Shown: one piece after another, positions 1 through 64,000 of the stretch
How the letters are laid out: each line of letters begins with the position of its first letter
How positions within the stretch are numbered: the stretch's first letter is position 1
Assembly (NCBI RefSeq): GCF_000426705.1
Contig: NZ_KE384559.1
Location: 87,538-151,537 of the forward strand
Source of the DNA: Spirochaeta cellobiosiphila DSM 17781
Lineage (GTDB): Bacteria; Spirochaetota; Spirochaetia; DSM-17781
Direction: 5' to 3'
Length of the DNA: 64,000 nt
Made by a program: the position numbers and the translations under genes
The notes under the pieces: generated by a model
What the model saw: the letters and a program-made list of their open reading frames with translations, nothing else
Databases searched by the model: none
Told to the model about the DNA's origin: nothing

Positions 1-1056
1 ACAGAGGAAGACTCAAATGACGAGGACTTCAACATTGATGATGCGGAAGAAGAAAGCCTTGATTTAGATCTAACAGAAGAAGTTTCCGTAGATAATAAAG
101 AAAATGAATTAGATGAAGATAGTCTTGATGAACTTATTTTGGAAAATGATGACTTAGATATTGATCAATTAGACCTTGATGACATTGATTTAGATGAAGG
201 TGAAGAAAAAGAAGATCCTATTGATGTAGAGGATCAAGATGATAATATGGCATCAATTCCAGCTGTTGATTTAGATAAATTGGAAGAAGATCTTCCTCAA
301 CCAGATAGTTTGACTACTGAGGAAATGATATCAAACGAACCATTAACAGATGATGATATTCAAGATGTACATATAGATGAACAGGATATCAAAGATAGTC
401 ATATTGATTTAGAAGAAGATTTAGACCTCACTATTGATTTGGATGATATTGAACCTAAAGAAGACTCTGAGGAATCGGAAAATGAAATCAACCTGGATGA
501 TGTAGATAGCGAACTCTCCTTCGAAGAAGATGACAGTCTCAACGACTTCTCTATCGAATTAGAAGATACTGAAAGTTCCTCTGACGATGATTTAATTATA
601 GAAACCGACGAAGCCTCTGAATCAGAAGACAACAATGAAATAGAAATTGATATTAATGATGATATTAGTCTTGATGAAGATTTAGTTGAAGAAGAAAACA
701 TGGAAGATTTGATAGTTGATGATGAGGATTCTATTATCCCCGAAGAAATTCAAAAGGACCATGAAGAAGACATATTTGAGCCGGAAGAAATACCGCAAGA
801 CATTGAAGATTTAACTCAGGAAGATTCTATTGATGATTTCTCTGATAATGAGCCTGGCCTTACCACAGTTATTGATGAGATGGCAGAAGAAGAAGGCGAC
901 GAGGATGTAAACCTCCGTAAAGACATAAAGTCTGTCCTAACTTATATGGATAAACTACTGGAATCACTTCCAGAAGAAAAAATAAAAGAATTTGCAGAAT
1001 CTGAACATTTTGAAGTTTATAAGAAACTTTTTGAAGAATTAGGTCTTACAAATTAA
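1..1056 (+). CDS. Highly acidic repetitive protein, 5' end outside window
   Basis: The frame is open from base 1, so the real start lies upstream; 351 residues are visible. About the first 300 are a low-complexity run of Asp and Glu interspersed with Ile and Leu, in DLD, IDLDD and EEE patterns, probably disordered. Only the last 50 residues look folded, with an amphipathic stretch around LTYMDKLLESLPEEKIKEF. There is no signal peptide or membrane segment in the visible part. The stop codon overlaps the next start by one base, so it is probably translated together with the GAF-like and DUF115 genes. Function is not recognised. The acidic tract could bind basic partners or cations, but that is inference. 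Reading frames on the opposite strand here are compositional shadows. Confidence 0.8.
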   Translation, partial: TEEDSNDEDFNIDDAEEESLDLDLTEEVSVDNKENELDEDSLDELILENDDLDIDQLDLDDIDLDEGEEKEDPIDVEDQDDNMASIPAVDLDKLEEDLPQPDSLTTEEMISNEPLTDDDIQDVHIDEQDIKDSHIDLEEDLDLTIDLDDIEPKEDSEESENEINLDDVDSELSFEEDDSLNDFSIELEDTESSSDDDLIIETDEASESEDNNEIEIDINDDISLDEDLVEEENMEDLIVDDEDSIIPEEIQKDHEEDIFEPEEIPQDIEDLTQEDSIDDFSDNEPGLTTVIDEMAEEEGDEDVNLRKDIKSVLTYMDKLLESLPEEKIKEFAESEHFEVYKKLFEELGLTN

Positions 1057-1994
1057 TGGGACTATTAGATAAGGCAGCCAAGTTTGAGGCCCGAAGTTCT
1101 TCGGGCCTTTTATCTAAGATAGAGGCTTCGTCTCTAGTAAAAAATAATAAGTCCTTAATAGCAAACCTAAGTGACATAGACAAAATTCAGAAAGGAAGAA
1201 ACTGGTTAACTGATGTACTTCCCTTGTTACAAGAAATCCTCAAAGCTGATGGCGGGACGGTTCTTGTAATCGAAAATGGATCTAACGACCTAGTGCATTG
1301 GTCTAGTGTTGGTTTAGATGAAACAACGAGACGTAGATTACATATACCAATTACAGATATTGATGATAAATGTCATTTAATTACTGATAAAAATCAATTT
1401 GAACAATGGAGAAGGTATCTTTCTATTCGTATGATGATAGATCTAAATTCTATATTGTTTATTCCGTTAGCACAATTTAATGATATAGATGTTTTATTTA
1501 TGTTTTTTAACATTAGTCAGAATATTTCCTTAGACGATATTGAAAATATTAACAGAAGACTTAATCAGAATTATGAAAAAGATGAAGCACTTAATTTGGG
1601 TGACTATAATTTAGTAACAAAGGTAGAATTAGAAGATTCTATCCGAACATTATATGAACAGAATGAAATGGATCATGTCTTTCTTACTATTAATGCAAAG
1701 ACTTTTATACAACAATTGCCATCTCAAAGAGATATTGACAGATTTCGTCTAACCCAGGAATTATTAGTACTCATACAGAAACTGGCTGGAACAAAAGCAA
1801 AGTATTTCAATTTGCCCGATCATATTATCATTGCTTTTCCTACTCCGAGAAGAATCAATGTGAATCTTTGGATAAATCAGTTAAATATCTCTTTACGAAA
1901 ACTTTATTTGACAGACTCTCTTGATATCAAGTCTATTAGCCAGATCACAAGTTTATCAAGGGAGCAATTTAGTATCGAGCGTATTCTTGAATGA
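1056..1994 (+). CDS. GAF-like cytoplasmic protein of unknown function
   Basis: This 312-residue protein has no signal peptide or membrane segment. Residues 50-160 look like a GAF-type sensory fold: a helix (WLTDVLPLLQEILK), a strand with GGTVLVIENG, and hydrophobic strands ending IPLAQFNDIDVLFMFF. No ligand or catalytic motif stands out. The remainder (190-312) is unrecognised alpha/beta sequence. The ATG overlaps the stop of the acidic protein, and its own stop overlaps the next start as ATGA. It is therefore probably translationally coupled to both neighbours and part of one operon with the DUF115 genes. The GAF assignment rests on pattern only. Confidence 0.75.
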   Translation: MGLLDKAAKFEARSSSGLLSKIEASSLVKNNKSLIANLSDIDKIQKGRNWLTDVLPLLQEILKADGGTVLVIENGSNDLVHWSSVGLDETTRRRLHIPITDIDDKCHLITDKNQFEQWRRYLSIRMMIDLNSILFIPLAQFNDIDVLFMFFNISQNISLDDIENINRRLNQNYEKDEALNLGDYNLVTKVELEDSIRTLYEQNEMDHVFLTINAKTFIQQLPSQRDIDRFRLTQELLVLIQKLAGTKAKYFNLPDHIIIAFPTPRRINVNLWINQLNISLRKLYLTDSLDIKSISQITSLSREQFSIERILE

Positions 1995-3475
1995 TTACAA
2001 TTAGTACCAGTAAAAGAGGATATTTAACAGCCAATGTAAATAATATTCATATTCATTCTCCCTATGATCCCGTCCGGGAAGCAGAACGATATTTAAGAAA
2101 CCAAGTGTCAAAGGCACCACGAACAGTTATTATAATTGGTGAATGCCTTGGCTATTTAGGACAGTCCATCGCAAAAATATATCCGAATACAATCATACAC
2201 CCTATGTGGCTAGAGACAACTCTAGAACAAAATGCCCTACCCTTTTCCTATGAAACAGGTTGGGATCCTTCAAAACCAATGTCCTGGCAAGAATTTATTT
2301 CTGACATTTTATCTAAGGGTGTTGTTGGTATACAAATTTTGATTTGGCCTGCTATGGAAAAACTTTTTCCTCAAGAAATCTCAAAGATCTATCAATATAT
2401 CCTTACTGAAATAAAGCAAATAAACAGTATAAAATCCACTGTTCAACACTTTGCCTTTCAATGGTTTAAAAATTGTCTACAGAATTCGAATTTCATTGAA
2501 GGGTATTACTGCCCTGTACAAAAAGAAAAAATACCTTATTTTATAGGGGCCTCAGGAACTTCTCTTAGTGAACATAAAGACTGGCTACTAAATAATCATA
2601 AATATATCAGAATCATAGCCCTACCTTCTTCTCTTTGTTTTTTTAGACAGTTGAACATTCCTGTCGACTTTATAATTACACAAGATTCTGGTTTTTGGGC
2701 TGATTACCATCTTGAATATTTACCATACTTTTCTCATATAGTTTGCTCTCTCAAAGCTTCAAGAAGGATTAAGCACCTAACAAAAAAGCCCTTACTTTTT
2801 TCGAATCACAGTTGGTATGAAAAGATAATCTTTGATGACAAACCTGTTTTATCTCTACCAGAACTGGGATCAGTTATTTTCTCTGCTATTGAGTTTGCCA
2901 AAACTATGACAGATGATGCCATTATTTTAGGAGGAGCCGATTTTTATCAAAAGGACATACAAACCCATATACGCCCTCACAGTTTTGATCAATACTTTGA
3001 TCAGTTAGGCTCTCGTTTTCTAGGTGAATTGACTCAGAAATATAAACGTATGATTGATTTTAATGCTAAAACTATTAAGGATAATTACAGAAGTATTTTT
3101 TCATTAGATTATTATAGAGACTGGTTTGCTCAGCAGTATAAAGATACAAATCTAAATCAATTAACTCCTCATAAGTTGAGATATTATGATCTTCCTGTCT
3201 ATAAAAGTATTAATAAGAAAGAAAAGCAAAGCCTTCCTTTAGAGCTTATACAATGGGAGCAGGCAGATAAAGAACGCTCTCAAAATATAATAGGTAGCAT
3301 AAAAAAAACGGCAAGAACAAAACAAAGCAAATATCTAACGGAATTTTTCCCCCTGGATTATGAACAGCTTTCTGGGTACTCAGAAACGGAAAGACAATTT
3401 CATCTGAATAAGCTTACGAATACATGGCTTAGTAAAGTAGATAAAATACTACCTTTGAGGAGCCCCAATGTCTGA
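1991..3475 (+). CDS. DUF115 / Maf-like protein, first copy
   Basis: At 494 residues, this protein belongs by pattern to the DUF115 family, which includes the Maf motility accessory factors and the pterin kinase MptE. Visible family features are an N-terminal SPYDPVREAERYL block, a central GASGTSLSEHKDWL block at the place of the usual GAGPSL nucleotide-binding loop, the IDFIITQDSG-like acidic strand and an AIILGGADF strand. It lacks the clean Rossmann glycine motif seen in the second copy, so it is the more divergent paralogue. It overlaps the preceding gene by 4 bases and the next by 8. In flagellated bacteria such proteins often act in flagellin glycosylation; that role is inferred here. 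Confidence 0.8.
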   Translation: MITISTSKRGYLTANVNNIHIHSPYDPVREAERYLRNQVSKAPRTVIIIGECLGYLGQSIAKIYPNTIIHPMWLETTLEQNALPFSYETGWDPSKPMSWQEFISDILSKGVVGIQILIWPAMEKLFPQEISKIYQYILTEIKQINSIKSTVQHFAFQWFKNCLQNSNFIEGYYCPVQKEKIPYFIGASGTSLSEHKDWLLNNHKYIRIIALPSSLCFFRQLNIPVDFIITQDSGFWADYHLEYLPYFSHIVCSLKASRRIKHLTKKPLLFSNHSWYEKIIFDDKPVLSLPELGSVIFSAIEFAKTMTDDAIILGGADFYQKDIQTHIRPHSFDQYFDQLGSRFLGELTQKYKRMIDFNAKTIKDNYRSIFSLDYYRDWFAQQYKDTNLNQLTPHKLRYYDLPVYKSINKKEKQSLPLELIQWEQADKERSQNIIGSIKKTARTKQSKYLTEFFPLDYEQLSGYSETERQFHLNKLTNTWLSKVDKILPLRSPNV

Positions 3476-5114
3476 TAGTCTATATGAGCGCAACCTACTA
3501 TCCTTATCAATTCAAAGTTCTTTATTAGCAGAAAAACTTAGTGCATGTACTGATCAAATACCATTAAAGTTTATCACAAGTCAAACCGGTGAGTTAGTAC
3601 CTTTGCGTCCAGATAATAACAAACCCTATCACAGTCGCTTTGATCCAGTGAAAGAAGTAACCCGTTGGATTGATCACTCTGATATAAAAGACTATGTTTT
3701 GGTAGTAGGTATTGGTGGTGGGTTCCATATAAAAAAACTTTTAGAAAAACCTAATGTGTCCAGAGTTTTCATTGTTGAAAAAGACATAACTCTAGTTAAG
3801 TCCTTACTTCAAAAGATTGACCTGTCTTCTATCCTTTCTGATCCAAGAGTATGTGTTTGCTGTGATGACTCAATTGAAAGAATTAAAAATTATCTTCTAT
3901 CAGACTATCTCCCAAGCTTATATGGGAATTTAAATTTTCTCCCTCTGAGAAACTATATCGATAATGAACCGGATTTTATCTCAGGAATAAAATTTGCGAT
4001 TCAAGAAACAGTCAATGTAATAGCTGATGATTATACCGTACAAAGCTATTTTGGAAAGCAGTGGTATAGAAATACCATTTTAAATCTACCTTTAGCTTCT
4101 CAAATCCATGGTCTGCTTTCTCCTATCAAACATGCTGTCATTGCTGGGGCTGGCCCCTCTCTTGAAGAGCAATTAAAATTTATTAGGAAAGAGCAAACTG
4201 TTATTGCAACGGATACTGCCCTTCCTGTTTTTCTCAACCATGGAATACGACCTGATTTTGTGATCAGTATGGATTGCCAAAGCTTTAGTTACCTTCATTT
4301 CCTTCAAGGTTTGCCAAAGGATATTCCCCTTATATTGGATCTCGCGTCTCCTCCCGTCCTAAGTCGACTAACTCAAAAGCCAATATTCTTTTCCAGTGGT
4401 CATCCCTTAAGCCAATATATAGGTAACAATCTAAGAACATTCCCCTCTCTCAATACAAAAGGAGGGAATATTAGTCATACGGCCATTAGTCTGGCCCATG
4501 CTTTAGGTGCTCAAGATATAAGTTTATTAGGAATTGATCTTTCCTATCCTTGGGGAAAGCCTTATGCGAGAGGTACTTACGTATATCCCTATTTTCAAAC
4601 GAAAGAAAGTCGTTATTCTCCTATTTTAGATCAGACACTAAAACTAGTATTCAAAAATAAAAATATAATGATTGAGAAAACTTCTTCTGGATACAGATAT
4701 ACAACAAAACCAATGATTAACTATAAAACACGAATGGAAGAGTACCTTAACGAGCTACCTATGCAGATAAAACTCCCTCCTACCAAAGGAGTTACTCTAA
4801 ACATCAAGAAAAACAAAACACCCCCAAGGACTGACTCTAGATTGTTTGGTCCAGGACCTCTTAAACAAGATCTATCGACTTTTTTGGAAGACTACAGCAG
4901 AGATTTACGCTCTCACCCTCTTCTTAATAAAGATAAACATTTCTATGAGTTCTCTATGAAGGAAAAAGATATACTTATGACAGTACTGCCAACAGTTTCT
5001 GCTTTTGGCCGTATTAACCCAGATAATACTACAAAGGAGAATGCTGAATCAGCCTTTCACTGGTGTCTTGAACAAGTTGAGAACCAAATAAATCAAATTA
5101 CTCAAAATCACTAA
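3468..5114 (+). CDS. DUF115 / Maf-like protein, second copy
   Basis: This 548-residue protein is a canonical DUF115 member. An N-terminal domain carries HSRFDPVKE and a Rossmann-like VVGIGGGFH motif (about residues 80-90). The central DUF115 domain has the loop AGAGPSLEEQL, the acidic motif PDFVISMDCQ, and GIDLSYPWGKPYARGTY. The start is an ATG inside the end of the upstream paralogue, with GAGG just upstream, indicating coupled translation. The two adjacent paralogues could form a heteromer or use different substrates. Families with this fold transfer sugars such as pseudaminic acid to flagellin or phosphorylate pterins, and the sequence alone does not decide between these. Confidence 0.85.
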   Translation: MSDSLYERNLLSLSIQSSLLAEKLSACTDQIPLKFITSQTGELVPLRPDNNKPYHSRFDPVKEVTRWIDHSDIKDYVLVVGIGGGFHIKKLLEKPNVSRVFIVEKDITLVKSLLQKIDLSSILSDPRVCVCCDDSIERIKNYLLSDYLPSLYGNLNFLPLRNYIDNEPDFISGIKFAIQETVNVIADDYTVQSYFGKQWYRNTILNLPLASQIHGLLSPIKHAVIAGAGPSLEEQLKFIRKEQTVIATDTALPVFLNHGIRPDFVISMDCQSFSYLHFLQGLPKDIPLILDLASPPVLSRLTQKPIFFSSGHPLSQYIGNNLRTFPSLNTKGGNISHTAISLAHALGAQDISLLGIDLSYPWGKPYARGTYVYPYFQTKESRYSPILDQTLKLVFKNKNIMIEKTSSGYRYTTKPMINYKTRMEEYLNELPMQIKLPPTKGVTLNIKKNKTPPRTDSRLFGPGPLKQDLSTFLEDYSRDLRSHPLLNKDKHFYEFSMKEKDILMTVLPTVSAFGRINPDNTTKENAESAFHWCLEQVENQINQITQNH

Positions 5115-5130
5115 GCTGAGTAAAAAGTTA

Positions 5131-5158
5131 TTCCATTTAAGAGCTTTTTCAGTATAAT
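5131..5158 (+). promoter_or_regulatory. Possible promoter close to the downstream start
   Basis: A perfect TATAAT lies at 5153-5158 with a poor -35 (TTCCAT) 16 bases upstream. The -10 ends only 7 bases before the ATG at 5166, and no ribosome binding site is visible. If real, the transcript would be leaderless. The perfect hexamer may also be chance in AT-rich DNA. Confidence 0.3.
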
Positions 5159-5165
5159 ATGAATC

Positions 5166-6143
5166 ATGATAAGATTGTTGTCTCGCATATACTTAATACT
5201 TGCCACTCTTGCACTTATTGGTTTTATTACCATAACAGTAGTAAACTTTACAGATCAAAGGAATAAAAACATCCTTGATACCCAAAAGATAGCACAATCA
5301 TTAGCTGTTAATATAACAAAAGATCTGAAATCCTATAATGGACTCTTCACCCTCGAGAAAAAAGAGCAACTAAAGGAGTGGTTGCTCAAAGATGATAGAG
5401 TGAATAGTTTAATTATTTATTCAAATGATACTGGCGTACAGCTTGTTTTTTATCGAAAGACATCTGACCTTATAGTAACATCCTCTGGCAATAGAATACA
5501 GAAAACAGATAATACGAGCCAAATGTTATTTCAGCATGAGATAAGGGAATCCTTAATCATTCCAAATCAAACAGGAATTGAGTTAAAAGTAACGATTGAT
5601 ACGGTTCAATCATCAGATGTGTTTAATCAAATTATATATTTTATAATTCTGTGTCTGTTCTTATTATTCATTGCTCTTATCTTTCTTCCCTTCCTAAAAG
5701 ATGAGGAAATACAAGAAGAGATAATCCCGGATTCAGCAGAATCAACACAAGTATCTGCAACATCCCTCGAAGATTGGGTGAATCACCAACTGAGTTTAAG
5801 CTATGATCTTGGTCAAGATTTGTCATTAGCGTTAATATCGTCAAACTCAGGACATAATATGCAGATTAAAAATGGACTGGAAAGGGATGAGTCTTTCCAC
5901 AAATACGCTTGTCGTATCTATAAGGTCGGACAAGCCGTTATTGCATTATTAATCCCTGGGATGAATTTGGATAGAGCCGTAAAAACTTTTAATCCAGTTC
6001 TCAAACAGCTGGATGGAAAAGGTGGATTTACTTCTGTTTCAGGTCGTTCAATTCATGGGATCACATTAATCGAAGAAGCCAAAGCAGCTCTACGTAAAGC
6101 TCGTAACGAAGATACAACACTATATGGATTTAAAGTTAAATAA
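5166..6143 (+). CDS. Membrane protein with degenerate GGDEF-like C-terminal domain
   Basis: The protein has 325 residues and two membrane segments, at about residues 5-27 and 157-178. They flank a roughly 130-residue extracytoplasmic sensor-like region. After an acidic linker, residues 205-325 resemble the second half of a diguanylate cyclase domain: a strand DLSLALISSN, a GQAVIALLIPG strand where GGDEF would be, and the terminal pattern LIEEAKAALRKAR typical of GGDEF proteins. The GGDEF signature itself is absent, so catalysis is unlikely. No Shine-Dalgarno is visible; the ATG was taken as the only sensible start. It ends in a shared convergent terminator. Function is unknown; a nucleotide-sensing or scaffolding role is a guess. 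Confidence 0.7.
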   Translation: MIRLLSRIYLILATLALIGFITITVVNFTDQRNKNILDTQKIAQSLAVNITKDLKSYNGLFTLEKKEQLKEWLLKDDRVNSLIIYSNDTGVQLVFYRKTSDLIVTSSGNRIQKTDNTSQMLFQHEIRESLIIPNQTGIELKVTIDTVQSSDVFNQIIYFIILCLFLLFIALIFLPFLKDEEIQEEIIPDSAESTQVSATSLEDWVNHQLSLSYDLGQDLSLALISSNSGHNMQIKNGLERDESFHKYACRIYKVGQAVIALLIPGMNLDRAVKTFNPVLKQLDGKGGFTSVSGRSIHGITLIEEAKAALRKARNEDTTLYGFKVK

Positions 6144-6167
6144 CCAAGAATTTAATCTTGGTTATTT
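6138..6167. terminator. Bidirectional hairpin between convergent genes
   Basis: A perfect 12-base stem (AAATAACCAAGA at 6138-6149 and its complement at 6156-6167) with a 6-base loop spans the stop codons of the two convergent genes. A- and T-rich arms give a short U-tract in either direction, so it can serve both. Confidence 0.75.
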
Positions 6168-7090
6168 AACATGATAACTTGCCTATCTTTTGTAAGAAAT
6201 GTATTAGGAAATACGCTCTGTGCTTCTTTTAACAGGCGTTTAAGTTCCCAATCTGTATAACGTGGACTGTAGTGTATTAAACCTAATTGCCCCACATTAC
6301 CCGCCTCCAGAGCGATCCTGGCCGCCTGCTTACTAGTAAGATGCTTTTTTTCCTTAGCACTATCAGCCAAAGCATCCATAAACATGGATTCACAGATCAC
6401 AAGGTCTGAACCTGATATCTCAGGACTAATGCTTTCGATATATTGAGTGTCAGTGATATAACTGAACTTACATCCCTTTCTTGGTTCTCCCAGAACTTGA
6501 GAAGGTAAAATATTCTCTCCATCCAGATTAGTTACACTTTCCCCTTTCTGAAGTTTGGACCACAAAGGTCCTACAGGAACATTGAACTCCTTAGCTTTCT
6601 CAGGATGAAAAACTCCGGGACGTTCCTTCTCTTCAATAACATAACCTAAACAGGGCTTTGTGTGCTTTAGAGGAACACTTCTAATCAGATATTCATCATT
6701 TTCTATTAAAATTTCACTGGTCTGAAAATTATCAATGGCTTTAAAAATTATTTCATAATTAATGTACATTTCTAAAACAGATCTAGACATTTCAATATAT
6801 TCACCAACCTTAGCAGGACCAAATATATAGAGAGGCTCTGTTCTATCAACCTGACTAGACAACATCAATATACCTGGTAAACCAGTTACATGGTCAGCAT
6901 GTATATGGCTAATGAAGATAGCAGATATTTTCTTCCATTTTAGATTTAACATTTTTAAGGATACTTGTGTTCCCTCTCCTGCATCAAATAAAAACAGGTC
7001 ACCTTCTCTTCTAACCAAGGCGGATGTTAAAAAACGCCCGGGAAGCGGCATCATTCCACTAGTACCTAAAACAAATACTTCAAGTGACAA
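6152..7090 (-). CDS. rnz: Ribonuclease Z-like metallo-beta-lactamase hydrolase
   Basis: RNase Z removes the 3' trailer of tRNA precursors in the cytoplasm. This 312-residue protein has the family length and order: GTSGMMPLPGR near the N-terminus, FDAGEGTQ, the metal motif SHIHADH (HxHxDH), a later His in VPLKHTKP, an Asp in YITDTQY and the C-terminal LIHYSPRY. A longer frame begins at a GTG at 7099, but that lies directly against AGGGAGG. The TTG at 7090 has proper spacing (8 bases) and gives the natural N-terminus MSLEVFVLG, so I chose it. It lies just downstream of the M48 protease gene and is probably cotranscribed. A different MBL hydrolase is possible but less likely. Confidence 0.85.
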   Translation of the reverse strand: MSLEVFVLGTSGMMPLPGRFLTSALVRREGDLFLFDAGEGTQVSLKMLNLKWKKISAIFISHIHADHVTGLPGILMLSSQVDRTEPLYIFGPAKVGEYIEMSRSVLEMYINYEIIFKAIDNFQTSEILIENDEYLIRSVPLKHTKPCLGYVIEEKERPGVFHPEKAKEFNVPVGPLWSKLQKGESVTNLDGENILPSQVLGEPRKGCKFSYITDTQYIESISPEISGSDLVICESMFMDALADSAKEKKHLTSKQAARIALEAGNVGQLGLIHYSPRYTDWELKRLLKEAQSVFPNTFLTKDRQVIMLNNQD

Positions 7091-7091
7091 T

Positions 7092-8312
7092 TTACACACC
7101 TCCCTTTAATGCATTAATTCTTTCTACTAAAGTGGGATGACTATAGAAGAAGCGGCTATATAAAGGATGAGGATTTAGATTAGAGGCATTCTCTTTAGTT
7201 AGCTTAATCAAGGAAGATATAAGATTATCACCTGTACTAATAGTTGTTTTTGCATAATTGTCAGCTTGAAACTCAAATCTACGGCTAAAACTATATATTA
7301 TGAAAGTAAGAATAATGTTAACAGGTTCCAGATACAACATCAAAAAAAGCAATAGGCTCCAAGGAGAAGCCTTTCCCAGCCCAAGATGCTCAAAGATAAT
7401 AGGCTTGTCAAAGAGGAGACCAGCTATAAAGAATGATCCCATTATTATTAGGATGTTAAATAACAGCATTTTGTTGACATGCCCCTTCTTCTGATGACCT
7501 ATTTCATGGGCCATAACAGATGATATTTCACTAGTATCAAGAGTATCCAGAAGCGTATCAAACAATACAATTCTCTTTAATTTACCAAACCCTGTAAAAT
7601 AAGCATTGGAATGACTAGATCTTTTACTACCATCCATAACATATACGCCTTGTATAGGGAATTCACACTTTTTAGCTAATGCTTCTATAGTCGTCTTTAC
7701 TTCGCCATCATCCAAGGGAGTGAACTTATTAAAGAGAGGGGCAATAAAGAAAGGATAGACAAAAGAAAACAACAAGACTATCCCCGTCATTATCATCGAA
7801 GCCCATAACCACCATAGGTTAAATGTTGACAACACAAAAACGAGTAATAGTACTAAGGGAATACCAACTACTAATGATAGAAGAAAACCTTTCACCTGAT
7901 CCACAATATATGTCTGGATTGTTAGTTTATTAAAGCCAAATTGAGCTTCTAAGCGAAATTGTCTATAAAGGTCAAAAGGAAGACCAACTAAGTAGATAAG
8001 CAAGGATATGGAGCCCATATAGACAAGGCTATGAACATATATGTTTAATTCAAACTGATTAAGCAAATTATCTAATAAGGCAGGTATTCTCAACAGGATT
8101 AACATAGAGATGAAAACTAAGTTAACCACATGGGAAACATCACTTACTTTGCTTTTGGCTATGGTATATTTTTTAGATTTTTCTTCTTCCGACTCAGTAA
8201 ACAGTCCATTAAGTAAGGAAGGTATGGGATGATGCTTCAAATACTTTATATTAATATGATTTAAATACATAAAAAATATAGTCGTAAGAGTAGCAATAAT
8301 TATATATATCAT
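7092..8312 (-). CDS. M48 family zinc endopeptidase (Ste24/CAAX protease type)
   Basis: This is an integral-membrane zinc protease of 406 residues, matching the Ste24/CAAX prenyl protease 1 family in length and layout. It has several hydrophobic segments (first at 1-18, others near 60-80, 95-110, 150-195, 285-340). The zinc motif is AHEIGHQKKGH (HExxH form), and the downstream third ligand lies in the FEFQADNYAK block. Bacterial homologues degrade or mature membrane proteins; no prenylated substrate is expected in bacteria. GGAG stands 10 bases before the ATG. It sits two bases from the RNase Z start on the same strand, behind a terminator that isolates it from the zinc-ribbon gene. Confidence 0.9.
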   Translation of the reverse strand: MIYIIIATLTTIFFMYLNHINIKYLKHHPIPSLLNGLFTESEEEKSKKYTIAKSKVSDVSHVVNLVFISMLILLRIPALLDNLLNQFELNIYVHSLVYMGSISLLIYLVGLPFDLYRQFRLEAQFGFNKLTIQTYIVDQVKGFLLSLVVGIPLVLLLVFVLSTFNLWWLWASMIMTGIVLLFSFVYPFFIAPLFNKFTPLDDGEVKTTIEALAKKCEFPIQGVYVMDGSKRSSHSNAYFTGFGKLKRIVLFDTLLDTLDTSEISSVMAHEIGHQKKGHVNKMLLFNILIIMGSFFIAGLLFDKPIIFEHLGLGKASPWSLLLFLMLYLEPVNIILTFIIYSFSRRFEFQADNYAKTTISTGDNLISSLIKLTKENASNLNPHPLYSRFFYSHPTLVERINALKGGV

Positions 8313-8327
8313 TGATTGTTATCTCCA

Positions 8328-8358
8328 AAAAAAACCCTGCTATGAAGGCAGGGTTTTT
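8328..8358 (-). terminator. Intrinsic terminator after the zinc-ribbon gene
   Basis: An 11-base stem (AAAAACCCTGC and its complement, 8330-8358) with a 7-base loop is followed on the minus strand by a run of eight T. It directly follows the stop at 8360. Confidence 0.9.
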
Positions 8359-8359
8359 A

Positions 8360-8554
8360 TTAAAGAGCAGCTACAGCTTCCTGTAACTTACCCTTAGCTA
8401 GAGCAGTTTTACACTGCTTGCATACTGTAAATTTTTTCTCGTTAATATCCTGTTCGTAGATAACCTTAATACCAGTTCTCTTGCAAAGGGGACAAGTAGC
8501 TCGACCACCCTTAACATGTTCGACCAGGCCTTTACCTCTATGAGCTTTTGACAT
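8360..8554 (-). CDS. Small zinc-ribbon protein
   Basis: This 64-residue protein contains two CxxC knuckles, CPLC and CKQC, 22 residues apart, forming a likely zinc ribbon. The N-terminus is basic (MSKAHRGKGLVEHVKGG), suggesting nucleic-acid or ribosome contact, which is inference. The frame is open further upstream, but GGAGAGGAG stands just before the internal ATG at 8554, which fixes the start there. It is followed by a strong intrinsic terminator, so it is probably monocistronic. I do not recognise a named family. Confidence 0.8.
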   Translation of the reverse strand: MSKAHRGKGLVEHVKGGRATCPLCKRTGIKVIYEQDINEKKFTVCKQCKTALAKGKLQEAVAAL

Positions 8555-8650
8555 AGAAACTCCTCTCCAGATTTTTAGACCTGAAGGAACTATATAGAAG
8601 CTGGGAGAAAAAGTCAAGAATAGACTAATTTCTCCCTACAACATCAGGAC

Positions 8651-9628
8651 TTATTCTGTACCAACCAATGCTTTGATATACTGCAATCTTTCAAATTTAA
8701 GGGAATCTTCTTTCTTTTGACTTAGTTTTCCCTTAAACTCTTCTATTGAATTAAATCCTTTATCCTTCATCCAATTCTCGATACCTGACTGTATCGTAGC
8801 TATTTGATCAATCTTATTTTTGAACAAGGTACTGCATACTTGAACTGCAGAGGAGCCTACCAGAATAGCTTTAATAGCTTCATTTTCCGTATGAATACCG
8901 GTAGATGCAGCAATATCCAGGGTCGTTTGATCAGAAACAAGAGCAATCTCTCTTAGTACAGCTAAGAACTCTTCTGGAGCTGAAAATCTTTTACCGATTT
9001 TCAAATTCAGAGAATCCAAATCGATATCTGCCTGATAATATCTGTTAAAAAGCACAACACCATCAACTCCTGTCAATTCAATTGCATCCAGCAAATTGGG
9101 TAGAGCACCAAACTCATGCCCAAGTTTAACAGATATAGGTATATTGACTTTACTTTTTACAGACTTGATAATCTCAATTAAACGCTTCTTCATAGCTACA
9201 GCATCTTCTTTCTTTGAATCTGGTACTAAAGATATGTTTAATTCAATAGCTGCAGCTCCTGCTCTCTCAACTTCAACTGCGTAGGTAGTCCACCATTCAG
9301 GGTTTACACAATTCAAGCTGGCTAAAACAGGTATATCAAGTTCTGTTGAGGCCTTGGTAATCAAATCCAAATATTCATCAGAGTTCAGAGTCATTCCCAT
9401 GTTTTGCACATAGGCTTCTGCTTCTGGATGACTAAAATAGGATTGATCATCAGTTGCCGGTTTCAAATCAGCTGACATTTGTTCTTCAAAGAGACTCTTA
9501 AGCACAATGGCACCGGCACCAGCATCTGCACACTTTTTAATTCCTTCCCAATTCTTTGTTAAAGGAGAAGAAGATACAATGATTGGATTTTTTAACTCCA
9601 GACCAAGATACTTTGTTTTCAAATTCAT
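8651..9628 (-). CDS. Dihydroorotate dehydrogenase-like flavoprotein
   Basis: A 325-residue TIM-barrel protein of the DHOD-like family. It shows the N-terminal MNLKTKYLGLELKNPIIVSS block, AGAGAIVLKSLFEEQ, AAAIELNIS, the PISVKLG strand with a Lys, DGVVLFNRYY, and AASTGIHTENEAIKAILVGSSAVQVCS, which is the FMN phosphate-binding end. True PyrD would carry a catalytic Ser or Cys loop; here the loop reads SLNCVNPEWW, so a role in pyrimidine synthesis is uncertain. No other pyr genes are nearby. I chose the ATG at 9628 because GAGG precedes it, rather than a TTG five codons upstream. Confidence 0.8.
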   Translation of the reverse strand: MNLKTKYLGLELKNPIIVSSSPLTKNWEGIKKCADAGAGAIVLKSLFEEQMSADLKPATDDQSYFSHPEAEAYVQNMGMTLNSDEYLDLITKASTELDIPVLASLNCVNPEWWTTYAVEVERAGAAAIELNISLVPDSKKEDAVAMKKRLIEIIKSVKSKVNIPISVKLGHEFGALPNLLDAIELTGVDGVVLFNRYYQADIDLDSLNLKIGKRFSAPEEFLAVLREIALVSDQTTLDIAASTGIHTENEAIKAILVGSSAVQVCSTLFKNKIDQIATIQSGIENWMKDKGFNSIEEFKGKLSQKKEDSLKFERLQYIKALVGTE

Positions 9629-9644
9629 AGTCACGTTCCTCAAA

Positions 9645-11414
9645 CTAACTTATTGCAAGTGGCAATGTTTTTTCCTTTAGCCACTTTTTCTCTTCCTCAT
9701 TTAATAAAGGAGACACTCTAGTGTACACCTTTTCATGATATTTGTTTATCTGAAGAATTTCTTTTTTGTCCAACAATTCCATATCAATGAGATCCATATC
9801 ATAAGGACAAAGGGTCAAAGTTTCCCATTGGAGAAAATTACCCATTCCATTCTTCACCATAGGGACAGCCAATATGAGATTTTCAATCCTTACGCCGTAC
9901 TCCCCGTTTATGTAGATACCAGGTTCATTGCTTAGAATCATACCTTCAGTCATACCGATATCAACCCAATTCTTTCGAATACTAATGGGACCTTCATGTA
10001 CGTTTAGGAAATGGCCTATACCATGACCTGTACCATGACCAAAATCCTTTGCCTCACTCCACAGATCAATACGAGCAAGAGCATCGATCTGGGCACCTCG
10101 AGTTCCTTCAGGAAAAGGAATCCTACTAAGACGAAGATGACCTTTTAGAACAAGGGTATAATCCCTTTTCATTTCCTTGGTATAGGTGCGCAACCCCATA
10201 GTTCGTGTTATGTCAGTAGTCCCCTGATAGTATTGACCTCCTGAATCTAAAAGAAAAAGACCATTTTCTCCTAAAATCTTGTTACTCTCATCAGTTACTC
10301 GATAATGAGGCATAGCCCCATGTTCATTGACACCGGCTATTGTTTCAAAACTTAATCCATAAAAGGATTCATCTTCCCGTCTGTATCGTTCAAGTTGATC
10401 AGCACAATCTCTTTCACTTATATCGTTAGCTTTATTGGCCTCATACCACATTAGGAATTTAACCATTGCCCGGCCATCTCGTTCCATGACAGAACGAATT
10501 CCAGCTATCTCAACTTCATTCTTTATCGTTTTTGTTAAAGCAACAGGACTAATATCAGACACTATCTTAGTGTCTGAAGATAACTGATTGTAGAAATAGA
10601 AATTTGTATTACCAGTATTAATTAATACATTTCCTTTCCATTCTGATAATGAAGTATAGAATTCATCGTAATCTTTTATGATAATGTTATCTTCTTCCAG
10701 TAGAGATATAAGATCATCAGACAGTTTTACCTTATCAACATAGAGATAACACTCTTGCTGAGTTAATAAAGCATACGCAATAAAGACCGGGTTAAAAGGA
10801 ACATCATAGCCTCTTAAATCAAAAAACCAAGCGATCTCATCTATAGACATAATGGGTAGATATTGAATATTTCTTTCTTCCATTATTCTTCTAAACTTAT
10901 CTATAGTATCCTTTCGTTTTTTTCCAGATATTTCTGAACTAATGGAAAAAACTTTTTCTTTGGGTAATGCAGGCCTATCCTGCCAAATACTTTCAACGAT
11001 ATCAGTATCATTCACAAGTATTTGTTCTTTATTTGCCAGGGTTTTACTCCAAGCCAATGCCTGATTGATACTAATAGTTTTGAAATCAACAACGACCTTG
11101 GCGCCTTCAGGCAATTGATTGCTTAACCACTTATCAACAGCTAAGGTATCAGATTGATCGGCTTTAAATAAATTCAATCCGTATGGTTTGATGCTATTGG
11201 CCCCTTCAATATAGTAACGGGAATCGGTCCATAAACCTCCCCCCTCCTGTGTAATGACTACAATACCAGCACTTCCTTTAAACCCTGAAAAGAGAGCTCT
11301 GGTTAAATAATGTGCGGGAGGATATTCTGAAAGATGAGGATCTGTTCCCGTAAAAATAATGGCACCATATCCCTTCTGTCTTAATGTTTGTCTTAATTGT
11401 TCTAATATTATCAT
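9645..11414 (-). CDS. Xaa-Pro aminopeptidase, M24B family
   Basis: A cytoplasmic dimetal peptidase that removes an N-terminal residue preceding proline. The 589 residues match the long, three-domain form (two creatinase-like N-terminal domains plus the pita-bread catalytic domain). The catalytic domain shows both metal aspartates in LLDSGGQYYQGTTDITRT, the metal His in GHGTGHGIGHFLNVHEGP, and the two Glu ligands in SNEPGIY and GVRIENL. The N-terminal domain has TDPHLSEYPP and SGFKGSAG, typical of this subfamily. It lies 16 bases upstream of the DHOD-like gene on the same strand, so the two are probably cotranscribed. All ligands are present and I expect an active enzyme. Confidence 0.93.
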   Translation of the reverse strand: MIILEQLRQTLRQKGYGAIIFTGTDPHLSEYPPAHYLTRALFSGFKGSAGIVVITQEGGGLWTDSRYYIEGANSIKPYGLNLFKADQSDTLAVDKWLSNQLPEGAKVVVDFKTISINQALAWSKTLANKEQILVNDTDIVESIWQDRPALPKEKVFSISSEISGKKRKDTIDKFRRIMEERNIQYLPIMSIDEIAWFFDLRGYDVPFNPVFIAYALLTQQECYLYVDKVKLSDDLISLLEEDNIIIKDYDEFYTSLSEWKGNVLINTGNTNFYFYNQLSSDTKIVSDISPVALTKTIKNEVEIAGIRSVMERDGRAMVKFLMWYEANKANDISERDCADQLERYRREDESFYGLSFETIAGVNEHGAMPHYRVTDESNKILGENGLFLLDSGGQYYQGTTDITRTMGLRTYTKEMKRDYTLVLKGHLRLSRIPFPEGTRGAQIDALARIDLWSEAKDFGHGTGHGIGHFLNVHEGPISIRKNWVDIGMTEGMILSNEPGIYINGEYGVRIENLILAVPMVKNGMGNFLQWETLTLCPYDMDLIDMELLDKKEILQINKYHEKVYTRVSPLLNEEEKKWLKEKTLPLAIS

Positions 11415-11480
11415 GGCTTAATCCTTTTCTCATGAATTACTAAAGATAAATTAACGAAAAAAATAAAATATGTCTTCATT

Positions 11481-12545
11481 ATGAGTAACAAAATATATGA
11501 ACGTCATCTTGCTAGTTTATATGAATCTTGTGAAGAACTTCCACTAGATAACGACGATAAATACCTTATTCTTAGTGATCTCCATATGGGTAATAGATCC
11601 AAAAAAGACGATTTCATCCTAAATAGAGACTTAGTTTATCAGATACTTAGAGACTACTACCTACCCAATAATTATAAGATAATACTAAATGGTGATATAG
11701 AAGAATTGCAGAAATTCACTTTGGAGACAGTTCACCAATCAAACAAAGATTTTTTTGACCTCTTTCAAGAATTTGGTCACGAAAACATCATTAAGATTTG
11801 GGGGAATCATGATGCAGAGCTTACCTTGCAAAAAGAAGAAAACCTGACATTTCCCATTAGAGAAGCAATAAAACTCAATTACAAGGGGAGAAAACTTTTT
11901 ATCCTTCATGGTCACCAAGCAACTATGTTATATAGTAAGTTTAATGCTGTAGTTGGGTTTCTACTTAAATTTATATTTCATCCTTTAGGGATAAAAAATC
12001 TATATTTTGCAGCTGATTCTAGAAAACAATTTACTACAGAGAAAAGAATTTACCAATTTTCTCGTCAAAATAGTATTGTAAGCATTATTGGGCATACTCA
12101 TAGACCTCTATTCGAATCTTTATCTAAAAGAGAGGATTTAAAACTTAGGATGGAGGCTATTCTAAGGAAATACGGAAAAGTAGAAGAATCTAAAAAAAAA
12201 GATCTGCGTATACGTTTAGAAGCTTTAAAGAAGGAATGGTATAATTTAAGCAAACAGCAAAAAAAGGAACAACCATTCAATAATGGTCTTTACCAAAAAG
12301 ATTTGCTTCAACCAAATTTGTTTAATTCAGGTTGCGGCATAGGGAAAAATGGAATTACAGCTTTAGAAATCAGTAAAGGAAAAATCAAACTTGTTCATTG
12401 GATAGATGTTCGAAGAGGTAATAAAAAATTCTATGATCCTAAAAAGAAACGTAAGTCTTTAAAGAAAAATTCTCCCTTTCAAAAGATAATTATAAAACAG
12501 GATGATTTAGACTATATTTTTAATCGTATAGAATTATTACATTAG
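11481..12545 (+). CDS. Calcineurin-like metallophosphoesterase
   Basis: This 354-residue protein carries the full metallophosphoesterase signature: SDLHMGN (DxH), LNGDIEE (GD), WGNHDAE (GNHD), LHGHQ (GH) and GHTHRP (GHTH). The motif set and the hydrophobic insert after GHQATML resemble LpxH-like UDP-diacylglucosamine hydrolases and their membrane-associated relatives. The length and the charged C-terminal extension (215-260, KKKDLRIRLEALKKEW) differ from LpxH, so substrate is uncertain. It is divergent from the aminopeptidase and overlaps nothing. It ends two bases from the convergent unknown gene. Confidence 0.85.
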   Translation: MSNKIYERHLASLYESCEELPLDNDDKYLILSDLHMGNRSKKDDFILNRDLVYQILRDYYLPNNYKIILNGDIEELQKFTLETVHQSNKDFFDLFQEFGHENIIKIWGNHDAELTLQKEENLTFPIREAIKLNYKGRKLFILHGHQATMLYSKFNAVVGFLLKFIFHPLGIKNLYFAADSRKQFTTEKRIYQFSRQNSIVSIIGHTHRPLFESLSKREDLKLRMEAILRKYGKVEESKKKDLRIRLEALKKEWYNLSKQQKKEQPFNNGLYQKDLLQPNLFNSGCGIGKNGITALEISKGKIKLVHWIDVRRGNKKFYDPKKKRKSLKKNSPFQKIIIKQDDLDYIFNRIELLH

Positions 12546-12546
12546 C

Positions 12547-13446
12547 TTAACGAACTCTCAATGTAAGATCCTCTTCGATAAGTAATGGCATAGAATATAT
12601 GTTCATAGAACCATTAATCTGGACATATTCATTACTGATTAGATCTTTTCCACTAATAAACAAGGGGATAGCTACTTTGCCTACCCTATCTTCTAGATTA
12701 ACTATTAAGCTATATTTCTTTTTTTCATTCCAATAGCACAGGGAAATAACACCTTTAATCAGTTCAGTTAATGCCATATGCTTGGTGTTCTCTTTTATTC
12801 TCGTTATACAGTCCATATAATCTAACCACAGGGAATCAATTTGGCTTGCAAGTCCATCTCGCCTAAATACAGTTGTACCGGATACACCACAGAAAAATAG
12901 ATACCAGTTAATTCTATTTTCATTACCATGAAACAGCTGTCCAGTCCATTGTGGCGTTTCAAAATAACGTACTAACTTATTTTGTAGATGTGATATGGTC
13001 CTTAGGGAATACAGATGATGTAAATAGGAAGCTAAACCAGTAATCCCACTTTTGTATTTTAATAATTTTGAGAATCCAATATGATCGTATATACTCGTAA
13101 CATCAGCAGAAATCCTTTCATAACAAGATAGGTCCTCCACGGAAGATTTTTCAAAATAAAAGCCATATACTTGATCATTTGATTTAAGTAAAGACGTCCA
13201 GTATTCATAAGAAATATCTTCAGTAATAGGAAGGATCCAACCTTTATGATCTCTATAATCACGAATCATATGAGTCATGTCCTCAGCCTGCTTATGGTCA
13301 GTAGGCACAGGCAATTTCAGGATTGTATCTGATTTACCAGTAATGAAAGAAGACACCTTCTCCCATTGATCCCATGAGAACTCTAAAATAATGTCCTTGT
13401 CCGCCTCCTGTACCGTCTCAAGAGTGACTTCCCATATATATGACAT
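12547..13446 (-). CDS. Uncharacterised protein, 299 aa
   Basis: I do not recognise this protein. It is a soluble-looking 299-residue product with no signal peptide, no membrane span and no clear catalytic motif. Aromatic and acidic residues are frequent, including FSWDQWEKV, YEYWTSLLKS and QINGSMNIYSM. It converges on the metallophosphoesterase with a one-base gap and lies about 180 bases downstream of the V-ATPase operon end, beyond that operon's terminator, so it should have its own promoter. Continuous codon use over 900 bases argues that it is a real gene. Confidence 0.7.
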   Translation of the reverse strand: MSYIWEVTLETVQEADKDIILEFSWDQWEKVSSFITGKSDTILKLPVPTDHKQAEDMTHMIRDYRDHKGWILPITEDISYEYWTSLLKSNDQVYGFYFEKSSVEDLSCYERISADVTSIYDHIGFSKLLKYKSGITGLASYLHHLYSLRTISHLQNKLVRYFETPQWTGQLFHGNENRINWYLFFCGVSGTTVFRRDGLASQIDSLWLDYMDCITRIKENTKHMALTELIKGVISLCYWNEKKKYSLIVNLEDRVGKVAIPLFISGKDLISNEYVQINGSMNIYSMPLLIEEDLTLRVR

Positions 13447-13545
13447 ATATTAATTTTTATCTTTTTTTCATGATTAGGTAAATGATTGAGTAATAAAAGA
13501 TCAAAATGAGATATTCTCTCAAATAGTAGACATGATTTAAATAAA

Positions 13546-13582
13546 AAAAGGGGCCTATGTCAAAAACCTAGGTCCCTTTATT
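13546..13582 (-). terminator. Terminator of the V-ATPase operon
   Basis: An imperfect inverted repeat (AAAGGGACCTAGG against CATAGGCCCCTTT on the minus strand, one G-U pair and a small mismatch) is followed by a T-run. It lies about 50 bases past the end of the K gene. Confidence 0.75.
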
Positions 13583-13629
13583 AACGAAGCAAAGCTAATG
13601 CTCCGCCATATCTATTGTATAAGGAGTGT

Positions 13630-14055
13630 TTAGATATTACCCATCAAGAAAACCATGACGAATAAGGCAACTGTTTCAATAAGCCCTAGTACAATAACGT
13701 AGTTAACGAAACCTTTACCAGTTTCCGCTAATGCATCAGAAGCACCCGCTGCTGCTTTACCCTGCATCCAGGCGCTAAATCCCATAGCAATACCACCAAA
13801 TAAACCAATACCTAAATGTGCTAAAGTGGCCTGGCTCTCAACAGCCTTTAATGCCCCCATTAAAATCATACCGTAGATAGTCTGCGATAAGGGAAAACCG
13901 ACAAAAGCAACAAGTAAAAAGGGAGCTGGTTTATTTTGCATATAACATTTCTTCCACGCACCAACAGTTGCCATACCTGCCGCACCCATTCCTAAAGCAG
14001 ATCCAATTCCGGCAAAAGCAATAGCTGCAGAATAACCTAATAATCCCAAGTTCAT
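13630..14055 (-). CDS. ntpK: V-type ATP synthase subunit K (rotor ring proteolipid)
   Basis: This 141-residue proteolipid forms the membrane rotor ring. It has four hydrophobic helices arranged as two hairpins, a duplicated form typical of V-type K subunits. The ion-binding carboxylate is Glu127 in GLIETVAL of helix 4. The equivalent position in helix 2 reads PLSQTIYG (Gln58, Thr59) with no acid, so one carboxylate serves two hairpins. Gln and Thr around the site leave open sodium rather than proton binding, which is inference. It is the last gene of the operon and lies 34 bases after subunit I, with AAAGGAG before the ATG. Confidence 0.95.
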   Translation of the reverse strand: MNLGLLGYSAAIAFAGIGSALGMGAAGMATVGAWKKCYMQNKPAPFLLVAFVGFPLSQTIYGMILMGALKAVESQATLAHLGIGLFGGIAMGFSAWMQGKAAAGASDALAETGKGFVNYVIVLGLIETVALFVMVFLMGNI

Positions 14056-14089
14056 TTCAATACTCCTTTAACCTTTATACTCAAAATTT

Positions 14090-15916
14090 TTATTCAACAT
14101 TCAACCCTTTCTTTGCGAAAGGTTTATATTCGAATCCAGCCCACGCTAAATCTAAGTGGCCTGAATACTCCAACATATTCAATCGTACCCCATGTACGAG
14201 AACAGACATAATGGCCAATATGATATTTAATCCATGACCGAACACCAATATGAGGCCTCCAAATAGCATTCCCAAGGGCATGCTCATAACCCCACCAGCT
14301 AAAGAATTAAAGCTCTCTGCAACAGCTACAGTAGCTAACCCAACAGCATAAAGTCTAATATAACTGATGATGTCACTAAAGGCACTCACTCCATCCAAGC
14401 CAGTTGTTAATAGGTTCATAGGATTTAATCCTTTCAACAAACCTTTAAAAAAGTTGCCATCTTGACCAGCAAATATAATAATCATTGGAAAACCGACAGC
14501 CAATAGGGGAATCGCATAAGGTGTTAGTTCGAAACCAAAGAGTGTCGTTTTTTTGGCAACAACTTGCATGACTAAGATGAAAAGACCCCAAAGAGTTATT
14601 AACCACCCCAAATCAGCAAAAGCATTTAACTTAGGAAGCTTCCTAAAGAAATTCTGCCCTCGAGCTAAGGTCAAATGAACAATACCAATAACAAAACACA
14701 ATATTTGTACATTAGTACCAGAATCTATTCCGTCCCTAGCAAAGGAGGCTATTTGCGGTATGATAATATCTTTAAAACCTGGTAAGGATGCAATATAAGC
14801 TGACCCAAACCATGTTCCAGTTAAAGCTCCCCAAATGACTATACAGGTCGATAATACTATGGCTAGTGCAAAGGGTAATTTACCCGTAGGTTTAGTCTTA
14901 GCAAAACCAAACACACTTGCCACTAAGAATATAGAACCATATCCAGCATCACCAACAATCATTGCGACAAATAAGGAAAAAGCGATAAGAAACATGGCAG
15001 AAATATCCACTTCTTCATATCCAGGAAGGGTCCCCAACAGATTAAATAGGGGCTTTACCAATTTAATAGGCCCCTTCCTTCGTATTAAAGTAGGGACTTG
15101 GTCTTCCTCTGTGGGTTCACGTAATAATAGTCCTATTCCGATTTCTTTAGCCAAGGATTTTAGATCATCAACCTTATCTATGGGAACAAAACCATCAATG
15201 ACACACAGTGAATCGATATCTTCCGTTGAATGATCAACCAAAGCATCCTGGAGCTTATCCTCATAAGAAACCAGTAATTGAGCTACCTGATCAGCATTCA
15301 CTCCAAAATCTTTTATTAGAATAGCTATTTCAGACATCCTTTTAACGATGATAGATCTAGCCTTTTGCAAAGAAGCTAAGCCTCTTTCTGGCCATCTCAC
15401 TTCATCAGCCTGAATAGCTAAGTCCTCACCATTATCAACAACAACATAATAAACCTTGCTTTTATCCTGATTAATGAAAAATACTTTCATATCTTCAGGT
15501 AAACTCTTATACACTTTATTTGTTGATGCAAATAATCTAAGTTTTATGCCTTGTTGATCTAAATAGACAAAATCTTTTGGATCAAAATCGCCCCAAGGAT
15601 TCAAGGAGGTAATTTCTTTATCTATCGAGTCTAATTCCGACTTTAGATCTGCCTGTTCTTTAAGTAACTCATCCACACTTTCAACAACACCTAAGCCACC
15701 ATCAGGATGATTCTCCTGCTTTTTGGACTTTATATTTTTCAGTGTCGTTAAAACATTTTTGGTAACTTCGATTTTATCAGTCACATTCCGTATTGCTTCA
15801 TTATCACCGTATTTGGTTTCCAAATGAACAACACCAAGACTTTTTAGCCCATCTAAAGTACTTTGTTTGAAATGTTCATAGATGACCAAGGAAGCCTTCT
15901 TCATGGGAACAATCAT
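14090..15916 (-). CDS. ntpI: V-type ATP synthase subunit I (stator, a-subunit)
   Basis: At 608 residues, this is the stator subunit that forms the ion half-channels against the K ring. Residues 1-290 are a cytoplasmic, coiled-coil-rich region (DKIEVTKNVLTTLKNIK, LKEQADLKSELDSIDKE) that contacts the peripheral stalk. From about 300 on there are seven or eight membrane helices. The C-terminal helices include the expected SDIISYIRLYAVGLA block with the essential Arg, and HGLNIILAIMSVLVHGVRLNMLEY. The start overlaps the end of subunit D as ATGA. All features are those of a complete, working subunit. Confidence 0.95.
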   Translation of the reverse strand: MIVPMKKASLVIYEHFKQSTLDGLKSLGVVHLETKYGDNEAIRNVTDKIEVTKNVLTTLKNIKSKKQENHPDGGLGVVESVDELLKEQADLKSELDSIDKEITSLNPWGDFDPKDFVYLDQQGIKLRLFASTNKVYKSLPEDMKVFFINQDKSKVYYVVVDNGEDLAIQADEVRWPERGLASLQKARSIIVKRMSEIAILIKDFGVNADQVAQLLVSYEDKLQDALVDHSTEDIDSLCVIDGFVPIDKVDDLKSLAKEIGIGLLLREPTEEDQVPTLIRRKGPIKLVKPLFNLLGTLPGYEEVDISAMFLIAFSLFVAMIVGDAGYGSIFLVASVFGFAKTKPTGKLPFALAIVLSTCIVIWGALTGTWFGSAYIASLPGFKDIIIPQIASFARDGIDSGTNVQILCFVIGIVHLTLARGQNFFRKLPKLNAFADLGWLITLWGLFILVMQVVAKKTTLFGFELTPYAIPLLAVGFPMIIIFAGQDGNFFKGLLKGLNPMNLLTTGLDGVSAFSDIISYIRLYAVGLATVAVAESFNSLAGGVMSMPLGMLFGGLILVFGHGLNIILAIMSVLVHGVRLNMLEYSGHLDLAWAGFEYKPFAKKGLNVE

Positions 15917-16515
15917 TCAGCTACCTCCTTGACTACTTTATTTTTAGCAATCTTACCTCTAACGACAGCAGCAGTTTGCTGGTCCCCAAGATATATATTT
16001 ATCGTTCTGATGTTTTCCTGAGCTTCAGGTATTTTAACTTTCTCAAAAAGATTAACTCTCTGAGAAGTTGTTCTTAATTCATCAGACAGCCGTTTCACTT
16101 GTTCGTTAAGAATTTCAACTTCAACATCAATCGCCAAGATGGATTTGAATTGTTCCAACCCTTCATCCACCCACAGAGGAGTTTCAAACAAGTCATAGGA
16201 AATCTTTTTATAAGTTAAACCAGTAAAGATTGGTATATCAACTCCGGCAATATTACCAGACTCTGTTTGAACAGAATCAATTTGGACCAGTGCTGATAGA
16301 TCTACAGGTTCACCAAATACAGCTATCCAAGTGTCCAGACTTTGCTTTATCTGTTCCTGGACAGCTCTCTTTTCCTCTTGTTTTTGCTCAACCTGACGAA
16401 TCTCAACTTGAAGTTGCTGTTTTTTTAATTGAAGTGTAGGAAGGTATCTCTTAAATCTTTTAAGATCGTCCTTCTGCTTCTTCAATTCATTTTTCGTCAG
16501 TTTTATCTTTGCCAT
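15913..16515 (-). CDS. ntpD: V-type ATP synthase subunit D (central stalk)
   Basis: A 200-residue central-stalk subunit that transmits rotation from the A3B3 head to the K ring. It is built of two long helices: an N-terminal coiled coil starting MAKIKLTKNELKKQKDDL and a C-terminal one around LNEQVKRLSDELRTTSQRVNLFEKVKIPEAQENI. The last helix reads IRTINIYLGDQQTAAVVRGKIAK, which is the conserved family end. It overlaps subunit I by 4 bases and lies 9 bases after B. The family partner subunit F is not present in the operon. Confidence 0.93.
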   Translation of the reverse strand: MAKIKLTKNELKKQKDDLKRFKRYLPTLQLKKQQLQVEIRQVEQKQEEKRAVQEQIKQSLDTWIAVFGEPVDLSALVQIDSVQTESGNIAGVDIPIFTGLTYKKISYDLFETPLWVDEGLEQFKSILAIDVEVEILNEQVKRLSDELRTTSQRVNLFEKVKIPEAQENIRTINIYLGDQQTAAVVRGKIAKNKVVKEVAE

Positions 16516-16524
16516 AGGACCTTC

Positions 16525-17820
16525 CTAGTTTTTTGGCCAAAATTTCTCAATTAAACTGGTCTTCATACCTGTTTCTTCAGGAGAGAAACAAGCAGCCATG
16601 ATTTCCCAGCCCCTATCAAGAGCAGCTTCTAATGGAATATTCACAGATAAATCCATCATAGTTTTTTCAAATAAATCCCCATATTTCAGGAGTTTATCAT
16701 CCCAGGATGTCATCCTAAAACCCATTGATTTCTTTTCAAGTGACTCATTATAAGCTGCGTATAACTTGATCATACCATCCATTAAGGCTCGATGATCTTC
16801 TCTTGTATCATCATTAACCATTTGTTTAAGACGACTTAAGGAACCAAAAGGTTCAATTCTTCCACCACGAAGGTAGTACTGACCTTCTGTTATATATCCA
16901 GTGTTATCTGGTACGGGATGAGTTACATCACCACCAGGCATAGTAGTAACAGCTAATACAGTGATGGAACCACTTCCTTCAAAGTCGACAGCCTTTTCAT
17001 ATCTCGAAGCCAACTGGGAATACAAATCTCCCGGATATCCTCTATTAGAAGGAACTTGTTCCATAGTGATAGCGATTTCTTTCATTGCATCTGCGAAGTT
17101 TGTCATATCAGTCAACAGTACTAATACCTTTTTACCTTGAAGAGCAAACTGTTCAGCAACGGCCAAAGATATATCTGGAACCAACAAAGCTTCTACCATA
17201 GGGTCACTAGCTGTGTGGGTAAAGAAAATCGTTCTATTCATGGCACCACCTTCTTCCAAGGTATTCTTGAAGAAGAGGTAATCATCATATTTAAGTCCAA
17301 TACCACCAAGAACAATCAAATCAACTTCAGCTTGCATGGCAATACGAGCTAACAATTGATTATAGGGTTCACCTGAGGCACTGAAGATAGGAAGTTTTTG
17401 AGATTCTACTAATGAATTGAATACATCAATCATAGGAATCCCGGTTCTTATCATATTTCGAGGAATAATTCTTTTAGCAGGGTTAACAGAAGGTCCTCCA
17501 ATATCAATAAGGTTTTCCTCAAGCTCAGGGCCATTGTCTCTTGGTTTACCAGAACCATCAAAGATTCTACCTAACAGATTATCTGAGAAAGAAACCTTCA
17601 TGGAATGACCTAGAAATCTAACTTCATCCCCTGTAGAAACACCTCTACCCCCTGCATATACCTGAAGATTTACTTTGTCACCATCAAGACGAATAACTTC
17701 AGCAAGACTTGAACCTTGAGAAGACTTAACCACGGCCAAATCTTTGTAACGAACACCTTCAGCTTTTACAGAGATAACGTTACCTGCTATGGATTCGATT
17801 TTGGTATATACTTTACGCAT
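16525..17820 (-). CDS. ntpB: V-type ATP synthase subunit B (regulatory head subunit)
   Basis: A 431-residue non-catalytic nucleotide-binding subunit of the A3B3 head. It has the family order: a beta-barrel start ([22 protein letters not shown]), [15 protein letters not shown], then [36 protein letters not shown], where the normal P-loop is replaced as expected for [17 protein letters not shown] and [21 protein letters not shown] follow. The start is an ATG two bases after the A stop. The gene is complete and typical. Confidence 0.95.
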
Positions 17821-17823
17821 CTA

Positions 17824-19602
17824 TCACTGTCCTCCAACTATACTTGCTGAAATGTCTTCAGCTTCTTTGGATAGTCCTTTACTCTTATCTTTAACCATTG
17901 ATCGGATTTCACGTTCTAATGACTCAAACTCACCACTCTTCCATTCAACCCCGTTCCAGTCAATAAACTTCTGTCTCAACTGATTGAAAAAGGTACGAAT
18001 AGTGTCTTTATCTGTTAGGTCAAAGTCTGAACCAAGAATTTGATACATCAAATCAAAAACAAAGGTTTGTCTTTCCGGGCTAACCGAATTGTCTACTGGA
18101 TCAAAAGAATTCTGTTGAAGATAAACAGCATCCAAGAATTCACTCTTCATAAAAATAAGATAATCATCCAGACTTGTTCCTTCTTCACCAACAACCTTCA
18201 TCATTTGCCCTATCTCTGTTCCTCGGATAAGAACTTTTCTAGCAAAATCCGCTCTTGGCTGATCGATAACACCTTTATATTTACTCCAGGACTCTAGAGG
18301 GTGAATAGCAGGATATTTACGGGCATCCGATCGTTCTCTTGTCAAACCATGGAAAGCACCGACTACTTTTAATGTGGCCTGAGTTACAGGCTCTTCAAAG
18401 TTACCACCAGCAGGAGATACAGTACCTCCTATAGTAATAGAACCTTGATTTCCATCTCTAAGTCGAACAACACCAGCTCTTTCATAGAAACCAGCGATAG
18501 TTGATTCCAGATAAGCAGGAAAAGCTTCTTCTCCCGGAATTTCTTCCAAACGACCAGACATTTCTCTCATAGCCTGAGCCCATCTTGAAGTAGAATCTGC
18601 TAAAAGAAGAACATTAAGTCCCATCTGACGATAATATTCCGCCAGAGTAACTCCTGTATATACAGAAGCTTCCCGGCTAGCTACCGGCATAGATGAGGTA
18701 TTACAAATGATAATGGTTCGTTCCATCAACGTTCGCCCTGTCTTAGGGTCTAACAACTCAGGAAATTCTTTCAAAGTCTCAACAACTTCACCAGCACGTT
18801 CTCCACAAGCTGTCAGGATTACAACATCTACGTCAGCGTTACGGCTCGTTACTTGCTGAAGAACCGTCTTACCAGCTCCGAATGGACCGGGAATACAATA
18901 AGTCCCGCCCTTAGCTACTGGTAAAAAGGTATCGATCAACCTCATTTGTGTTACCATTGGTTCTGTTGGTTGAAGTCTCTCTTCGTAGGCAGTAATTGCT
19001 TTTTTTACTGGCCAGAAGAAGCTCATCGTTAAAGGGTATTTATTGCCCTTGGAATCTTCAAGTACGGCTATTTCTTGGTCAACATTATATGAACCTGGTT
19101 CTGTAATGCTAACTACTTTATAATTCTCTGTCATATAATAGGGAACTTGAACTTTATGTTCAAAAGAAAACTCAGGAACAGTTCCTAATGTTGCTGAACC
19201 TGTAACTTCACTTCCTACTTGAACTACAGGAGTCCAATCCCATTTCTTATTTCTTGGTAATGGCTGAAGATATATACCTCTTTCTAAAAAGAACCCACAT
19301 TCTGCAGCAAGTTCAGGAAGAGGGTTCTGAAGACCATCATAGACCTGTGTTAACAGTCCTGGCCCCAACTCAACAGCCAACATTTCTTCGGTAAATTCGA
19401 CGATATCACCAATACCAATACCATTGGTTATCTCGAATACCTGCATATCTGCTCTATCACCTCGAATACGGATGACCTCAGCTTTTAATCTTTTGTCACC
19501 AACGATAACATAGGCAACTTCGTTCATGGCTATTTGCCCTGAAAAACTCACAGTTACCATGTTACCATTGACACCTACTACGATTCCCGTCGCTCTTGCC
19601 AT
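17824..19602 (-). CDS. ntpA: V-type ATP synthase subunit A (catalytic)
   Basis: A 592-residue catalytic head subunit that hydrolyses or makes ATP. It has the N-terminal barrel (VVGVNGNMVTVSF), the A-specific insert with LERGIYLQPLPRNKKWDW, and the Walker A loop GPFGAGKTVLQQ. The catalytic-Glu region is CGERAGEVVETLKEFPEL, with LLADSTSRWAQAMREMSGRLEEIPGEEAFPAYL as the Walker B and arginine area. A non-homologous A insert at about residues 110-200 separates it from F-type beta subunits. It lies 12 bases after the DUF2764 gene. It is complete. Confidence 0.96.
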   Translation of the reverse strand: MARATGIVVGVNGNMVTVSFSGQIAMNEVAYVIVGDKRLKAEVIRIRGDRADMQVFEITNGIGIGDIVEFTEEMLAVELGPGLLTQVYDGLQNPLPELAAECGFFLERGIYLQPLPRNKKWDWTPVVQVGSEVTGSATLGTVPEFSFEHKVQVPYYMTENYKVVSITEPGSYNVDQEIAVLEDSKGNKYPLTMSFFWPVKKAITAYEERLQPTEPMVTQMRLIDTFLPVAKGGTYCIPGPFGAGKTVLQQVTSRNADVDVVILTACGERAGEVVETLKEFPELLDPKTGRTLMERTIIICNTSSMPVASREASVYTGVTLAEYYRQMGLNVLLLADSTSRWAQAMREMSGRLEEIPGEEAFPAYLESTIAGFYERAGVVRLRDGNQGSITIGGTVSPAGGNFEEPVTQATLKVVGAFHGLTRERSDARKYPAIHPLESWSKYKGVIDQPRADFARKVLIRGTEIGQMMKVVGEEGTSLDDYLIFMKSEFLDAVYLQQNSFDPVDNSVSPERQTFVFDLMYQILGSDFDLTDKDTIRTFFNQLRQKFIDWNGVEWKSGEFESLEREIRSMVKDKSKGLSKEAEDISASIVGGQ

Positions 19603-19614
19603 TATCTACTCCAA

Positions 19615-20151
19615 TTAAATCTCAATATCCATATTGTTACGAATCTCGTTATAGGTACCTTCAAAGTTCATACGTCCCATTTTAGGTTCGAACAATGTCT
19701 TGCGATTCAGAATTTGAAGCTTCAAATAGTATATTTGAAGATATTCCAAATCAAAATAATGTCCTGTTTCAAGATTCTCCAAAAACTCCCATCGAAGCTC
19801 GTTTAGGTAACTCTCAGCTTCCAAAGGATTACCCTTACTAACTGCTTCCCTAGCTTTATCCTCCAAATTGGCAGTTGGTTGATAAGAACCATTGAATTCC
19901 CATTGTCTCTTTTGAGCTCTTTGAACGGCTAAATACAGACGCAAGGATCTCTCAAAACTAATCCATTCTCTTAGAATGTGATTAGCTTTTGATGATTCCT
20001 TAGGAATAAGTCTGCAGGCATCAACCAATGCAAATTCCTTTGGAGTTAATTTTTCCTGAAGATATTGTAAATAATCAACATCAGATAAGGTAGGTTGGGA
20101 TTGATAAGTTAATGAAGGTAAAGAAGCGACCGTGAAATAATACATCCCCAC
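19615..20151 (-). CDS. DUF2764 protein of the V-ATPase operon (C-subunit-like?)
   Basis: This 178-residue protein begins MGMYYFTVASLPSL, the usual DUF2764 opening (YYF/YYL-VASLP). It is all-helical in appearance, with a conserved centre (FERSLRLYLAVQRAQKR). The gene sits between E and A, where other V-ATPase operons carry subunit C, and it is regularly found there in spirochaetes. A role as a functional C subunit joining stalk and ring is therefore plausible but inferred. AAGGAG is 6 bases before a GTG at 20151 and 12 before an ATG two codons later, so I used the GTG; the ATG (20145) is the alternative. Confidence 0.85.
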   Translation of the reverse strand: MGMYYFTVASLPSLTYQSQPTLSDVDYLQYLQEKLTPKEFALVDACRLIPKESSKANHILREWISFERSLRLYLAVQRAQKRQWEFNGSYQPTANLEDKAREAVSKGNPLEAESYLNELRWEFLENLETGHYFDLEYLQIYYLKLQILNRKTLFEPKMGRMNFEGTYNEIRNNMDIEI

Positions 20152-20154
20152 GGT

Positions 20155-20772
20155 TTACTCCTTATCCTTTACGGACTCTCTTATAATCTGGGATAATTTT
20201 GGATTAAGATATTCACTAATCGTCTCTGCTAACCCTTCACTGGTGAAATTGTAGAAAGCACTACCGTCTTTTTCACCAATTTGGAAGCCATTATTAACGG
20301 ATGAACCGATCTTAATTTCAACTCCCTTTTTTAATTCAGCAGACAACTCTGCGGTTAAGGACGATTCCAGTTTTTTAAGTTGCTCTTCACTTAAAAGAAC
20401 ATCTAACTCCGCTACTTCGCCATTCTTCCAGTTTTTAACGACTGTAACAATCGCGTCTTTTAAAGTATCCCCTGTCATTGCTGAATCGACCTGGGATTTA
20501 ACAACAGAATCAAACAGGGCAGTTACTTTCTTTTCCATAGTTAACAGTAGATCTCTTCCTGCCTGTTTTAAGGAAGCATTTGAAGCAGCTTCCCTTTTTG
20601 CAATATCTACTTTAGCCTGTTCTCTTTCAGCAGCAGCTTTGGATTTTGCCTCGCTGATGATAGCCGCGGCTTTTTTTTCCGCGTCTTTAAGGATTTGCTC
20701 TGACTGACTTTCGGCGCTCTTCACACCTTCCGTTTTAATCTTGTCAATTAATTCTTTGAGTGTACTATCCAT
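20155..20772 (-). CDS. ntpE: V-type ATP synthase subunit E (peripheral stalk)
   Basis: A 205-residue peripheral-stalk subunit that holds the head against rotation. The first 90 residues are a long charged coiled coil rich in Ala, Lys and Glu (SEQILKDAEKKAAAIISEAKSKAAAEREQ). The C-terminal half is the globular head-binding domain, ending in the NGFQIGEKDGSAFYNFT pattern typical of E. It is the first gene of the operon, with a promoter about 60 bases upstream and 3 bases to the DUF2764 gene. The usual partner subunit G/H is not encoded here. Confidence 0.92.
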   Translation of the reverse strand: MDSTLKELIDKIKTEGVKSAESQSEQILKDAEKKAAAIISEAKSKAAAEREQAKVDIAKREAASNASLKQAGRDLLLTMEKKVTALFDSVVKSQVDSAMTGDTLKDAIVTVVKNWKNGEVAELDVLLSEEQLKKLESSLTAELSAELKKGVEIKIGSSVNNGFQIGEKDGSAFYNFTSEGLAETISEYLNPKLSQIIRESVKDKE

Positions 20773-20830
20773 AGCCTTCCTCTATATGAATTTCTTACGA
20801 TTTATTAATCACACGCTTTAATCGAACTTA

Positions 20831-20859
20831 ATATTATTGGATCAAATATAATTAAGCAA
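20831..20859 (-). promoter_or_regulatory. Promoter of the V-ATPase operon
   Basis: On the minus strand TTGCTT (20854-20859) and TAATAT (20831-20836) are separated by 17 bases, a near-consensus sigma-70 promoter 59 bases before the E start. No operator-like repeat was seen at it. Confidence 0.6.
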
Positions 20860-20865
20860 GTAAAA

Positions 20866-20887
20866 AACAATCTTGTTTATTATTGTT
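20866..20887 (-). terminator. Weak terminator after the 117-aa gene
   Basis: A 6-base stem (AACAAT with ATTGTT) is followed on the minus strand by six T. It is short and A/T-only, so read-through into the V-ATPase operon is likely. Confidence 0.35.
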
Positions 20888-20899
20888 GCTTTTTGTCCA

Positions 20900-21253
20900 T
20901 TATAACTTAATATAATCTCGTACTTTTTCTATTTTTCTTGTTAAAAGGACATGGATAGCTTGAGGAAAAGCGGATGAGTTTAAATGATTGTGAAACAATT
21001 CTTGAAGATCATCAATAAAAGGATCTATCTCTTCATATTGAGCAAAATCAAAATTATTCAGATCTTTCATTGCCTCCTTAACTAGTCTCACTTCTCTCAT
21101 GAGCAAAGCTGTATTCTCCTTATAGACAAAATTTGTGATTTCTTTTTCTTTGAGCTTATCCGCAAGGGCAGTACTCAGGGTATGTATATCTTGCTCTAAA
21201 TCACGCAACTCAATTTTAAGAATGTCTACAAACTTCCGAATTTGTTTCTCCAT
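20900..21253 (-). CDS. Small coiled-coil protein upstream of the V-ATPase operon
   Basis: This 117-residue helical protein is rich in heptad-like Leu, Glu and Lys (FVDILKIELRDLEQDIHTLSTALADKLKEKE), with no signal, membrane span or Cys. I do not recognise a family. It lies on the same strand 128 bases upstream of the E gene, separated by a weak terminator and a promoter, so partial cotranscription with the ATPase is possible. AAAGGAG stands before the ATG. A structural or regulatory partner of the ATPase is only a positional guess. Confidence 0.7.
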   Translation of the reverse strand: MEKQIRKFVDILKIELRDLEQDIHTLSTALADKLKEKEITNFVYKENTALLMREVRLVKEAMKDLNNFDFAQYEEIDPFIDDLQELFHNHLNSSAFPQAIHVLLTRKIEKVRDYIKL

Positions 21254-21353
21254 ACAGCATACACTCCTTTATTTAAATTGTAATATCTATTGAACTCACT
21301 GCAAGATTAAAAAAAATATTCCTATTCCCTGTGAAGCCAGTCCACAACTAGTG

Positions 21354-21398
21354 TTGCCAAAGTTTAATTACCCATACATAAAACACTACAATTAGTGT
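21354..21398 (+). promoter_or_regulatory. nrdAB promoter with NrdR box
   Basis: TTGCCA (21354-21359) and CATAAA (21377-21382) are 17 bases apart. Immediately after, ACACTACAATTAGTGT (21383-21398) is a perfect ACACTA/TAGTGT inverted repeat of 16 bases, matching the NrdR box known upstream of ribonucleotide reductase genes. It would cover the transcription start and allow repression by NrdR when dATP is high. A second half-site TAGTGT lies 44 bases upstream (21349-21354) but its partner arm is poor. Confidence 0.65.
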
Positions 21399-21499
21399 CA
21401 ACACATTATAACAACACCATATACAGTAGAAAACCTCTTGATTTTTACTAATAGGAACATTAACATGATTTTTATACTAATATTTGATGAGGTGGTAAA

Positions 21500-24235
21500 G
21501 TGCAAGTAATAAAACGTGATGGTTCTCATGTGGATTTCAATAAAGACCGTATTCATTCAGCTATAAGTAAGGCTTTTGAAGCTCAAAATCTAAATATACT
21601 GGATACTGTGTTAGATGCCCTTGTTGACTCCATAGTGGAGAAACTGGAATCGGTGCAAAACAGTACCCTAACCATAGAATCTATTCAGGATTGTGTTGAA
21701 CTAAGTTTGGCTGAAGCAGGCTACTTCCAAGTAGCCAGAGCCTACATTCTTTACAGAGAAGAACATCGTAAACACAGGGAAGATCGACTAGAACAGATGA
21801 GAAAACAGGCATTACAAGGGAACCTTGAGGTAACAAAGTCATCAGGAGACCGTGTGCCTTTTTCCACGGACAAAATCGTTTCTACACTAGAGAGGGTTAC
21901 AACAGGTTATAGCCGGGACATAGATATCCCTTTAGTATTCCAGGACATCATAAGAAATATCTATCCGGGGATTACAACAAAGCTATTAGAGAAGGCAGCT
22001 ATCCAGTCACTTTCTAATTATATAGAGCGAGACCCTTCCTATGAGAGAGCAGCCGCTAGATTGTTCCTGCAAAAGATATATAAGGAAATTACACAGACAA
22101 GTGACAGGAATCACCAAGGGCAACACGAGCTTCGTAACTCCTTTATTAATAACATAAAGGAAGCGGTAGAACTTAATCATTTTGACAAAAGACTATTGGG
22201 TTTTGATCTTGAGTTATTATCCACACATCTCGATTATCAGAGAGACCAATTATTGCAATTCCGCTCTCTTGAAACCCTGACAGAACGTTATTTCTATCAA
22301 CGGGATAAAGAACTCAAAGAAACACCTCAATCATTTTGGATGAGAGTGGCAATGGGCTTAGCTATTGAAGAACAGAATAAAAACGAAAGGGCAATAGAGT
22401 TCTACCATGTCCTCAGTCAACTCTACTTTATTCCCTCAACCCCTACCCTCTTTCACTCGGGAACAGATTTACCACAGTTATCTTCCTGTTATCTAAGCAC
22501 CGTACCAGATGACTTACAAATGATTTTCAAAGTATTAGGAGACAATGCCCAACTAGCCAAATGGTCTGGAGGAATTGGGAATGACTGGACCCCTGTTAGA
22601 GCCACAGGAGCTATGATCAAAAGTACCAGAGTCGAATCCCAAGGGGTCATCCCTTTCTTAAAAATAGCCAACGATACAACCTTTGCTATTAACAGAAGCG
22701 GTAAACGTCGAGGAGCCGCTTGCGCCTATCTGGAAACATGGCATCTGGATATTGAAGACTTTCTAGACTTAAGACGTAATACGGGAGATGAACGTAGACG
22801 TACTCATGATATGAATACAGCAAACTGGATTCCTGATCTATTTATGGAAAGAGTAAAAAATAAAGGAACATGGACACTTTTTTCTCCTTCTGAAGTACCA
22901 GATCTTCATGATCTATATGGACGCGCTTTTAAAGATAGATATGAATATTACGAAGGATTAGCCAAAGAAGGGAAAATAGCTCAATACAGAGAAATAGAAG
23001 CAGAAAAGCTATGGCGAAAAATGCTAACGAGATTGTTTGAAACAGGACATCCCTGGATAACCTTCAAAGATCCATCCAATATACGTTCCCCACAGGATCA
23101 TGTAGGTGTTGTACATAACTCAAACCTTTGTACTGAAATCACTTTAAATAATAGTGCTGATGAGACCGCTGTTTGTAACTTAGGATCCATTAATATGAGA
23201 AATATGGTCACACGCCATGGCATCATCATGACCAGATTACAAGCAACGATCCGTACAGCCATGCGAATGCTTGATAATGTGATAGATCTTAACTTCTATC
23301 CTACTGAAGAAGCCAAAAACTCCAATATGAGACATAGACCTGTTGGCTTAGGAATGATGGGATTACAGGATGCTCTCTTTATCCAAAGAATACCTTTTGA
23401 TAGTAAGGAAGCTCTGGAATTCACCGACCGATTCACAGAAGCCTTTTCCTATTATGCGCTGGAGGGCTCTTCTGATTTGGCCAAGGAAAGAGGAAGCTAC
23501 TCTTCTTTTAAAGGTTCAAAATGGGACCGTGGTTTACTACCCATTGATACATTGGATCTTCTTGAGGCTCAAAGAGGTCTAACAGTAGACGTAGATCGTA
23601 GTCAAACTTTCGAATGGAATGAACTTAGAGATAAGATCAAAGAACAGGGAATGCGAAACTCCAATACAATGGCTTTAGCACCTACGGCGACTATCTCCAA
23701 TATCGCAGGATCCTTCCCGACTATTGAACCCATCTACAAAAATATCTATGTAAAATCCAATATGAGTGGAGAATTTACCATTCTTAATACTTATATGGTT
23801 GAAGATTTAAAGAATCAAGGCTTATGGTCCAAAGACATGTTGGACAAGATCAAATACTTCGATGGAAATCTTGATGGGATACCTGAGATTCCTGCTGAAT
23901 ATAAACAACTCTATAAAGAAGCCTTTGAAATATCACCAATACAAATGATTGAAATGGCCGCTAGAAGAGCCAAATGGATAGATCAAAGTCAAAGTCATAA
24001 TGTTTTTATGAAGGGAGCTAGTGGTAAAATGCTGGACCAAATCTATATGACAGCCTGGGAAAAAGGTCTTAAAAGCACTTATTATCTACGAACGCTAGCG
24101 GCTTCCCAAATTGAAAAATCGACGCTAGATGCCAAAACCTACGGATTCACACAGAAAAGAGAATATACACAACCTGCTTCTGTTGTAGGAAATATATGTT
24201 CACTAACAGACCCTGAGTGTGAATCATGTCAATAA
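21500..24235 (+). CDS. nrdA: Ribonucleoside-diphosphate reductase, alpha subunit
   Basis: This 911-residue protein reduces ribonucleotides to deoxyribonucleotides. Two ATP-cone domains stand in tandem at the N-terminus (from QVIKRDGSHVDFNKDRI and from EVTKSSGDRVPFSTDKI), which set overall activity. The catalytic barrel shows the active-site Cys in LSSCYLST, the Asn-Cys-Glu triad in NSNLCTEITL and the second redox Cys in AVCNLGSINM. The C-terminal shuttle pair is Cys907 and Cys910 in PECESCQ. The start is GTG with GAGGTGG in front. It is followed after 13 bases by nrdB. Class is decided by the partner subunit, which is class Ic. Confidence 0.96.
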   Translation: MQVIKRDGSHVDFNKDRIHSAISKAFEAQNLNILDTVLDALVDSIVEKLESVQNSTLTIESIQDCVELSLAEAGYFQVARAYILYREEHRKHREDRLEQMRKQALQGNLEVTKSSGDRVPFSTDKIVSTLERVTTGYSRDIDIPLVFQDIIRNIYPGITTKLLEKAAIQSLSNYIERDPSYERAAARLFLQKIYKEITQTSDRNHQGQHELRNSFINNIKEAVELNHFDKRLLGFDLELLSTHLDYQRDQLLQFRSLETLTERYFYQRDKELKETPQSFWMRVAMGLAIEEQNKNERAIEFYHVLSQLYFIPSTPTLFHSGTDLPQLSSCYLSTVPDDLQMIFKVLGDNAQLAKWSGGIGNDWTPVRATGAMIKSTRVESQGVIPFLKIANDTTFAINRSGKRRGAACAYLETWHLDIEDFLDLRRNTGDERRRTHDMNTANWIPDLFMERVKNKGTWTLFSPSEVPDLHDLYGRAFKDRYEYYEGLAKEGKIAQYREIEAEKLWRKMLTRLFETGHPWITFKDPSNIRSPQDHVGVVHNSNLCTEITLNNSADETAVCNLGSINMRNMVTRHGIIMTRLQATIRTAMRMLDNVIDLNFYPTEEAKNSNMRHRPVGLGMMGLQDALFIQRIPFDSKEALEFTDRFTEAFSYYALEGSSDLAKERGSYSSFKGSKWDRGLLPIDTLDLLEAQRGLTVDVDRSQTFEWNELRDKIKEQGMRNSNTMALAPTATISNIAGSFPTIEPIYKNIYVKSNMSGEFTILNTYMVEDLKNQGLWSKDMLDKIKYFDGNLDGIPEIPAEYKQLYKEAFEISPIQMIEMAARRAKWIDQSQSHNVFMKGASGKMLDQIYMTAWEKGLKSTYYLRTLAASQIEKSTLDAKTYGFTQKREYTQPASVVGNICSLTDPECESCQ

Positions 24236-24248
24236 CAAGGATAATGAG

Positions 24249-25244
24249 ATGAGTATAATTAACAATAGCAAAACAGATCCTAATAAGATCTTACCTATTA
24301 CCTATAGTTGGGCCAGACAGCATTATAAAGACGGAATAGCCAATACATGGGCTCCAGAAGAAATTCCTATGCAAGATGATATTGAGCAATGGAAGAATCC
24401 CCATACCCTCACAGAGGAAGAGCGTCGTTTGATATTATGGAATTTGGGATTCTTCTCAACGGCAGAATCCTTGACCGCAAACAACATCGTTCTGGCAGTC
24501 TATCAGCATGTAACAAACCCGGAATGTCGCCAATACCTCTTACGACAGGCTTTTGAAGAAGCTATACACACGGATACTTTTATCTACTGTTGCGATTCCC
24601 TGGGCTTAGATCCTGACGAAATCTATAAGATGTATCAAACCGTTCCTTCTATAAAAGAAAAAGATGATTATGTCGTGAATTTGACCCAGTCTGTCTTCAA
24701 TCCAAACTTTTCTACAGAAGGTTCTGATAATATTCAAAAATTCGTCCATGATCTCATTGGTTACTATGTGATAATGGAAGGAATTTTCTTCTACGCAGGG
24801 TTTGCTATGATGCTGGCCATGAAACGTCAAAAGAAGATGGTCGGTATTGGGGAACAATTCGAATATATTATGCGCGATGAAAGTCTTCACCTCGCCTTTG
24901 GTTGTGATTTAATCAACACCATTGTTAGCGAAAATCCAGAAATATGGACACCAGAGTTTCAAGAAGAAATTATCGCCTTGATAAAAGAGGCCGTAGAACT
25001 GGAAAAAATCTATGCGAATGATGCCTGCCCGGGAGGGATTCTTGGTATAAATGCTACTGAGTTCAGTAAATATGTAGAACACATAGCTGATAGGCGTCTA
25101 GAACGAATCAATCTACCAGTACAATATCATAGGGAAAATCCTTTCCCCTGGATGAGTCAATCTACAGATTTGTCTAAGGAAAAGAATTTCTTTGAGACTA
25201 GAGTTACTGAATACCAGCAAGGATCCAGCCTTTCTTGGGATTAA
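24249..25244 (+). CDS. nrdB: Ribonucleoside-diphosphate reductase, beta subunit, class Ic
   Basis: This 331-residue subunit makes the radical for NrdA. Counting from the ATG at 24249, the six metal ligands are Glu73 (TAESL), Glu104 and His107 (EEAIH), Glu177 (VIMEG), and Glu211 and His214 (DESLH). Their spacing (31, 3, 73, 34, 3) equals that of Chlamydia trachomatis R2c. The radical Tyr position, four after His107, is Phe111, as in R2c, and the first ligand is Glu rather than Asp. A Mn/Fe cofactor in place of a tyrosyl radical is therefore expected. The frame is open to 24219, but AAGGA precedes the ATG at 24249. Cotranscribed with nrdA. Confidence 0.95.
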   Translation: MSIINNSKTDPNKILPITYSWARQHYKDGIANTWAPEEIPMQDDIEQWKNPHTLTEEERRLILWNLGFFSTAESLTANNIVLAVYQHVTNPECRQYLLRQAFEEAIHTDTFIYCCDSLGLDPDEIYKMYQTVPSIKEKDDYVVNLTQSVFNPNFSTEGSDNIQKFVHDLIGYYVIMEGIFFYAGFAMMLAMKRQKKMVGIGEQFEYIMRDESLHLAFGCDLINTIVSENPEIWTPEFQEEIIALIKEAVELEKIYANDACPGGILGINATEFSKYVEHIADRRLERINLPVQYHRENPFPWMSQSTDLSKEKNFFETRVTEYQQGSSLSWD

Positions 25245-25259
25245 AGTTGTTATGATTAT

Positions 25260-25290
25260 CTGTTATACTCGGCAAAAAGGAGTATAACAG
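25260..25290 (+). promoter_or_regulatory. Hairpin hiding the ribosome binding site of the VOC gene
   Basis: CTGTTATACTC (25260-25270) and its perfect complement (25280-25290) form an 11-base stem with a 9-base loop ending directly at the ATG. The AAGGAG at 25277-25282 is half loop, half stem. A TATACT within the left arm could also be a -10 box, in which case the repeat may act as DNA operator instead. There is no T-run, so it is not a good terminator. Confidence 0.5.
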
Positions 25291-25662
25291 ATGAATTATT
25301 CCCTAATCACTACTTATGTTAAGGATATGGACACATCACTTGAATTTTATACAAAGATCTTAGGATTGCCTATTATACGGCAAATCCAGGCAGGACCTAA
25401 TAAAATCACATTCCTGGAACATAATGGTTCCCAATTAGAGTTGATAGAAAACAAAACACAAAAAGCCCCCCATCATGGTAGTGATGTATCAATTGGCTAT
25501 AACGTCAGTTCCCTGGAAGAAACCATGGACTTTCTGAAAGGCCATGGTATTGCAGATATCGAAGGGCCTATTCAACCAGATCCATCTACTAAATTCATTT
25601 ATATCAGAGATCCAGATGGACTGAAGATTCAGCTTCTTGAACGAAAAGACAGAAGTAATTAA
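25291..25662 (+). CDS. VOC (glyoxalase/bleomycin-resistance fold) protein
   Basis: A 123-residue single-module VOC protein. It has the typical opening YVKDMDTSLEFYTKILGLP and the ending IYIRDPDGLKIQLLE. Compared with GloA, the first metal His is absent (SLITTYV), the central His is not in SIGYNVSS, and the last Glu is Gln in IQLLER, so it is unlikely to be a normal glyoxalase I. The start follows a hairpin that may control translation. Its stop overlaps the stop of the convergent methyltransferase gene by four bases. Substrate is unknown. Confidence 0.8.
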   Translation: MNYSLITTYVKDMDTSLEFYTKILGLPIIRQIQAGPNKITFLEHNGSQLELIENKTQKAPHHGSDVSIGYNVSSLEETMDFLKGHGIADIEGPIQPDPSTKFIYIRDPDGLKIQLLERKDRSN

Positions 25663-26780
25663 TTTACTTCTGCCCAAACTTCTTCAGCCACTTCCTTCAC
25701 AAAGGAAATCTTATTCCACTGCTGTTCCTCAGAGAGAACATTCCCCTCTTCTGTGGAGGCAAAGCCACATTGTGTACTAAGACTTAATCTATCTAAGGGA
25801 ATGATTTTAGCCGCCTCTTTTATTCTGGCAATAACTTCTTCTTTCTTTTCTAATTCACCAATTTTTGAAGACACTAACCCAAGAACAACATGCTTATTAT
25901 CTGTAAGCTCTTTTAAAGGAGTGAAATCTCCCGCTCTATCCGTATCGAACTCTAAGTAGTAGGCGTCAACCTTCTCTTTACCTAAGAGTTGAGGAGCAAT
26001 AGGATCATACCCTCCAGAACCAGCCCAGGTTGAACGGAAGTTACCTCGGCATACATGTGTTGTTAGTTGCAAATCATCAGGTCGTTTTTCAATGGCCTTA
26101 TTATTAATGGAAGAGAAAGTATCCGCCATCTGATCCAGATCAACACCATGGGTAGATACATTATCCCGGAACTTCTTATCACTAAGCATTCCCCATGTAC
26201 AATCATCCAGCTGTAAATGCCTGCATCCCAAGTCATATATGGCTTGAATGAACCCTTGATAAGCCAGAGCTATATCCTGAGCCAACTCTTCCTCACTATC
26301 ATAGTATTTTTCGATAAAAGGCTGATTTTCAGGACGCTGTAACTCAGATAACAATTGACTAGGAGCGGGAATAGTTTGACGAGGAATGAGCTCCTCTCCT
26401 ACCGCCTCTTTTAAAAATGTAAAATGTTTAAGAAAAGGATGGGTCCCATCAAATTCGACCTTTCCTTCTAATTGAGCCGTTTCCTTCCGCGTTTCAACAC
26501 CTTGGAATGGGTATCCTGTTTGTAAATCTGTCTTTCTTATCCCCTTGAAGCCCCACATAAAATCAAGATGCCACCAGGACCTTCTAAATTCCCCATCAGT
26601 GACAGCTTTTAACCCCAGAGATTTCTGCTTTGCAATAAGCTTCAAGATTTCCTGATCCTCAACTTTCTGTAATTCTTCCTCAGATATCTGTCCTTGCAAG
26701 AATTGGTCCCGTGCCTGTTTAAGAACCTGAGGGCGAAGGTAACTACCTACGATATCGTATCTAAAAGGATTATATGACAT
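25659..26780 (-). CDS. MetE C-domain-like cobalamin-independent methyltransferase (YxjG type)
   Basis: A 373-residue single-domain member of the cobalamin-independent methionine synthase II family, matching YxjG/YxjH rather than the double-length MetE. It opens YDIVGSYLRPQVLKQAR. It has the substrate-site AVTDGEFRRSWWHLDF and LQLDDCTWGM, and zinc-site residues in TTHVCRGNFRSTW and STQCGF. It likely forms methionine or recycles a thioether from homocysteine, using a methyl donor that is not fixed by sequence. A MetR-like regulator is transcribed divergently with a MetR box between, which supports a role in methionine supply. Confidence 0.88.
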   Translation of the reverse strand: MSYNPFRYDIVGSYLRPQVLKQARDQFLQGQISEEELQKVEDQEILKLIAKQKSLGLKAVTDGEFRRSWWHLDFMWGFKGIRKTDLQTGYPFQGVETRKETAQLEGKVEFDGTHPFLKHFTFLKEAVGEELIPRQTIPAPSQLLSELQRPENQPFIEKYYDSEEELAQDIALAYQGFIQAIYDLGCRHLQLDDCTWGMLSDKKFRDNVSTHGVDLDQMADTFSSINNKAIEKRPDDLQLTTHVCRGNFRSTWAGSGGYDPIAPQLLGKEKVDAYYLEFDTDRAGDFTPLKELTDNKHVVLGLVSSKIGELEKKEEVIARIKEAAKIIPLDRLSLSTQCGFASTEEGNVLSEEQQWNKISFVKEVAEEVWAEVN

Positions 26781-26862
26781 GGGTTGACTCCTTAATAACT
26801 AATGTAAAACAAGCATAACAAAGGACATTGATAAATAAAAATGATATTATCTCATGGATCTA

Positions 26863-26875
26863 TGAATATATTTCA
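26863..26875. promoter_or_regulatory. MetR box between the methyltransferase and its regulator
   Basis: TGAATATATTTCA matches the known MetR target TGAA-N5-TTCA exactly. It lies in the divergent region, 50 bases before the regulator start and 83 before the methyltransferase start. A second near-palindrome (TCATGGATCTATGA, 26852-26865) overlaps its left end. Confidence 0.6.
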
Positions 26876-26925
26876 TGGTTAAAAGAAATAAAAGGGAACA
26901 CACAAGGTGTTTCATAGGGATAGTT

Positions 26926-27822
26926 ATGATAGAAATAATTCATCTACAAATCATTCAGACCGTCTACAATCAAGGAACTCTCACCAAAGCATCAGAGACA
27001 TTAAACCTTACCCAACCAGCGCTAAGCCATGCGATCAAGAAGCTCGAAGGACAGTTAGGACTTCCTTTATGGACAAAAGAGGGACGTAATCTACGTCTAA
27101 GCCAAGGGGGATTACTTCTCAAAGAACTAGCTGATCAGATTTTGCCTCAAGTCACTCATAGTGAAGAACTCCTTAAGCAAATATCCCAAGGCAAGAGAGG
27201 CGTCCTTAGGATTGGTATGGAATGTCACCCTTGTTACAAATGGTTAGTTAAAGTGGTAGATCCTTACTTGCAAGTCTGGCCTGATGTAGATTTGGACGTT
27301 CGCCAAGAGTTTCAATTTGATGGACTCCGGGCCCTCAAGGATAACGATATTGATCTACTAGTAACCCCGGATCCTGTTCTATCGGATGAACTTGAATCCT
27401 ATTCCATCTTTGACTATGAATTACTGTTAGCTCTCTCAATCAATCATCCTTTAGCTTCCAAAGCTTATATTGAACCAGAAGATTTGCAAAAGGAAATACT
27501 AATTACCTACCCGGTGGGAAAAGAAAAGCTGGATGTCTATACCCAATTTCTGCTCCCCGCCTATCGTAACCCCAAGCAGTTCAAAACAATTGAAACCACA
27601 GACATTATGCTTCAGATGGTTAATGCAGGAAGAGGATTAACGACTTTACCTGATTGGCTCATCGAAGAATATAAAGATACTTTATCCATCAAAGGATTAC
27701 CACTTGGTTCTATGGGGATCCATAAAAGTCTTTTTATCATCAAAAAGAAATCAACACCTAACAAAGACTACATAAGATCATTCATAGAGATAGCCCGGAA
27801 TCATAGAATGCAAAAGGAGTAA
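26926..27822 (+). CDS. LysR-family regulator, MetR-like
   Basis: A 298-residue LysR-type regulator. Residues 1-60 form the winged HTH (MIEIIHLQIIQTVYNQGTLTKAS, then LNLTQPALSHAIKKLE). Residues 90-295 form the periplasmic-binding-like effector domain, beginning GVLRIGMECHPCYKW, which is close to the E. coli MetR pattern. Homocysteine is the MetR coinducer, and Cys residues at ECHPC may matter. The frame opens at 26875, but the ATG at 26926 gives the natural HTH start and has AGGGA in front. It is divergent from the methionine synthase-like gene and probably controls it and itself through the box at 26863. Confidence 0.85.
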   Translation: MIEIIHLQIIQTVYNQGTLTKASETLNLTQPALSHAIKKLEGQLGLPLWTKEGRNLRLSQGGLLLKELADQILPQVTHSEELLKQISQGKRGVLRIGMECHPCYKWLVKVVDPYLQVWPDVDLDVRQEFQFDGLRALKDNDIDLLVTPDPVLSDELESYSIFDYELLLALSINHPLASKAYIEPEDLQKEILITYPVGKEKLDVYTQFLLPAYRNPKQFKTIETTDIMLQMVNAGRGLTTLPDWLIEEYKDTLSIKGLPLGSMGIHKSLFIIKKKSTPNKDYIRSFIEIARNHRMQKE

Positions 27823-27825
27823 AAA

Positions 27826-28524
27826 ATGAAGCCACTATTGTTTACGTTATTATGCTGGGTAGGACTCGTAGGTTCTAGCCCCTTATGGGCGGATGTCCAT
27901 AATTATGAACTTGATATCAAAGCAGGTCCGGAATGGATACATGATTTTGCTTTTTACCGTAAGAATCCTCCCCAAATCGTCATTTGGTTAGAAGATACAG
28001 AAGGTCACTATGTCAAAACCCTCTATGCCACAGACAAAATAGCCTCCCAAAGTTGGCTCTTTAGTGGAGGGAATCGTAGAGTAGAAGCTTTGCCCACATG
28101 GATGTTTAAAAGAAACAAGGCTGATGAAAAAGGAATCTTGCTTCCTTCCAAGAAAGAACCCTTACCAGATGCGGTTACAGGAGCCACACCGAAGAGCGAC
28201 TTGGCAGTAGACTTTTCCATTCCCGAAGACTTAAAAAGCTTCACAATATTCGTAGAAGTGAATCATTCCACAGACTGGAATCATTATTGGCCCAAAGACG
28301 CCCACGAAGGGGATAAAAACTACAGTGGTGGTCATCTAGGGTCGGGACAACCTTCCCTTGTTTATTCCACAACTGTTGATACCAATTCTCATACAGATAC
28401 AAAACTCAAGATCATTGGCCATGGCAGTCCTGATGGAACAAGTGGGTCCATTGATTCAGATATAACAACCTTAACCACAGCCTTACATATCGTATCAGAG
28501 ATCGTTCTTCACAACCGATCTTGA
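27826..28524 (+). CDS. Exported DUF2271-like protein
   Basis: This 232-residue secreted protein has a clear signal peptide (basic KP, hydrophobic LLFTLLCWVGLVGSS, cleavage after LWA). The mature part resembles DUF2271: PPQIVIWLEDTEGHYVKTLYATDK, followed by WLFSGGNRRVEALP and DAVTGATPKS. Family members are periplasmic and often flavin- or iron-associated; the specific role is unknown. It starts 3 bases after the MetR-like gene with AAAAGGAG, so it may share that transcript. It overlaps the convergent histidine kinase gene by 16 bases at the 3' end. Confidence 0.7.
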   Translation: MKPLLFTLLCWVGLVGSSPLWADVHNYELDIKAGPEWIHDFAFYRKNPPQIVIWLEDTEGHYVKTLYATDKIASQSWLFSGGNRRVEALPTWMFKRNKADEKGILLPSKKEPLPDAVTGATPKSDLAVDFSIPEDLKSFTIFVEVNHSTDWNHYWPKDAHEGDKNYSGGHLGSGQPSLVYSTTVDTNSHTDTKLKIIGHGSPDGTSGSIDSDITTLTTALHIVSEIVLHNRS

Positions 28525-30785
28525 GGTATCCACTCTCCAAAATCAATAAACCAGGTTACTCCTTGACCTGGATCATTCTCCCACTTAATTCTCCCTTTTA
28601 GCTGACCTTCTACAAGGTTTATAATAGTTTGAAAACCCATATGCTCTGAGGAGGAAGGGTCAAAACCAACAGGAAGCCCCATACCATTGTCCCTATAAGT
28701 AAGGTGAATAATATTATTTTCTCCTATTGTCTGATTAATGTGTATTTCCTTAGGCTTATCATCAGGGTGATTATAAAAACCATGTTGAATAGAGTTAGTG
28801 ATAAGTTCAGAAAAAATCATCCCCAAAGGCAATGCTACATCAATGGATATTTCTATAGATTCCAAAGATTCCACTAAGCTAATATCATCATCTATAGAAT
28901 GGTCTACCAATTGAAGAATATATGTTTTGAAATCAATCTTGGATAAGTTCTGACTTTCATATAGCATTTGATGTACAAGTGCCATGGATTGGATTTTATT
29001 TTCAACATCATATAACACATTATTCAAGGATTCATCCTTTATGCCCGTCATCTTCATGCTTAATAGCGATATGATCAATTGCATATTGTTTTTAGTACGA
29101 TGGTACAATTCTTTTATTAACGTATTCCTTTCTTCCAGATCGTCTTTAATTTTATCTTCAATGGCTTTACGTTTTGTAATATCCAGATGAGTGCCTATTA
29201 AACGGGAAGGTTTACCTGTTGAATCAAATATCATTTGAGCTCTTGATAAAACATCAATCCAATGGCCCTCTTTGTGACGCATCTTCACTTCCAGGACAAA
29301 GCGTTCTCTAGCGCCTTCTTTGAGTTGATCGGCATAGTAAAGAAACTTTTGATAATCCTCCTCTTGCATTAATTGCTTTAAAGCCTCTAGATTATTAGGT
29401 ATATCCTTATAACCATAACCTAACATACTCTTCCAACCTGGTGACAGATAGATCTCATCATTACTAAAGTTCCAATCATATAATCCTTCTTGAGACGCTT
29501 TCATAGCAAGTTTAAAACGATTCTCACTCTCTATAAGAGCGCTGGCTATCTTGGAACGTTCATTCTCTAGATCAATATTGAATAGAGCGTAGGAGATATC
29601 ACCTGCTACTTCTTCGAAGAGTGATAACTCACGTTCATCTATTTCATAGTCAAGATTGACATGGATATTAAGGACACCAAAGAATTGGGTGCCATATTCC
29701 AGACGTATCCCCATAACATTGTAGCTTCGGGAATCTTTATAGAAACGACAACCATTACAGTCACAGGTAGCGACAGGTATAATGTGAGCCCCCTGTTTAT
29801 TGGTAATAACCTTACGACAACCCATAGAATTATCATGAATCGAAAACTGATCAATAGTTACCGTTTCTTGCCCGCGTATACTAGAGAAGCATTTGACCTG
29901 TCCTTCTTCTTTTTTTTCCAAATAAATACGGGCTAATTGATATTGATCAATATGGGATAGGCTAACACAGGCTTTACGAAGAAGTTTGTCCTTATCCCTT
30001 TCCTGTACAATTAACTGATTTATATTACGAATAGCATCTAATACTCTATTCAGGTGATTTATCTGATCAATATAAGATTGGCGAGATACTAATACGGCAT
30101 TAATATCTGTCTGTAGCCTTGTGATTTCATCATGATGATGATCCACAGGAGTCCTGACCATAAAATTTCCTTGTTCTACTTCTTTAAGGGAATCATCGAT
30201 GATAGTAAGTCTATGGGCAAGTAAAAATTCCATAATGATCAGAATCATAATAAAACTAACAATTAGAAAGATTGGCATTCCCAGGAATATCGTATGAAGG
30301 ATGCTGAGCTTCTGCTTATGCAGTAATGTTTTTGGAAGATCCACAAAAACATAATATTTTTGCTCATCATCTGAATAGAATTGCGCACCTAAACGAAAGG
30401 ATTCACCCTGATCATCATACAAATTACGTTTGAAATTTAAAGGTAATGATATATCAGAAAACAAGGGAATATCATTAATTCTTAGGCCCTTATCCATAGA
30501 GGGATAAGATTCACTAATAAAACCATCCTTATCGGTGATATAAATATGACTATTAGACTGACCTAAAAGAGGCATCCAAAAGTCTTCCTGTGGCAAAGTA
30601 TTATGAGAAATAACACCTGATTGAAGCAGAGTATAAGGAATAAGAATGCGATTTTCCCAGTTTTGGTTCATTTGTCCAAAGATCAGGAACACAAATATAT
30701 ATCCAGCTAGTGTTATGACACAAGTTTCTATTATCAAGATTATAAAACTTAAATTAAAAGCTAACTTTGGAAACTGTTTCTTCAT
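28509..30785 (-). CDS. Orphan sensor histidine kinase (HAMP-GAF-PAS-HisKA_2)
   Basis: A 758-residue membrane sensor kinase. It has TM1 at about 14-36, an extracytoplasmic domain to about 165, TM2 at about 167-190, and a HAMP linker. A GAF domain (265-400) contains [10 protein letters not shown], and a PAS/PAC follows (415-540; [31 protein letters not shown]). The HisKA_2 phosphoacceptor His is in [17 protein letters not shown]. The ATPase has N-box [10 protein letters not shown] and G1 box DNGMGLP. No response regulator is adjacent. The start is the ATG at 30785, 3 bases after AGAAGG; a TTG four codons upstream lacks a ribosome site. It is divergent from a chemoreceptor. Confidence 0.88.
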
Positions 30786-30904
30786 TAACCTTCTCAAAAG
30801 AGATCTTACTAATCAGTCTCGTTTATACCAGGTTCAATTTCAAACCAATTTATCCTAAAGAAAAAAGGTTGCAAGTAGAAGAAAAATTAACCAGACTATT
30901 TATT

Positions 30905-33439
30905 ATGGTGTTTCATTTCAAGATCAAGGACAAATTAATTCTCATGTCCCTTCTACTGGTATTGATTCCCATATTATTACTGGGCTTAACGACATATCAA
31001 ATCCTAACAAAGGAAACAAAATCACAAAATGAAGACAGGCTCAAACAACAAACCCAGCAAATCCTGCAAAATGTCAAAAATATATACGACCTGGCCCTTC
31101 AAAAAGTTAATACGGACCTGGAGATAGCCAAATACCTTTTAAACAACTATGGCCAAATCCAGGTGGATGATAGTGGTAAACTATCAGTCGTTGATATAAA
31201 AGCGGATCAATTGGTTCGACAAAAGGTTAAGTCAGATATCATCATAGCCAACAAATTATTCTATGATCTAGGTACACCCGAATTAAACACAAATCAAACA
31301 TTGACAAGACAGGTTAAGGACCAGATTACCCTTGAAACGACCACCCTCAGATTTAACCCTCTTAGGATAGGAGATAAAAATATCCCCTATGATTATGGCT
31401 TAGTGGATCAAATCAAGAATACAACAGGAATAGAAACAGCAACTATTTTCCAAAAGATCCCCCAAGGTTATCTGCGGGTATCGACCAATGTTATTAACAA
31501 ACAAGGTGAGCGAGCCATTAATACCTATATTCCAAACTCATCTGAAGTGGCAAAGCAATTATCTCAGGGAACGACCTACTATGGGAGAGCCTATGTTGTG
31601 GACAGTTGGTATTTGACAGCTTATGAACCTATCAAAAATAGACAGGGTATCATCATAGGCGCACTCTATGTAGGAGCCCATGAACAAAAATACATACCTG
31701 AATCTGATCATGATTTAGTGGATAGAATATCGAAGCTGACAGGATCAACAGCTACAGTGTTTCAATTAAAACCCTTTCAAGGAAGGAAACCTGATGATTC
31801 CCTATCCCAAAAATGGAACAACAAAGATGCTTTTTACCGGATATCTACTAATATACTTTTAGACAGTGGACAACGAGCCACAGGGACCATTCTATCTCAA
31901 GCCATTTATGATCAAATGAAGCAAGGGAATACTTATTTAGGTAGAGCTAATATCTTAGGACATTGGTATATGACGGCCTATTACCCTCTCAAGGATAATA
32001 ATGGACATTTAGTAGGAGCCTTGTACGTTGGTGTACCGGAATCCCAATATCAGGATTCCCTCATTAAAAACTTAAGAGAATTGACCATAGGGAAAACAGG
32101 ACGCATCTATATACTCGATGAAAAAGGAGAATCCCTTTTAGGTGATTATAAAGGAGAGCGATATACCTCGCATGAATCGACACCCATTATAGCCTATCAA
32201 GATAGACTTATATACAGCCAAAGCTATTTTGCCCCCTGGGAATGGCAATTAGGGGCCATTGTTAATATGTCTGACTTTGAGGAAGGACTAAGAAGAATTA
32301 ATTTTGCTATGATGATCATCATCTTACTTACGATCATTATAGGAACGATCATAGCCTTTAAGTTCGCCCAATCCCTGGCCATCCCTCTACAAAAGGTGAG
32401 TAAGAATGCAGATATTCTGGCTAATGGTGATTTCAATATTAACCCCATGAATTACAAGAAAAGAGATGAAATCGGATTATTAGAAGACTCCTTTAATAAA
32501 ATGGTTATCTCACTAAAGGAAAAAGCGGATATTATCAATTCATTTGCCAAGGGAGATTTTTCTCCTCTTATAAGCAAAAGCAGTGAAGAGGATCAATTAG
32601 GAGAATCACTTTTGCTTATGTCTGATAACTTGAATAACCTCCTCTATCAAATCGATATCATCATTCGCGAAGTCCAGATTGGAGCTAATCACATATCAAC
32701 AGCCAGTCAGGATCTGTCTAGAGGAGTCATTACTCAGGCAGATTCTGTAGAAAAAATTCTTGATAACTTAAAAGCCATTGACCAGCAGTCAACTGAAAAC
32801 TCCCAAGGAGCCCAATCCGCCCATAGAATCGCCCAAATGAGTAAGAAAAACGCAGAAGACAGTGCCAATCAGATTGAAGAACTAATCCTATCTGTTCATA
32901 ACATCAAAGATAGCTTTGACGGGATAAAGAAAATCGTAGGAATCATCTCCAGTCTATCCTTTCAGATTAACTTATTGGCCCTTAATGCTAATGTGGAAGC
33001 GGCCAGAGCAGGCCAACATGGTAGGGGCTTTTCTGTTGTCGCTGATGAAGTGCGAACACTGGCCAATAAAAGTGAAGCCTCTGTTAAGGATACTTCTGGG
33101 ATAATTGAACAAGCAAGTATTCACATGGAAGATGCGCTGGAAGCTGTTACCAAAACATCCTCCCTGCAATCTACCATTCTGAAAGGAGCTCAAGAGTTAT
33201 CTGAAGTTGTTGCTCAAATCAAGAAAAGCAGTTCCTCCCAAGCAGAAGGAGTAAATCGGATTACAGAGGATCTTAATCATATATCGAATATAACAACAGA
33301 GAACGCAGCGGCCTCAGAAGAAAGTTCGGCCGCTACAGAACAATTGACTGGTCAAATTCTGGAACTTCAGAATATGATGAAACAATTCAAACTAAGAGCA
33401 AAGGATTCCCAACCAAGGCTTCCTATAAATAACTCATAA
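30905..33439 (+). CDS. Methyl-accepting chemotaxis protein with tandem Cache domains
   Basis: An 844-residue chemoreceptor that senses small molecules and signals to CheA. TM1 is near residues 11-33. An extracytoplasmic region of about 450 residues follows with repeated Cache-type units: [24 protein letters not shown] and [24 protein letters not shown] are two copies. TM2 lies near 505-525, then HAMP. The signalling tip reads [33 protein letters not shown]. No CheR-docking pentapeptide ends the chain. I chose the ATG at 30905, since the longer frame runs back into the kinase leader. No che genes are nearby. Confidence 0.9.
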
Positions 33440-33938
33440 TGCTATTGAAGTCATTATCAATGTCCAAGCCTTCCAGGTAGACAGAAATCATCCCCCTATG
33501 GTGAGTTTGATGATTGAACATATGAAGAGCTAAGTCTCCAAAGTTATGGGAATGTTCTCCCCCTCGGGAATCTAAATAGGTTAAATCAGAATCGATGTCC
33601 TCTTGGGTGATCTCTTCCACGAACTCTTGCAGAAGCTGATCTGTTATATCTCGCTTAGTTAAGTACTCAGAGATAGTTGGCGTATATAATTCTTTGAAGG
33701 AGAGAGGACTGGTAGAACCTAAAGATTTAACATATTCAAAGGTTCGAAGCTGACTAAATCGATACAGCCACACATTATCTGCAACATAGATGTGATTACA
33801 CATAGATTTAAGGGAAGAAAAGAAGGCCTTAAAACGTTGATTCCACTGATCATCTGTTAATGATTTAATTAACTGATTCATTTCTAAATTAGCAGCTCGA
33901 TTATATTGGGCTAATAATATGAGAGTTTGTTTATCCAT
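33423..33938 (-). CDS. DinB family protein
   Basis: A 171-residue four-helix bundle of the DinB superfamily. It starts [19 protein letters not shown], contains a first metal His in [16 protein letters not shown], and the second and third in [13 protein letters not shown]. This is the usual three-His nickel/zinc site of DinB and thiol-transfer (YfiT, bacillithiol) proteins. Thiol transferase or stress function is possible but cannot be fixed by sequence. The stop overlaps the chemoreceptor stop by 17 bases (convergent). Confidence 0.88.
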
Positions 33939-33960
33939 GGTTCTTATTGTAGAGGAAATA

Positions 33961-34671
33961 TTACCTATTGTCCCTACTAAAGCGATAAGAAAAGAAGAGA
34001 GTTAATAGTAATATTTCTATCAATCCCCCCATTAAATACAGTAGGAACTTAGGTAAGTCATCCACATTAAGGACACTCTGGGTTAGAAAATAGGTTGGAA
34101 ACAAGATACCTAAGCTTCTATAGGGAGTGGGAAGCAAAACAGCGAAGGCAGGTAACATTGATAAGCCAAAAGTCTTGGCCACAACCAATCCTTCCACCTT
34201 ATTACTAGCAAAGGCGGGTAGCATTAAGAGATATACCAAAGCCAATAGACTATTCACAAAGACAAAAGCGAGACGAGGAAGAAAAGGTATGGCATAGAGA
34301 TCGGATATAGGTGACAAGCCTAAACATAATAATAGACCCAAGAGCAAGATTGTGCCAAAACGAATGAGAAGATGAAAACCGACACCACCCCTTGTAACAG
34401 CCACACTTTGGAGAGTGCCCTCATCCCGCTCATCCAAGACAAGGAATCCCCCTAACCATCCAAGCATCATGGGCCACATTAATAATAGGATACTTTGAAT
34501 AAGACCATAATAATTCTGTAGTTCTACATAGTGACTGACTATCCCTGCGATAAAGGGAATAAGAAAGCGAAAGAGAACGGTCATAAAGATTGGCAATATA
34601 AGCGCAAACAGGAGAAGAGGATCTCTAAGGACACTTTTTAATGAAGACTTAAATAAGACAGGAACATTCAT
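33961..34671 (-). CDS. ABC-2 type exporter permease, second subunit
   Basis: A 236-residue protein with six hydrophobic segments, the ABC-2 layout. An N-terminal cytoplasmic helix (VPVLFKSSLKSVLRDP) precedes LLLFALILPIFMTVLF, and a conserved loop has LVLDERDEGTLQSVAVT, as in drug and lipid exporters. The frame is open upstream, but the ATG at 34671 overlaps the preceding stop as ATGA and has GGAGGGGG in front. It forms a transporter with the neighbouring permease and ATPase. The overall arrangement resembles drug-efflux sets, but the substrate is unknown. Confidence 0.85.
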   Translation of the reverse strand: MNVPVLFKSSLKSVLRDPLLLFALILPIFMTVLFRFLIPFIAGIVSHYVELQNYYGLIQSILLLMWPMMLGWLGGFLVLDERDEGTLQSVAVTRGGVGFHLLIRFGTILLLGLLLCLGLSPISDLYAIPFLPRLAFVFVNSLLALVYLLMLPAFASNKVEGLVVAKTFGLSMLPAFAVLLPTPYRSLGILFPTYFLTQSVLNVDDLPKFLLYLMGGLIEILLLTLFFSYRFSRDNR

Positions 34672-35378
34672 TCTCCCCCTCCTATTTGGGCAATGACATA
34701 TTTGTCGAACCATCTTTTCGCCCATAAAGCACTGATACAGATAAATACCAAGAGATAAACAATGCTGTAGACAAGATCAAAAGCACTAATCCCCTGAAAA
34801 CTTCCCTTCAATAAAAGCAAGGTGGCCTGAGTTGGAAAAAGATAAAGCCACCAGGCATCTGTGAAGGGAAAGAATCCTAATAAAGGAATAAAAAAAGGTA
34901 TTAGATAGACAAGGCTATATAAAAGGTATTCGGGAACATTCTCTTTTCGTGATACGACAATCAGCCCCCATAAAGTGAAAACTAAGGAGGTCAAGCCAAC
35001 GGCTAAAAACAATATCAAAGGTTGAAAGGAGAAGCCAATCCCTCCTATGGTAATGACAAAACTGACCATCACACTTAGTAAGGAGAAATTCAAAGCTTTA
35101 GCTAATAGATAGGAGTAAGAGGGAATAGGAGAAACAAATAAGGAGGAGAGCACCTTTTCACTTTTTTCAAATAATACGGAACCTCCCACAAAGTAAAAGC
35201 CTAGAACTACAGGATCTGTAAAGATCAACAACTGAAGGACTTCTGAACGGATACTGGTAGGAACATGACGCACAATGACAATATAAATGATAGAAAGAAC
35301 GATATAGATACTAACAAAACCATAGCGAAGGGCAAGGTTCCATTCGTTTTTCCATAAAGGAATAAAGGAACTGGTCAT
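34668..35378 (-). CDS. ABC-2 type exporter permease, first subunit
   Basis: A 236-residue permease with six membrane segments (about 20-38, 52-70, 90-115, 122-143, 150-173, 205-227). It starts with a short cytoplasmic helix WKNEWNLALRYGF. Motif FEKSEKVLSSLFVSPI corresponds to the DERE-type coupling loop of the other subunit. The gene overlaps its neighbours by 4 bases on both sides, so ATPase and both permeases are translated together. The partner permease is distinct in sequence, so the membrane part is a heterodimer. Confidence 0.85.
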   Translation of the reverse strand: MTSSFIPLWKNEWNLALRYGFVSIYIVLSIIYIVIVRHVPTSIRSEVLQLLIFTDPVVLGFYFVGGSVLFEKSEKVLSSLFVSPIPSYSYLLAKALNFSLLSVMVSFVITIGGIGFSFQPLILFLAVGLTSLVFTLWGLIVVSRKENVPEYLLYSLVYLIPFFIPLLGFFPFTDAWWLYLFPTQATLLLLKGSFQGISAFDLVYSIVYLLVFICISALWAKRWFDKYVIAQIGGGE

Positions 35379-36232
35379 AGCCCTTCCCCTTGCTCCAACC
35401 GTTGGCCGGTTACTTCAATGAAAACATCCTCTAAAGTAGCTTCTGTAGAATGAAGGGATAGAATGGTATTATCTTTGATTTTATGAAGAAAGTTTGGATT
35501 AACACCCAAGTTAGCTAAGGGGAACTCACAGACTTCTTGTTCTAATTCTAGCCTGACCGTTCCCTGACTTCTTTCCACTTTGAGATGATGAGGACTATCA
35601 ATAAGGGGAATCTTACCATCGACCATAAAGGCCACACGGTCTGATAATTCATCAGCTATGGTCATATTATGGGTTGTTAAAAAGATAGTCTTCCCTTGGG
35701 ATTTTAAGTTCTGAATAATATCCTTTACCTTACGGGCATTAACAGGATCTAAGCCACTAACTGGTTCATCTAAGAATAAGACATCAGGATCATTAATGAG
35801 GGCTCTACAGAAATTAAGACGCATCTTCATACCCTTGGAATAATCCTCTACCCGCTTGTTCCTATATTCATATAAACCAACCTGATCCAGGAGTTGATCA
35901 AAGGAAGGTTTGACATCATGGTACAAGGAAGCAAAGAAACGAAGATTCTCTAGGGCTGTAAGCTTGAGATACAAATTAGGGAATTCAAAGGAGACTCCTA
36001 TCTTGTCATAATAGGAGCGATTCTTATGGGCCAAATCCCATTTATCAACCTGTACAGTTCCTCGATACTTATCTAAGATACCGATGAGAATCTTAAGTGT
36101 CGTACTTTTACCAGCCCCGGAAGGGCCTAACAGGGAAAAGATTTCTCCCTGTTCTATTTGGAAATTAATTCCTTTGAGAATATCACCCTCTGTCTTGGGA
36201 TAATGATAGTATAGATCTGATACCCTAATCAT
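35375..36232 (-). CDS. ABC exporter ATP-binding protein
   Basis: This 285-residue ATPase powers the two permeases. Motifs present are Walker A GPSGAGKSTT (about 37-46), Q-loop near FEFPNLYLK, signature YSKGMKMRLN, Walker B VLFLDEPVSGLDP and the switch His in LTTHNM. After residue 215 a small C-terminal domain follows (LELEQEVCEFPLANLG). It overlaps both neighbours by 4 bases. The signature lacks the canonical LSGGQ but is typical for ABC-2 drug-export ATPases. Cotranscribed with a TetR repressor. Confidence 0.93.
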   Translation of the reverse strand: MIRVSDLYYHYPKTEGDILKGINFQIEQGEIFSLLGPSGAGKSTTLKILIGILDKYRGTVQVDKWDLAHKNRSYYDKIGVSFEFPNLYLKLTALENLRFFASLYHDVKPSFDQLLDQVGLYEYRNKRVEDYSKGMKMRLNFCRALINDPDVLFLDEPVSGLDPVNARKVKDIIQNLKSQGKTIFLTTHNMTIADELSDRVAFMVDGKIPLIDSPHHLKVERSQGTVRLELEQEVCEFPLANLGVNPNFLHKIKDNTILSLHSTEATLEDVFIEVTGQRLEQGEGL

Positions 36233-36831
36233 TGGTCCTCCTTAACAAGACCATCTGCTATAAAATCAATCATCAAGCTAGCCACCTCATCAAAGACATC
36301 TTCCCCAATAAGGCGCTTTTGGAAGTTCATGACATACAAATTCCGGAACAAACCACTTAGGACTTTAGGAGGAAAGGCTGTAAAGCTATCTCCGAAAAAA
36401 GCCCCTAATTGTTCCACCATAGCCTCATCTCGATTGAGAAAACCTTCTAATTTATCCTCAGGGATTTTGCTTAGGATCTCTTCCATTTGCTTCTCATTCA
36501 TCAAGACCTCCATAAGGGGATTGTCATATTGCTTTTCGAAGAGAAATCCCAAGAGTTTCTTGAGCTTGTCTTTTTTACTAAGGGAGGATTCTTTTATTTG
36601 TAAGATGAGGGCTTGTTGCATCTCCCCTTCAAAGATATCTAGTACATCGATGAAAAGCTCTTCCTTGGATTGATAGAATAGATAGAATGTCCCCTTTCCA
36701 ATACCGGCGGCTTTGGCTATCTCCGAGACACTTGTCTTACGTATTCCATAACGTTCAAAGAGGCGACGCCCCTCTGTGATAAGGGTCTGTTTTATCTCTT
36801 CTTTTTCTTCATTACCAAAAGCTTTTGGCAT
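36229..36831 (-). CDS. TetR-family repressor of the exporter operon
   Basis: A 200-residue TetR-type regulator. The HTH reads RYGIRKTSVSEIAKAAGIGKGTFYLFYQSKEELF (residues 24-57). The rest is the helical ligand domain. It is the first gene of the four-gene operon, overlapping the ATPase start by 4 bases. A palindrome 14 bases upstream (36845-36873) is a likely binding site, so autorepression released by an exported compound is expected. AAGGAGATAGG precedes the start. Confidence 0.9.
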   Translation of the reverse strand: MPKAFGNEEKEEIKQTLITEGRRLFERYGIRKTSVSEIAKAAGIGKGTFYLFYQSKEELFIDVLDIFEGEMQQALILQIKESSLSKKDKLKKLLGFLFEKQYDNPLMEVLMNEKQMEEILSKIPEDKLEGFLNRDEAMVEQLGAFFGDSFTAFPPKVLSGLFRNLYVMNFQKRLIGEDVFDEVASLMIDFIADGLVKEDQ

Positions 36832-36844
36832 CCTATCTCCTTAC

Positions 36845-36873
36845 GTATGACCGATATTCATATCTGGTCATAC
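36845..36873 (-). promoter_or_regulatory. Operator upstream of the TetR gene
   Basis: GTATGACCGATAT and ATATCTGGTCATAC form an almost perfect palindrome around TC, with a single extra base in one arm. The outer 8 bases (GTATGACC/GGTCATAC) are perfect. It starts 14 bases upstream of the tetR start, as expected for autoregulation. Confidence 0.65.
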
Positions 36874-37004
36874 AGTCATTATGATACCTTAAAGAACTAA
36901 AAGGCAAGAGAAAAGTTAAGATTTCTCCAATGGCACAGTTGTGGGTTTCCCTATTTGTCAATTGACCTTGGAGGAATTTGTCAATTGAGGAATTCTGTCA
37001 TTGT

Positions 37005-37139
37005 CACTTGACGATGGGTGTCAGTGTCAGGCTAGTTTGGTGTCATCCTCAAGTGACGTTGAGTGTAGGTGACAGGCTACTTTGGTGTCATCCTCACTTG
37101 ACGATGGGCGTAGGTGACAGGCTACTTTGGTATCATCCT
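37005..37139 (+). repeat. Three 45-bp tandem repeats
   Basis: Three head-to-tail copies of a 45-base unit lie at 37005-37049, 37050-37094 and 37095-37139. Each contains GACAGGCTA or GTCAGGCTA, TTTGGT and TCATCCT. The copies are similar but not identical. Because 45 is a multiple of three, a spurious reading frame with a 15-residue repeat appears. The 36874-37238 stretch has no gene; short TGTCAATTGA pieces at about 36957 and 36979 look like partial relatives. Confidence 0.85.
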
Positions 37140-37238
37140 CAATGCTCAAATGAATCAGGATTCCCTTTTGTACGGTCTATAAAGAGAAGACTTAAGATGT
37201 TAGAATAGACCTTCCCCTAAGTTAAGGATCAAAATCAG

Positions 37239-38012
37239 ATGAATAAACAAGAAAGATTTAATGCAGAGGCCTCCTCATGGGTGAAAATGAAAGACTTGCC
37301 TTGGGCAAAGATGCGATATGAGATAAGCCATCATTTTCTGATGGAGACCATAACAGAAAAACCTCTTAAGATACTCAATGTAGGTTGTGGTGATGGGATT
37401 GAATCTCTTTTGCTAGATGATCTTAAGGCAGAGCACTTGCTAGTTGATTACTCAGAAGAGATGATAAATCAAGCGGAACAATTCTTGTCCCATGCCGGAT
37501 TCAATAGTCCTTATAAGGCTATCGTTTCTAATGTGTATGAACTGGAATCAAAGATTACTGGGAAATATGATCTGATTTTATTCCATAATGTATTGGAATA
37601 CATTGACGATCCCAAGCAAGCTATAGCTATATTAAAATCCCTTCTATCGGATAAGGGGATACTCTCTATTCGACATTTAAATCGATACACCAATATGGTT
37701 GCCCCTGCCCTCTTTCAAAATAACCTTGATATAGTGGAAAAATATTTGAAGACTCCTGAGTTTGATTCCTCCTTCGATATTACCATGATGACTTATACAG
37801 GAGAGGAAGTAGAAGAGTTTATTACACAAAACGGATTAGATTGCCTTCATCGATATGGTGTCATGTCCTTAAATAACTATATTGTTAATAATGAAATAAA
37901 GTACGAACCAGACTTTTATAATAAGCAAAAAGAATTGGAGATCTATATGGCGGATAAGTTCCCTTATTATCATATGGCTCGTTTTGGATTGTTTTATTGT
38001 AAAAAGAAATAA
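37239..38012 (+). CDS. SAM-dependent methyltransferase, CmoM/SmtA-like
   Basis: A 257-residue class I methyltransferase. Motif I is LNVGCGDG (48-55), and the acidic strand end is LLVDYSEEMI. The motif IV region DLILFHNVLEYIDDP closely resembles E. coli CmoM (SmtA). CmoM also has a comparable ending, with an aromatic block before ELE and a PY site near the C-terminus; here these are YGVMSLNNYI and ELEIYMADKFPYYHMARFG. CmoM methylates the wobble uridine modification cmo5U of tRNA. The role here is inferred. AAGGA stands before the ATG. The recQ gene follows after 13 bases on the same strand. Confidence 0.8.
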   Translation: MNKQERFNAEASSWVKMKDLPWAKMRYEISHHFLMETITEKPLKILNVGCGDGIESLLLDDLKAEHLLVDYSEEMINQAEQFLSHAGFNSPYKAIVSNVYELESKITGKYDLILFHNVLEYIDDPKQAIAILKSLLSDKGILSIRHLNRYTNMVAPALFQNNLDIVEKYLKTPEFDSSFDITMMTYTGEEVEEFITQNGLDCLHRYGVMSLNNYIVNNEIKYEPDFYNKQKELEIYMADKFPYYHMARFGLFYCKKK

Positions 38013-38025
38013 TAAAGGATAAGTT

Positions 38026-39846
38026 TTGATTGATACAAACAACACACCAGGGACCGCCCATAAGCTCCTGAAAAGCATCTTTGGCTATAGTTCTTTTCGT
38101 GATAACCAAGAGAATGTTATAGAAGCTATTACTTCGGGACGGGACGTTTTTACCTCCATGCCGACAGGGGGTGGCAAAAGTTTGTGTTATCAAATACCTG
38201 GACTTATGTTTGAAGGACTCACGGTCGTTATCAGTCCCTTAATAGCCCTAATGAAGGATCAAGTAGATGAAGCACTCAGTAAAGGGATACCAGCGGCCTT
38301 CCTCAATAGTACCTTACAGAAGGAAGAGATAAGCCAAATCTATTCTAAGCTTAATCGAAAGGAGATCAAGCTTCTCTATTTATCCCCTGAACGTTTAGCC
38401 ATTGAGGGCTACTTAGAACAGCTGGAACAGTTCAATATTAACTTCTTCGCCGTAGATGAAGCCCATTGTCTATCCGAATGGGGACATGACTTTCGTCCTG
38501 ATTACCTGATCTTATCAAGCATTCGTTCCCATTTCCCAGATGTTCCTATGGCCGCCTTCACCGCAACAGCTACGACTAAAGTCCAATCAGATATCATTCG
38601 TATACTTGGTTTAAAAGATCCTCTTGTGGTGAGAGCGTCTTTTAATCGTCAGGAATTGAATTATCAGGTTAAGCCTAAGACAGAGGTCCTGTCCCAGATA
38701 TCCGGTTTTATCAAGAATCATCCTGAAGAATCGGGGATAGTATACCGCCTGAGCCGTAAGGATGTGAGTAAGACAGCAGCTTATCTCATAGGGCAAGGCT
38801 TAAAAGCCCTCCCCTACCATGCCGGTCTTAGCAAGGAAGAAAGAAGCCAGAATCAGGAAGCTTTTAATAAGGATGAAGTGGATATCATAGTAGCGACAAC
38901 AGCCTTTGGTATGGGTATCAATAAAAACAATATCCGTTATGTCATCCATGGAGACCTCCCGAAAAGTATGGAAGGCTACTATCAGGAGACAGGGAGAGCC
39001 GGAAGAGACGGCCTTGATTCCCAATGTGTGCTCTTCTTCAGCACAGGGGACATTAGTAAGCAGCAATACTTCATCGATCAGATAGACGATCCTACAGAAC
39101 AGGTCAAGGCTAAGGATAACCTCAATCGTCTCATCCGTTATTCGACGGTTAATGTATGCCGTCGTAAGCAGATACTGGAATACTTTGATGAAGATCATAG
39201 GGGCGAATGTGGGAATTGTGACATTTGTAATGATACAACAAACAAGATAGAAGCCACCATCGATGGTCAGAAAGTTCTATCTGCCATCATTAGAACTAAT
39301 GAAGGGTTTGGCATTAACCATATCATCGATATTGTCTGGGGTGCGGATACGGAGAAAATCAGAAGCCGGAATCATCAAGAACTCAAGACCTTTGGCGTGG
39401 GGAGAGATAAAAGTAAGAAATGGTGGCGAAATATTATTACCGAGTTGATAGCCCAGCAGGCGATCTATCAGGACACAGAGAGATTTAATGTCCTCTGCCT
39501 TACCTCCTTAGGGAAGGATATTCTCTTTGGGAAAAGGGATTTCTACATTAGTGATACAGCCGTATCTCCAGAAAAAGAAGGTCTCTCCCGTAATGATCTC
39601 TTAGATAGATCAGATTTCCAGGATGATGACTTGTATAAACGCTTAAGGGATAAACGTACAGAGATAGCTCAAGAGAACCAGGTCCCTCCTTATATTGTCT
39701 TCTCTGATAAAACCCTTAAGGATATGGCACAGATAAAGCCTCAGAATGAGGAAGAGTTTCTGTTGGTATCTGGTGTTGGGGAAAAGAAGTTAGAAGTGTA
39801 TGGGCCTTTATTCCTTCCTATTATAAGGGATTATTTGGAGGAGTGA
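38026..39846 (+). CDS. recQ: ATP-dependent DNA helicase RecQ
   Basis: This 606-residue 3'-5' DNA helicase acts in recombination and fork repair. Domains: helicase with Walker A MPTGGGKSLCYQ and DEAH motif VDEAHCLSEWGHDFRPDY; a second RecA domain with QETGRAGRDG; zinc-binding Cys in VNVCRRKQ and ECGNCDIC; the RQC winged helix; and a C-terminal HRDC (EEFLLVSGVGEKKLEVYGP). The start is TTG with AAAGGA just upstream; no in-frame ATG fits better. Its last 103 bases recur at 53476-53578, so this copy is complete and lies at the edge of an inserted island. Confidence 0.95.
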   Translation: MIDTNNTPGTAHKLLKSIFGYSSFRDNQENVIEAITSGRDVFTSMPTGGGKSLCYQIPGLMFEGLTVVISPLIALMKDQVDEALSKGIPAAFLNSTLQKEEISQIYSKLNRKEIKLLYLSPERLAIEGYLEQLEQFNINFFAVDEAHCLSEWGHDFRPDYLILSSIRSHFPDVPMAAFTATATTKVQSDIIRILGLKDPLVVRASFNRQELNYQVKPKTEVLSQISGFIKNHPEESGIVYRLSRKDVSKTAAYLIGQGLKALPYHAGLSKEERSQNQEAFNKDEVDIIVATTAFGMGINKNNIRYVIHGDLPKSMEGYYQETGRAGRDGLDSQCVLFFSTGDISKQQYFIDQIDDPTEQVKAKDNLNRLIRYSTVNVCRRKQILEYFDEDHRGECGNCDICNDTTNKIEATIDGQKVLSAIIRTNEGFGINHIIDIVWGADTEKIRSRNHQELKTFGVGRDKSKKWWRNIITELIAQQAIYQDTERFNVLCLTSLGKDILFGKRDFYISDTAVSPEKEGLSRNDLLDRSDFQDDDLYKRLRDKRTEIAQENQVPPYIVFSDKTLKDMAQIKPQNEEEFLLVSGVGEKKLEVYGPLFLPIIRDYLEE

Positions 39847-39986
39847 CTTTAATTGGTAGGAATTACAATATTCATTCTTAATTCACAGTAACTAGCGCCG
39901 TTGGAGCTAATGGGAGGTGCGGCAGATTTCCCCTTCGCTTTAAATGTGGAAATTAATCGCTATTTATTTCACAGCTTCTAAATAAA

Positions 39987-41891
39987 TCAGTCATTATGAG
40001 TTATGTTTTCTCTAAGTAAATTAAGGAAAGTACTATTTCTACTCTTAGCATCATCAATAAGAGCTTTATAAGAAAGTAAGAAGAAATCAACTTGTATACG
40101 GTTAGCCTGTGAAGGGTCTTTCTCATAATCTGGTATAAATGTCTCTTGTCCATACCAATATTCATCACTGGAAAACATCTTATGATATCGGTCACTTCCA
40201 TATAGATCGCGTTTTAGACTATCGCTTAATCCTAATACCCCATAATACCAAACACGATTTATCTTACTTGGGTATTCTTCAGATAAAACTTTAGCTCTAT
40301 CAACGATTTGTTTGACTATTATAGGTAGATCATTTTTATGTGGGCTTTGTCCTTTCAATTCGATAATGACCACATCTGCGCTTTTCGTCTGTTCAGAATC
40401 TCCGTTTTTAGAAAAGACAATCGATATATCGGGTCTATCATCATTTCCTTCTCTCTCATCATCAAGACTCTTGAATAACTGCTTTATGGACTGTTCACTT
40501 AAGACAGTAGAAAAACTCATAAATTTATCATCAAACAACCAGATGTTGTTACGTTGCAGTTCAATTTCTGCATCAACATATACATCTTTTTGAGGAATAA
40601 TTACGTTATGAAGCAAAGTTTCATCATTTTCACCATTTTTCTGGAGTATATCAATTTTTCTGATCACTGTCTCTCTATGGAGAATGTATTCTGTAAGGAC
40701 TCTTGATGAAATTTTCAAAGCATTGTCAAATTGGGAATCAGATAAGTTCTGTAAATCCAGTAATGCTTTTTTATCTTTGTTATATTTTGTATGAGCATCA
40801 TCAATGAGGCGGTCCTTTCGATACAGAGTAACCCCAGTACTCTCTAAATACCCTATTAGGAATGGGTACTTTTTGTTGATCTCCCGTATAGTCTTTTTAT
40901 TTTCAGATTTAATTTCTGGGATTTTCTCTTCTACCATATTGATAATGTAAGACTTAAATATCTCTTCTATTTTTTTTAGTTTATCGTTATCAATATCAAG
41001 ACCAGATCTATCTGGTTTCGACTTAAAAATCTTTTCCTCTGAATGTAAGAGAAATATCACTCTAAAACCGGGTGGTAGTAAATCGATTATATTGACTTCA
41101 AAAGACCTACCGTCAACACTTATCGCGGTGATGATGCTTTGCTCATAGCTATTTATCGGGCTATAATCATTTTCAATCTTATACAGTATTTTAGTCTTGG
41201 GATTAGCAATATCAAAAAGTTCCTTCCCAGATAAATCAATATCCCTCGTATCAAAAGTGGGGAAATCAGTAGAAGATAGTTTCACATCATTACTGACTAA
41301 ATCATCTTCACCTTCTTGTTCATCTCGTATCGTTATTACTACATCTTTCCCTTTTTGTTTGAGGGTATAAAATTCAGATAAGAATTTTGCAAATAGAAAA
41401 GACCTTACATAGTGAACATCAATAAACTTACTATCATGAATCTTCTGATGAATAAGTCGTTTGTACATCAGCTCTGTTCGAGAAATTTGTTGAGAACTTT
41501 TTTCTTCCTTATATAAGTCTGGTGCACTTTTCGGATTAAAATCATCTGTAAAATTAATGTCTCTCTTCAACCATTCACCGTTAAACTGATAGGTACTACT
41601 TATTTTAACTTCACCGTAGTACATTAGATAAACAACACGACCAAGTCCCTTATGTTCAATATCAGCCTTCTTCCCTAAAACAGAAAATCGGTTGAAACTA
41701 CTTTGGTTAAAACCAGTTCCATTATCAATAATGGTAAGCTCAGCATCGCTAATCTTCTTCTTTTTTTTGATAATGATATCTATTTTGTCAGCACCAGCAT
41801 CTAATGAGTTCTTAACGGCTTCTTCATAAATATTCATGAAATTAGGGTTTCGATATAGATAGCTCTTCAAGTGGGATAATTCAGATTCCAT
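39987..41891 (-). CDS. GHKL ATPase with C-terminal nuclease-like domain
   Basis: A 634-residue protein, last in the operon. The N-terminal 200 residues are a GHKL (Hsp90/MutL-type) ATPase: N-box YEEAVKNSLDAGADKI (Glu24 region), G1 IDNGTGF (55-61) and G2 HKGLGR (80-85). Residues 200-480 are helical and unrecognised. From about 440 to the end the sequence fits a PD-(D/E)XK nuclease: RPDISIVF with Asp488, then DVVIIELKG with Glu511 and Lys513. GGAAAGGAG stands before the ATG, 31 bases after the Res stop. A MORC-like or MutL-like clamp with nuclease is the likely design. Activity is inferred from motifs only. Confidence 0.75.
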   Translation of the reverse strand: MESELSHLKSYLYRNPNFMNIYEEAVKNSLDAGADKIDIIIKKKKKISDAELTIIDNGTGFNQSSFNRFSVLGKKADIEHKGLGRVVYLMYYGEVKISSTYQFNGEWLKRDINFTDDFNPKSAPDLYKEEKSSQQISRTELMYKRLIHQKIHDSKFIDVHYVRSFLFAKFLSEFYTLKQKGKDVVITIRDEQEGEDDLVSNDVKLSSTDFPTFDTRDIDLSGKELFDIANPKTKILYKIENDYSPINSYEQSIITAISVDGRSFEVNIIDLLPPGFRVIFLLHSEEKIFKSKPDRSGLDIDNDKLKKIEEIFKSYIINMVEEKIPEIKSENKKTIREINKKYPFLIGYLESTGVTLYRKDRLIDDAHTKYNKDKKALLDLQNLSDSQFDNALKISSRVLTEYILHRETVIRKIDILQKNGENDETLLHNVIIPQKDVYVDAEIELQRNNIWLFDDKFMSFSTVLSEQSIKQLFKSLDDEREGNDDRPDISIVFSKNGDSEQTKSADVVIIELKGQSPHKNDLPIIVKQIVDRAKVLSEEYPSKINRVWYYGVLGLSDSLKRDLYGSDRYHKMFSSDEYWYGQETFIPDYEKDPSQANRIQVDFFLLSYKALIDDAKSRNSTFLNLLRENITHND

Positions 41892-41922
41892 TTCAACTCC
41901 TTTCCATAAATATCATCTTGAT

Positions 41923-44637
41923 TTACAGTCCTACCTCATACTGCTCAGCTAATGTCATAAATCCCATCTGCATTGTGATTTTGTCATGCGGGATGAGAAT
42001 ATACTTCCAAGGCTTCTCCCCATGCTCCGCATTATACTCAGTCGCATGTTTACAGTACTGGATAGCTGCCTTGGCTTTATCCTGAACATCAGCAGTTTGA
42101 ATATCCTTCTCGGCCTTAACCTCAATGAGATAAATACAATCACCAGTCTCAACTACGAAGTCTGGCTCATACTGCTTAGGATTAAGAACTCCCCATGTGA
42201 TATTGAACTGGTGAGGTGCCGGTCTCAGCCATTTCAGAACAGGACTTCCTGCTTCCTCTTCCAGGATGAATGCGAAGTCCTTCTCACTCTTAGAATCGAA
42301 CTTAAGTAGAGAATGGCAACTCTTCTTAAAACCATTAAAAACACAGCTTTTAATCCTTGAGGCTGGTTCTATTGTCTCAGAATAGAGATGGACTTTATCA
42401 GCTGCAATCTTACTCATGTTATGGGGTCGTATTTCAGAAAAACTCGTAGAAATCTCAGTTCTAAAACCCTTTGCGGTAAGAAAGAAATGAGGCTTCATCT
42501 GAGTATAGATAAACTCTGCTATATTCTTCTTCCGGTTCCAGATGATATTGTCGACGGCTTCCTGGTCACGACCTTCTTTGATGCTATCGAGAGCCTGACC
42601 TGATAATTTGTACAGAAGGTCGGCATGTTCATCATAATCCACTTCATTGTAGTTGATGAGTTCGTTGACTATGATATCCCGATGGTCTGAAACATCCCGG
42701 TGCCTACCTCCCTTAAGAAGTAGCTTAATTCCTTCTTTCCGGGTTAAAACTTTTTCTTGTAAGTCTTCCGATATCTCGCTTAACCTCAGATTTTGAGTAT
42801 CCAGGTCGAAGTCTCTGAAACCTACCTCGAAATCTTCTTCTGGGACAATCGAAATACGGGGAATCTTAATTGAGCTGGTGATCTCATGTTCATAGACCCG
42901 CTGAATAGCCACTTTTACCTGCTCAACAATCTCTTCTCGATTGTCAAAAAGCTCCTTCTGGTCTCGGCTATCCATTTCCCTAAGGACCCGTTCAACAATT
43001 GCTTGAGTGACTTGTTCTTTTTTAAGGTCCTCAGCTTTATGGATTGTATTCTGAGTATGTAAGTAAGTTGAAACCTTTCTGACTAAATCTACCTCGACAA
43101 AGACTCTCTTTCGTTTTTCTTCCTGACTAATATCAGCTTCTTCAATAGCCTTTGCTGTCTCATCAAGTTCTTCATTTAATGAGTTGCCAGCTGTAATAAC
43201 TTCTTGATGTCCTTCAAGTTCTAAATCACCCATATCAACAATCTGCGTGGTGTTGATGAGAGAATCCGGTTTATTGGCCTCTTCAATAATCGCCTGGAAT
43301 TTATCATGGGAAACAATATAGAGCTTATCCATTGCATCATCATTCATTCTCTTTCCGAACGGAAGGCGTAAACCACGACCAATCGTCTGCTCTGTAAGGG
43401 TTGCGGATGCAGATGTTCTCAAAGGGATGATTGTATAGAGATTGGTGACATCCCATCCCTCTTTCAACATATTTACGTGAATTACTATCTCTATTGAATT
43501 GTCAGGATCTTCTACATTAAGAAGCTGCTGGATATTTTCATCCTTTTCAGAACCTCGCTGATTAGAATGGATTTCCATAACCTTATCGGCATAATACCCA
43601 TCAAAGAAGTTTTGCTGTTTTATTAAATCCATTAGCTGACCGGCATGAGTAGTGTCTTTAGCAACAACCAAAACAAACGGTTTAACTCGTGGGAGGTTGT
43701 TATTCCGGCAGTAGATATCTATTTCCGGTTTAACATTCTCATGAATACGGATTCCATCTTCAAGTTTAATCCTATCTAATTCCTCAGGAGTATGCTGTGA
43801 TGGGTCAAAATCCTTTCGGGTAACAACAGCTGGTTCTTTGACATACCCATCCTTCATTGCCCTACCAAGAGGATAATCAAATACCACATTCTTGAACTTA
43901 ATAGCATTTGACCCCTGTTGTGTCTGAGGAGTGGCAGTAAGTTCAAGACCAAGGATAGGATTGAGCTCATTAAGTACAGCCATTCCTCTATCAGCACGGT
44001 AATGATGAGATTCATCCATAATCAGCACCAAATCTTTTAAGCCCATCAGGTACTGGAAGTAGGATTCTCCCAGATATTCAGATAGGCGTTTCATCTTGGG
44101 CTCTTTACCACTTCTGGTTTCAGCGTTGAGCTTTGAGATGTTAAAAATGTTGATATTGATAGTTTCCATACCTTCAAACTCTTGAGCATACCTGGTCTGA
44201 TCCACAATCTTGGTATTGTAATTATCTCCGGTGATTATTCTGGGAGGGTTCTGGGCAAAATCAGCAATCCCTTTGAAGACATATTTCTCACAAGCCGGAT
44301 TGGAAAGGTCTTCAATCAGCTTATTGTAAACAGTAAGGTTTGGAGCAAGAACGAAGAAGTTAGAGATACCACTTTCGATAGCAAGATAAGAAATGAAGGC
44401 GCCCATAAGCCTGGTCTTACCTACACCTGTAGCAAGAGCAAAACAGATGGAAGGGAAATCCCGTTCAAAGTTAGTACAGGTACCGAATTTATCATGCACA
44501 TGTTCCAAAAGAGCATTTAAGTCGGGCGATTTTGAGAGCTCCATTTCATCAAGTATATTTGCAAGAATTTCAAGGCTTTTTGCCTGTGGAGTTCTTAGAG
44601 AAAGCCGTTGTGTAATCATCTGTGCTGTTTTATTCAT
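41923..44637 (-). CDS. Type III restriction enzyme, Res subunit
   Basis: This 904-residue helicase-nuclease has the type III Res layout. Walker A is ATGVGKTR (69-76), motif II is MDESHH (207-212), and motif VI is TIGRGLRLPFGKR. Residues from 823 hold the PD-(D/E)XK nuclease (EPDFVV with Asp826, then LIEVKA with Glu839 and Lys841). In such systems Res needs Mod for site recognition and cuts after ATP-driven contact of sites. The start overlaps the Mod stop by 8 bases, so both are made together. It is complete and looks active. Confidence 0.9.
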   Translation of the reverse strand: MNKTAQMITQRLSLRTPQAKSLEILANILDEMELSKSPDLNALLEHVHDKFGTCTNFERDFPSICFALATGVGKTRLMGAFISYLAIESGISNFFVLAPNLTVYNKLIEDLSNPACEKYVFKGIADFAQNPPRIITGDNYNTKIVDQTRYAQEFEGMETININIFNISKLNAETRSGKEPKMKRLSEYLGESYFQYLMGLKDLVLIMDESHHYRADRGMAVLNELNPILGLELTATPQTQQGSNAIKFKNVVFDYPLGRAMKDGYVKEPAVVTRKDFDPSQHTPEELDRIKLEDGIRIHENVKPEIDIYCRNNNLPRVKPFVLVVAKDTTHAGQLMDLIKQQNFFDGYYADKVMEIHSNQRGSEKDENIQQLLNVEDPDNSIEIVIHVNMLKEGWDVTNLYTIIPLRTSASATLTEQTIGRGLRLPFGKRMNDDAMDKLYIVSHDKFQAIIEEANKPDSLINTTQIVDMGDLELEGHQEVITAGNSLNEELDETAKAIEEADISQEEKRKRVFVEVDLVRKVSTYLHTQNTIHKAEDLKKEQVTQAIVERVLREMDSRDQKELFDNREEIVEQVKVAIQRVYEHEITSSIKIPRISIVPEEDFEVGFRDFDLDTQNLRLSEISEDLQEKVLTRKEGIKLLLKGGRHRDVSDHRDIIVNELINYNEVDYDEHADLLYKLSGQALDSIKEGRDQEAVDNIIWNRKKNIAEFIYTQMKPHFFLTAKGFRTEISTSFSEIRPHNMSKIAADKVHLYSETIEPASRIKSCVFNGFKKSCHSLLKFDSKSEKDFAFILEEEAGSPVLKWLRPAPHQFNITWGVLNPKQYEPDFVVETGDCIYLIEVKAEKDIQTADVQDKAKAAIQYCKHATEYNAEHGEKPWKYILIPHDKITMQMGFMTLAEQYEVGL

Positions 44638-46291
44638 TGTCTCCCTCCAAGTCGAAAAGTTCAGCCTGACCAGCTACATATTTGGGTTTTGGTTCAGTAA
44701 CTGAATCTGGAAAATTCTCTTCATTATCATCAATCGGGATGTTGATAATGTTGAGGGAGTAATCATCCTTACCAAACTCACATTTTCCCATAAGCATTTT
44801 GGGAATTTTCTTTATAGTGATGTTGGGAAAGTGAGAATCATTAGCATTGAATGCTTTACAGCATATCAGAAGGGATTCTCCTTCCTTCATCTGAGAATGA
44901 ATGTATTCAACATGCTCCTGAGTCAGAAACTCTGTTGTTGTAAAGATGAAGTCTTGCTCAGTACTTTGACCTTGCTTCCAGTAGATATCTGAGTCAGGGC
45001 TATACCTAAACCCTTCCTGTTTTGCCATTGCAGCAGCAAGCATATCCGCATTGTACTCTTGGTTTATTACCCAATTCCCGTAATTATCTTTATTTAGAAG
45101 ACTGGGAGCAAGTGAATAGAACTTATATCCACCTCCACCTTTCCAAACCACTGATTTAGATATACCTCCTTGATCTTCACCAGAAACAACCATATCCATA
45201 CGAGGTTTACAATGAGTTAAACAATGTTCTCCAAGCTCAATCCCGATCCATTTTCTTTCCATTTTATGAGCAACAGCTGAAGTGGTACCAGAACCGAGGA
45301 ATGAATCCAGTACTAAATCTCCGGGGTTTGATGCAATCTGTAACACTCTCTCAATCAATCGTTCAGGTTTTGGCGTTGAAAATGGATCTTTATCATTGAA
45401 TACAAGAGATTCTTTTCTTGCTTCTTGGTTATTACCTACATCTTGATGAAGCCAAACAGTAGTAGGTATTTGCCCCTTCATAGAGATTGATTTAAAGTTT
45501 TTAAATCTTGGAACACTATTTGTTCCGTTCTTACCCCAGTACACTAAATCATTTAATACATTCTCTTGGTGCCTTTCTTGATTATATCTCCAGACCGCAG
45601 TTTCCTTAGGCCAGATTTCTTCTCCTGTATTAGGATTCGTTATCGGATAGTATAGGTTAGGTCGTTCGTCCTTATTCTTATTACATGTATAGTCAACAGA
45701 AATCCATGATCCCCGTGGGTCATTATCGATATTCTTTCGAGTTTTACTTGTTTTCGAATCAATAGGAATCCGGTTAGGATACCAGTTTAACTTGTCCTTT
45801 GCGAAAACTAAAATATGGTCATGCATATCACTCAACCATTTCGCATCATTCTGTGGTGAGAATTTTTTTTGCCAAATAACATTCGCAATAAAGTTAGATC
45901 GACCAAATACCTCATCACAAAGAATTTTTAAATAATGACTTTCATCATCATCAATTGAAATCCAAATTGACCCTTCATTCGAAAGCAAATTTCTTAGTAG
46001 GATTAGTCTGTCACGCATTAAATTAAGCCAAACAGAATGTTCTAAACCATCATCATAATGAGCAAAAGCAGAACCAGTATTATAAGGGGGATCGATAAAA
46101 ACACATTTTATATGACCAGCGTATTCTTGCTCCAACGCTTTCAATGCAAGCAGATTATCACCATGGATAAGCATATTATCTGTTTCCGAAACTCCATACG
46201 ATTTTTCCGGGTCTTCTATCAAGATTCTCGGTTCCAGTTTCGGTCGAGTATTCTTTCCAATCCATGTAAGTTCTAATCGCTGTTTTCCCAT
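44630..46291 (-). CDS. Type III DNA methyltransferase, Mod subunit
   Basis: This 553-residue beta-class adenine-N6 methyltransferase sets the DNA sequence recognised by Res. The catalytic motif IV is IDPPYNTGS (66-74), and motif I follows far later, VLDSFLGSGTTSAV (327-340). That order is the beta type used by Mod proteins. The variable region between them (about 145-310) is the likely target recognition domain. Mod is usually 600 or more residues, so this is a short version. AGAGGAT precedes the ATG; 3 bases separate it from the SNF2 gene. Methylation protects host DNA. Confidence 0.9.
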   Translation of the reverse strand: MGKQRLELTWIGKNTRPKLEPRILIEDPEKSYGVSETDNMLIHGDNLLALKALEQEYAGHIKCVFIDPPYNTGSAFAHYDDGLEHSVWLNLMRDRLILLRNLLSNEGSIWISIDDDESHYLKILCDEVFGRSNFIANVIWQKKFSPQNDAKWLSDMHDHILVFAKDKLNWYPNRIPIDSKTSKTRKNIDNDPRGSWISVDYTCNKNKDERPNLYYPITNPNTGEEIWPKETAVWRYNQERHQENVLNDLVYWGKNGTNSVPRFKNFKSISMKGQIPTTVWLHQDVGNNQEARKESLVFNDKDPFSTPKPERLIERVLQIASNPGDLVLDSFLGSGTTSAVAHKMERKWIGIELGEHCLTHCKPRMDMVVSGEDQGGISKSVVWKGGGGYKFYSLAPSLLNKDNYGNWVINQEYNADMLAAAMAKQEGFRYSPDSDIYWKQGQSTEQDFIFTTTEFLTQEHVEYIHSQMKEGESLLICCKAFNANDSHFPNITIKKIPKMLMGKCEFGKDDYSLNIINIPIDDNEENFPDSVTEPKPKYVAGQAELFDLEGDNE

Positions 46292-46294
46292 ATT

Positions 46295-49147
46295 CTATCC
46301 TCTCAATTCCCATCTAATGGTGAATAATTCTGTTTCAGTTATTTCTTGATTCATCCGGCTCTCAATGTTATCGATAAGCCCTTCTTTCTTCTCTTCTATA
46401 TCATCCTGAGCAGTGAAAAGAAACTTTCTCTTCTCGTTCCGTTGAGATTCAAGCTTCTTAATTTCCCTTTGCTCAGATACTTTGGCAGCTAATTCAGTAA
46501 TCTTTCTCGATTCAGTCTTCCGAGTCTTAATCTCCACGTCCAACTGCTTAATTTCAATCTCCAGAGACTTCTTCAAGTCGTCGGCCCAGGCATCAAGTTT
46601 TGTCATTTCTTCATCAAAGAACTTGGCATTCTCTTCTGCCAACCAGCCAGTAAAGCCTTTGAAGAGAGATTTATAATTCAGTTCAATGGCATCTGGGGCA
46701 GAATCTACATCTCCAACGATCTTGCCATCTACAGAGAAAAGACGTCGGGCGATATCGGGCTCAACAACAGTTCCATCATCACAGATACAGGAAACAATAA
46801 TCTCATCAATAATCTCAAAGCTATCGATTGTCACCTTCTTAACCATCATCCAACCTGATTTCCCAATAAATGGTTCAATAACTGAGACCTTTGGAATACC
46901 GGTGTAATTGAGAACAATTTCCACATTACTTGTTTCAAGATTCTGAGCCTGTGTAATTGCATAATGAGCCAGAGGTAGTCCAATCCTATATCGATGACCA
47001 AGGTTTTCATCCTGAGAAAGAGTATACCGACCGACCGTTGCATCTACTGCATCAGGAACTGTATTTAATACAAAACCACCTTCCTCGAAGTCTGCATATC
47101 CAGCCAGGGTTTTCTTGGTTATATCAAAGAGTCTCTGCTTATGTGTGGACAGAAGAGATTCACTACGCTCTTTTGCCACCTTAAGTTTCTCATGAACTTC
47201 TTCATCAAAGTTCTCAAGCAACTTTTGCCTGGTATTGTGCATCTCTGTGGTAATGCTATCTTGGAATTGTGATTGAAGCTCATCAAATGCGTCTTTGATT
47301 TCATCCTGTGTCCGGCAGTTCTGATAAATGGCTAATACCTGCTTTTCAAAATCCACACCAGATTCAATAGCACCAAGAACTTCATCAGAGACACCGAAGA
47401 CGCCTTCAAAGAGTCGAAATTTATCATTCAGGAGTTCATAAACACGAACATCTGCTGCATTCTTCCTATTCAGGAAGTTGAGGACAACAACATCAAACTT
47501 CTGACCATACCGGTGACAACGACCAATTCTCTGTTCTATCCTCTGTGGATTCCAAGGCATATCATAATTTACGATGAAGGAGCAGAATTGGAGGTTTATA
47601 CCTTCAGCAGCTGCTTCTGTTGCTATAAGAATAACAGCCTCTTCTCGGAAGTAGTCGACCAATGCAGCGCGCATATCAGCAGTCTTAGAACCAGTTATCT
47701 TGTCAGTACCTTTATGCTTCTCAAGCCAGTTCTTGTAGACTTCCTTTGACTTCTCATCATTATTAGAACCATTGAAGAGTACTATTTTTCCTTCATATTC
47801 AGTTTCTGAAAGGATTTGCAGGACATATTCCTGGGTTCTCCTGGACTCGGTGAATATAACAGCTTTCTTAACTCCCCCAAGTTCTTCTATCTTTTGAAAA
47901 CCACTGGAAAGAGCGGTAAGAAGCTTTTCACCCTTTGCATTCTCAGTAATAGAGATGGCAAGGTCTCGGAAGTCTCTTAAGTCATCTATCTCTCTCTGGA
48001 TTGCTTCAATATCTTCCTCTGTATAGAGGTTGCCTTCTTCATCTTCCCATTCATCAGATTCTTCAGACAGACCTTCATAATCTTCAGCTACTTCTTCGAG
48101 GATTTCTTCTATCCAGGAACTATCGCCAGTCTGAACCTTACTTAATCCTTTCAGCTTCTTTTCAAGCTTGGTCATGATAGAGTTCAGAGCACCGGCAATG
48201 GCATAAGTTGAGGAGGAGAGAAGCTTTCTCATTACCAAGGTCATGAGTGTTCTTTGTCCTGCGGGTAGAGCATTTAGATTGGGACGTTGAAGATACTCAG
48301 AAACCCATTCATACAGCTGCTGTTCATCGTCAGACGGGATAAACTCCTGGGTCATCGGTATTCGTTTTGTATAGCGGATATACTCAACAACCTGCTTACG
48401 CAATGTCCTTTTGCATACAGGTTTTAGTCTCTCTTTAAGATGGAGGAAAGCATTATCACCATTGAGATGTGAATACTGAGCTTTGAAGCTCTTCAAATCA
48501 CCAAAAGCATACTCATCAATGAAACTCACCAGTCCATAAAGCTCAAGAAGAGAATTCTGAAGTGGTGTTGCTGTAAGCAATATCTTCTTGTAAGGATTGA
48601 CGGCATTCTTAATGGTATTAGCAATGACATTATTCTTCTTATAAACATTTCTAAGACGGTGGGCTTCATCTATTACTATCAGGTCCCAGTTTGTCCTGGC
48701 GATATAATCAGCCTTATTCCTGGCGAAGTGATATGAGCAAAGAACAATCTCATTGGTATCGAATGGGTTAAAGTTTCCAGATTTGATTGCTGCGTTGAAG
48801 CTTTTTGTCTCAAGGATGACTGATGGGATGTAAAACTTATCCATCAACTCCTGAGACCACTGTTTACGAAGGTTTGAGGGCAGAATTATGAGAATTTTCC
48901 TCTTTCGCTCAGCCCAATTCTGGGAGATGATGATACCAGCTTCGATAGTTTTACCAAGACCGACCTCATCTGCCAGTATTGCTCCCTTCCCAAGAGGGGA
49001 TTGGAAGGCGAATAAAGCAGCTTCCACCTGATGAGGGTTGAGATCGACCTTTGCATCCAGAATCGTGTTGGTAAGCTTTTCATAGCTGTTGGCCGGTGAG
49101 CGTTTTACTAATTCATGTGCAAAATACTTAGCATGGTAGTTGGTCAT
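46295..49147 (-). CDS. SNF2-family helicase/translocase of the restriction operon
   Basis: A 950-residue SNF2/RapA-like ATPase. Helicase motifs: DEVGLGKTIEAG (60-71), VIDEAHRLRN (DEAH 160-163), LLTATPLQNS. A second lobe carries ATEAAAEGINLQ and PQRIEQRIGRCHRYGQ. An acidic insert lies between the lobes (LSEESDEWEDEEGNLYTEED). The C-terminal 170 residues are a long coiled coil (KSLEIEIKQLDVEIKTRK). A SNF2 partner is not part of normal type III systems; DrmD of DISARM is a comparable phage-defence SNF2 protein, but other DISARM genes are missing here. It overlaps the HTH gene by 4 bases. Confidence 0.88.
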   Translation of the reverse strand: MTNYHAKYFAHELVKRSPANSYEKLTNTILDAKVDLNPHQVEAALFAFQSPLGKGAILADEVGLGKTIEAGIIISQNWAERKRKILIILPSNLRKQWSQELMDKFYIPSVILETKSFNAAIKSGNFNPFDTNEIVLCSYHFARNKADYIARTNWDLIVIDEAHRLRNVYKKNNVIANTIKNAVNPYKKILLTATPLQNSLLELYGLVSFIDEYAFGDLKSFKAQYSHLNGDNAFLHLKERLKPVCKRTLRKQVVEYIRYTKRIPMTQEFIPSDDEQQLYEWVSEYLQRPNLNALPAGQRTLMTLVMRKLLSSSTYAIAGALNSIMTKLEKKLKGLSKVQTGDSSWIEEILEEVAEDYEGLSEESDEWEDEEGNLYTEEDIEAIQREIDDLRDFRDLAISITENAKGEKLLTALSSGFQKIEELGGVKKAVIFTESRRTQEYVLQILSETEYEGKIVLFNGSNNDEKSKEVYKNWLEKHKGTDKITGSKTADMRAALVDYFREEAVILIATEAAAEGINLQFCSFIVNYDMPWNPQRIEQRIGRCHRYGQKFDVVVLNFLNRKNAADVRVYELLNDKFRLFEGVFGVSDEVLGAIESGVDFEKQVLAIYQNCRTQDEIKDAFDELQSQFQDSITTEMHNTRQKLLENFDEEVHEKLKVAKERSESLLSTHKQRLFDITKKTLAGYADFEEGGFVLNTVPDAVDATVGRYTLSQDENLGHRYRIGLPLAHYAITQAQNLETSNVEIVLNYTGIPKVSVIEPFIGKSGWMMVKKVTIDSFEIIDEIIVSCICDDGTVVEPDIARRLFSVDGKIVGDVDSAPDAIELNYKSLFKGFTGWLAEENAKFFDEEMTKLDAWADDLKKSLEIEIKQLDVEIKTRKTESRKITELAAKVSEQREIKKLESQRNEKRKFLFTAQDDIEEKKEGLIDNIESRMNQEITETELFTIRWELRG

Positions 49148-49329
49148 CTGCCGTTTTTAGTATCCCTTTGTTGTTTTACCCATTCATCAACTTCTTTCAG
49201 TTTGAACTTCCAAAGCCGTCCTAGTTTATGAGCAGGAATATCCTTTCTCTGAATCCATTTGTAAAGTGTGTCTTTCTTAACACCGAGATACTCAGCTACT
49301 TCTTCGACCGAGTGCCATCTGTCTTCCAT
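49144..49329 (-). CDS. Excisionase-like HTH regulator of the restriction operon
   Basis: A 61-residue single-domain protein of the HTH_17/excisionase type, with WHSVEEVAEYLGVKKDTLYKWIQRKDIPAHKLGRLWKFK covering the full winged-HTH. It is the first gene of the operon and overlaps the SNF2 start as ATGA. Such proteins either guide excision of mobile elements or control restriction operons. The operon position and close coupling favour a transcription regulator; the lack of an integrase argues against an excisionase. Confidence 0.85.
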   Translation of the reverse strand: MEDRWHSVEEVAEYLGVKKDTLYKWIQRKDIPAHKLGRLWKFKLKEVDEWVKQQRDTKNGR

Positions 49330-49362
49330 AGGAATCCTTTTTTGTCCAATTGATACTACTAC

Positions 49363-49390
49363 ATAATAAAGAAAATCGTTGATTTTTCAA
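49363..49390 (-). promoter_or_regulatory. Promoter of the restriction operon
   Basis: On the minus strand TTGAAA (49385-49390) and TATTAT (49363-49368) are 16 bases apart, 34 bases before the HTH start. The -35 overlaps a TTGATTTTTCAA inverted repeat, a possible binding site for the HTH protein. Confidence 0.5.
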
Positions 49391-49440
49391 TCACTATCTT
49401 CTAAAAATAGTATTACGGATTATTTTAGGATAAATATGAT

Positions 49441-50013
49441 ATGACCATCCCCAAAACACCGAAAGGCATATCCAACAGAATCACCAAAATCCGCTCACAG
49501 CTCTCAGCCTTCAAACTGGAGTACGGTGGTCATGATGATTCAGGCGGTGCCAGGTACTATCTCTACTTCCTACTTGGTGAAAACCGCCGGTCTTCAGAGT
49601 ATCTGCGCTGGTTCCAGAATGAGTTTCCAGACGACAGCGATGAGCCTTTTGCATTACTGTGTTGGACTCTAATATTACATCGTATGGGGAAGGATGGAGA
49701 TTTGATACTTGCCAGGACTATGCTCTCCAACATCTATCTCCTCCCTCACCTACAGGGAGAGGAAATGACGGAAAAAGTACCTCATTCATCCAATTGGAAA
49801 CAACCTGATTATGCTGAGTACCTGCCGTAGAGGGTTCGTGAAGCCATAACTGAGTATGATTTGACCTGGATTCGGGAACGATATGAATCTGACCGCTTCC
49901 AAAAGGTGCTAAACAGGTACATAAAAATTGAGAAGGAGCTGGAAGATACCCCTCGGGGAGATAGGCGTTCTGCCCTGGTGCATGAATTGTACAGTCTTCT
50001 GGATGGGTGGTAG
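49441..50013 (+). pseudogene. Unknown gene interrupted by an in-frame TAG
   Basis: The frame from the ATG at 49441 gives 129 residues, then TAG at 49828-49830. It then continues without further stops for 60 codons (EYDLTWIRERYESDRFQKVL, then GDRRSALVHELYSLLDGW) to a second TAG at 50011. The part after the stop has clear coding character, so I read it as one gene of about 190 residues with a nonsense mutation. No family is recognised; the protein is rich in Trp, Tyr, Arg and acidic residues, with no signal peptide. It is divergent from the restriction operon. TAG read-through is possible but not supported. Confidence 0.7.
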
Positions 50014-50062
50014 TAATGTGGAAGAATTTCTCAATTAATGCTTGATTGATAATCCATATAAA

Positions 50063-50108
50063 AGATTTCAGGTGAAATCTTGACGACTGTGATTTTCTGT
50101 CATATATT
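50063..50108 (+). promoter_or_regulatory. Promoter with operator-like palindrome for the unknown cassette
   Basis: TTGACG (50080-50085) and TATATT (50103-50108) are 17 bases apart, a near-consensus promoter. The palindrome AGATTTCAGGTGAAATCT (50063-50080, perfect 8-base arms) touches the -35 and could bind an activator or repressor. Transcription would begin near 50115, about 125 bases before the first gene. Confidence 0.6.
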
Positions 50109-50131
50109 TTGATTATTGGACGAGAAGCTTG

Positions 50132-50203
50132 CTATTGATTAATAGCGCCCCTATTTCGTGCAACACGAAAGACCCCACGTCCTAAATTCAAACCAAGGGG
50201 GTC
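50132..50203 (+). ncRNA. Structured leader of the unknown cassette
   Basis: Three inverted repeats follow one another: CTATT/AATAG (50132-50145), TTTCGTG/CACGAAA with CAA loop (50154-50170), and GACCCC/GGGGTC (50171-50203). All lie between the promoter and the 580-residue gene. None is followed by a T-run, so simple termination is unlikely. I do not recognise a known riboswitch; a protein- or RNA-binding leader is possible. Confidence 0.4.
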
Positions 50204-50239
50204 AGGATTCCATGAGAATGCTCAGGAAACCTTTTGACT

Positions 50240-51979
50240 ATGAAATTAATCAATCCAGAAAACTCTTATAGCAACAACTTAGCAGGAAAAGTAGGTCCTG
50301 TAATAAACGAAACCCATCTTTCAGATACTACCGTAAATTGGTTGGTAGAGGTAATATCATCAATTTATGACGATGATCTCGACCAAGCATTATTGTTAGC
50401 TCAATATATAAAAATATTAGGCGGAAAAGAGGAAATACCAGAAGATTATACAATCTTCCGTCTTTTGCTAACAATCAAAGGGTATATTAATGCTCCGAAC
50501 TTGCCTATAAAATCCAATCATGAGTTGGAAGAAGAAATCAAAAGTTTTCTTTCCTCAAATTATTCACCTGATTACCACAGCTTCATGCACTCGTTTATTC
50601 AAGAACGAGAAGATCGACTTTATTCAGGAGGTATGGCGCTCTACATTCACACTCATGAAATAGCTGTATTTTTGCTGAAAGAAAAGCTTATTGACTACGC
50701 AAAATTCATAAAGATTGAAGATGTACCTAAGGCACTCTACCACTTGTGTAAAAATGGGAAGGAATGGACACTGGAAAATTTTACCATAGATGAAAATCTA
50801 TATAAGTTTGTAAAGGGATGGGGGTTCTGGATGTTCGCCTTGAGAACTGCTCTTCCAGAAGACCAATTTGAAGAAATATATACCAAAGTAGACGAAACCT
50901 TTCTCATAAATTATTTGAAAAAGGAGTCTGGTAAATTTCTATTCAAATATACAGATATCTATCTGTCCAATGTTCTTGAGGTTGCAGGATATCCAAGTAC
51001 AAGACATATTTCCGCCTCTTCTTTTGAATGGCTGTTTGAAAAGCAACAGGCATATTTTAATCTTCTTCTCGATGAATTCAACAGGATTCAATTTGATGAT
51101 GAAAATCTTAGTGTTCTTCTTCGGTCAGCTCATATCGCATATAGGTATAAGACTGACACAATGCCAGAATCAATAAGAAAAGAACTTACATATTTAAGCC
51201 AAAAAGCAATAGGAAACTTCAGGTCCTCAATTAAAGATGCTGATTACTCGACACATGAGTATTTAAAAGGATTAAGTACTGTAAATGAAGCGGTAAATTT
51301 TTTGTGCTATTTCAGTTCACCAGCTGAGGGAATTAAGCAATTAGTTCAGCTTCTTCGGAATTATGGAAAAGTTTCCATAAACGATGACCTAACATTTCTA
51401 TTGCCAAAGCAGAGGGATTATCCTTTTTTAGCCCCACTTCAACAGCAAGAGCATCCTGATCAAGAACCACCTCTAAATGCGGAATGGTTTATTTCTAAAA
51501 CTGAATGGATAATCAGTACATTCTTTGAATTAGGTGAAGCTGATATCGATGTTGCGAGAGATGACTTGGCAAAGTTCTTTGGAACACGACTTAAAACAAA
51601 AAAAGGAGTTAAAACTGAGACTCCAAAAGAGTCCGATTTAATAGAACCAAATTCTATCTGGCGTACAGCCTATTTAAGCTGTATTAGAGCGCTTCACTGT
51701 AATCCAGGTGGGAAATTACATCAAACCATTAACTTTTCCCGCAACTCAGACCCGGATGCAGATGTGAAATCTGAAGCGGCAAAAGCTTATAAAGAAGTTC
51801 GTCATAACAACCCTCTTCCTACTAATATGGAAAGGGTTCTTACAATAAGAAGAGTATTCTGGTATTTAAGGCAGGCATATTATGTTTCCTTATTAGGAAT
51901 CAACAGTCTGGATACCAGGGGTGCTCAGCGCACTTACTCAAAGGAGGTAGAACGATGTAAAGTAAGAATGAAGAAATAA
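50240..51979 (+). CDS. Uncharacterised island protein, 579 aa
   Basis: I do not recognise this protein. It is a soluble, mostly helical 579-residue product without signal peptide or membrane span. It is rich in Leu, aromatic and acidic residues (TTVNWLVEVISSIYDDDLDQALLLAQYIKIL, ALYIHTHEIAVFLLKEKLIDYAKF). HTHE at about 137 and RRVFWYLRQAYYVSL near the end are striking but not diagnostic. It heads the island's plus-strand cassette. AGGA lies 12 bases before this ATG and 6 before a TTG two codons earlier (50234), so either start may be used. An antiviral or toxin-type effector is a guess from context. Confidence 0.7.
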   Translation: MKLINPENSYSNNLAGKVGPVINETHLSDTTVNWLVEVISSIYDDDLDQALLLAQYIKILGGKEEIPEDYTIFRLLLTIKGYINAPNLPIKSNHELEEEIKSFLSSNYSPDYHSFMHSFIQEREDRLYSGGMALYIHTHEIAVFLLKEKLIDYAKFIKIEDVPKALYHLCKNGKEWTLENFTIDENLYKFVKGWGFWMFALRTALPEDQFEEIYTKVDETFLINYLKKESGKFLFKYTDIYLSNVLEVAGYPSTRHISASSFEWLFEKQQAYFNLLLDEFNRIQFDDENLSVLLRSAHIAYRYKTDTMPESIRKELTYLSQKAIGNFRSSIKDADYSTHEYLKGLSTVNEAVNFLCYFSSPAEGIKQLVQLLRNYGKVSINDDLTFLLPKQRDYPFLAPLQQQEHPDQEPPLNAEWFISKTEWIISTFFELGEADIDVARDDLAKFFGTRLKTKKGVKTETPKESDLIEPNSIWRTAYLSCIRALHCNPGGKLHQTINFSRNSDPDADVKSEAAKAYKEVRHNNPLPTNMERVLTIRRVFWYLRQAYYVSLLGINSLDTRGAQRTYSKEVERCKVRMKK

Positions 51980-52080
51980 ACAATAACAATGGCTTGAGAA
52001 TCCAATATTCTCCAACCTCAATCGAGGGCCATCGAAACAAACCTATGAAATTAATCTCAATAAAATTAGGAGCGTTTGTT

Positions 52081-52356
52081 ATGTTTGGAAACAACACAAC
52101 CCATTCAACAGAAATAATTTACACCAACCACGCAATTCAAAGAATTGCACAGAGACATATTTCACTGGAGGCTGTTGAGCTCACTCGTAAATATGGAACA
52201 GAAACTATTGATGATGGAGCCAGAAAGGTAATCATCGACCTTGATGCCTGTAGCTTCGCCGAAGAAGATGGCGTCAACCTTTTTCCTTTCTTCTTCACTA
52301 CAATAGTTGTATCGATGGATAATGTCCTTAAAACAGCGTATTTGAAGAATATTTAA
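52081..52356 (+). CDS. DUF4258-like small protein
   Basis: A 91-residue protein with the DUF4258 signature YTNHAIQRIAQRHISLEAVELTRKYG (His, Arg and a following helix), then a strand-rich part VIIDLDACSF. DUF4258 proteins have a RelE/BrnT-like small fold and some behave as toxins; that is family knowledge, not shown here. AGGAG lies 8 bases before the ATG at 52081, so I prefer it to an upstream in-frame ATG (51994) that lacks a ribosome site. It follows the 579-residue gene by 101 bases. Confidence 0.75.
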   Translation: MFGNNTTHSTEIIYTNHAIQRIAQRHISLEAVELTRKYGTETIDDGARKVIIDLDACSFAEEDGVNLFPFFFTTIVVSMDNVLKTAYLKNI

Positions 52357-52418
52357 TCAACTGAAATGATGGGGAGTTCGTTTCCCATCATTTCCTATTT
52401 TCCCAGATAGGAGCTCTG

Positions 52419-53282
52419 ATGAGTAGTAATAATCACATCCGACAATATAAACACCTAACACAAATCATTTTTTTTGATCTGGAATTTTACGTTCCTGTGA
52501 AGGATAGAGAATCTGAACGAAAAGATTTAAGAGCAAACCCTTTTCAAGAAGGTCATTTTTTGATGGGCGGAACTTTTACAAAAAAAAACCCCCTATTACC
52601 CGATAAGAAACTGAACACAATAGACTTCTGGATTTGGAGATACCATGATAACGAAACGGTATTATTAGAAGCAATCGTTACTTACCTTGAGAATGTCTGG
52701 AATGAAATTAAAGAAAAGCCCGACCAGACTGATTTAATTATTGCTGGGATTGGCGTTTCAAGAGCTGATTTAGGATATCTATATTCAAAATCCTTACAGC
52801 ATAATACCAGAAGCCAAGATCATCTATTCTCAATTTTCTATCAGCTTCGAATTATTGAATTGGAAAGTATGGCAGTGCCTTTCTTTAGTAATAAAAATGG
52901 TCTTCTCTATCCTAAAACCACTGGGCAGTTACTGGATCTCTTCAATATTAATAGAGAAAGAAAATCCGGTACTGAAGTATGGGGAGCATATGATGGAAGG
53001 GATTTCAAATCTATAGAAGAACGGAATTCAAATGAAGTAACTGATATGATTCAGATTTATGATAGAATGGTAGCATCAATTCATTCACAAAATGCATCAA
53101 TAAGATTCTCCTCTGATGTCTATTCGAAACTAATGTCATTAGTAAAAAAGGATAAGGATAAAAACTATATAAAACACCGGTATACTCATAACAAAGATAG
53201 TCATGTCCTAAAAGCAGGAGTAGGTATTTCAGAACGGTATAAGCTATTTAAGATTATGAAAACGGCTAAATTCCTAAAATAG
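52419..53282 (+). CDS. DEDD-type exonuclease-like protein
   Basis: A 287-residue protein whose beginning resembles RNase H-fold 3'-5' exonucleases. Motif I IIFFDLEFY gives the DxE pair (residues about 20-22), motif II is in DLIIAGIGVSRADLGYL (Asp), and a late NSNEVTDMIQIYD resembles the motif III N-x-x-D-V-x-x-L pattern with Glu for Asp. Together this suggests a 3'-5' nuclease, possibly defective, but similarity is weak. AGGAG 7 bases before the ATG sets the start. It is the last gene of the island cassette. Confidence 0.6.
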   Translation: MSSNNHIRQYKHLTQIIFFDLEFYVPVKDRESERKDLRANPFQEGHFLMGGTFTKKNPLLPDKKLNTIDFWIWRYHDNETVLLEAIVTYLENVWNEIKEKPDQTDLIIAGIGVSRADLGYLYSKSLQHNTRSQDHLFSIFYQLRIIELESMAVPFFSNKNGLLYPKTTGQLLDLFNINRERKSGTEVWGAYDGRDFKSIEERNSNEVTDMIQIYDRMVASIHSQNASIRFSSDVYSKLMSLVKKDKDKNYIKHRYTHNKDSHVLKAGVGISERYKLFKIMKTAKFLK

Positions 53283-53475
53283 AGTCATTTGTCTAATACT
53301 TCATAACCACCATTATGTAATTCAAAAAACTCTGGAGAAAAGCTAATGATCGAACTTCAATGAACTCTTTTAACCCTTTGTTGCTGAAATACAGCTGTTA
53401 TAAATAGATAGCCATTGTAAATAAATTTTGTATAAAGCTATAAATCTTTGATATATAGAATAATAGCTTTATTTT

Positions 53476-53578
53476 GAATGAAGAAGAGATCCTCCTAATG
53501 TCTGGTGTTGGGGAGAAGAAGCTTGAGGTCTATGGGACTTTATTCCTTCCTATTATAAGGGATTATTTGGAGGAGTGA
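53476..53578 (+). pseudogene. Remnant of a second recQ 3' end
   Basis: The 103 bases read NEEEILLMSGVGEKKLEV, then YGTLFLPIIRDYLEE and TGA, matching the recQ end in frame. The last 41 bases are identical to 39806-39846, and upstream differences are mostly third positions. No start or helicase domain precedes it, so it is a fragment. It marks the right edge of the island. Confidence 0.85.
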
Positions 53579-53594
53579 GATCATCCTTCTATGC

Positions 53595-54066
53595 TTAGTA
53601 AGGACCGACGTCCTTGCTTTTGACAATCGAGAGGGCGAGTTCTGTACCAAACATAGGATCTCTGGCGTCTTGGTATAAATACAGAGCCCCTTGATCTCTA
53701 AACCACTTAGTACTTCTAAAGCCATGATTATCATCATCTATAGACTCAATTCCCTTGTCTTGAAGTAGGTCTAGAAGATAATTCCTTATATTATGGTAGT
53801 CATCATCCAGGCTTTTACGTTCAGCTTCTGACATTTGATGACCTAGAGGCCAATAACTCACAGGACAAATGCAAACTTCTACTTTCTTGTCTCTAGCCTT
53901 CCCTAATAGCATGACCTTACCCTCATGATCTTCAAACTGAAATGTTAACATCATAGTCTGCATCCAATGATGTCAGTCCGTTCTGTTGAGCCCAGTCTGA
54001 TAGATCGCTCATCAAGAGCTGATCAATTTGCTTAGTTCTGATAAAAGAAATAAGTGATTTATACAT
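53595..54066 (-). pseudogene. Frameshifted unknown gene
   Basis: A good GAGGA before the ATG at 54066 opens a frame (MYKSLISFIRTKQIDQLL, ending DADYDVNISV) that stops at 53932. A second frame, shifted by one base, then continues to 53595 (TFQFEDHEGKVMLLGKARDK, TKWFRDQGALYLYQDA). Removing one A near 53943-53947 would join them as DADYDV-TFQFED, about 157 residues. Either the gene is broken or the base is a sequencing error. Family unknown. It converges on the recQ remnant, probably the original recQ neighbour. Confidence 0.65.
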
Positions 54067-54093
54067 AGCGTCCTCTAAGGATGGTATAAAAAA

Positions 54094-54114
54094 ACCTCTC
54101 TAATATAGAGAGGT
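54094..54114 (-). terminator. Terminator after the small basic protein gene
   Basis: A perfect 9-base stem (ACCTCTCTA and complement) with a 3-base loop is followed by seven T on the minus strand, just past the stop at 54129. Confidence 0.9.
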
Positions 54115-54128
54115 AAGACGTAAAAGAT

Positions 54129-54329
54129 TTATTTTGAATCCTGTTCAGAAGAATCTGACTCATCTGATTCTTCCTCTTCTATTCCCAGGTATTTATTAAT
54201 CAATGCCTGTTCATCCCGTTCAGCCTCAGGGGTACCCTTTTGCTCTTTACGGAGTTTTTTTTGCTCTTTACGTTTCTGACGCTTAATTTCTTTCTGACGT
54301 TTCTCAGATGAATATCTGTGCATTGCCAA
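54129..54329 (-). CDS. Small basic-acidic, probably RNA-related protein
   Basis: A 66-residue protein. The first half is strongly basic (SSEKRQKEIKRQKRKEQKK), the end is acidic (EEEESDESDSSEQDS). No known fold is evident. Position beside RRM and cold-shock genes suggests nucleic-acid contact, which is inference. GAGGAGG is 6 bases before the TTG at 54329; an ATG two codons later (54323) is the alternative, and a longer frame to 54359 lacks a ribosome site. Followed by a strong terminator. Confidence 0.6.
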   Translation of the reverse strand: MAMHRYSSEKRQKEIKRQKRKEQKKLRKEQKGTPEAERDEQALINKYLGIEEEESDESDSSEQDSK

Positions 54330-54477
54330 TGAGAACCTCCTCAACAGTTTGAAATACAAAAAAAGCTATCTCAATAATGGAAAAGGAAATCACAAAAATG
54401 CATTAGATACACCCTTGTGAGTCAATAAAGACTCACTATTCAATTACAAGATAGCGCTTTAGGATGTCATGAGAAGA

Positions 54478-54747
54478 TTAGTATCTTCGGTTATTATCCC
54501 GACGTTCTTCGGCCTCATTAACACGAATATTACGACCATCTAGTTCTTTTCCATTGAAGGTTGAGATAGCAGCTGTTGCCGCATCGTCTTCAGCCATTTC
54601 AATAAATCCAAATCCTTTTGATCTGTTAGTATCTCGATCTATGATGATATTTACAGAGAGTACTTCTCCATACTGTGCGAAAAGGTTAGTTAAATCGTCT
54701 TCTGTGGTATTCCAGCTAAGGTTACCTACATAAATTTTCTTTGACAT
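54478..54747 (-). CDS. RRM-domain RNA-binding protein
   Basis: An 89-residue single RNA recognition motif. RNP2 is KIYVGNLSW and RNP1 is KGFGFIEM, with aromatic residues in the RNA-binding positions. A short Arg/Asn tail (EERRDNNRRY) follows. Such stand-alone RRM proteins are common in spirochaetes and cyanobacteria and bind single-stranded RNA; the target is unknown. A leader of roughly 150 bases with an inverted repeat near the promoter precedes it, which suggests regulation at RNA or promoter level. Confidence 0.93.
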   Translation of the reverse strand: MSKKIYVGNLSWNTTEDDLTNLFAQYGEVLSVNIIIDRDTNRSKGFGFIEMAEDDAATAAISTFNGKELDGRNIRVNEAEERRDNNRRY

Positions 54748-54893
54748 ATATGTCTCCTATTTCCGGGGGTTATCCGGTTTTATAATGTGTATTGAATGAA
54801 TATTGAAACTGTTGGAATCGGAAATTGAAGACTGAAAACAAAAAAATGGTTACGATGAAAACAATATAACGTTTCTACAAATAAAAATATCAA

Positions 54894-54934
54894 ACTACTT
54901 CAAAAGTAGTACCTGTTTTAGAAACCTTTGTCAA
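54894..54934 (-). promoter_or_regulatory. Promoter of the RRM gene with an inverted repeat
   Basis: A perfect -35 TTGACA (54929-54934, minus) is followed after 17 bases by TACTAC (54906-54911). The inverted repeat ACTACTT-N3-AAGTAGT (54894-54910) overlaps the -10, so it could be an operator. The rest of 54748-55127 holds only this leader; I see no other gene. Confidence 0.45.
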
Positions 54935-55127
54935 TGTATAAAAATTATGAAATAAGAGAAACGATTGTTTTATAGAATATTAAGAGATGAAAACACGGAG
55001 GCAAAATAGCCAGGTTATCTCCTAGAAACAGTAGAACCTCAATACACTTATAACTAAGAAAAATTGGTGTCTACGATTTCTGGAGAATACCGAGCAATTC
55101 AGATATAATTAGATGAGATAAATATTG

Positions 55128-55313
55128 TTAAGCTTTTTTCACTTTAACGGCACATGGTCCTTTTGGACTACTACCGACTTCAAACTCAACTTTATCGCCT
55201 TCATCGATATAGCCGTCAACTTCATTCTTGTGAACAAATAGATCGTCTCCTTCTTCTTGTTCAATAAATCCGAAACCTTTTGTCGAATTGAACCATTTTA
55301 CAGTTCCTGTCAT
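55128..55313 (-). CDS. Cold-shock protein (CspA family)
   Basis: A 61-residue OB-fold cold-shock protein, shorter than CspA (about 70). It begins [18 protein letters not shown], with RNP1 (KGFGFI) and RNP2 (DLFVHKNEV) motifs. It melts or stabilises RNA structures, and probably acts as an RNA chaperone with the neighbouring RRM protein. AGAAGG stands 6 bases before the ATG. The upstream 300 bases carry a possible leader. Confidence 0.95.
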
Positions 55314-55626
55314 AAATAAACCTTCTTAATAAAAAAATTATGCGTTGATAATAAGCCCTTCTGCAAAGAATAGCTATCATAAAAAGTAAACTTTTTGATT
55401 AATTCTTTACAATATCGGTCATTTTACGCAAAATTAACATAAATCTGTTGGCAAAAGAGGTAATCCATGAGGAAGGCGAAGCATTTAAGGGGCTCTGCCA
55501 ACTTCTCCGGGGATGAATATTTTCTTCGGAAAAAGGGGATTTCAATAGTAATACAAGGATTTTCATGGAGAAAGAAAGCCTCTTAAGTTATCACACAGAT
55601 TAAATAAACAGAGACCATAGATACTA
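55314..55626. other. Gene-free stretch upstream of the cold-shock gene
   Basis: No gene is seen. The part next to the cold-shock start is AT-rich and is probably its leader and promoter. Further on, GTTGGCA (55447) and TGCCAAC (55496) form a distant 7-base inverted repeat of unknown meaning. Confidence 0.4.
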
Positions 55627-56688
55627 CTAGAAGAGTTTTCCCAAATATTCCCCAGGAGAAGTGATGAAGTCCTTAAAGCTTGCCATATCCTCTGTCTCTT
55701 CATGTTCCTTATCGTAGTAAGCGATCTTCCTTGTTCGGGGATTCCAAAGGAAGACGATATGACTGTAATCCCCAGTAGTTCTAGATAAGCGTAGGTATTT
55801 CTTTCTTCCTATCTTCATAGGGACGGTTTGCATCAGAGAAAAGAAATCAATATATTCAAAATCATTATCCTGTAGATCTAAGTGGAGATCATTTCCTTGA
55901 AGATATTCCCTAAGATCCTTGGATAGTTTATAAGGCTTTAGTTCCAGAATCTTGTTCTGGATATTATGAAAATCTTCAGGTTCAAGAGCTTTGAAATACT
56001 CAGCCATTTCCGAGTCACCCCGCTCTACAGCGATGCTATAGGGACGCATGCCATCCTCTTCGGCTAGGGTTACATCCGCTCCATGATCTACCAGGTATTT
56101 GCACATATCCAGATCCACATAGCGCGCGGCTACACAGAGAGGCGTTGGTTTAAAGGGATAGACCATATCCGCTTTGTTATAGTTGATATCCACATTATGT
56201 CTTAGAAAGAACTCTATAGCCGGGAAATCTCCCTTGGATACTGAACTACGAAAAGCCTCTCCTCCATACTTTTGAACAGTATGTCCCAGGGAGTGAATCA
56301 GTTCCAGGTTTTCATATTTATCCCCATAGAGAGCTTGCCCAAAGGCTTCAGAGCGAACATTGTTGACTTGGTTGATATCAGCACCCTGATCATAAACATA
56401 ACGGATGATCTTTTCATCGGCATAGCGAACAGCTAGGAGAAAAGCTGGGTTAGTCGAATCATTCAGATTTACTCCCTGCTCTACGAGCCATCGGAGGGAA
56501 TCCTGACAGCCCATAATAATGGCAATGGCCAAGGGAGTTTCAGCGACATATTCTCCTATGGGGACGGGCTGGTTGATATCCCAACCATCTGAGAAGTGCT
56601 TCTCTAGAGCGGGGATATCGTTATGGAGTATGTCTGTTATGACTGCTGGGAGGGTTTCGAAGTTGCCGATGTCTTTTATTTTTATCAT
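55627..56688 (-). CDS. Ankyrin-repeat protein
   Basis: A 353-residue protein with about five ankyrin repeats between residues 28 and 245. Examples are TPLAIAIIMGCQDSLRWLVEQGVN, AVRYADEKIIRYVYDQGAD and TPLCVAARYVDLDMCKYLVDHGAD. The rest (255-353) is a separate C-terminal domain with no clear relatives, containing LQDNDFEYIDFFSLM. No signal peptide or membrane span is present. Ankyrin repeats bind other proteins; the partner is unknown. It is isolated on the minus strand with about 700 bases of debris downstream of the MBL gene. Confidence 0.88.
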   Translation of the reverse strand: MIKIKDIGNFETLPAVITDILHNDIPALEKHFSDGWDINQPVPIGEYVAETPLAIAIIMGCQDSLRWLVEQGVNLNDSTNPAFLLAVRYADEKIIRYVYDQGADINQVNNVRSEAFGQALYGDKYENLELIHSLGHTVQKYGGEAFRSSVSKGDFPAIEFFLRHNVDINYNKADMVYPFKPTPLCVAARYVDLDMCKYLVDHGADVTLAEEDGMRPYSIAVERGDSEMAEYFKALEPEDFHNIQNKILELKPYKLSKDLREYLQGNDLHLDLQDNDFEYIDFFSLMQTVPMKIGRKKYLRLSRTTGDYSHIVFLWNPRTRKIAYYDKEHEETEDMASFKDFITSPGEYLGKLF

Positions 56689-56757
56689 GGGGTCTTGCCT
56701 TTAGGGTTTTTATCTGTTCGTGTATTATTATATCAGCTTTGTTTTGATTTTCTTATT

Positions 56758-56919
56758 TTAAATTATTTTATGGAGAGACAAGGTAGTCTGTAAAACTTCT
56801 TTGTCCATATGGAATATATGTCTTACTCTCCTGATAGATACTTTGCTAAGGTCACCCCATTCTTCAACAGCTATTCTTTCTTCCCATTGGTCGCCCGGTT
56901 CTTCACTACCCCTGACTAT
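56758..56919 (-). other. Short open fragment, probably gene debris
   Basis: A frame of about 53 codons without a proper start reads GSEEPGDQWEERIAVEEWG and SIRRVRHIFHMDKEVL, then stops. The composition looks coding. It is directly downstream of the GIY-YIG remnant, so it may be a further piece of the same degraded gene or of another. Confidence 0.3.
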
Positions 56920-56931
56920 CTAACTTTTTCC

Positions 56932-57256
56932 TTAATGGATAATAGGTATGACATGAAAAGGATTTTTTTTAGCTAAATCATAAGAGACTCGCTCCAAGTA
57001 ACGTACATGAGATTTGGTAAGATTTGTATCTTTACTAACAAAGACAACAAAAGTGTCCCACCAGTCCTCTGAGCTATGTTGAATTACCCTTTTAGATCCC
57101 GTATCTGCTTTTCCTACATAGAGATCGATTTGTGATGATTCAGATTTATCCGAAAGAAGATAATAGATAGCTGATCCAATTGGAGAGTTCTACTGTTTTA
57201 AGGTCACGGTACTTTGAGTCTTGCAGGACGAATATTTTTATGGTTTTGCCTTTCAT
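56932..57256 (-). pseudogene. Frameshifted and truncated GIY-YIG nuclease gene
   Basis: From ATG at 57256 the frame reads MKGKTIKIFVLQDSKYRD, then LKTVELSNW, and is interrupted near 57178. A second frame continues AIYYLLSDKSESSQIDLYVGKADTGSKR with the YVG core, then STOP at 56932. The Y-Y-L ... YVGKA pattern and DWWDTFVVFVSKDTNLTKSHVRYLE are typical of GIY-YIG family proteins. The usual C-terminal domain is absent. A single-frame enzyme cannot be made, so this is a decayed gene. Confidence 0.7.
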
Positions 57257-57522
57257 TTGTATTATGTTTTACTGGATAATAAAGATATATAGAACGATTT
57301 TCATATAGAAGTATCCCTACAGAGAACATGTTGAGTAAAAGGAACAGTAATATTTCTGTCACAATGGGTTTAATTATGGCTCTTAAACTAAACTAATAGT
57401 GTATTTTCACGCCCTTTTTTAAACTACAGCATCAATCAAACCTCTGAAAACACTAGAGAATACAATAACACTTTGGTCAAATATACACTAAGCAAATGAG
57501 ACAAAACTGTTATTGTCTTTTC

Positions 57523-58221
57523 CTAATAAAGGAACTTAGCTCGCCCCTGAGTGTATAACTTGCAAGGAAGATCCATAGGAGGCTTAACTCCTTCTAGTTT
57601 TCCATCCTGTAGAGCCTGTGCTCCAGCGATTAATTCAGGGATGATATCGACAGGGACAGGATTCTCGCTGTGGGAGGCATAGATCCTGTGGAAGTCGGAC
57701 TTAATGGTGTCCAGCTTCTTCATACTGCTGATGTATTGCTCCAAGTCTCGCCCTTCCCCGAACATAAAGACGGCTCCCTTCTGGACGCTGTCTCCACTGA
57801 TGAGAATCTTATTCGCCTTGTCAAAGAGAGCAATACTGCCGGGTGTGTGTCCTGGTATGTGAATGACTGTAAAGCTTTGATTTCCCAGGTCAATGACATC
57901 CCCCTCTTCTACAAACTCCAGAGTGGGTTTGTATTCGGGATGCTTTCGCTTGTAGTGCTCTACTTCTTTAGGGTGTAATAAAACCTTGTCAAAGCTATCA
58001 TTACAGCCAATATGGTCCATATCACAGTGGGTATTAAGCAGAAATATTGGCTTAGTGGTCAGGGATTCGGCAAAGGACTTCATGTCTCCTGTTCCGAATC
58101 CTGTATCGATGAGCATTGCGTTTTGTGTTCCTTCCACCAGAAAGGCACGAACACCACCATCCTCTATACTCCAAAATCCTTTTTCGATTTCTATTGAGAT
58201 ATATTTCTTATCATCATTCAT
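57523..58221 (-). CDS. Metallo-beta-lactamase fold hydrolase
   Basis: A 232-residue MBL hydrolase. The metal motif is THCDMDHIG (HxxxDH variant with the HCDMDH order), followed by HIPGHTPGSIALFD with the third His, ISGDSV with the bridging Asp, and SHSE near the end. This is the glyoxalase II/quorum-quencher type of single-domain MBL protein. It is cytoplasmic with no signal peptide. Substrate is not fixed; several related families (glyoxalase II, lactonases, flavo-diiron) share these motifs. Confidence 0.9.
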   Translation of the reverse strand: MNDDKKYISIEIEKGFWSIEDGGVRAFLVEGTQNAMLIDTGFGTGDMKSFAESLTTKPIFLLNTHCDMDHIGCNDSFDKVLLHPKEVEHYKRKHPEYKPTLEFVEEGDVIDLGNQSFTVIHIPGHTPGSIALFDKANKILISGDSVQKGAVFMFGEGRDLEQYISSMKKLDTIKSDFHRIYASHSENPVPVDIIPELIAGAQALQDGKLEGVKPPMDLPCKLYTQGRAKFLY

Positions 58222-58435
58222 AGGTCTATTGTGCCATAAAAAGGAATTTTTGTTCTATTGATATTCAGTATTCCTTACCTATCCCCATTATACAATCTAT
58301 AGAAGTCTTCATCGCTAATATATAATCTCTTAATGAGCATTGAACAAAACACTTTAAAGTCTCTTTCTCAATGCTATCTTATTTACTATCGTAAGAAGGA
58401 ATCAACAATAATTAATCATTTCATATTTCAAGGCA

Positions 58436-58774
58436 CTAACTCTTTTTCTTTAGGCCAAAAAAGGTTTTTAAGAATTGTAATGATTTCTTCATAGTTATAT
58501 ATAAAAACATCAACCACAGTGAGAAAAATCCAGATATTACACATATTATTTGAAAAATGGAAAAAGTGTTCATAAAATAATAATCTCTTTTAGTAATATT
58601 TATTATTTCATCACTATCTATATATACTAAGAAATAACCTTTATCAGAATTACTATATGCAAGAGATTCAACTTCTCGTCTATTTACTCCATACTTTGTT
58701 AATACGGGATTTGATATTGTAAAAATCATCATTACTATAAAACCTAATATACCTAATTTATAGATTTTTTTCAT
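58436..58774 (-). CDS. Small membrane protein
   Basis: A 112-residue protein with two hydrophobic segments, near residues 7-25 and 71-96, and a basic tail (TFFGLKKKS). The region between the spans (30-68) probably faces outward. No family recognised. GAGGTGAGAAG precedes the ATG. It lies in a gene-poor accessory stretch with a lipoprotein and unknown small genes, where rapid turnover is usual. Confidence 0.65.
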   Translation of the reverse strand: MKKIYKLGILGFIVMMIFTISNPVLTKYGVNRREVESLAYSNSDKGYFLVYIDSDEIINITKRDYYFMNTFSIFQIICVISGFFSLWLMFLYITMKKSLQFLKTFFGLKKKS

Positions 58775-58910
58775 CTTCTCACCTCACGAATTCTTAAAGG
58801 GAAATCAAATCCTTCACAGATAAGAATATTTTATCTGAGCAGGAACGCTCCTGGTTCGGTAGAATCAGGATGATTTGCCTTGGAGCAATGCTTTTAAGGA
58901 TTGGTAAAGT

Positions 58911-59351
58911 TTATTCCCTATTTGGTCCATCAATTCTAAAATAAACAGCAGCCTCCCCTGTAGGGATAAAAGGTTTATCATCACTTTTAGATATCTGCTC
59001 TACCCAAAAACTATCTCCGGATAACATATGCAATCTATATACAACATCGAAATTACCTCTATCAAAATAGAAAGCTAAGTCATAAGTGTTATTTGACACC
59101 TTCGTAATCTTTCTAATCTCAAAAGGGCCTCCGATCATTGGCAAAAAAATAGTTGGCTTTGTTTTATACCCATCTATTACTAAGGTAAAATTGATAACTG
59201 TTCTAGCAGAACCCCAACCATACTTTTTTTCAACAGTTTTTGTAGGATTTGCACTTCGATACCAAGTCCCACTCAAGGTCCTAACTAAATCTTTTTCTTG
59301 CGTACAACTTGTAAAACATATCAAAAAAGATGCTAATAGAACAAAAATCAT
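58911..59351 (-). CDS. Putative lipoprotein
   Basis: A 146-residue protein with a lipoprotein signal: hydrophobic FVLLASFLICF followed by TSC (lipobox LICFTSC, Cys at residue 16). The mature part is a beta-rich protein (TWYRSANPTKTVEKK, YDLAFYFDRGNFDVVYRLHML). It resembles the lipocalin-like small lipoproteins common in Treponema and relatives, but no assignment is firm. No good Shine-Dalgarno precedes the start. Confidence 0.7.
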   Translation of the reverse strand: MIFVLLASFLICFTSCTQEKDLVRTLSGTWYRSANPTKTVEKKYGWGSARTVINFTLVIDGYKTKPTIFLPMIGGPFEIRKITKVSNNTYDLAFYFDRGNFDVVYRLHMLSGDSFWVEQISKSDDKPFIPTGEAAVYFRIDGPNRE

Positions 59352-59370
59352 TTTTTTCGTAACTATAATC

Positions 59371-59487
59371 TCACTTAAACGGCAAAACGGCTAATAGATA
59401 AACTTTATTATTATACATCTCGACCATGATCCGAATATCTGGATTAGGTAGGTCTCGAATTAGACTACCATCAAGCTCCCACTTCAT
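59371..59487 (-). CDS. 38-aa small ORF or gene fragment
   Basis: AAAGGA stands 4 bases before the ATG at 59487, and the frame encodes MKWELDGSLIRDLPNPDI and VYLLAVLPFK, then TGA. The sequence looks coding but is only 38 residues and has no recognised relative. It may be a real small protein or the end of a decayed gene. It lies between the lipoprotein and the 211-residue gene on the same strand. Confidence 0.4.
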   Translation of the reverse strand: MKWELDGSLIRDLPNPDIRIMVEMYNNKVYLLAVLPFK

Positions 59488-59495
59488 CGATTCCT

Positions 59496-60131
59496 TTAAT
59501 GAAAGGTCTGCAAACGAAATACATAGGCATAAGCCTCTCTTGTAAATCTTTCTCCCTTCATGCTCTGTAGAACATTAGCTCGATCAATCGGCGTTCCATC
59601 TTTTTTGATAAAGTATCTATCTAAATGTTCCTCTGATATTTTGAAGGTCTCATCCTCCCAATCTATAACAGCAATCAAGCTATAATCTTTGTCAGAAAAG
59701 GCAAGACTAGCATCTCCATGACTGTTATTACAGACTAATATTCCTGTATTTCTTAAGTACTGTTTACAGCTTTGAGAAATAAAGCCTGCATAGAAGGAGA
59801 ACATGATATCAAAGGCTTCCTTCTCAATAGGGATCTGCCTAGAAAAGTCTGCTTGAAAAGCCTGTATCACAGGAGGCTCTGGATAGGTTTTGTTAAGGTT
59901 GACATAGCTGAGGATGTCCTGCCCATCGAAGAATCTTGAGATTCTTTTATCCGAATCTATATAGGTCATTTCTTTTATATAAAAAGAAGGAGTCAGATGA
60001 ACAAAGCTACCGGGGTAGATCCCTTTTTGAGGCTTGTATAGATCCTGTATTGCCTCGAAGAGGCTTCTTCGTTCATCCTTCTTGTCAACAAAATATTTCT
60101 TGTACAATGTTGGGATATCCGTGGTATTCAT
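59496..60131 (-). CDS. Uncharacterised protein, 211 aa
   Basis: Soluble 211-residue protein with no signal peptide. Features seen are IDSDKRISRFFDGQDI, DIMFSFYAGFISQSCKQYL and LVCNNSHGDASLAF, which suggest a Rossmann-like alpha/beta fold, perhaps methyltransferase-derived, without the motif I glycine pattern. AGGAGG stands 4 bases before the ATG at 60131. It is probably cotranscribed with the 38-residue ORF. Function not known. Confidence 0.65.
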   Translation of the reverse strand: MNTTDIPTLYKKYFVDKKDERRSLFEAIQDLYKPQKGIYPGSFVHLTPSFYIKEMTYIDSDKRISRFFDGQDILSYVNLNKTYPEPPVIQAFQADFSRQIPIEKEAFDIMFSFYAGFISQSCKQYLRNTGILVCNNSHGDASLAFSDKDYSLIAVIDWEDETFKISEEHLDRYFIKKDGTPIDRANVLQSMKGERFTREAYAYVFRLQTFH

Positions 60132-60134
60132 CAA

Positions 60135-60719
60135 ACCTCCTAATATGCTTTGTTAAGTCTATTGTAAAACCAGGATGAGTAAAATAACAGCTAGTAATCC
60201 ATAGGATGCAGAGTGGGTGACTTGAAACTTTTGGATTAAACAGAAAAGCCAATACTAATTCTATGCTCATCATAATATAAATAAACATTTCATTGTTTAC
60301 GGATATAGATAGGAACATAGGCGCTTCAGTTGTAAGTCAATAATAGCAAGCTTTATCACATGGAACTATCAAAAGTCAAAAACTTTATGATAACCGTAAC
60401 AAACATAAGTTTCGATTCAAAAATCCTCTTTACAGTATTAATGCTACAATAACTTTAGGAGTTGTAGAGAGTTATGATCCTGATACAAACAAGACCATTC
60501 GTCTAACATAGTCTGAACTTATAAGGATAGATGCCAATGAGAAATCTTCTTCAAGATTAAAAGCTTTCTTGGTACCAGTAGCAATGCCGTCATGACACAA
60601 AAACTAATTGATGAGGTTGGTGAAGGGAATACTGGTCAGTTAGGTCTGGCTTATTGATATAATTTATTTTGGACAGGTGTGATATACATTAATTATAAAA
60701 TAAAAATAAAGGAGAAAAA
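60135..60719 (+). other. Gene debris
   Basis: No intact gene is seen. Two plus-strand fragments look coding but lack starts: one at about 60350-60510 (KLYDNRNKHKFRFKNPLYS, then TITLGVVESYDPDTNKTI), and one at about 60540-60656 (KIKSFLGTSSNAVMTQKLID, then GNTGQLGLAY). Both stop, and both could be remains of one gene interrupted by frameshifts. AAAGGAG just before 60720 belongs to the next gene. A minus-strand frame at 60085-60318 is judged a shadow. Confidence 0.45.
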
Positions 60720-61247
60720 ATGAGCGAATTTACCATTGTCAATATCGATTCAATTAAAGAGGATACAGTATCAATCGAATGCTATTTAGTAAGTGCTGAT
60801 GGCGTATTAAAATATGACTTTAATGACGATACTGATGAATTACCTATGTTAAAAGCAACAGGTTTAACTTTGTTAATTAGTTTAATTGAAAACTATTCTG
60901 ATGAATTTAATAATCCTTTACTATCAGAAGTTTCAACACCTTCTGAAGCCTACACTTTATCGGGAGAGAAACTAAATTCAATAATCAAATCGGCAACAAT
61001 ATCAGCATTCAATCTTGATTTTGATATAGATATACTCGATGATTCGGATCATCCATTAACACCAAAAGCTTCTGAAATAGGTGACGGATGGGATATCTAT
61101 AATAAATCTATTCTGAATAAAGAATATGTGAAACATCTACCAATGGTTTCAATTTCAATGACTTTTAGTTCTGTGGAGCTGTTGAAAAATATTCCTGTTG
61201 GGATATGGAATTGGTCTGCCTATGATACCAATTTAGATTGGCTTTAA
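60720..61247 (+). CDS. Uncharacterised acidic protein, 175 aa
   Basis: A 175-residue acidic soluble protein (MSEFTIVNIDSIKEDTVSIE, LDFDIDILDDSDHP) with no signal or membrane span. The pattern of a compact, acidic, strain-variable protein in an accessory region resembles immunity proteins of contact-dependent toxins, but that is only analogy. AAAGGAG stands before the ATG, so it is likely expressed. No relative recognised. Confidence 0.65.
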   Translation: MSEFTIVNIDSIKEDTVSIECYLVSADGVLKYDFNDDTDELPMLKATGLTLLISLIENYSDEFNNPLLSEVSTPSEAYTLSGEKLNSIIKSATISAFNLDFDIDILDDSDHPLTPKASEIGDGWDIYNKSILNKEYVKHLPMVSISMTFSSVELLKNIPVGIWNWSAYDTNLDWL

Positions 61248-61558
61248 ATAATAGACATTTTTTAATCTAAGTCATACAGAACTGGGTATGTAGTGGAGAG
61301 AACCTGTCCCACTTGATTTGGCCATGAAATATGTGCCGAAAAGAAATCCAGCTGCTATTCCTAACTTCTATTATGAAGAAACATTCTCTGGATAAGATTT
61401 CCACCGTAGAAGCAAATTTACTAGAGTCGTACAATGTTCCAAAGGGATCGGCGGCCTTGCCCACCATAGATGGGTGTTTACATATACTTTATTTTTCTAT
61501 TCACACCCTTTACTAACCCACTAGTTAATCATATACAATGGCCCCAAAGGAGAAGTAC
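61248..61558. other. Stretch without recognised gene
   Basis: Short frames are present on both strands (about 60 codons each) but none has a ribosome site or recognisable family. A plus-strand piece reads KYVPKRNPAAIPNFYYEETF at about 61325-61395 and may be decayed coding sequence. The last 20 bases hold the ribosome site of the next gene. Confidence 0.35.
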
Positions 61559-63397
61559 ATGGAAAGTAAAAAAGCAGAACACAAAGTCTATGGTATGGAT
61601 TGGAAATCTCCCTTCAAAGGTTTCACACATGATGATTCCATTTTTTCCCTATGTTGGTTTTCTGACAACAAAACTTTTGCCTCAGGAGGTCTTGATAAGA
61701 AAGTTCGCATCTGGAATGGAGATACGGGACAAGAAGTAAAGACTTTATCCACTGGGGGATCACGATGGCTTAATAGTATAGCCCTCTCTCCAGATGAAAA
61801 ATACCTCGTATCCGGGGAAAAGACCTTAACCGTATGGGATACTACAAATTGGAAAAAAGTCTACTCACTTAAAGGTTGTAAAAGGGAAAGCCATGTCATT
61901 CGCTTCTCTCCTGATGGGCAGTGGATCATTGCAGGATATGGCTTTGCAGGAACAAATACCAAGCCTACAGATCTATTAGTATGGTCTATGGAAACAGGAG
62001 AACTTGTTCACAAACTACGACATAAACATACCATCTACTCAGCCCTTTTTGTGAAGGAAGGAACCATGCTCATCACCGGGGATACGGAAGGTCTCCTTAG
62101 TATTTGGGATACCAAGACCTGGTCCTTAATAAAAGAACTTCCCCCGGCAAAGGAAGGTTATTCTTATTGGGTCTTAGGAATGGACCTATCTCCCCGGGAG
62201 GACTCCCTCTTAATATTACGCCGCAATGGTTTTTCCCTCTTAGATATGACAAGTCTTGAAATACAATCTATTAATCTCCCTATAACCAAACCCCAAGGCA
62301 ACATTATCCAATGGCTATCAGAGGATAAATGGTTATTGAATAGTGATCCCCAGACCTTAGCTTATTATGACCAATCTAAAGATACTCTGGTCCCCCTCAA
62401 AAGTTTCTCAGAACGGATCAATCGAGTAGCCCTAAGCCCAGATAAGAAATCTCTACTCATAATCTGTGAGAGGAAGATACATCTCTTTCATACAGAAACG
62501 ATGGAAGAAAAAAAAGCAACACCCATGCTACCTTCCTCCAGTATACGTTCTATGGTGATATCCCATGAGGGGAATTACCTAGCGGCCTCGGATCAAAATG
62601 ATAGCTTTGTATGGGAAGTAAAAACGGGTAAAGCCATTAAAAAACTACCAAAGACAGCTGGTCCAATGGTATTTATAGATGATTACCGGCTCATCATTTG
62701 TTCAGCCTTTACCCTACATGACCTAAACATTCTTGAAGAGAAACCTGGTTCAACATTAGATATTAGTAACCAACTAAAAGGATCCCCTTTAGGAGTATTT
62801 TATGAACCTATGAAAGGAATAGGCATTTTAACAAACAAAAGAGAAATCCTCTTTATAGACGTAGAAAATCTTGAAGTTGAGAAGAAAATATCTTTTAGTG
62901 GAGAAATCCATAATTTTGCCTACTCTAACAATGCACAGACCTTGTGTGTAACAGAAACCTTTGGTTCTCAACTCTCCTTTATTGATATTAAGAAGGAAGA
63001 ACAATCCCATGTTCCCATTCCCACGGAGACAGGACTACGATCATTAGCTATATCACCCAAATCGGAAGAGATATATGCTATCGATGGGCAATGTAATGTT
63101 TTAGTATGGGATAGCAAGACGGGTAATAGCAAAATACTATGGGAAGAGCAGTTTCCCTCAGACCATAATTCTTGGCAACAACCTTCTAAAACGATCGCGT
63201 TGTCAACTTGTGGATCAAAACTAGCCTTTATATACAGTAATCAACTTATCTTAATCATTGATAGCAAAAGCGGAGAAGAAAGAGAACGTGTACCCTTTGA
63301 GGGCAAAGCTAGTATTTCCTTTCTGGAGTTTACAAAGGATGGGAATCTGATTGTCGCTTCAGAAGAGGGACTAATCACATTACTACTACTCAATTAG
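61559..63397 (+). CDS. WD40-repeat protein
   Basis: A 612-residue protein with about ten degenerate WD40 blades in two propellers. Clear blades are FSDNKTFASGGLDKKVRIWN, ALSPDEKYLVSGEKTLTVWD, RFSPDGQWIIAGYG, FVKEGTMLITGDTEGLLSIWD and ISPKSEEIYAIDGQCNVLVWD. No signal peptide or catalytic domain is seen. It is a scaffold for protein contacts; partners are unknown. AAAGGAG 6 bases before the ATG at 61559 decides the start over an ATG 7 codons upstream. The stop overlaps the convergent MerR gene by 8 bases. Confidence 0.85.
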   Translation: MESKKAEHKVYGMDWKSPFKGFTHDDSIFSLCWFSDNKTFASGGLDKKVRIWNGDTGQEVKTLSTGGSRWLNSIALSPDEKYLVSGEKTLTVWDTTNWKKVYSLKGCKRESHVIRFSPDGQWIIAGYGFAGTNTKPTDLLVWSMETGELVHKLRHKHTIYSALFVKEGTMLITGDTEGLLSIWDTKTWSLIKELPPAKEGYSYWVLGMDLSPREDSLLILRRNGFSLLDMTSLEIQSINLPITKPQGNIIQWLSEDKWLLNSDPQTLAYYDQSKDTLVPLKSFSERINRVALSPDKKSLLIICERKIHLFHTETMEEKKATPMLPSSSIRSMVISHEGNYLAASDQNDSFVWEVKTGKAIKKLPKTAGPMVFIDDYRLIICSAFTLHDLNILEEKPGSTLDISNQLKGSPLGVFYEPMKGIGILTNKREILFIDVENLEVEKKISFSGEIHNFAYSNNAQTLCVTETFGSQLSFIDIKKEEQSHVPIPTETGLRSLAISPKSEEIYAIDGQCNVLVWDSKTGNSKILWEEQFPSDHNSWQQPSKTIALSTCGSKLAFIYSNQLILIIDSKSGEERERVPFEGKASISFLEFTKDGNLIVASEEGLITLLLLN

Positions 63398-63764
63398 CAG
63401 GATATTCCTCATACTGCTTGGTAAAATATTCTATCTTATGGGTCACCTTTTCCAAGTGATCCTGCATCTCTTCGATGTGTTGTTCCACACTTCTCTTATG
63501 CTCTATAAGCATTTCACAACGTTCTTTGAGAGTGGAAGGGCCCTTCTGGCTTAGGTCAACAAAATCCCTGATTTGCTTAATGGTCATCCCTGTGTTCTTT
63601 AGACAACAGATCAATCCCAACCATTCCAGGTCTGCTTCTGAATAATGGCGCACACCACTTTTCGTTCTTTTGACACTGGGAAGCAAGCCTTCTTTTTCAT
63701 AATATCGTAAGGTATTGGCATTCAAGTTTGTAATCTCAGCTACCATACTAACCGTATAGCCCAT
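63390..63764 (-). CDS. MerR-family regulator, aldehyde-response type
   Basis: A 124-residue MerR-family protein. The winged HTH is YTVSMVAEITNLNANTLRYYEKEGLLP, followed by the HYSEADLEWLGLICCLKNTGM wing, and a C-terminal dimer coiled coil (EHIEEMQDHLEKVTHKIEYF). A divergent aldo/keto reductase with a MerR-type promoter makes it similar to AdhR-like aldehyde regulators. A Cys-Cys pair (ICCLKNTG) is at the wing and could sense electrophiles; inferred. Confidence 0.92.
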   Translation of the reverse strand: MGYTVSMVAEITNLNANTLRYYEKEGLLPSVKRTKSGVRHYSEADLEWLGLICCLKNTGMTIKQIRDFVDLSQKGPSTLKERCEMLIEHKRSVEQHIEEMQDHLEKVTHKIEYFTKQYEEYPAN

Positions 63765-63795
63765 GGAACAGGTCCTCTCTTTTTTTCAAAATATT

Positions 63796-63828
63796 CCTTG
63801 ACTTAGCGTTAACGCGAAGGTTTAGCCT
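63796..63828 (+). promoter_or_regulatory. MerR-type promoter and operator
   Basis: CCTTGACTTAGCGTTAACGCGAAGG (63796-63820) has CCTT/AAGG ends and a perfect GCGTTAACGC centre. It lies between -35 TTGACT (63798-63803) and -10 TAGCCT (63823-63828), which are 19 bases apart. The over-long spacer with a palindrome inside is the hallmark of MerR control. It points at the aldo/keto reductase. Confidence 0.75.
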
Positions 63829-63882
63829 AATTTTGTAATTGAAATCAACTATCTGTCAAGAAGTTAAAGTTAAGGAGTAAAA

Positions 63883-64000
63883 ATGACATCATTAACTGAT
63901 TGTTACACATTATCCAATGGCGTTCAAATCCCCTGTGTTGGATTTGGTACATGGCAAACCCCTGACGGGGATGTTTGCGTGTCTTCCGTTCTTAGCGCCA
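63883..64000 (+). CDS. Aldo/keto reductase, 3' end outside window
   Basis: Only the first 39 residues are present. MTSLTDCYTLSNGVQIPCVG is followed by FGTWQTPDGDV, which matches the N-terminus of the aldo/keto reductase family (2,5-diketo-D-gluconate reductase type): the first strand of the TIM barrel and the GFGTW motif. These enzymes reduce aldehydes with NADPH. TAAGGAG stands before the ATG. It is under the MerR promoter and probably detoxifies reactive aldehydes. Confidence 0.88.
   Translation, partial: MTSLTDCYTLSNGVQIPCVGFGTWQTPDGDVCVSSVLSA

Follow-up and report, generated by a model that had tools for sequence, protein, structure and literature searches.

What does a GHKL ATPase contribute to a restriction-modification (R-M) operon in which the Res subunit already carries a nuclease motif of its own? 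The question arises from the 3' end of an apparent operon in the window, the 64,000-nucleotide stretch of the Spirochaeta cellobiosiphila DSM 17781 genome that was analysed (NZ_KE384559.1, positions 87,538 to 151,537). We propose, with a probability of about 0.72, that the last gene encodes a paraMORC3/Shedu-I-D-like, ATP-gated DNA nuclease, acting as an accessory (second) effector of the R-M operon. The features of the locus, all on the minus strand and in window coordinates, are the following.

39987..41891 (-): GHKL ATPase with an S5-like middle domain and a predicted C-terminal PD-(D/E)XK-like nuclease (paraMORC3 / GHKL-Shedu architecture), 634 aa; reading frame uninterrupted and complete
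41567..41891 (-): GHKL motifs for nucleotide binding within residues 1-108 (E24, N28, D31, D56-N-G-x-G60, G82-x-G84)
39987..40709 (-): C-terminal domain, residues 395-634 (RPD488 ... E511-x-K513 ... Q528)
41923..44637 (-): Res, 904-aa restriction subunit of type III (Walker A at 71, DESH at 208 and, in the C-terminal part, the nuclease motif PD..EVK at 825-841)
44630..46291 (-): Mod, 553-aa methyltransferase of type III (DPPY at residue 67)
46295..49147 (-): SNF2 helicase, DrmD_b-like, 950 aa (677 bits)
49144..49329 (-): small helix-turn-helix (HTH; excisionase/MerR-like) protein of 61 aa, whose gene opens the operon
49363..49390 (-): possible promoter of the sigma-70 type ahead of the operon, TTGAAA-16-TATTAT, from a scan that was overall not above chance

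The five genes (HTH, DrmD-like SNF2 helicase, Mod, Res and, last, the GHKL-nuclease) are co-directional and tightly spaced: two neighbouring pairs overlap, by 4 and 8 bp, and the other two are separated by 3 and 31 bp, as would be compatible with a single operon. The HTH call was made by reading the sequence, and is supported by a plasmid operon (L086) in which the gene at the corresponding position is annotated as HTH. Mod and Res scored 659.6 and 605.6 bits, respectively, with the PADLOC type III models; the two genes adjoin each other and their methyltransferase, helicase and nuclease motifs are intact, as in type III R-M systems. Assignment to DISARM was not supported, with the helicase reaching 677 bits against a DrmD_b cut-off of 950 bits and the other operon genes giving no DrmB or DrmC match. 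Likewise, PglZ and BrxC matches, which would have indicated BREX, were absent among the operon genes. The first-pass annotation had described the GHKL protein as sharing an operon with a Res carrying its own nuclease, and this agreed with the intact PD..EVK motif of Res. A replacement scenario, in which the GHKL protein makes up for a nuclease lost from Res, was rejected for the window, where Res retains PDF..EVK; an automatic regex missed the motif in several Res homologues, and the intact-motif result refers to the window Res. Upstream of the operon and divergent from it lies a gene for a 581-aa protein (50234-51979, plus strand) with no Pfam or PADLOC match.

The N-terminal module of the GHKL protein is well defined. 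GHKL ATP-binding motifs at the N-terminus and a likeness to MutL- or MORC-type clamps had both been claimed for this gene, and both claims were borne out. The motif residues, to which T139 can be added, are intact, and E24, N28, D56, G58, G60, G82 and G84 are invariant in an alignment of 50 relatives. The domain was significant by itself, matching Pfam HATPase_c_3 with an E-value of 4e-7 and 30.6 bits (cut-off, 25 bits). MutL was the top or near-top match in the NCBIfam and PDB profile searches, the family profile matching MutL structures with E=1.6e-5. When the whole AlphaFold model was submitted to Foldseek, it matched SMCHD1 (3.8e-10), yeast PMS1 (1.0e-9) and MORC2 (1.8e-8), in alignments of about 370-410 columns that span an S5-fold domain behind the GHKL domain. 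The N-terminal half of the model also matched Hsp90, indicative of a GHKL plus S5-type middle domain arrangement, and the S5 residues R262 and R295 are kept in 49/50 and 50/50 homologues, respectively.

The C-terminal domain had been read as a restriction-type nuclease on the basis of Asp488, Glu511 and Lys513. These residues are all where the first-pass annotation had placed them, near the C-terminus, and are invariant across 50 homologues that come from many phyla and share 19-35% identity with the window protein. Other conserved residues of the domain are W451 (50/50), P487 and Q528 (48/50 each), R486 (47/50) and also D454/D455. The spacing of the motif was rejected as proof of a nuclease, since shuffled sequences yield the same spacing: the loose D...(D/E)xK pattern occurred in 100% of the shuffles and the strict PD...hh(D/E)xK pattern in 4.9%. 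Hence, it is the conservation of these residues, and not their spacing, that provides strong sequence evidence for a putative nuclease motif.

The AlphaFold model, built from 52 aligned sequences (pLDDT 81, pTM 0.70), predicts a helix at 466-475, strands at 489-494 and 505-512, a helix at 521-539 and a strand at 544-552. D488 is located at the start of, or just before, the strand 489-494, E511 lies within the strand 505-512, K513 comes directly after this strand, and Q528 is found in the long helix after K513, with another strand beyond. Such an order of strands and helices appears PD-(D/E)XK-like, and the model neither lacks this core nor places the three residues apart; its confidence is low around residues 437-446 and 479-486. 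Residues 395-634 modelled separately gave a pLDDT of 80 and a pTM of 0.80. Foldseek with this C-terminal model returned nothing at E<=0.001 against the PDB or against viral models. The top PDB matches, all below significance, were carbonic anhydrases and a few nucleases or nuclease-like folds of low probability (EcoO109I, McrBC), which weigh neither for nor against a nuclease. The alignment profile of the domain matched PDB sequences by chance alone (eIF2-alpha), and a Pfam scan of 46 C-terminal domains gave weak PDDEXK_9 (best 0.00099), HSDR_N (0.0025) and NotI (0.0091) hits amid other noise. The restriction-type proposal was thus upheld in its invariant motif, strand order and weak PD-(D/E)XK profiles, while a significant fold match was not obtained. 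We base the predicted nuclease on these three elements and on homology to the VcSduA-like clade, not on a fold match.

The scan of 84,980 genomes recovered 108 relatives, of which 80 were kept. The window protein falls inside a clade of 54 rows with an SH-aLRT support of 100. It lies outside the BREX subclade, alone on a long branch (2.27), and given this branch its function may have drifted. A second clade contains proteins from Sinorhizobium and Vibrio fluvialis, 670-710 aa in length. The GHKL-nuclease is very sparse, being found in 3/395 genomes of the class, one a weak match, and in 4/296 of the phylum; no relatives were found in phage records and viral contigs. In another genome of the class (L005:4077-9837), the gene sits just behind recF and has as neighbors one gene for an HNH-like protein and one for a methyltransferase-like protein of 877 aa.

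The second clade links the window protein to an experimentally studied one. VcSduA of V. cholerae, reported in 2025, defends as an independent single-gene system, and its E27A (ATPase) and K557A (nuclease) mutants both lose phage defence (PMC12137116). We have compared VcSduA itself via the V. fluvialis homologue, which we infer to be VcSduA-like from its sequence: E27 is present and the ExK lysine is at 556, which fits VcSduA E27 and K557. The two clades aligned over their full length with an hhalign probability of 100% (1.6e-50, 571 columns), and the C-terminal domains alone with 99.6% (3.9e-24). In these alignments E24 was paired with E27, and E511/K513 with VEIK 553-556 of the V. fluvialis homologue. 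A direct comparison of the C-terminal domain of the window clade with Shedu SduA_C was weak (E=0.017, probability 2.6%), whereas the VcSduA-like clade gave a moderate match to Shedu SduA (83.5%, 8.3e-6); the Shedu connection of the window clade is therefore made through the VcSduA-like clade. At E<=0.1, neither the window protein nor any of 46 clade members matched PF14082 (DUF4263 / SduA_C), the VcSduA-like clade likewise failed PF14082, and the window protein gave no PADLOC SduA match. A V. fluvialis plasmid (L090:1-10016) carries a type I R-M operon followed by two adjacent Shedu-type genes, one for a classical SduA and one for a VcSduA-like GHKL protein.

We have then considered the genomic settings of the relatives. 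Type 3 BREX hosts 18/57 of them, located between brxC, which is usually accompanied by a Schlafen/AlbA_2 gene, and pglXI, for example at L028:10001-11890 and in L010, L023, L042 and L058; these copies occur in Pseudomonadota, Verrucomicrobiota and Thermodesulfobacteriota. Two plasmid BREX-3 operons (L111, L112) have no GHKL gene, one carrying a Schlafen gene only and the other neither. Type I systems with the gene between hsdM and hsdS were seen at L014:8205-13105 (4-bp overlap with hsdM) and L059:8159-13200. In L102 the gene adjoins HsdR, and the 607-aa gene product found there is an AAA_5 protein, not HsdM. Further copies lie beside type ISP enzymes (L026, L043), one of them 3 bp behind a 1646-aa type ISP restriction-modification enzyme (L043:5058-11866), beside an Eco57I-type enzyme (L041) and in IIG-like systems. 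For many relatives, a partner was not evident within the DNA examined around the gene.

The DrmD-Mod-Res operons found on plasmids have a variable slot between helicase and Mod that carries defence-like cargo: Abi and a transposase (L086), an AAA ATPase and DUF4276 (L087), AIPR and a toxin-antitoxin pair (L088) or a 527-aa protein of unknown kind (L089). A window-type Res is present in 8/395 genomes of the class, and the GHKL gene was unseen in the other seven Res neighbourhoods, some of which end at contig ends. That DrmD-Mod-Res operons elsewhere hold other cargo or no GHKL gene, that type 3 BREX operons may have or lack it and that its other settings vary argue for the GHKL-nuclease being an optional module of its host systems. 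The earlier suggestion of a second effector beside the Res nuclease is in this respect supported by the shared operon and the intact Res motif; as to whether it acts jointly with Res or alone, the relatives favour an optional module.

Other explanations have to be weighed against this one. The GHKL protein could be an obligatory subunit of the Mod-Res-SNF2 machine that couples ATP state to the translocating complex and whose nuclease cuts only if recruited by Res or the helicase. Such cooperation was proposed by Iyer et al. for MORC and paraMORC proteins (PMC2292703), the gene is co-directional with Res and lies 31 bp behind it, and relatives are found inside other ATP-dependent translocating operons (hsdM/hsdS in L014 and L059, type ISP in L043). 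We nevertheless regard an obligatory role as unlikely: related Mod-Res and DrmD-Mod-Res operons exist without a GHKL gene, the tree shows the type I partners dispersed (4 changes for 4 rows), many relatives stand alone, and VcSduA protects by itself (PMC12137116).

A DNA repair or housekeeping function, with a MutL-like endonuclease lying beside the R-M operon by chance and being no defence effector, would suit the N-terminal half, which has its best matches in Pfam and among structures with MutL-type proteins, and the RecQ helicase gene found just downstream on the opposite strand. It is made very improbable by the sparse distribution given above, by partners that differ from host to host and by the share of relatives in BREX, all of which point to a mobile defence gene. 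Least probable of all is that the C-terminal domain has a PD-(D/E)XK sheet but serves as a sensor or is inactive, leaving an ATP-driven DNA clamp only. The lack of a significant fold match in the PDB and viral models and the two low-confidence stretches of the model would be compatible with it, but the fixation of D488, E511 and K513 in 50 homologues is unexpected for a lost active site, and defence by VcSduA needs K557 (PMC12137116).

If the protein is an accessory ATP-gated nuclease, as we favour, its working may be pictured from its relatives. ATP binding would pair two copies via the N-terminal GHKL domain, as in MutL, MORC and Hsp90 relatives, and pairing would close the S5/middle domains into a clamp that holds either DNA or a signal induced by phage. 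Closure would in turn activate both C-terminal nuclease domains, and invading DNA would be cut with the invariant D488, E511 and K513, an activity suggested by the VcSduA mutants. The SNF2 helicase, Mod and Res would form a complete methylation-sensitive restriction system in themselves, and the GHKL-nuclease would be a mobile add-on at the 3' end of the operon, delivering a second attack once the main system has been evaded; this add-on may also work independently. A broader and rather doubtful extension is that ATP-driven, methylation-guided machines (type 3 BREX, type I, type III and type ISP) draw on this clade for a general plug-in effector, which occupies a fixed slot and is triggered by the host translocase. 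One clamp-nuclease would then serve mechanistically different systems.

The design tested as a stand-alone protein in VcSduA is found, here and in relatives, integrated into R-M and BREX operons. This opens a direct question, namely whether the clamp-nuclease serves as a backup to a restriction system or is itself driven by one. E24 and K513 are the residues to mutate, and nature offers for comparison both operons that have the gene and operons that lack it.

Among known systems, bacterial and eukaryotic MORC, SMCHD1 and MutL/PMS2 have the GHKL + S5 ATPase module in common with the window protein, and are not known to carry a C-terminal PD-(D/E)XK domain bearing its motif. MzaB of the MZA system is another GHKL-containing defence protein, with a match (E=0.04) confined to the ATP-binding site; the protein does not match MzaB outside the GHKL motif, and partner genes of an MZA system are absent. 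Compared to a plain type III R-M system (Mod-Res), the operon adds the SNF2 helicase, the HTH gene and the GHKL-nuclease.

The GHKL + nuclease architecture is itself already known, the published family being paraMORC3 / GHKL-Shedu. ParaMORC3 was described in 2008 by Iyer, Abhiman and Aravind with a C-terminal nuclease, an R-M setting and stand-alone copies (PMC2292703). Common features are the N-terminal GHKL domain, the S5-like middle domain, a C-terminal domain with D-ExK, here with a predicted restriction fold, a sparse distribution and an occurrence in R-M operons or alone. With respect to the E-D-ExK signature of paraMORC3, D and ExK are invariant here and the strand order fits; the agreement concerns the D-ExK part, and the fold search was not significant. 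The text of PMC2292703 names neither type 3 BREX nor a DrmD-like/type III operon as a paraMORC3 setting. Auxiliary effectors of PD-(D/E)XK and Shedu type are recorded for BREX in a 2026 survey, whose text makes no mention of MORC or GHKL proteins (PMC12839542). Judged from the open-access literature, the type 3 BREX slot of this clade may be unreported. VcSduA, of Shedu type I-D, has the same domain order, and E24 and K513 correspond to its tested E27 and K557. The window protein belongs to a separate, sister clade and is shorter (634 aa vs about 670-710 aa), and whereas VcSduA is a stand-alone single gene, the window protein is encoded at the end of an R-M operon.
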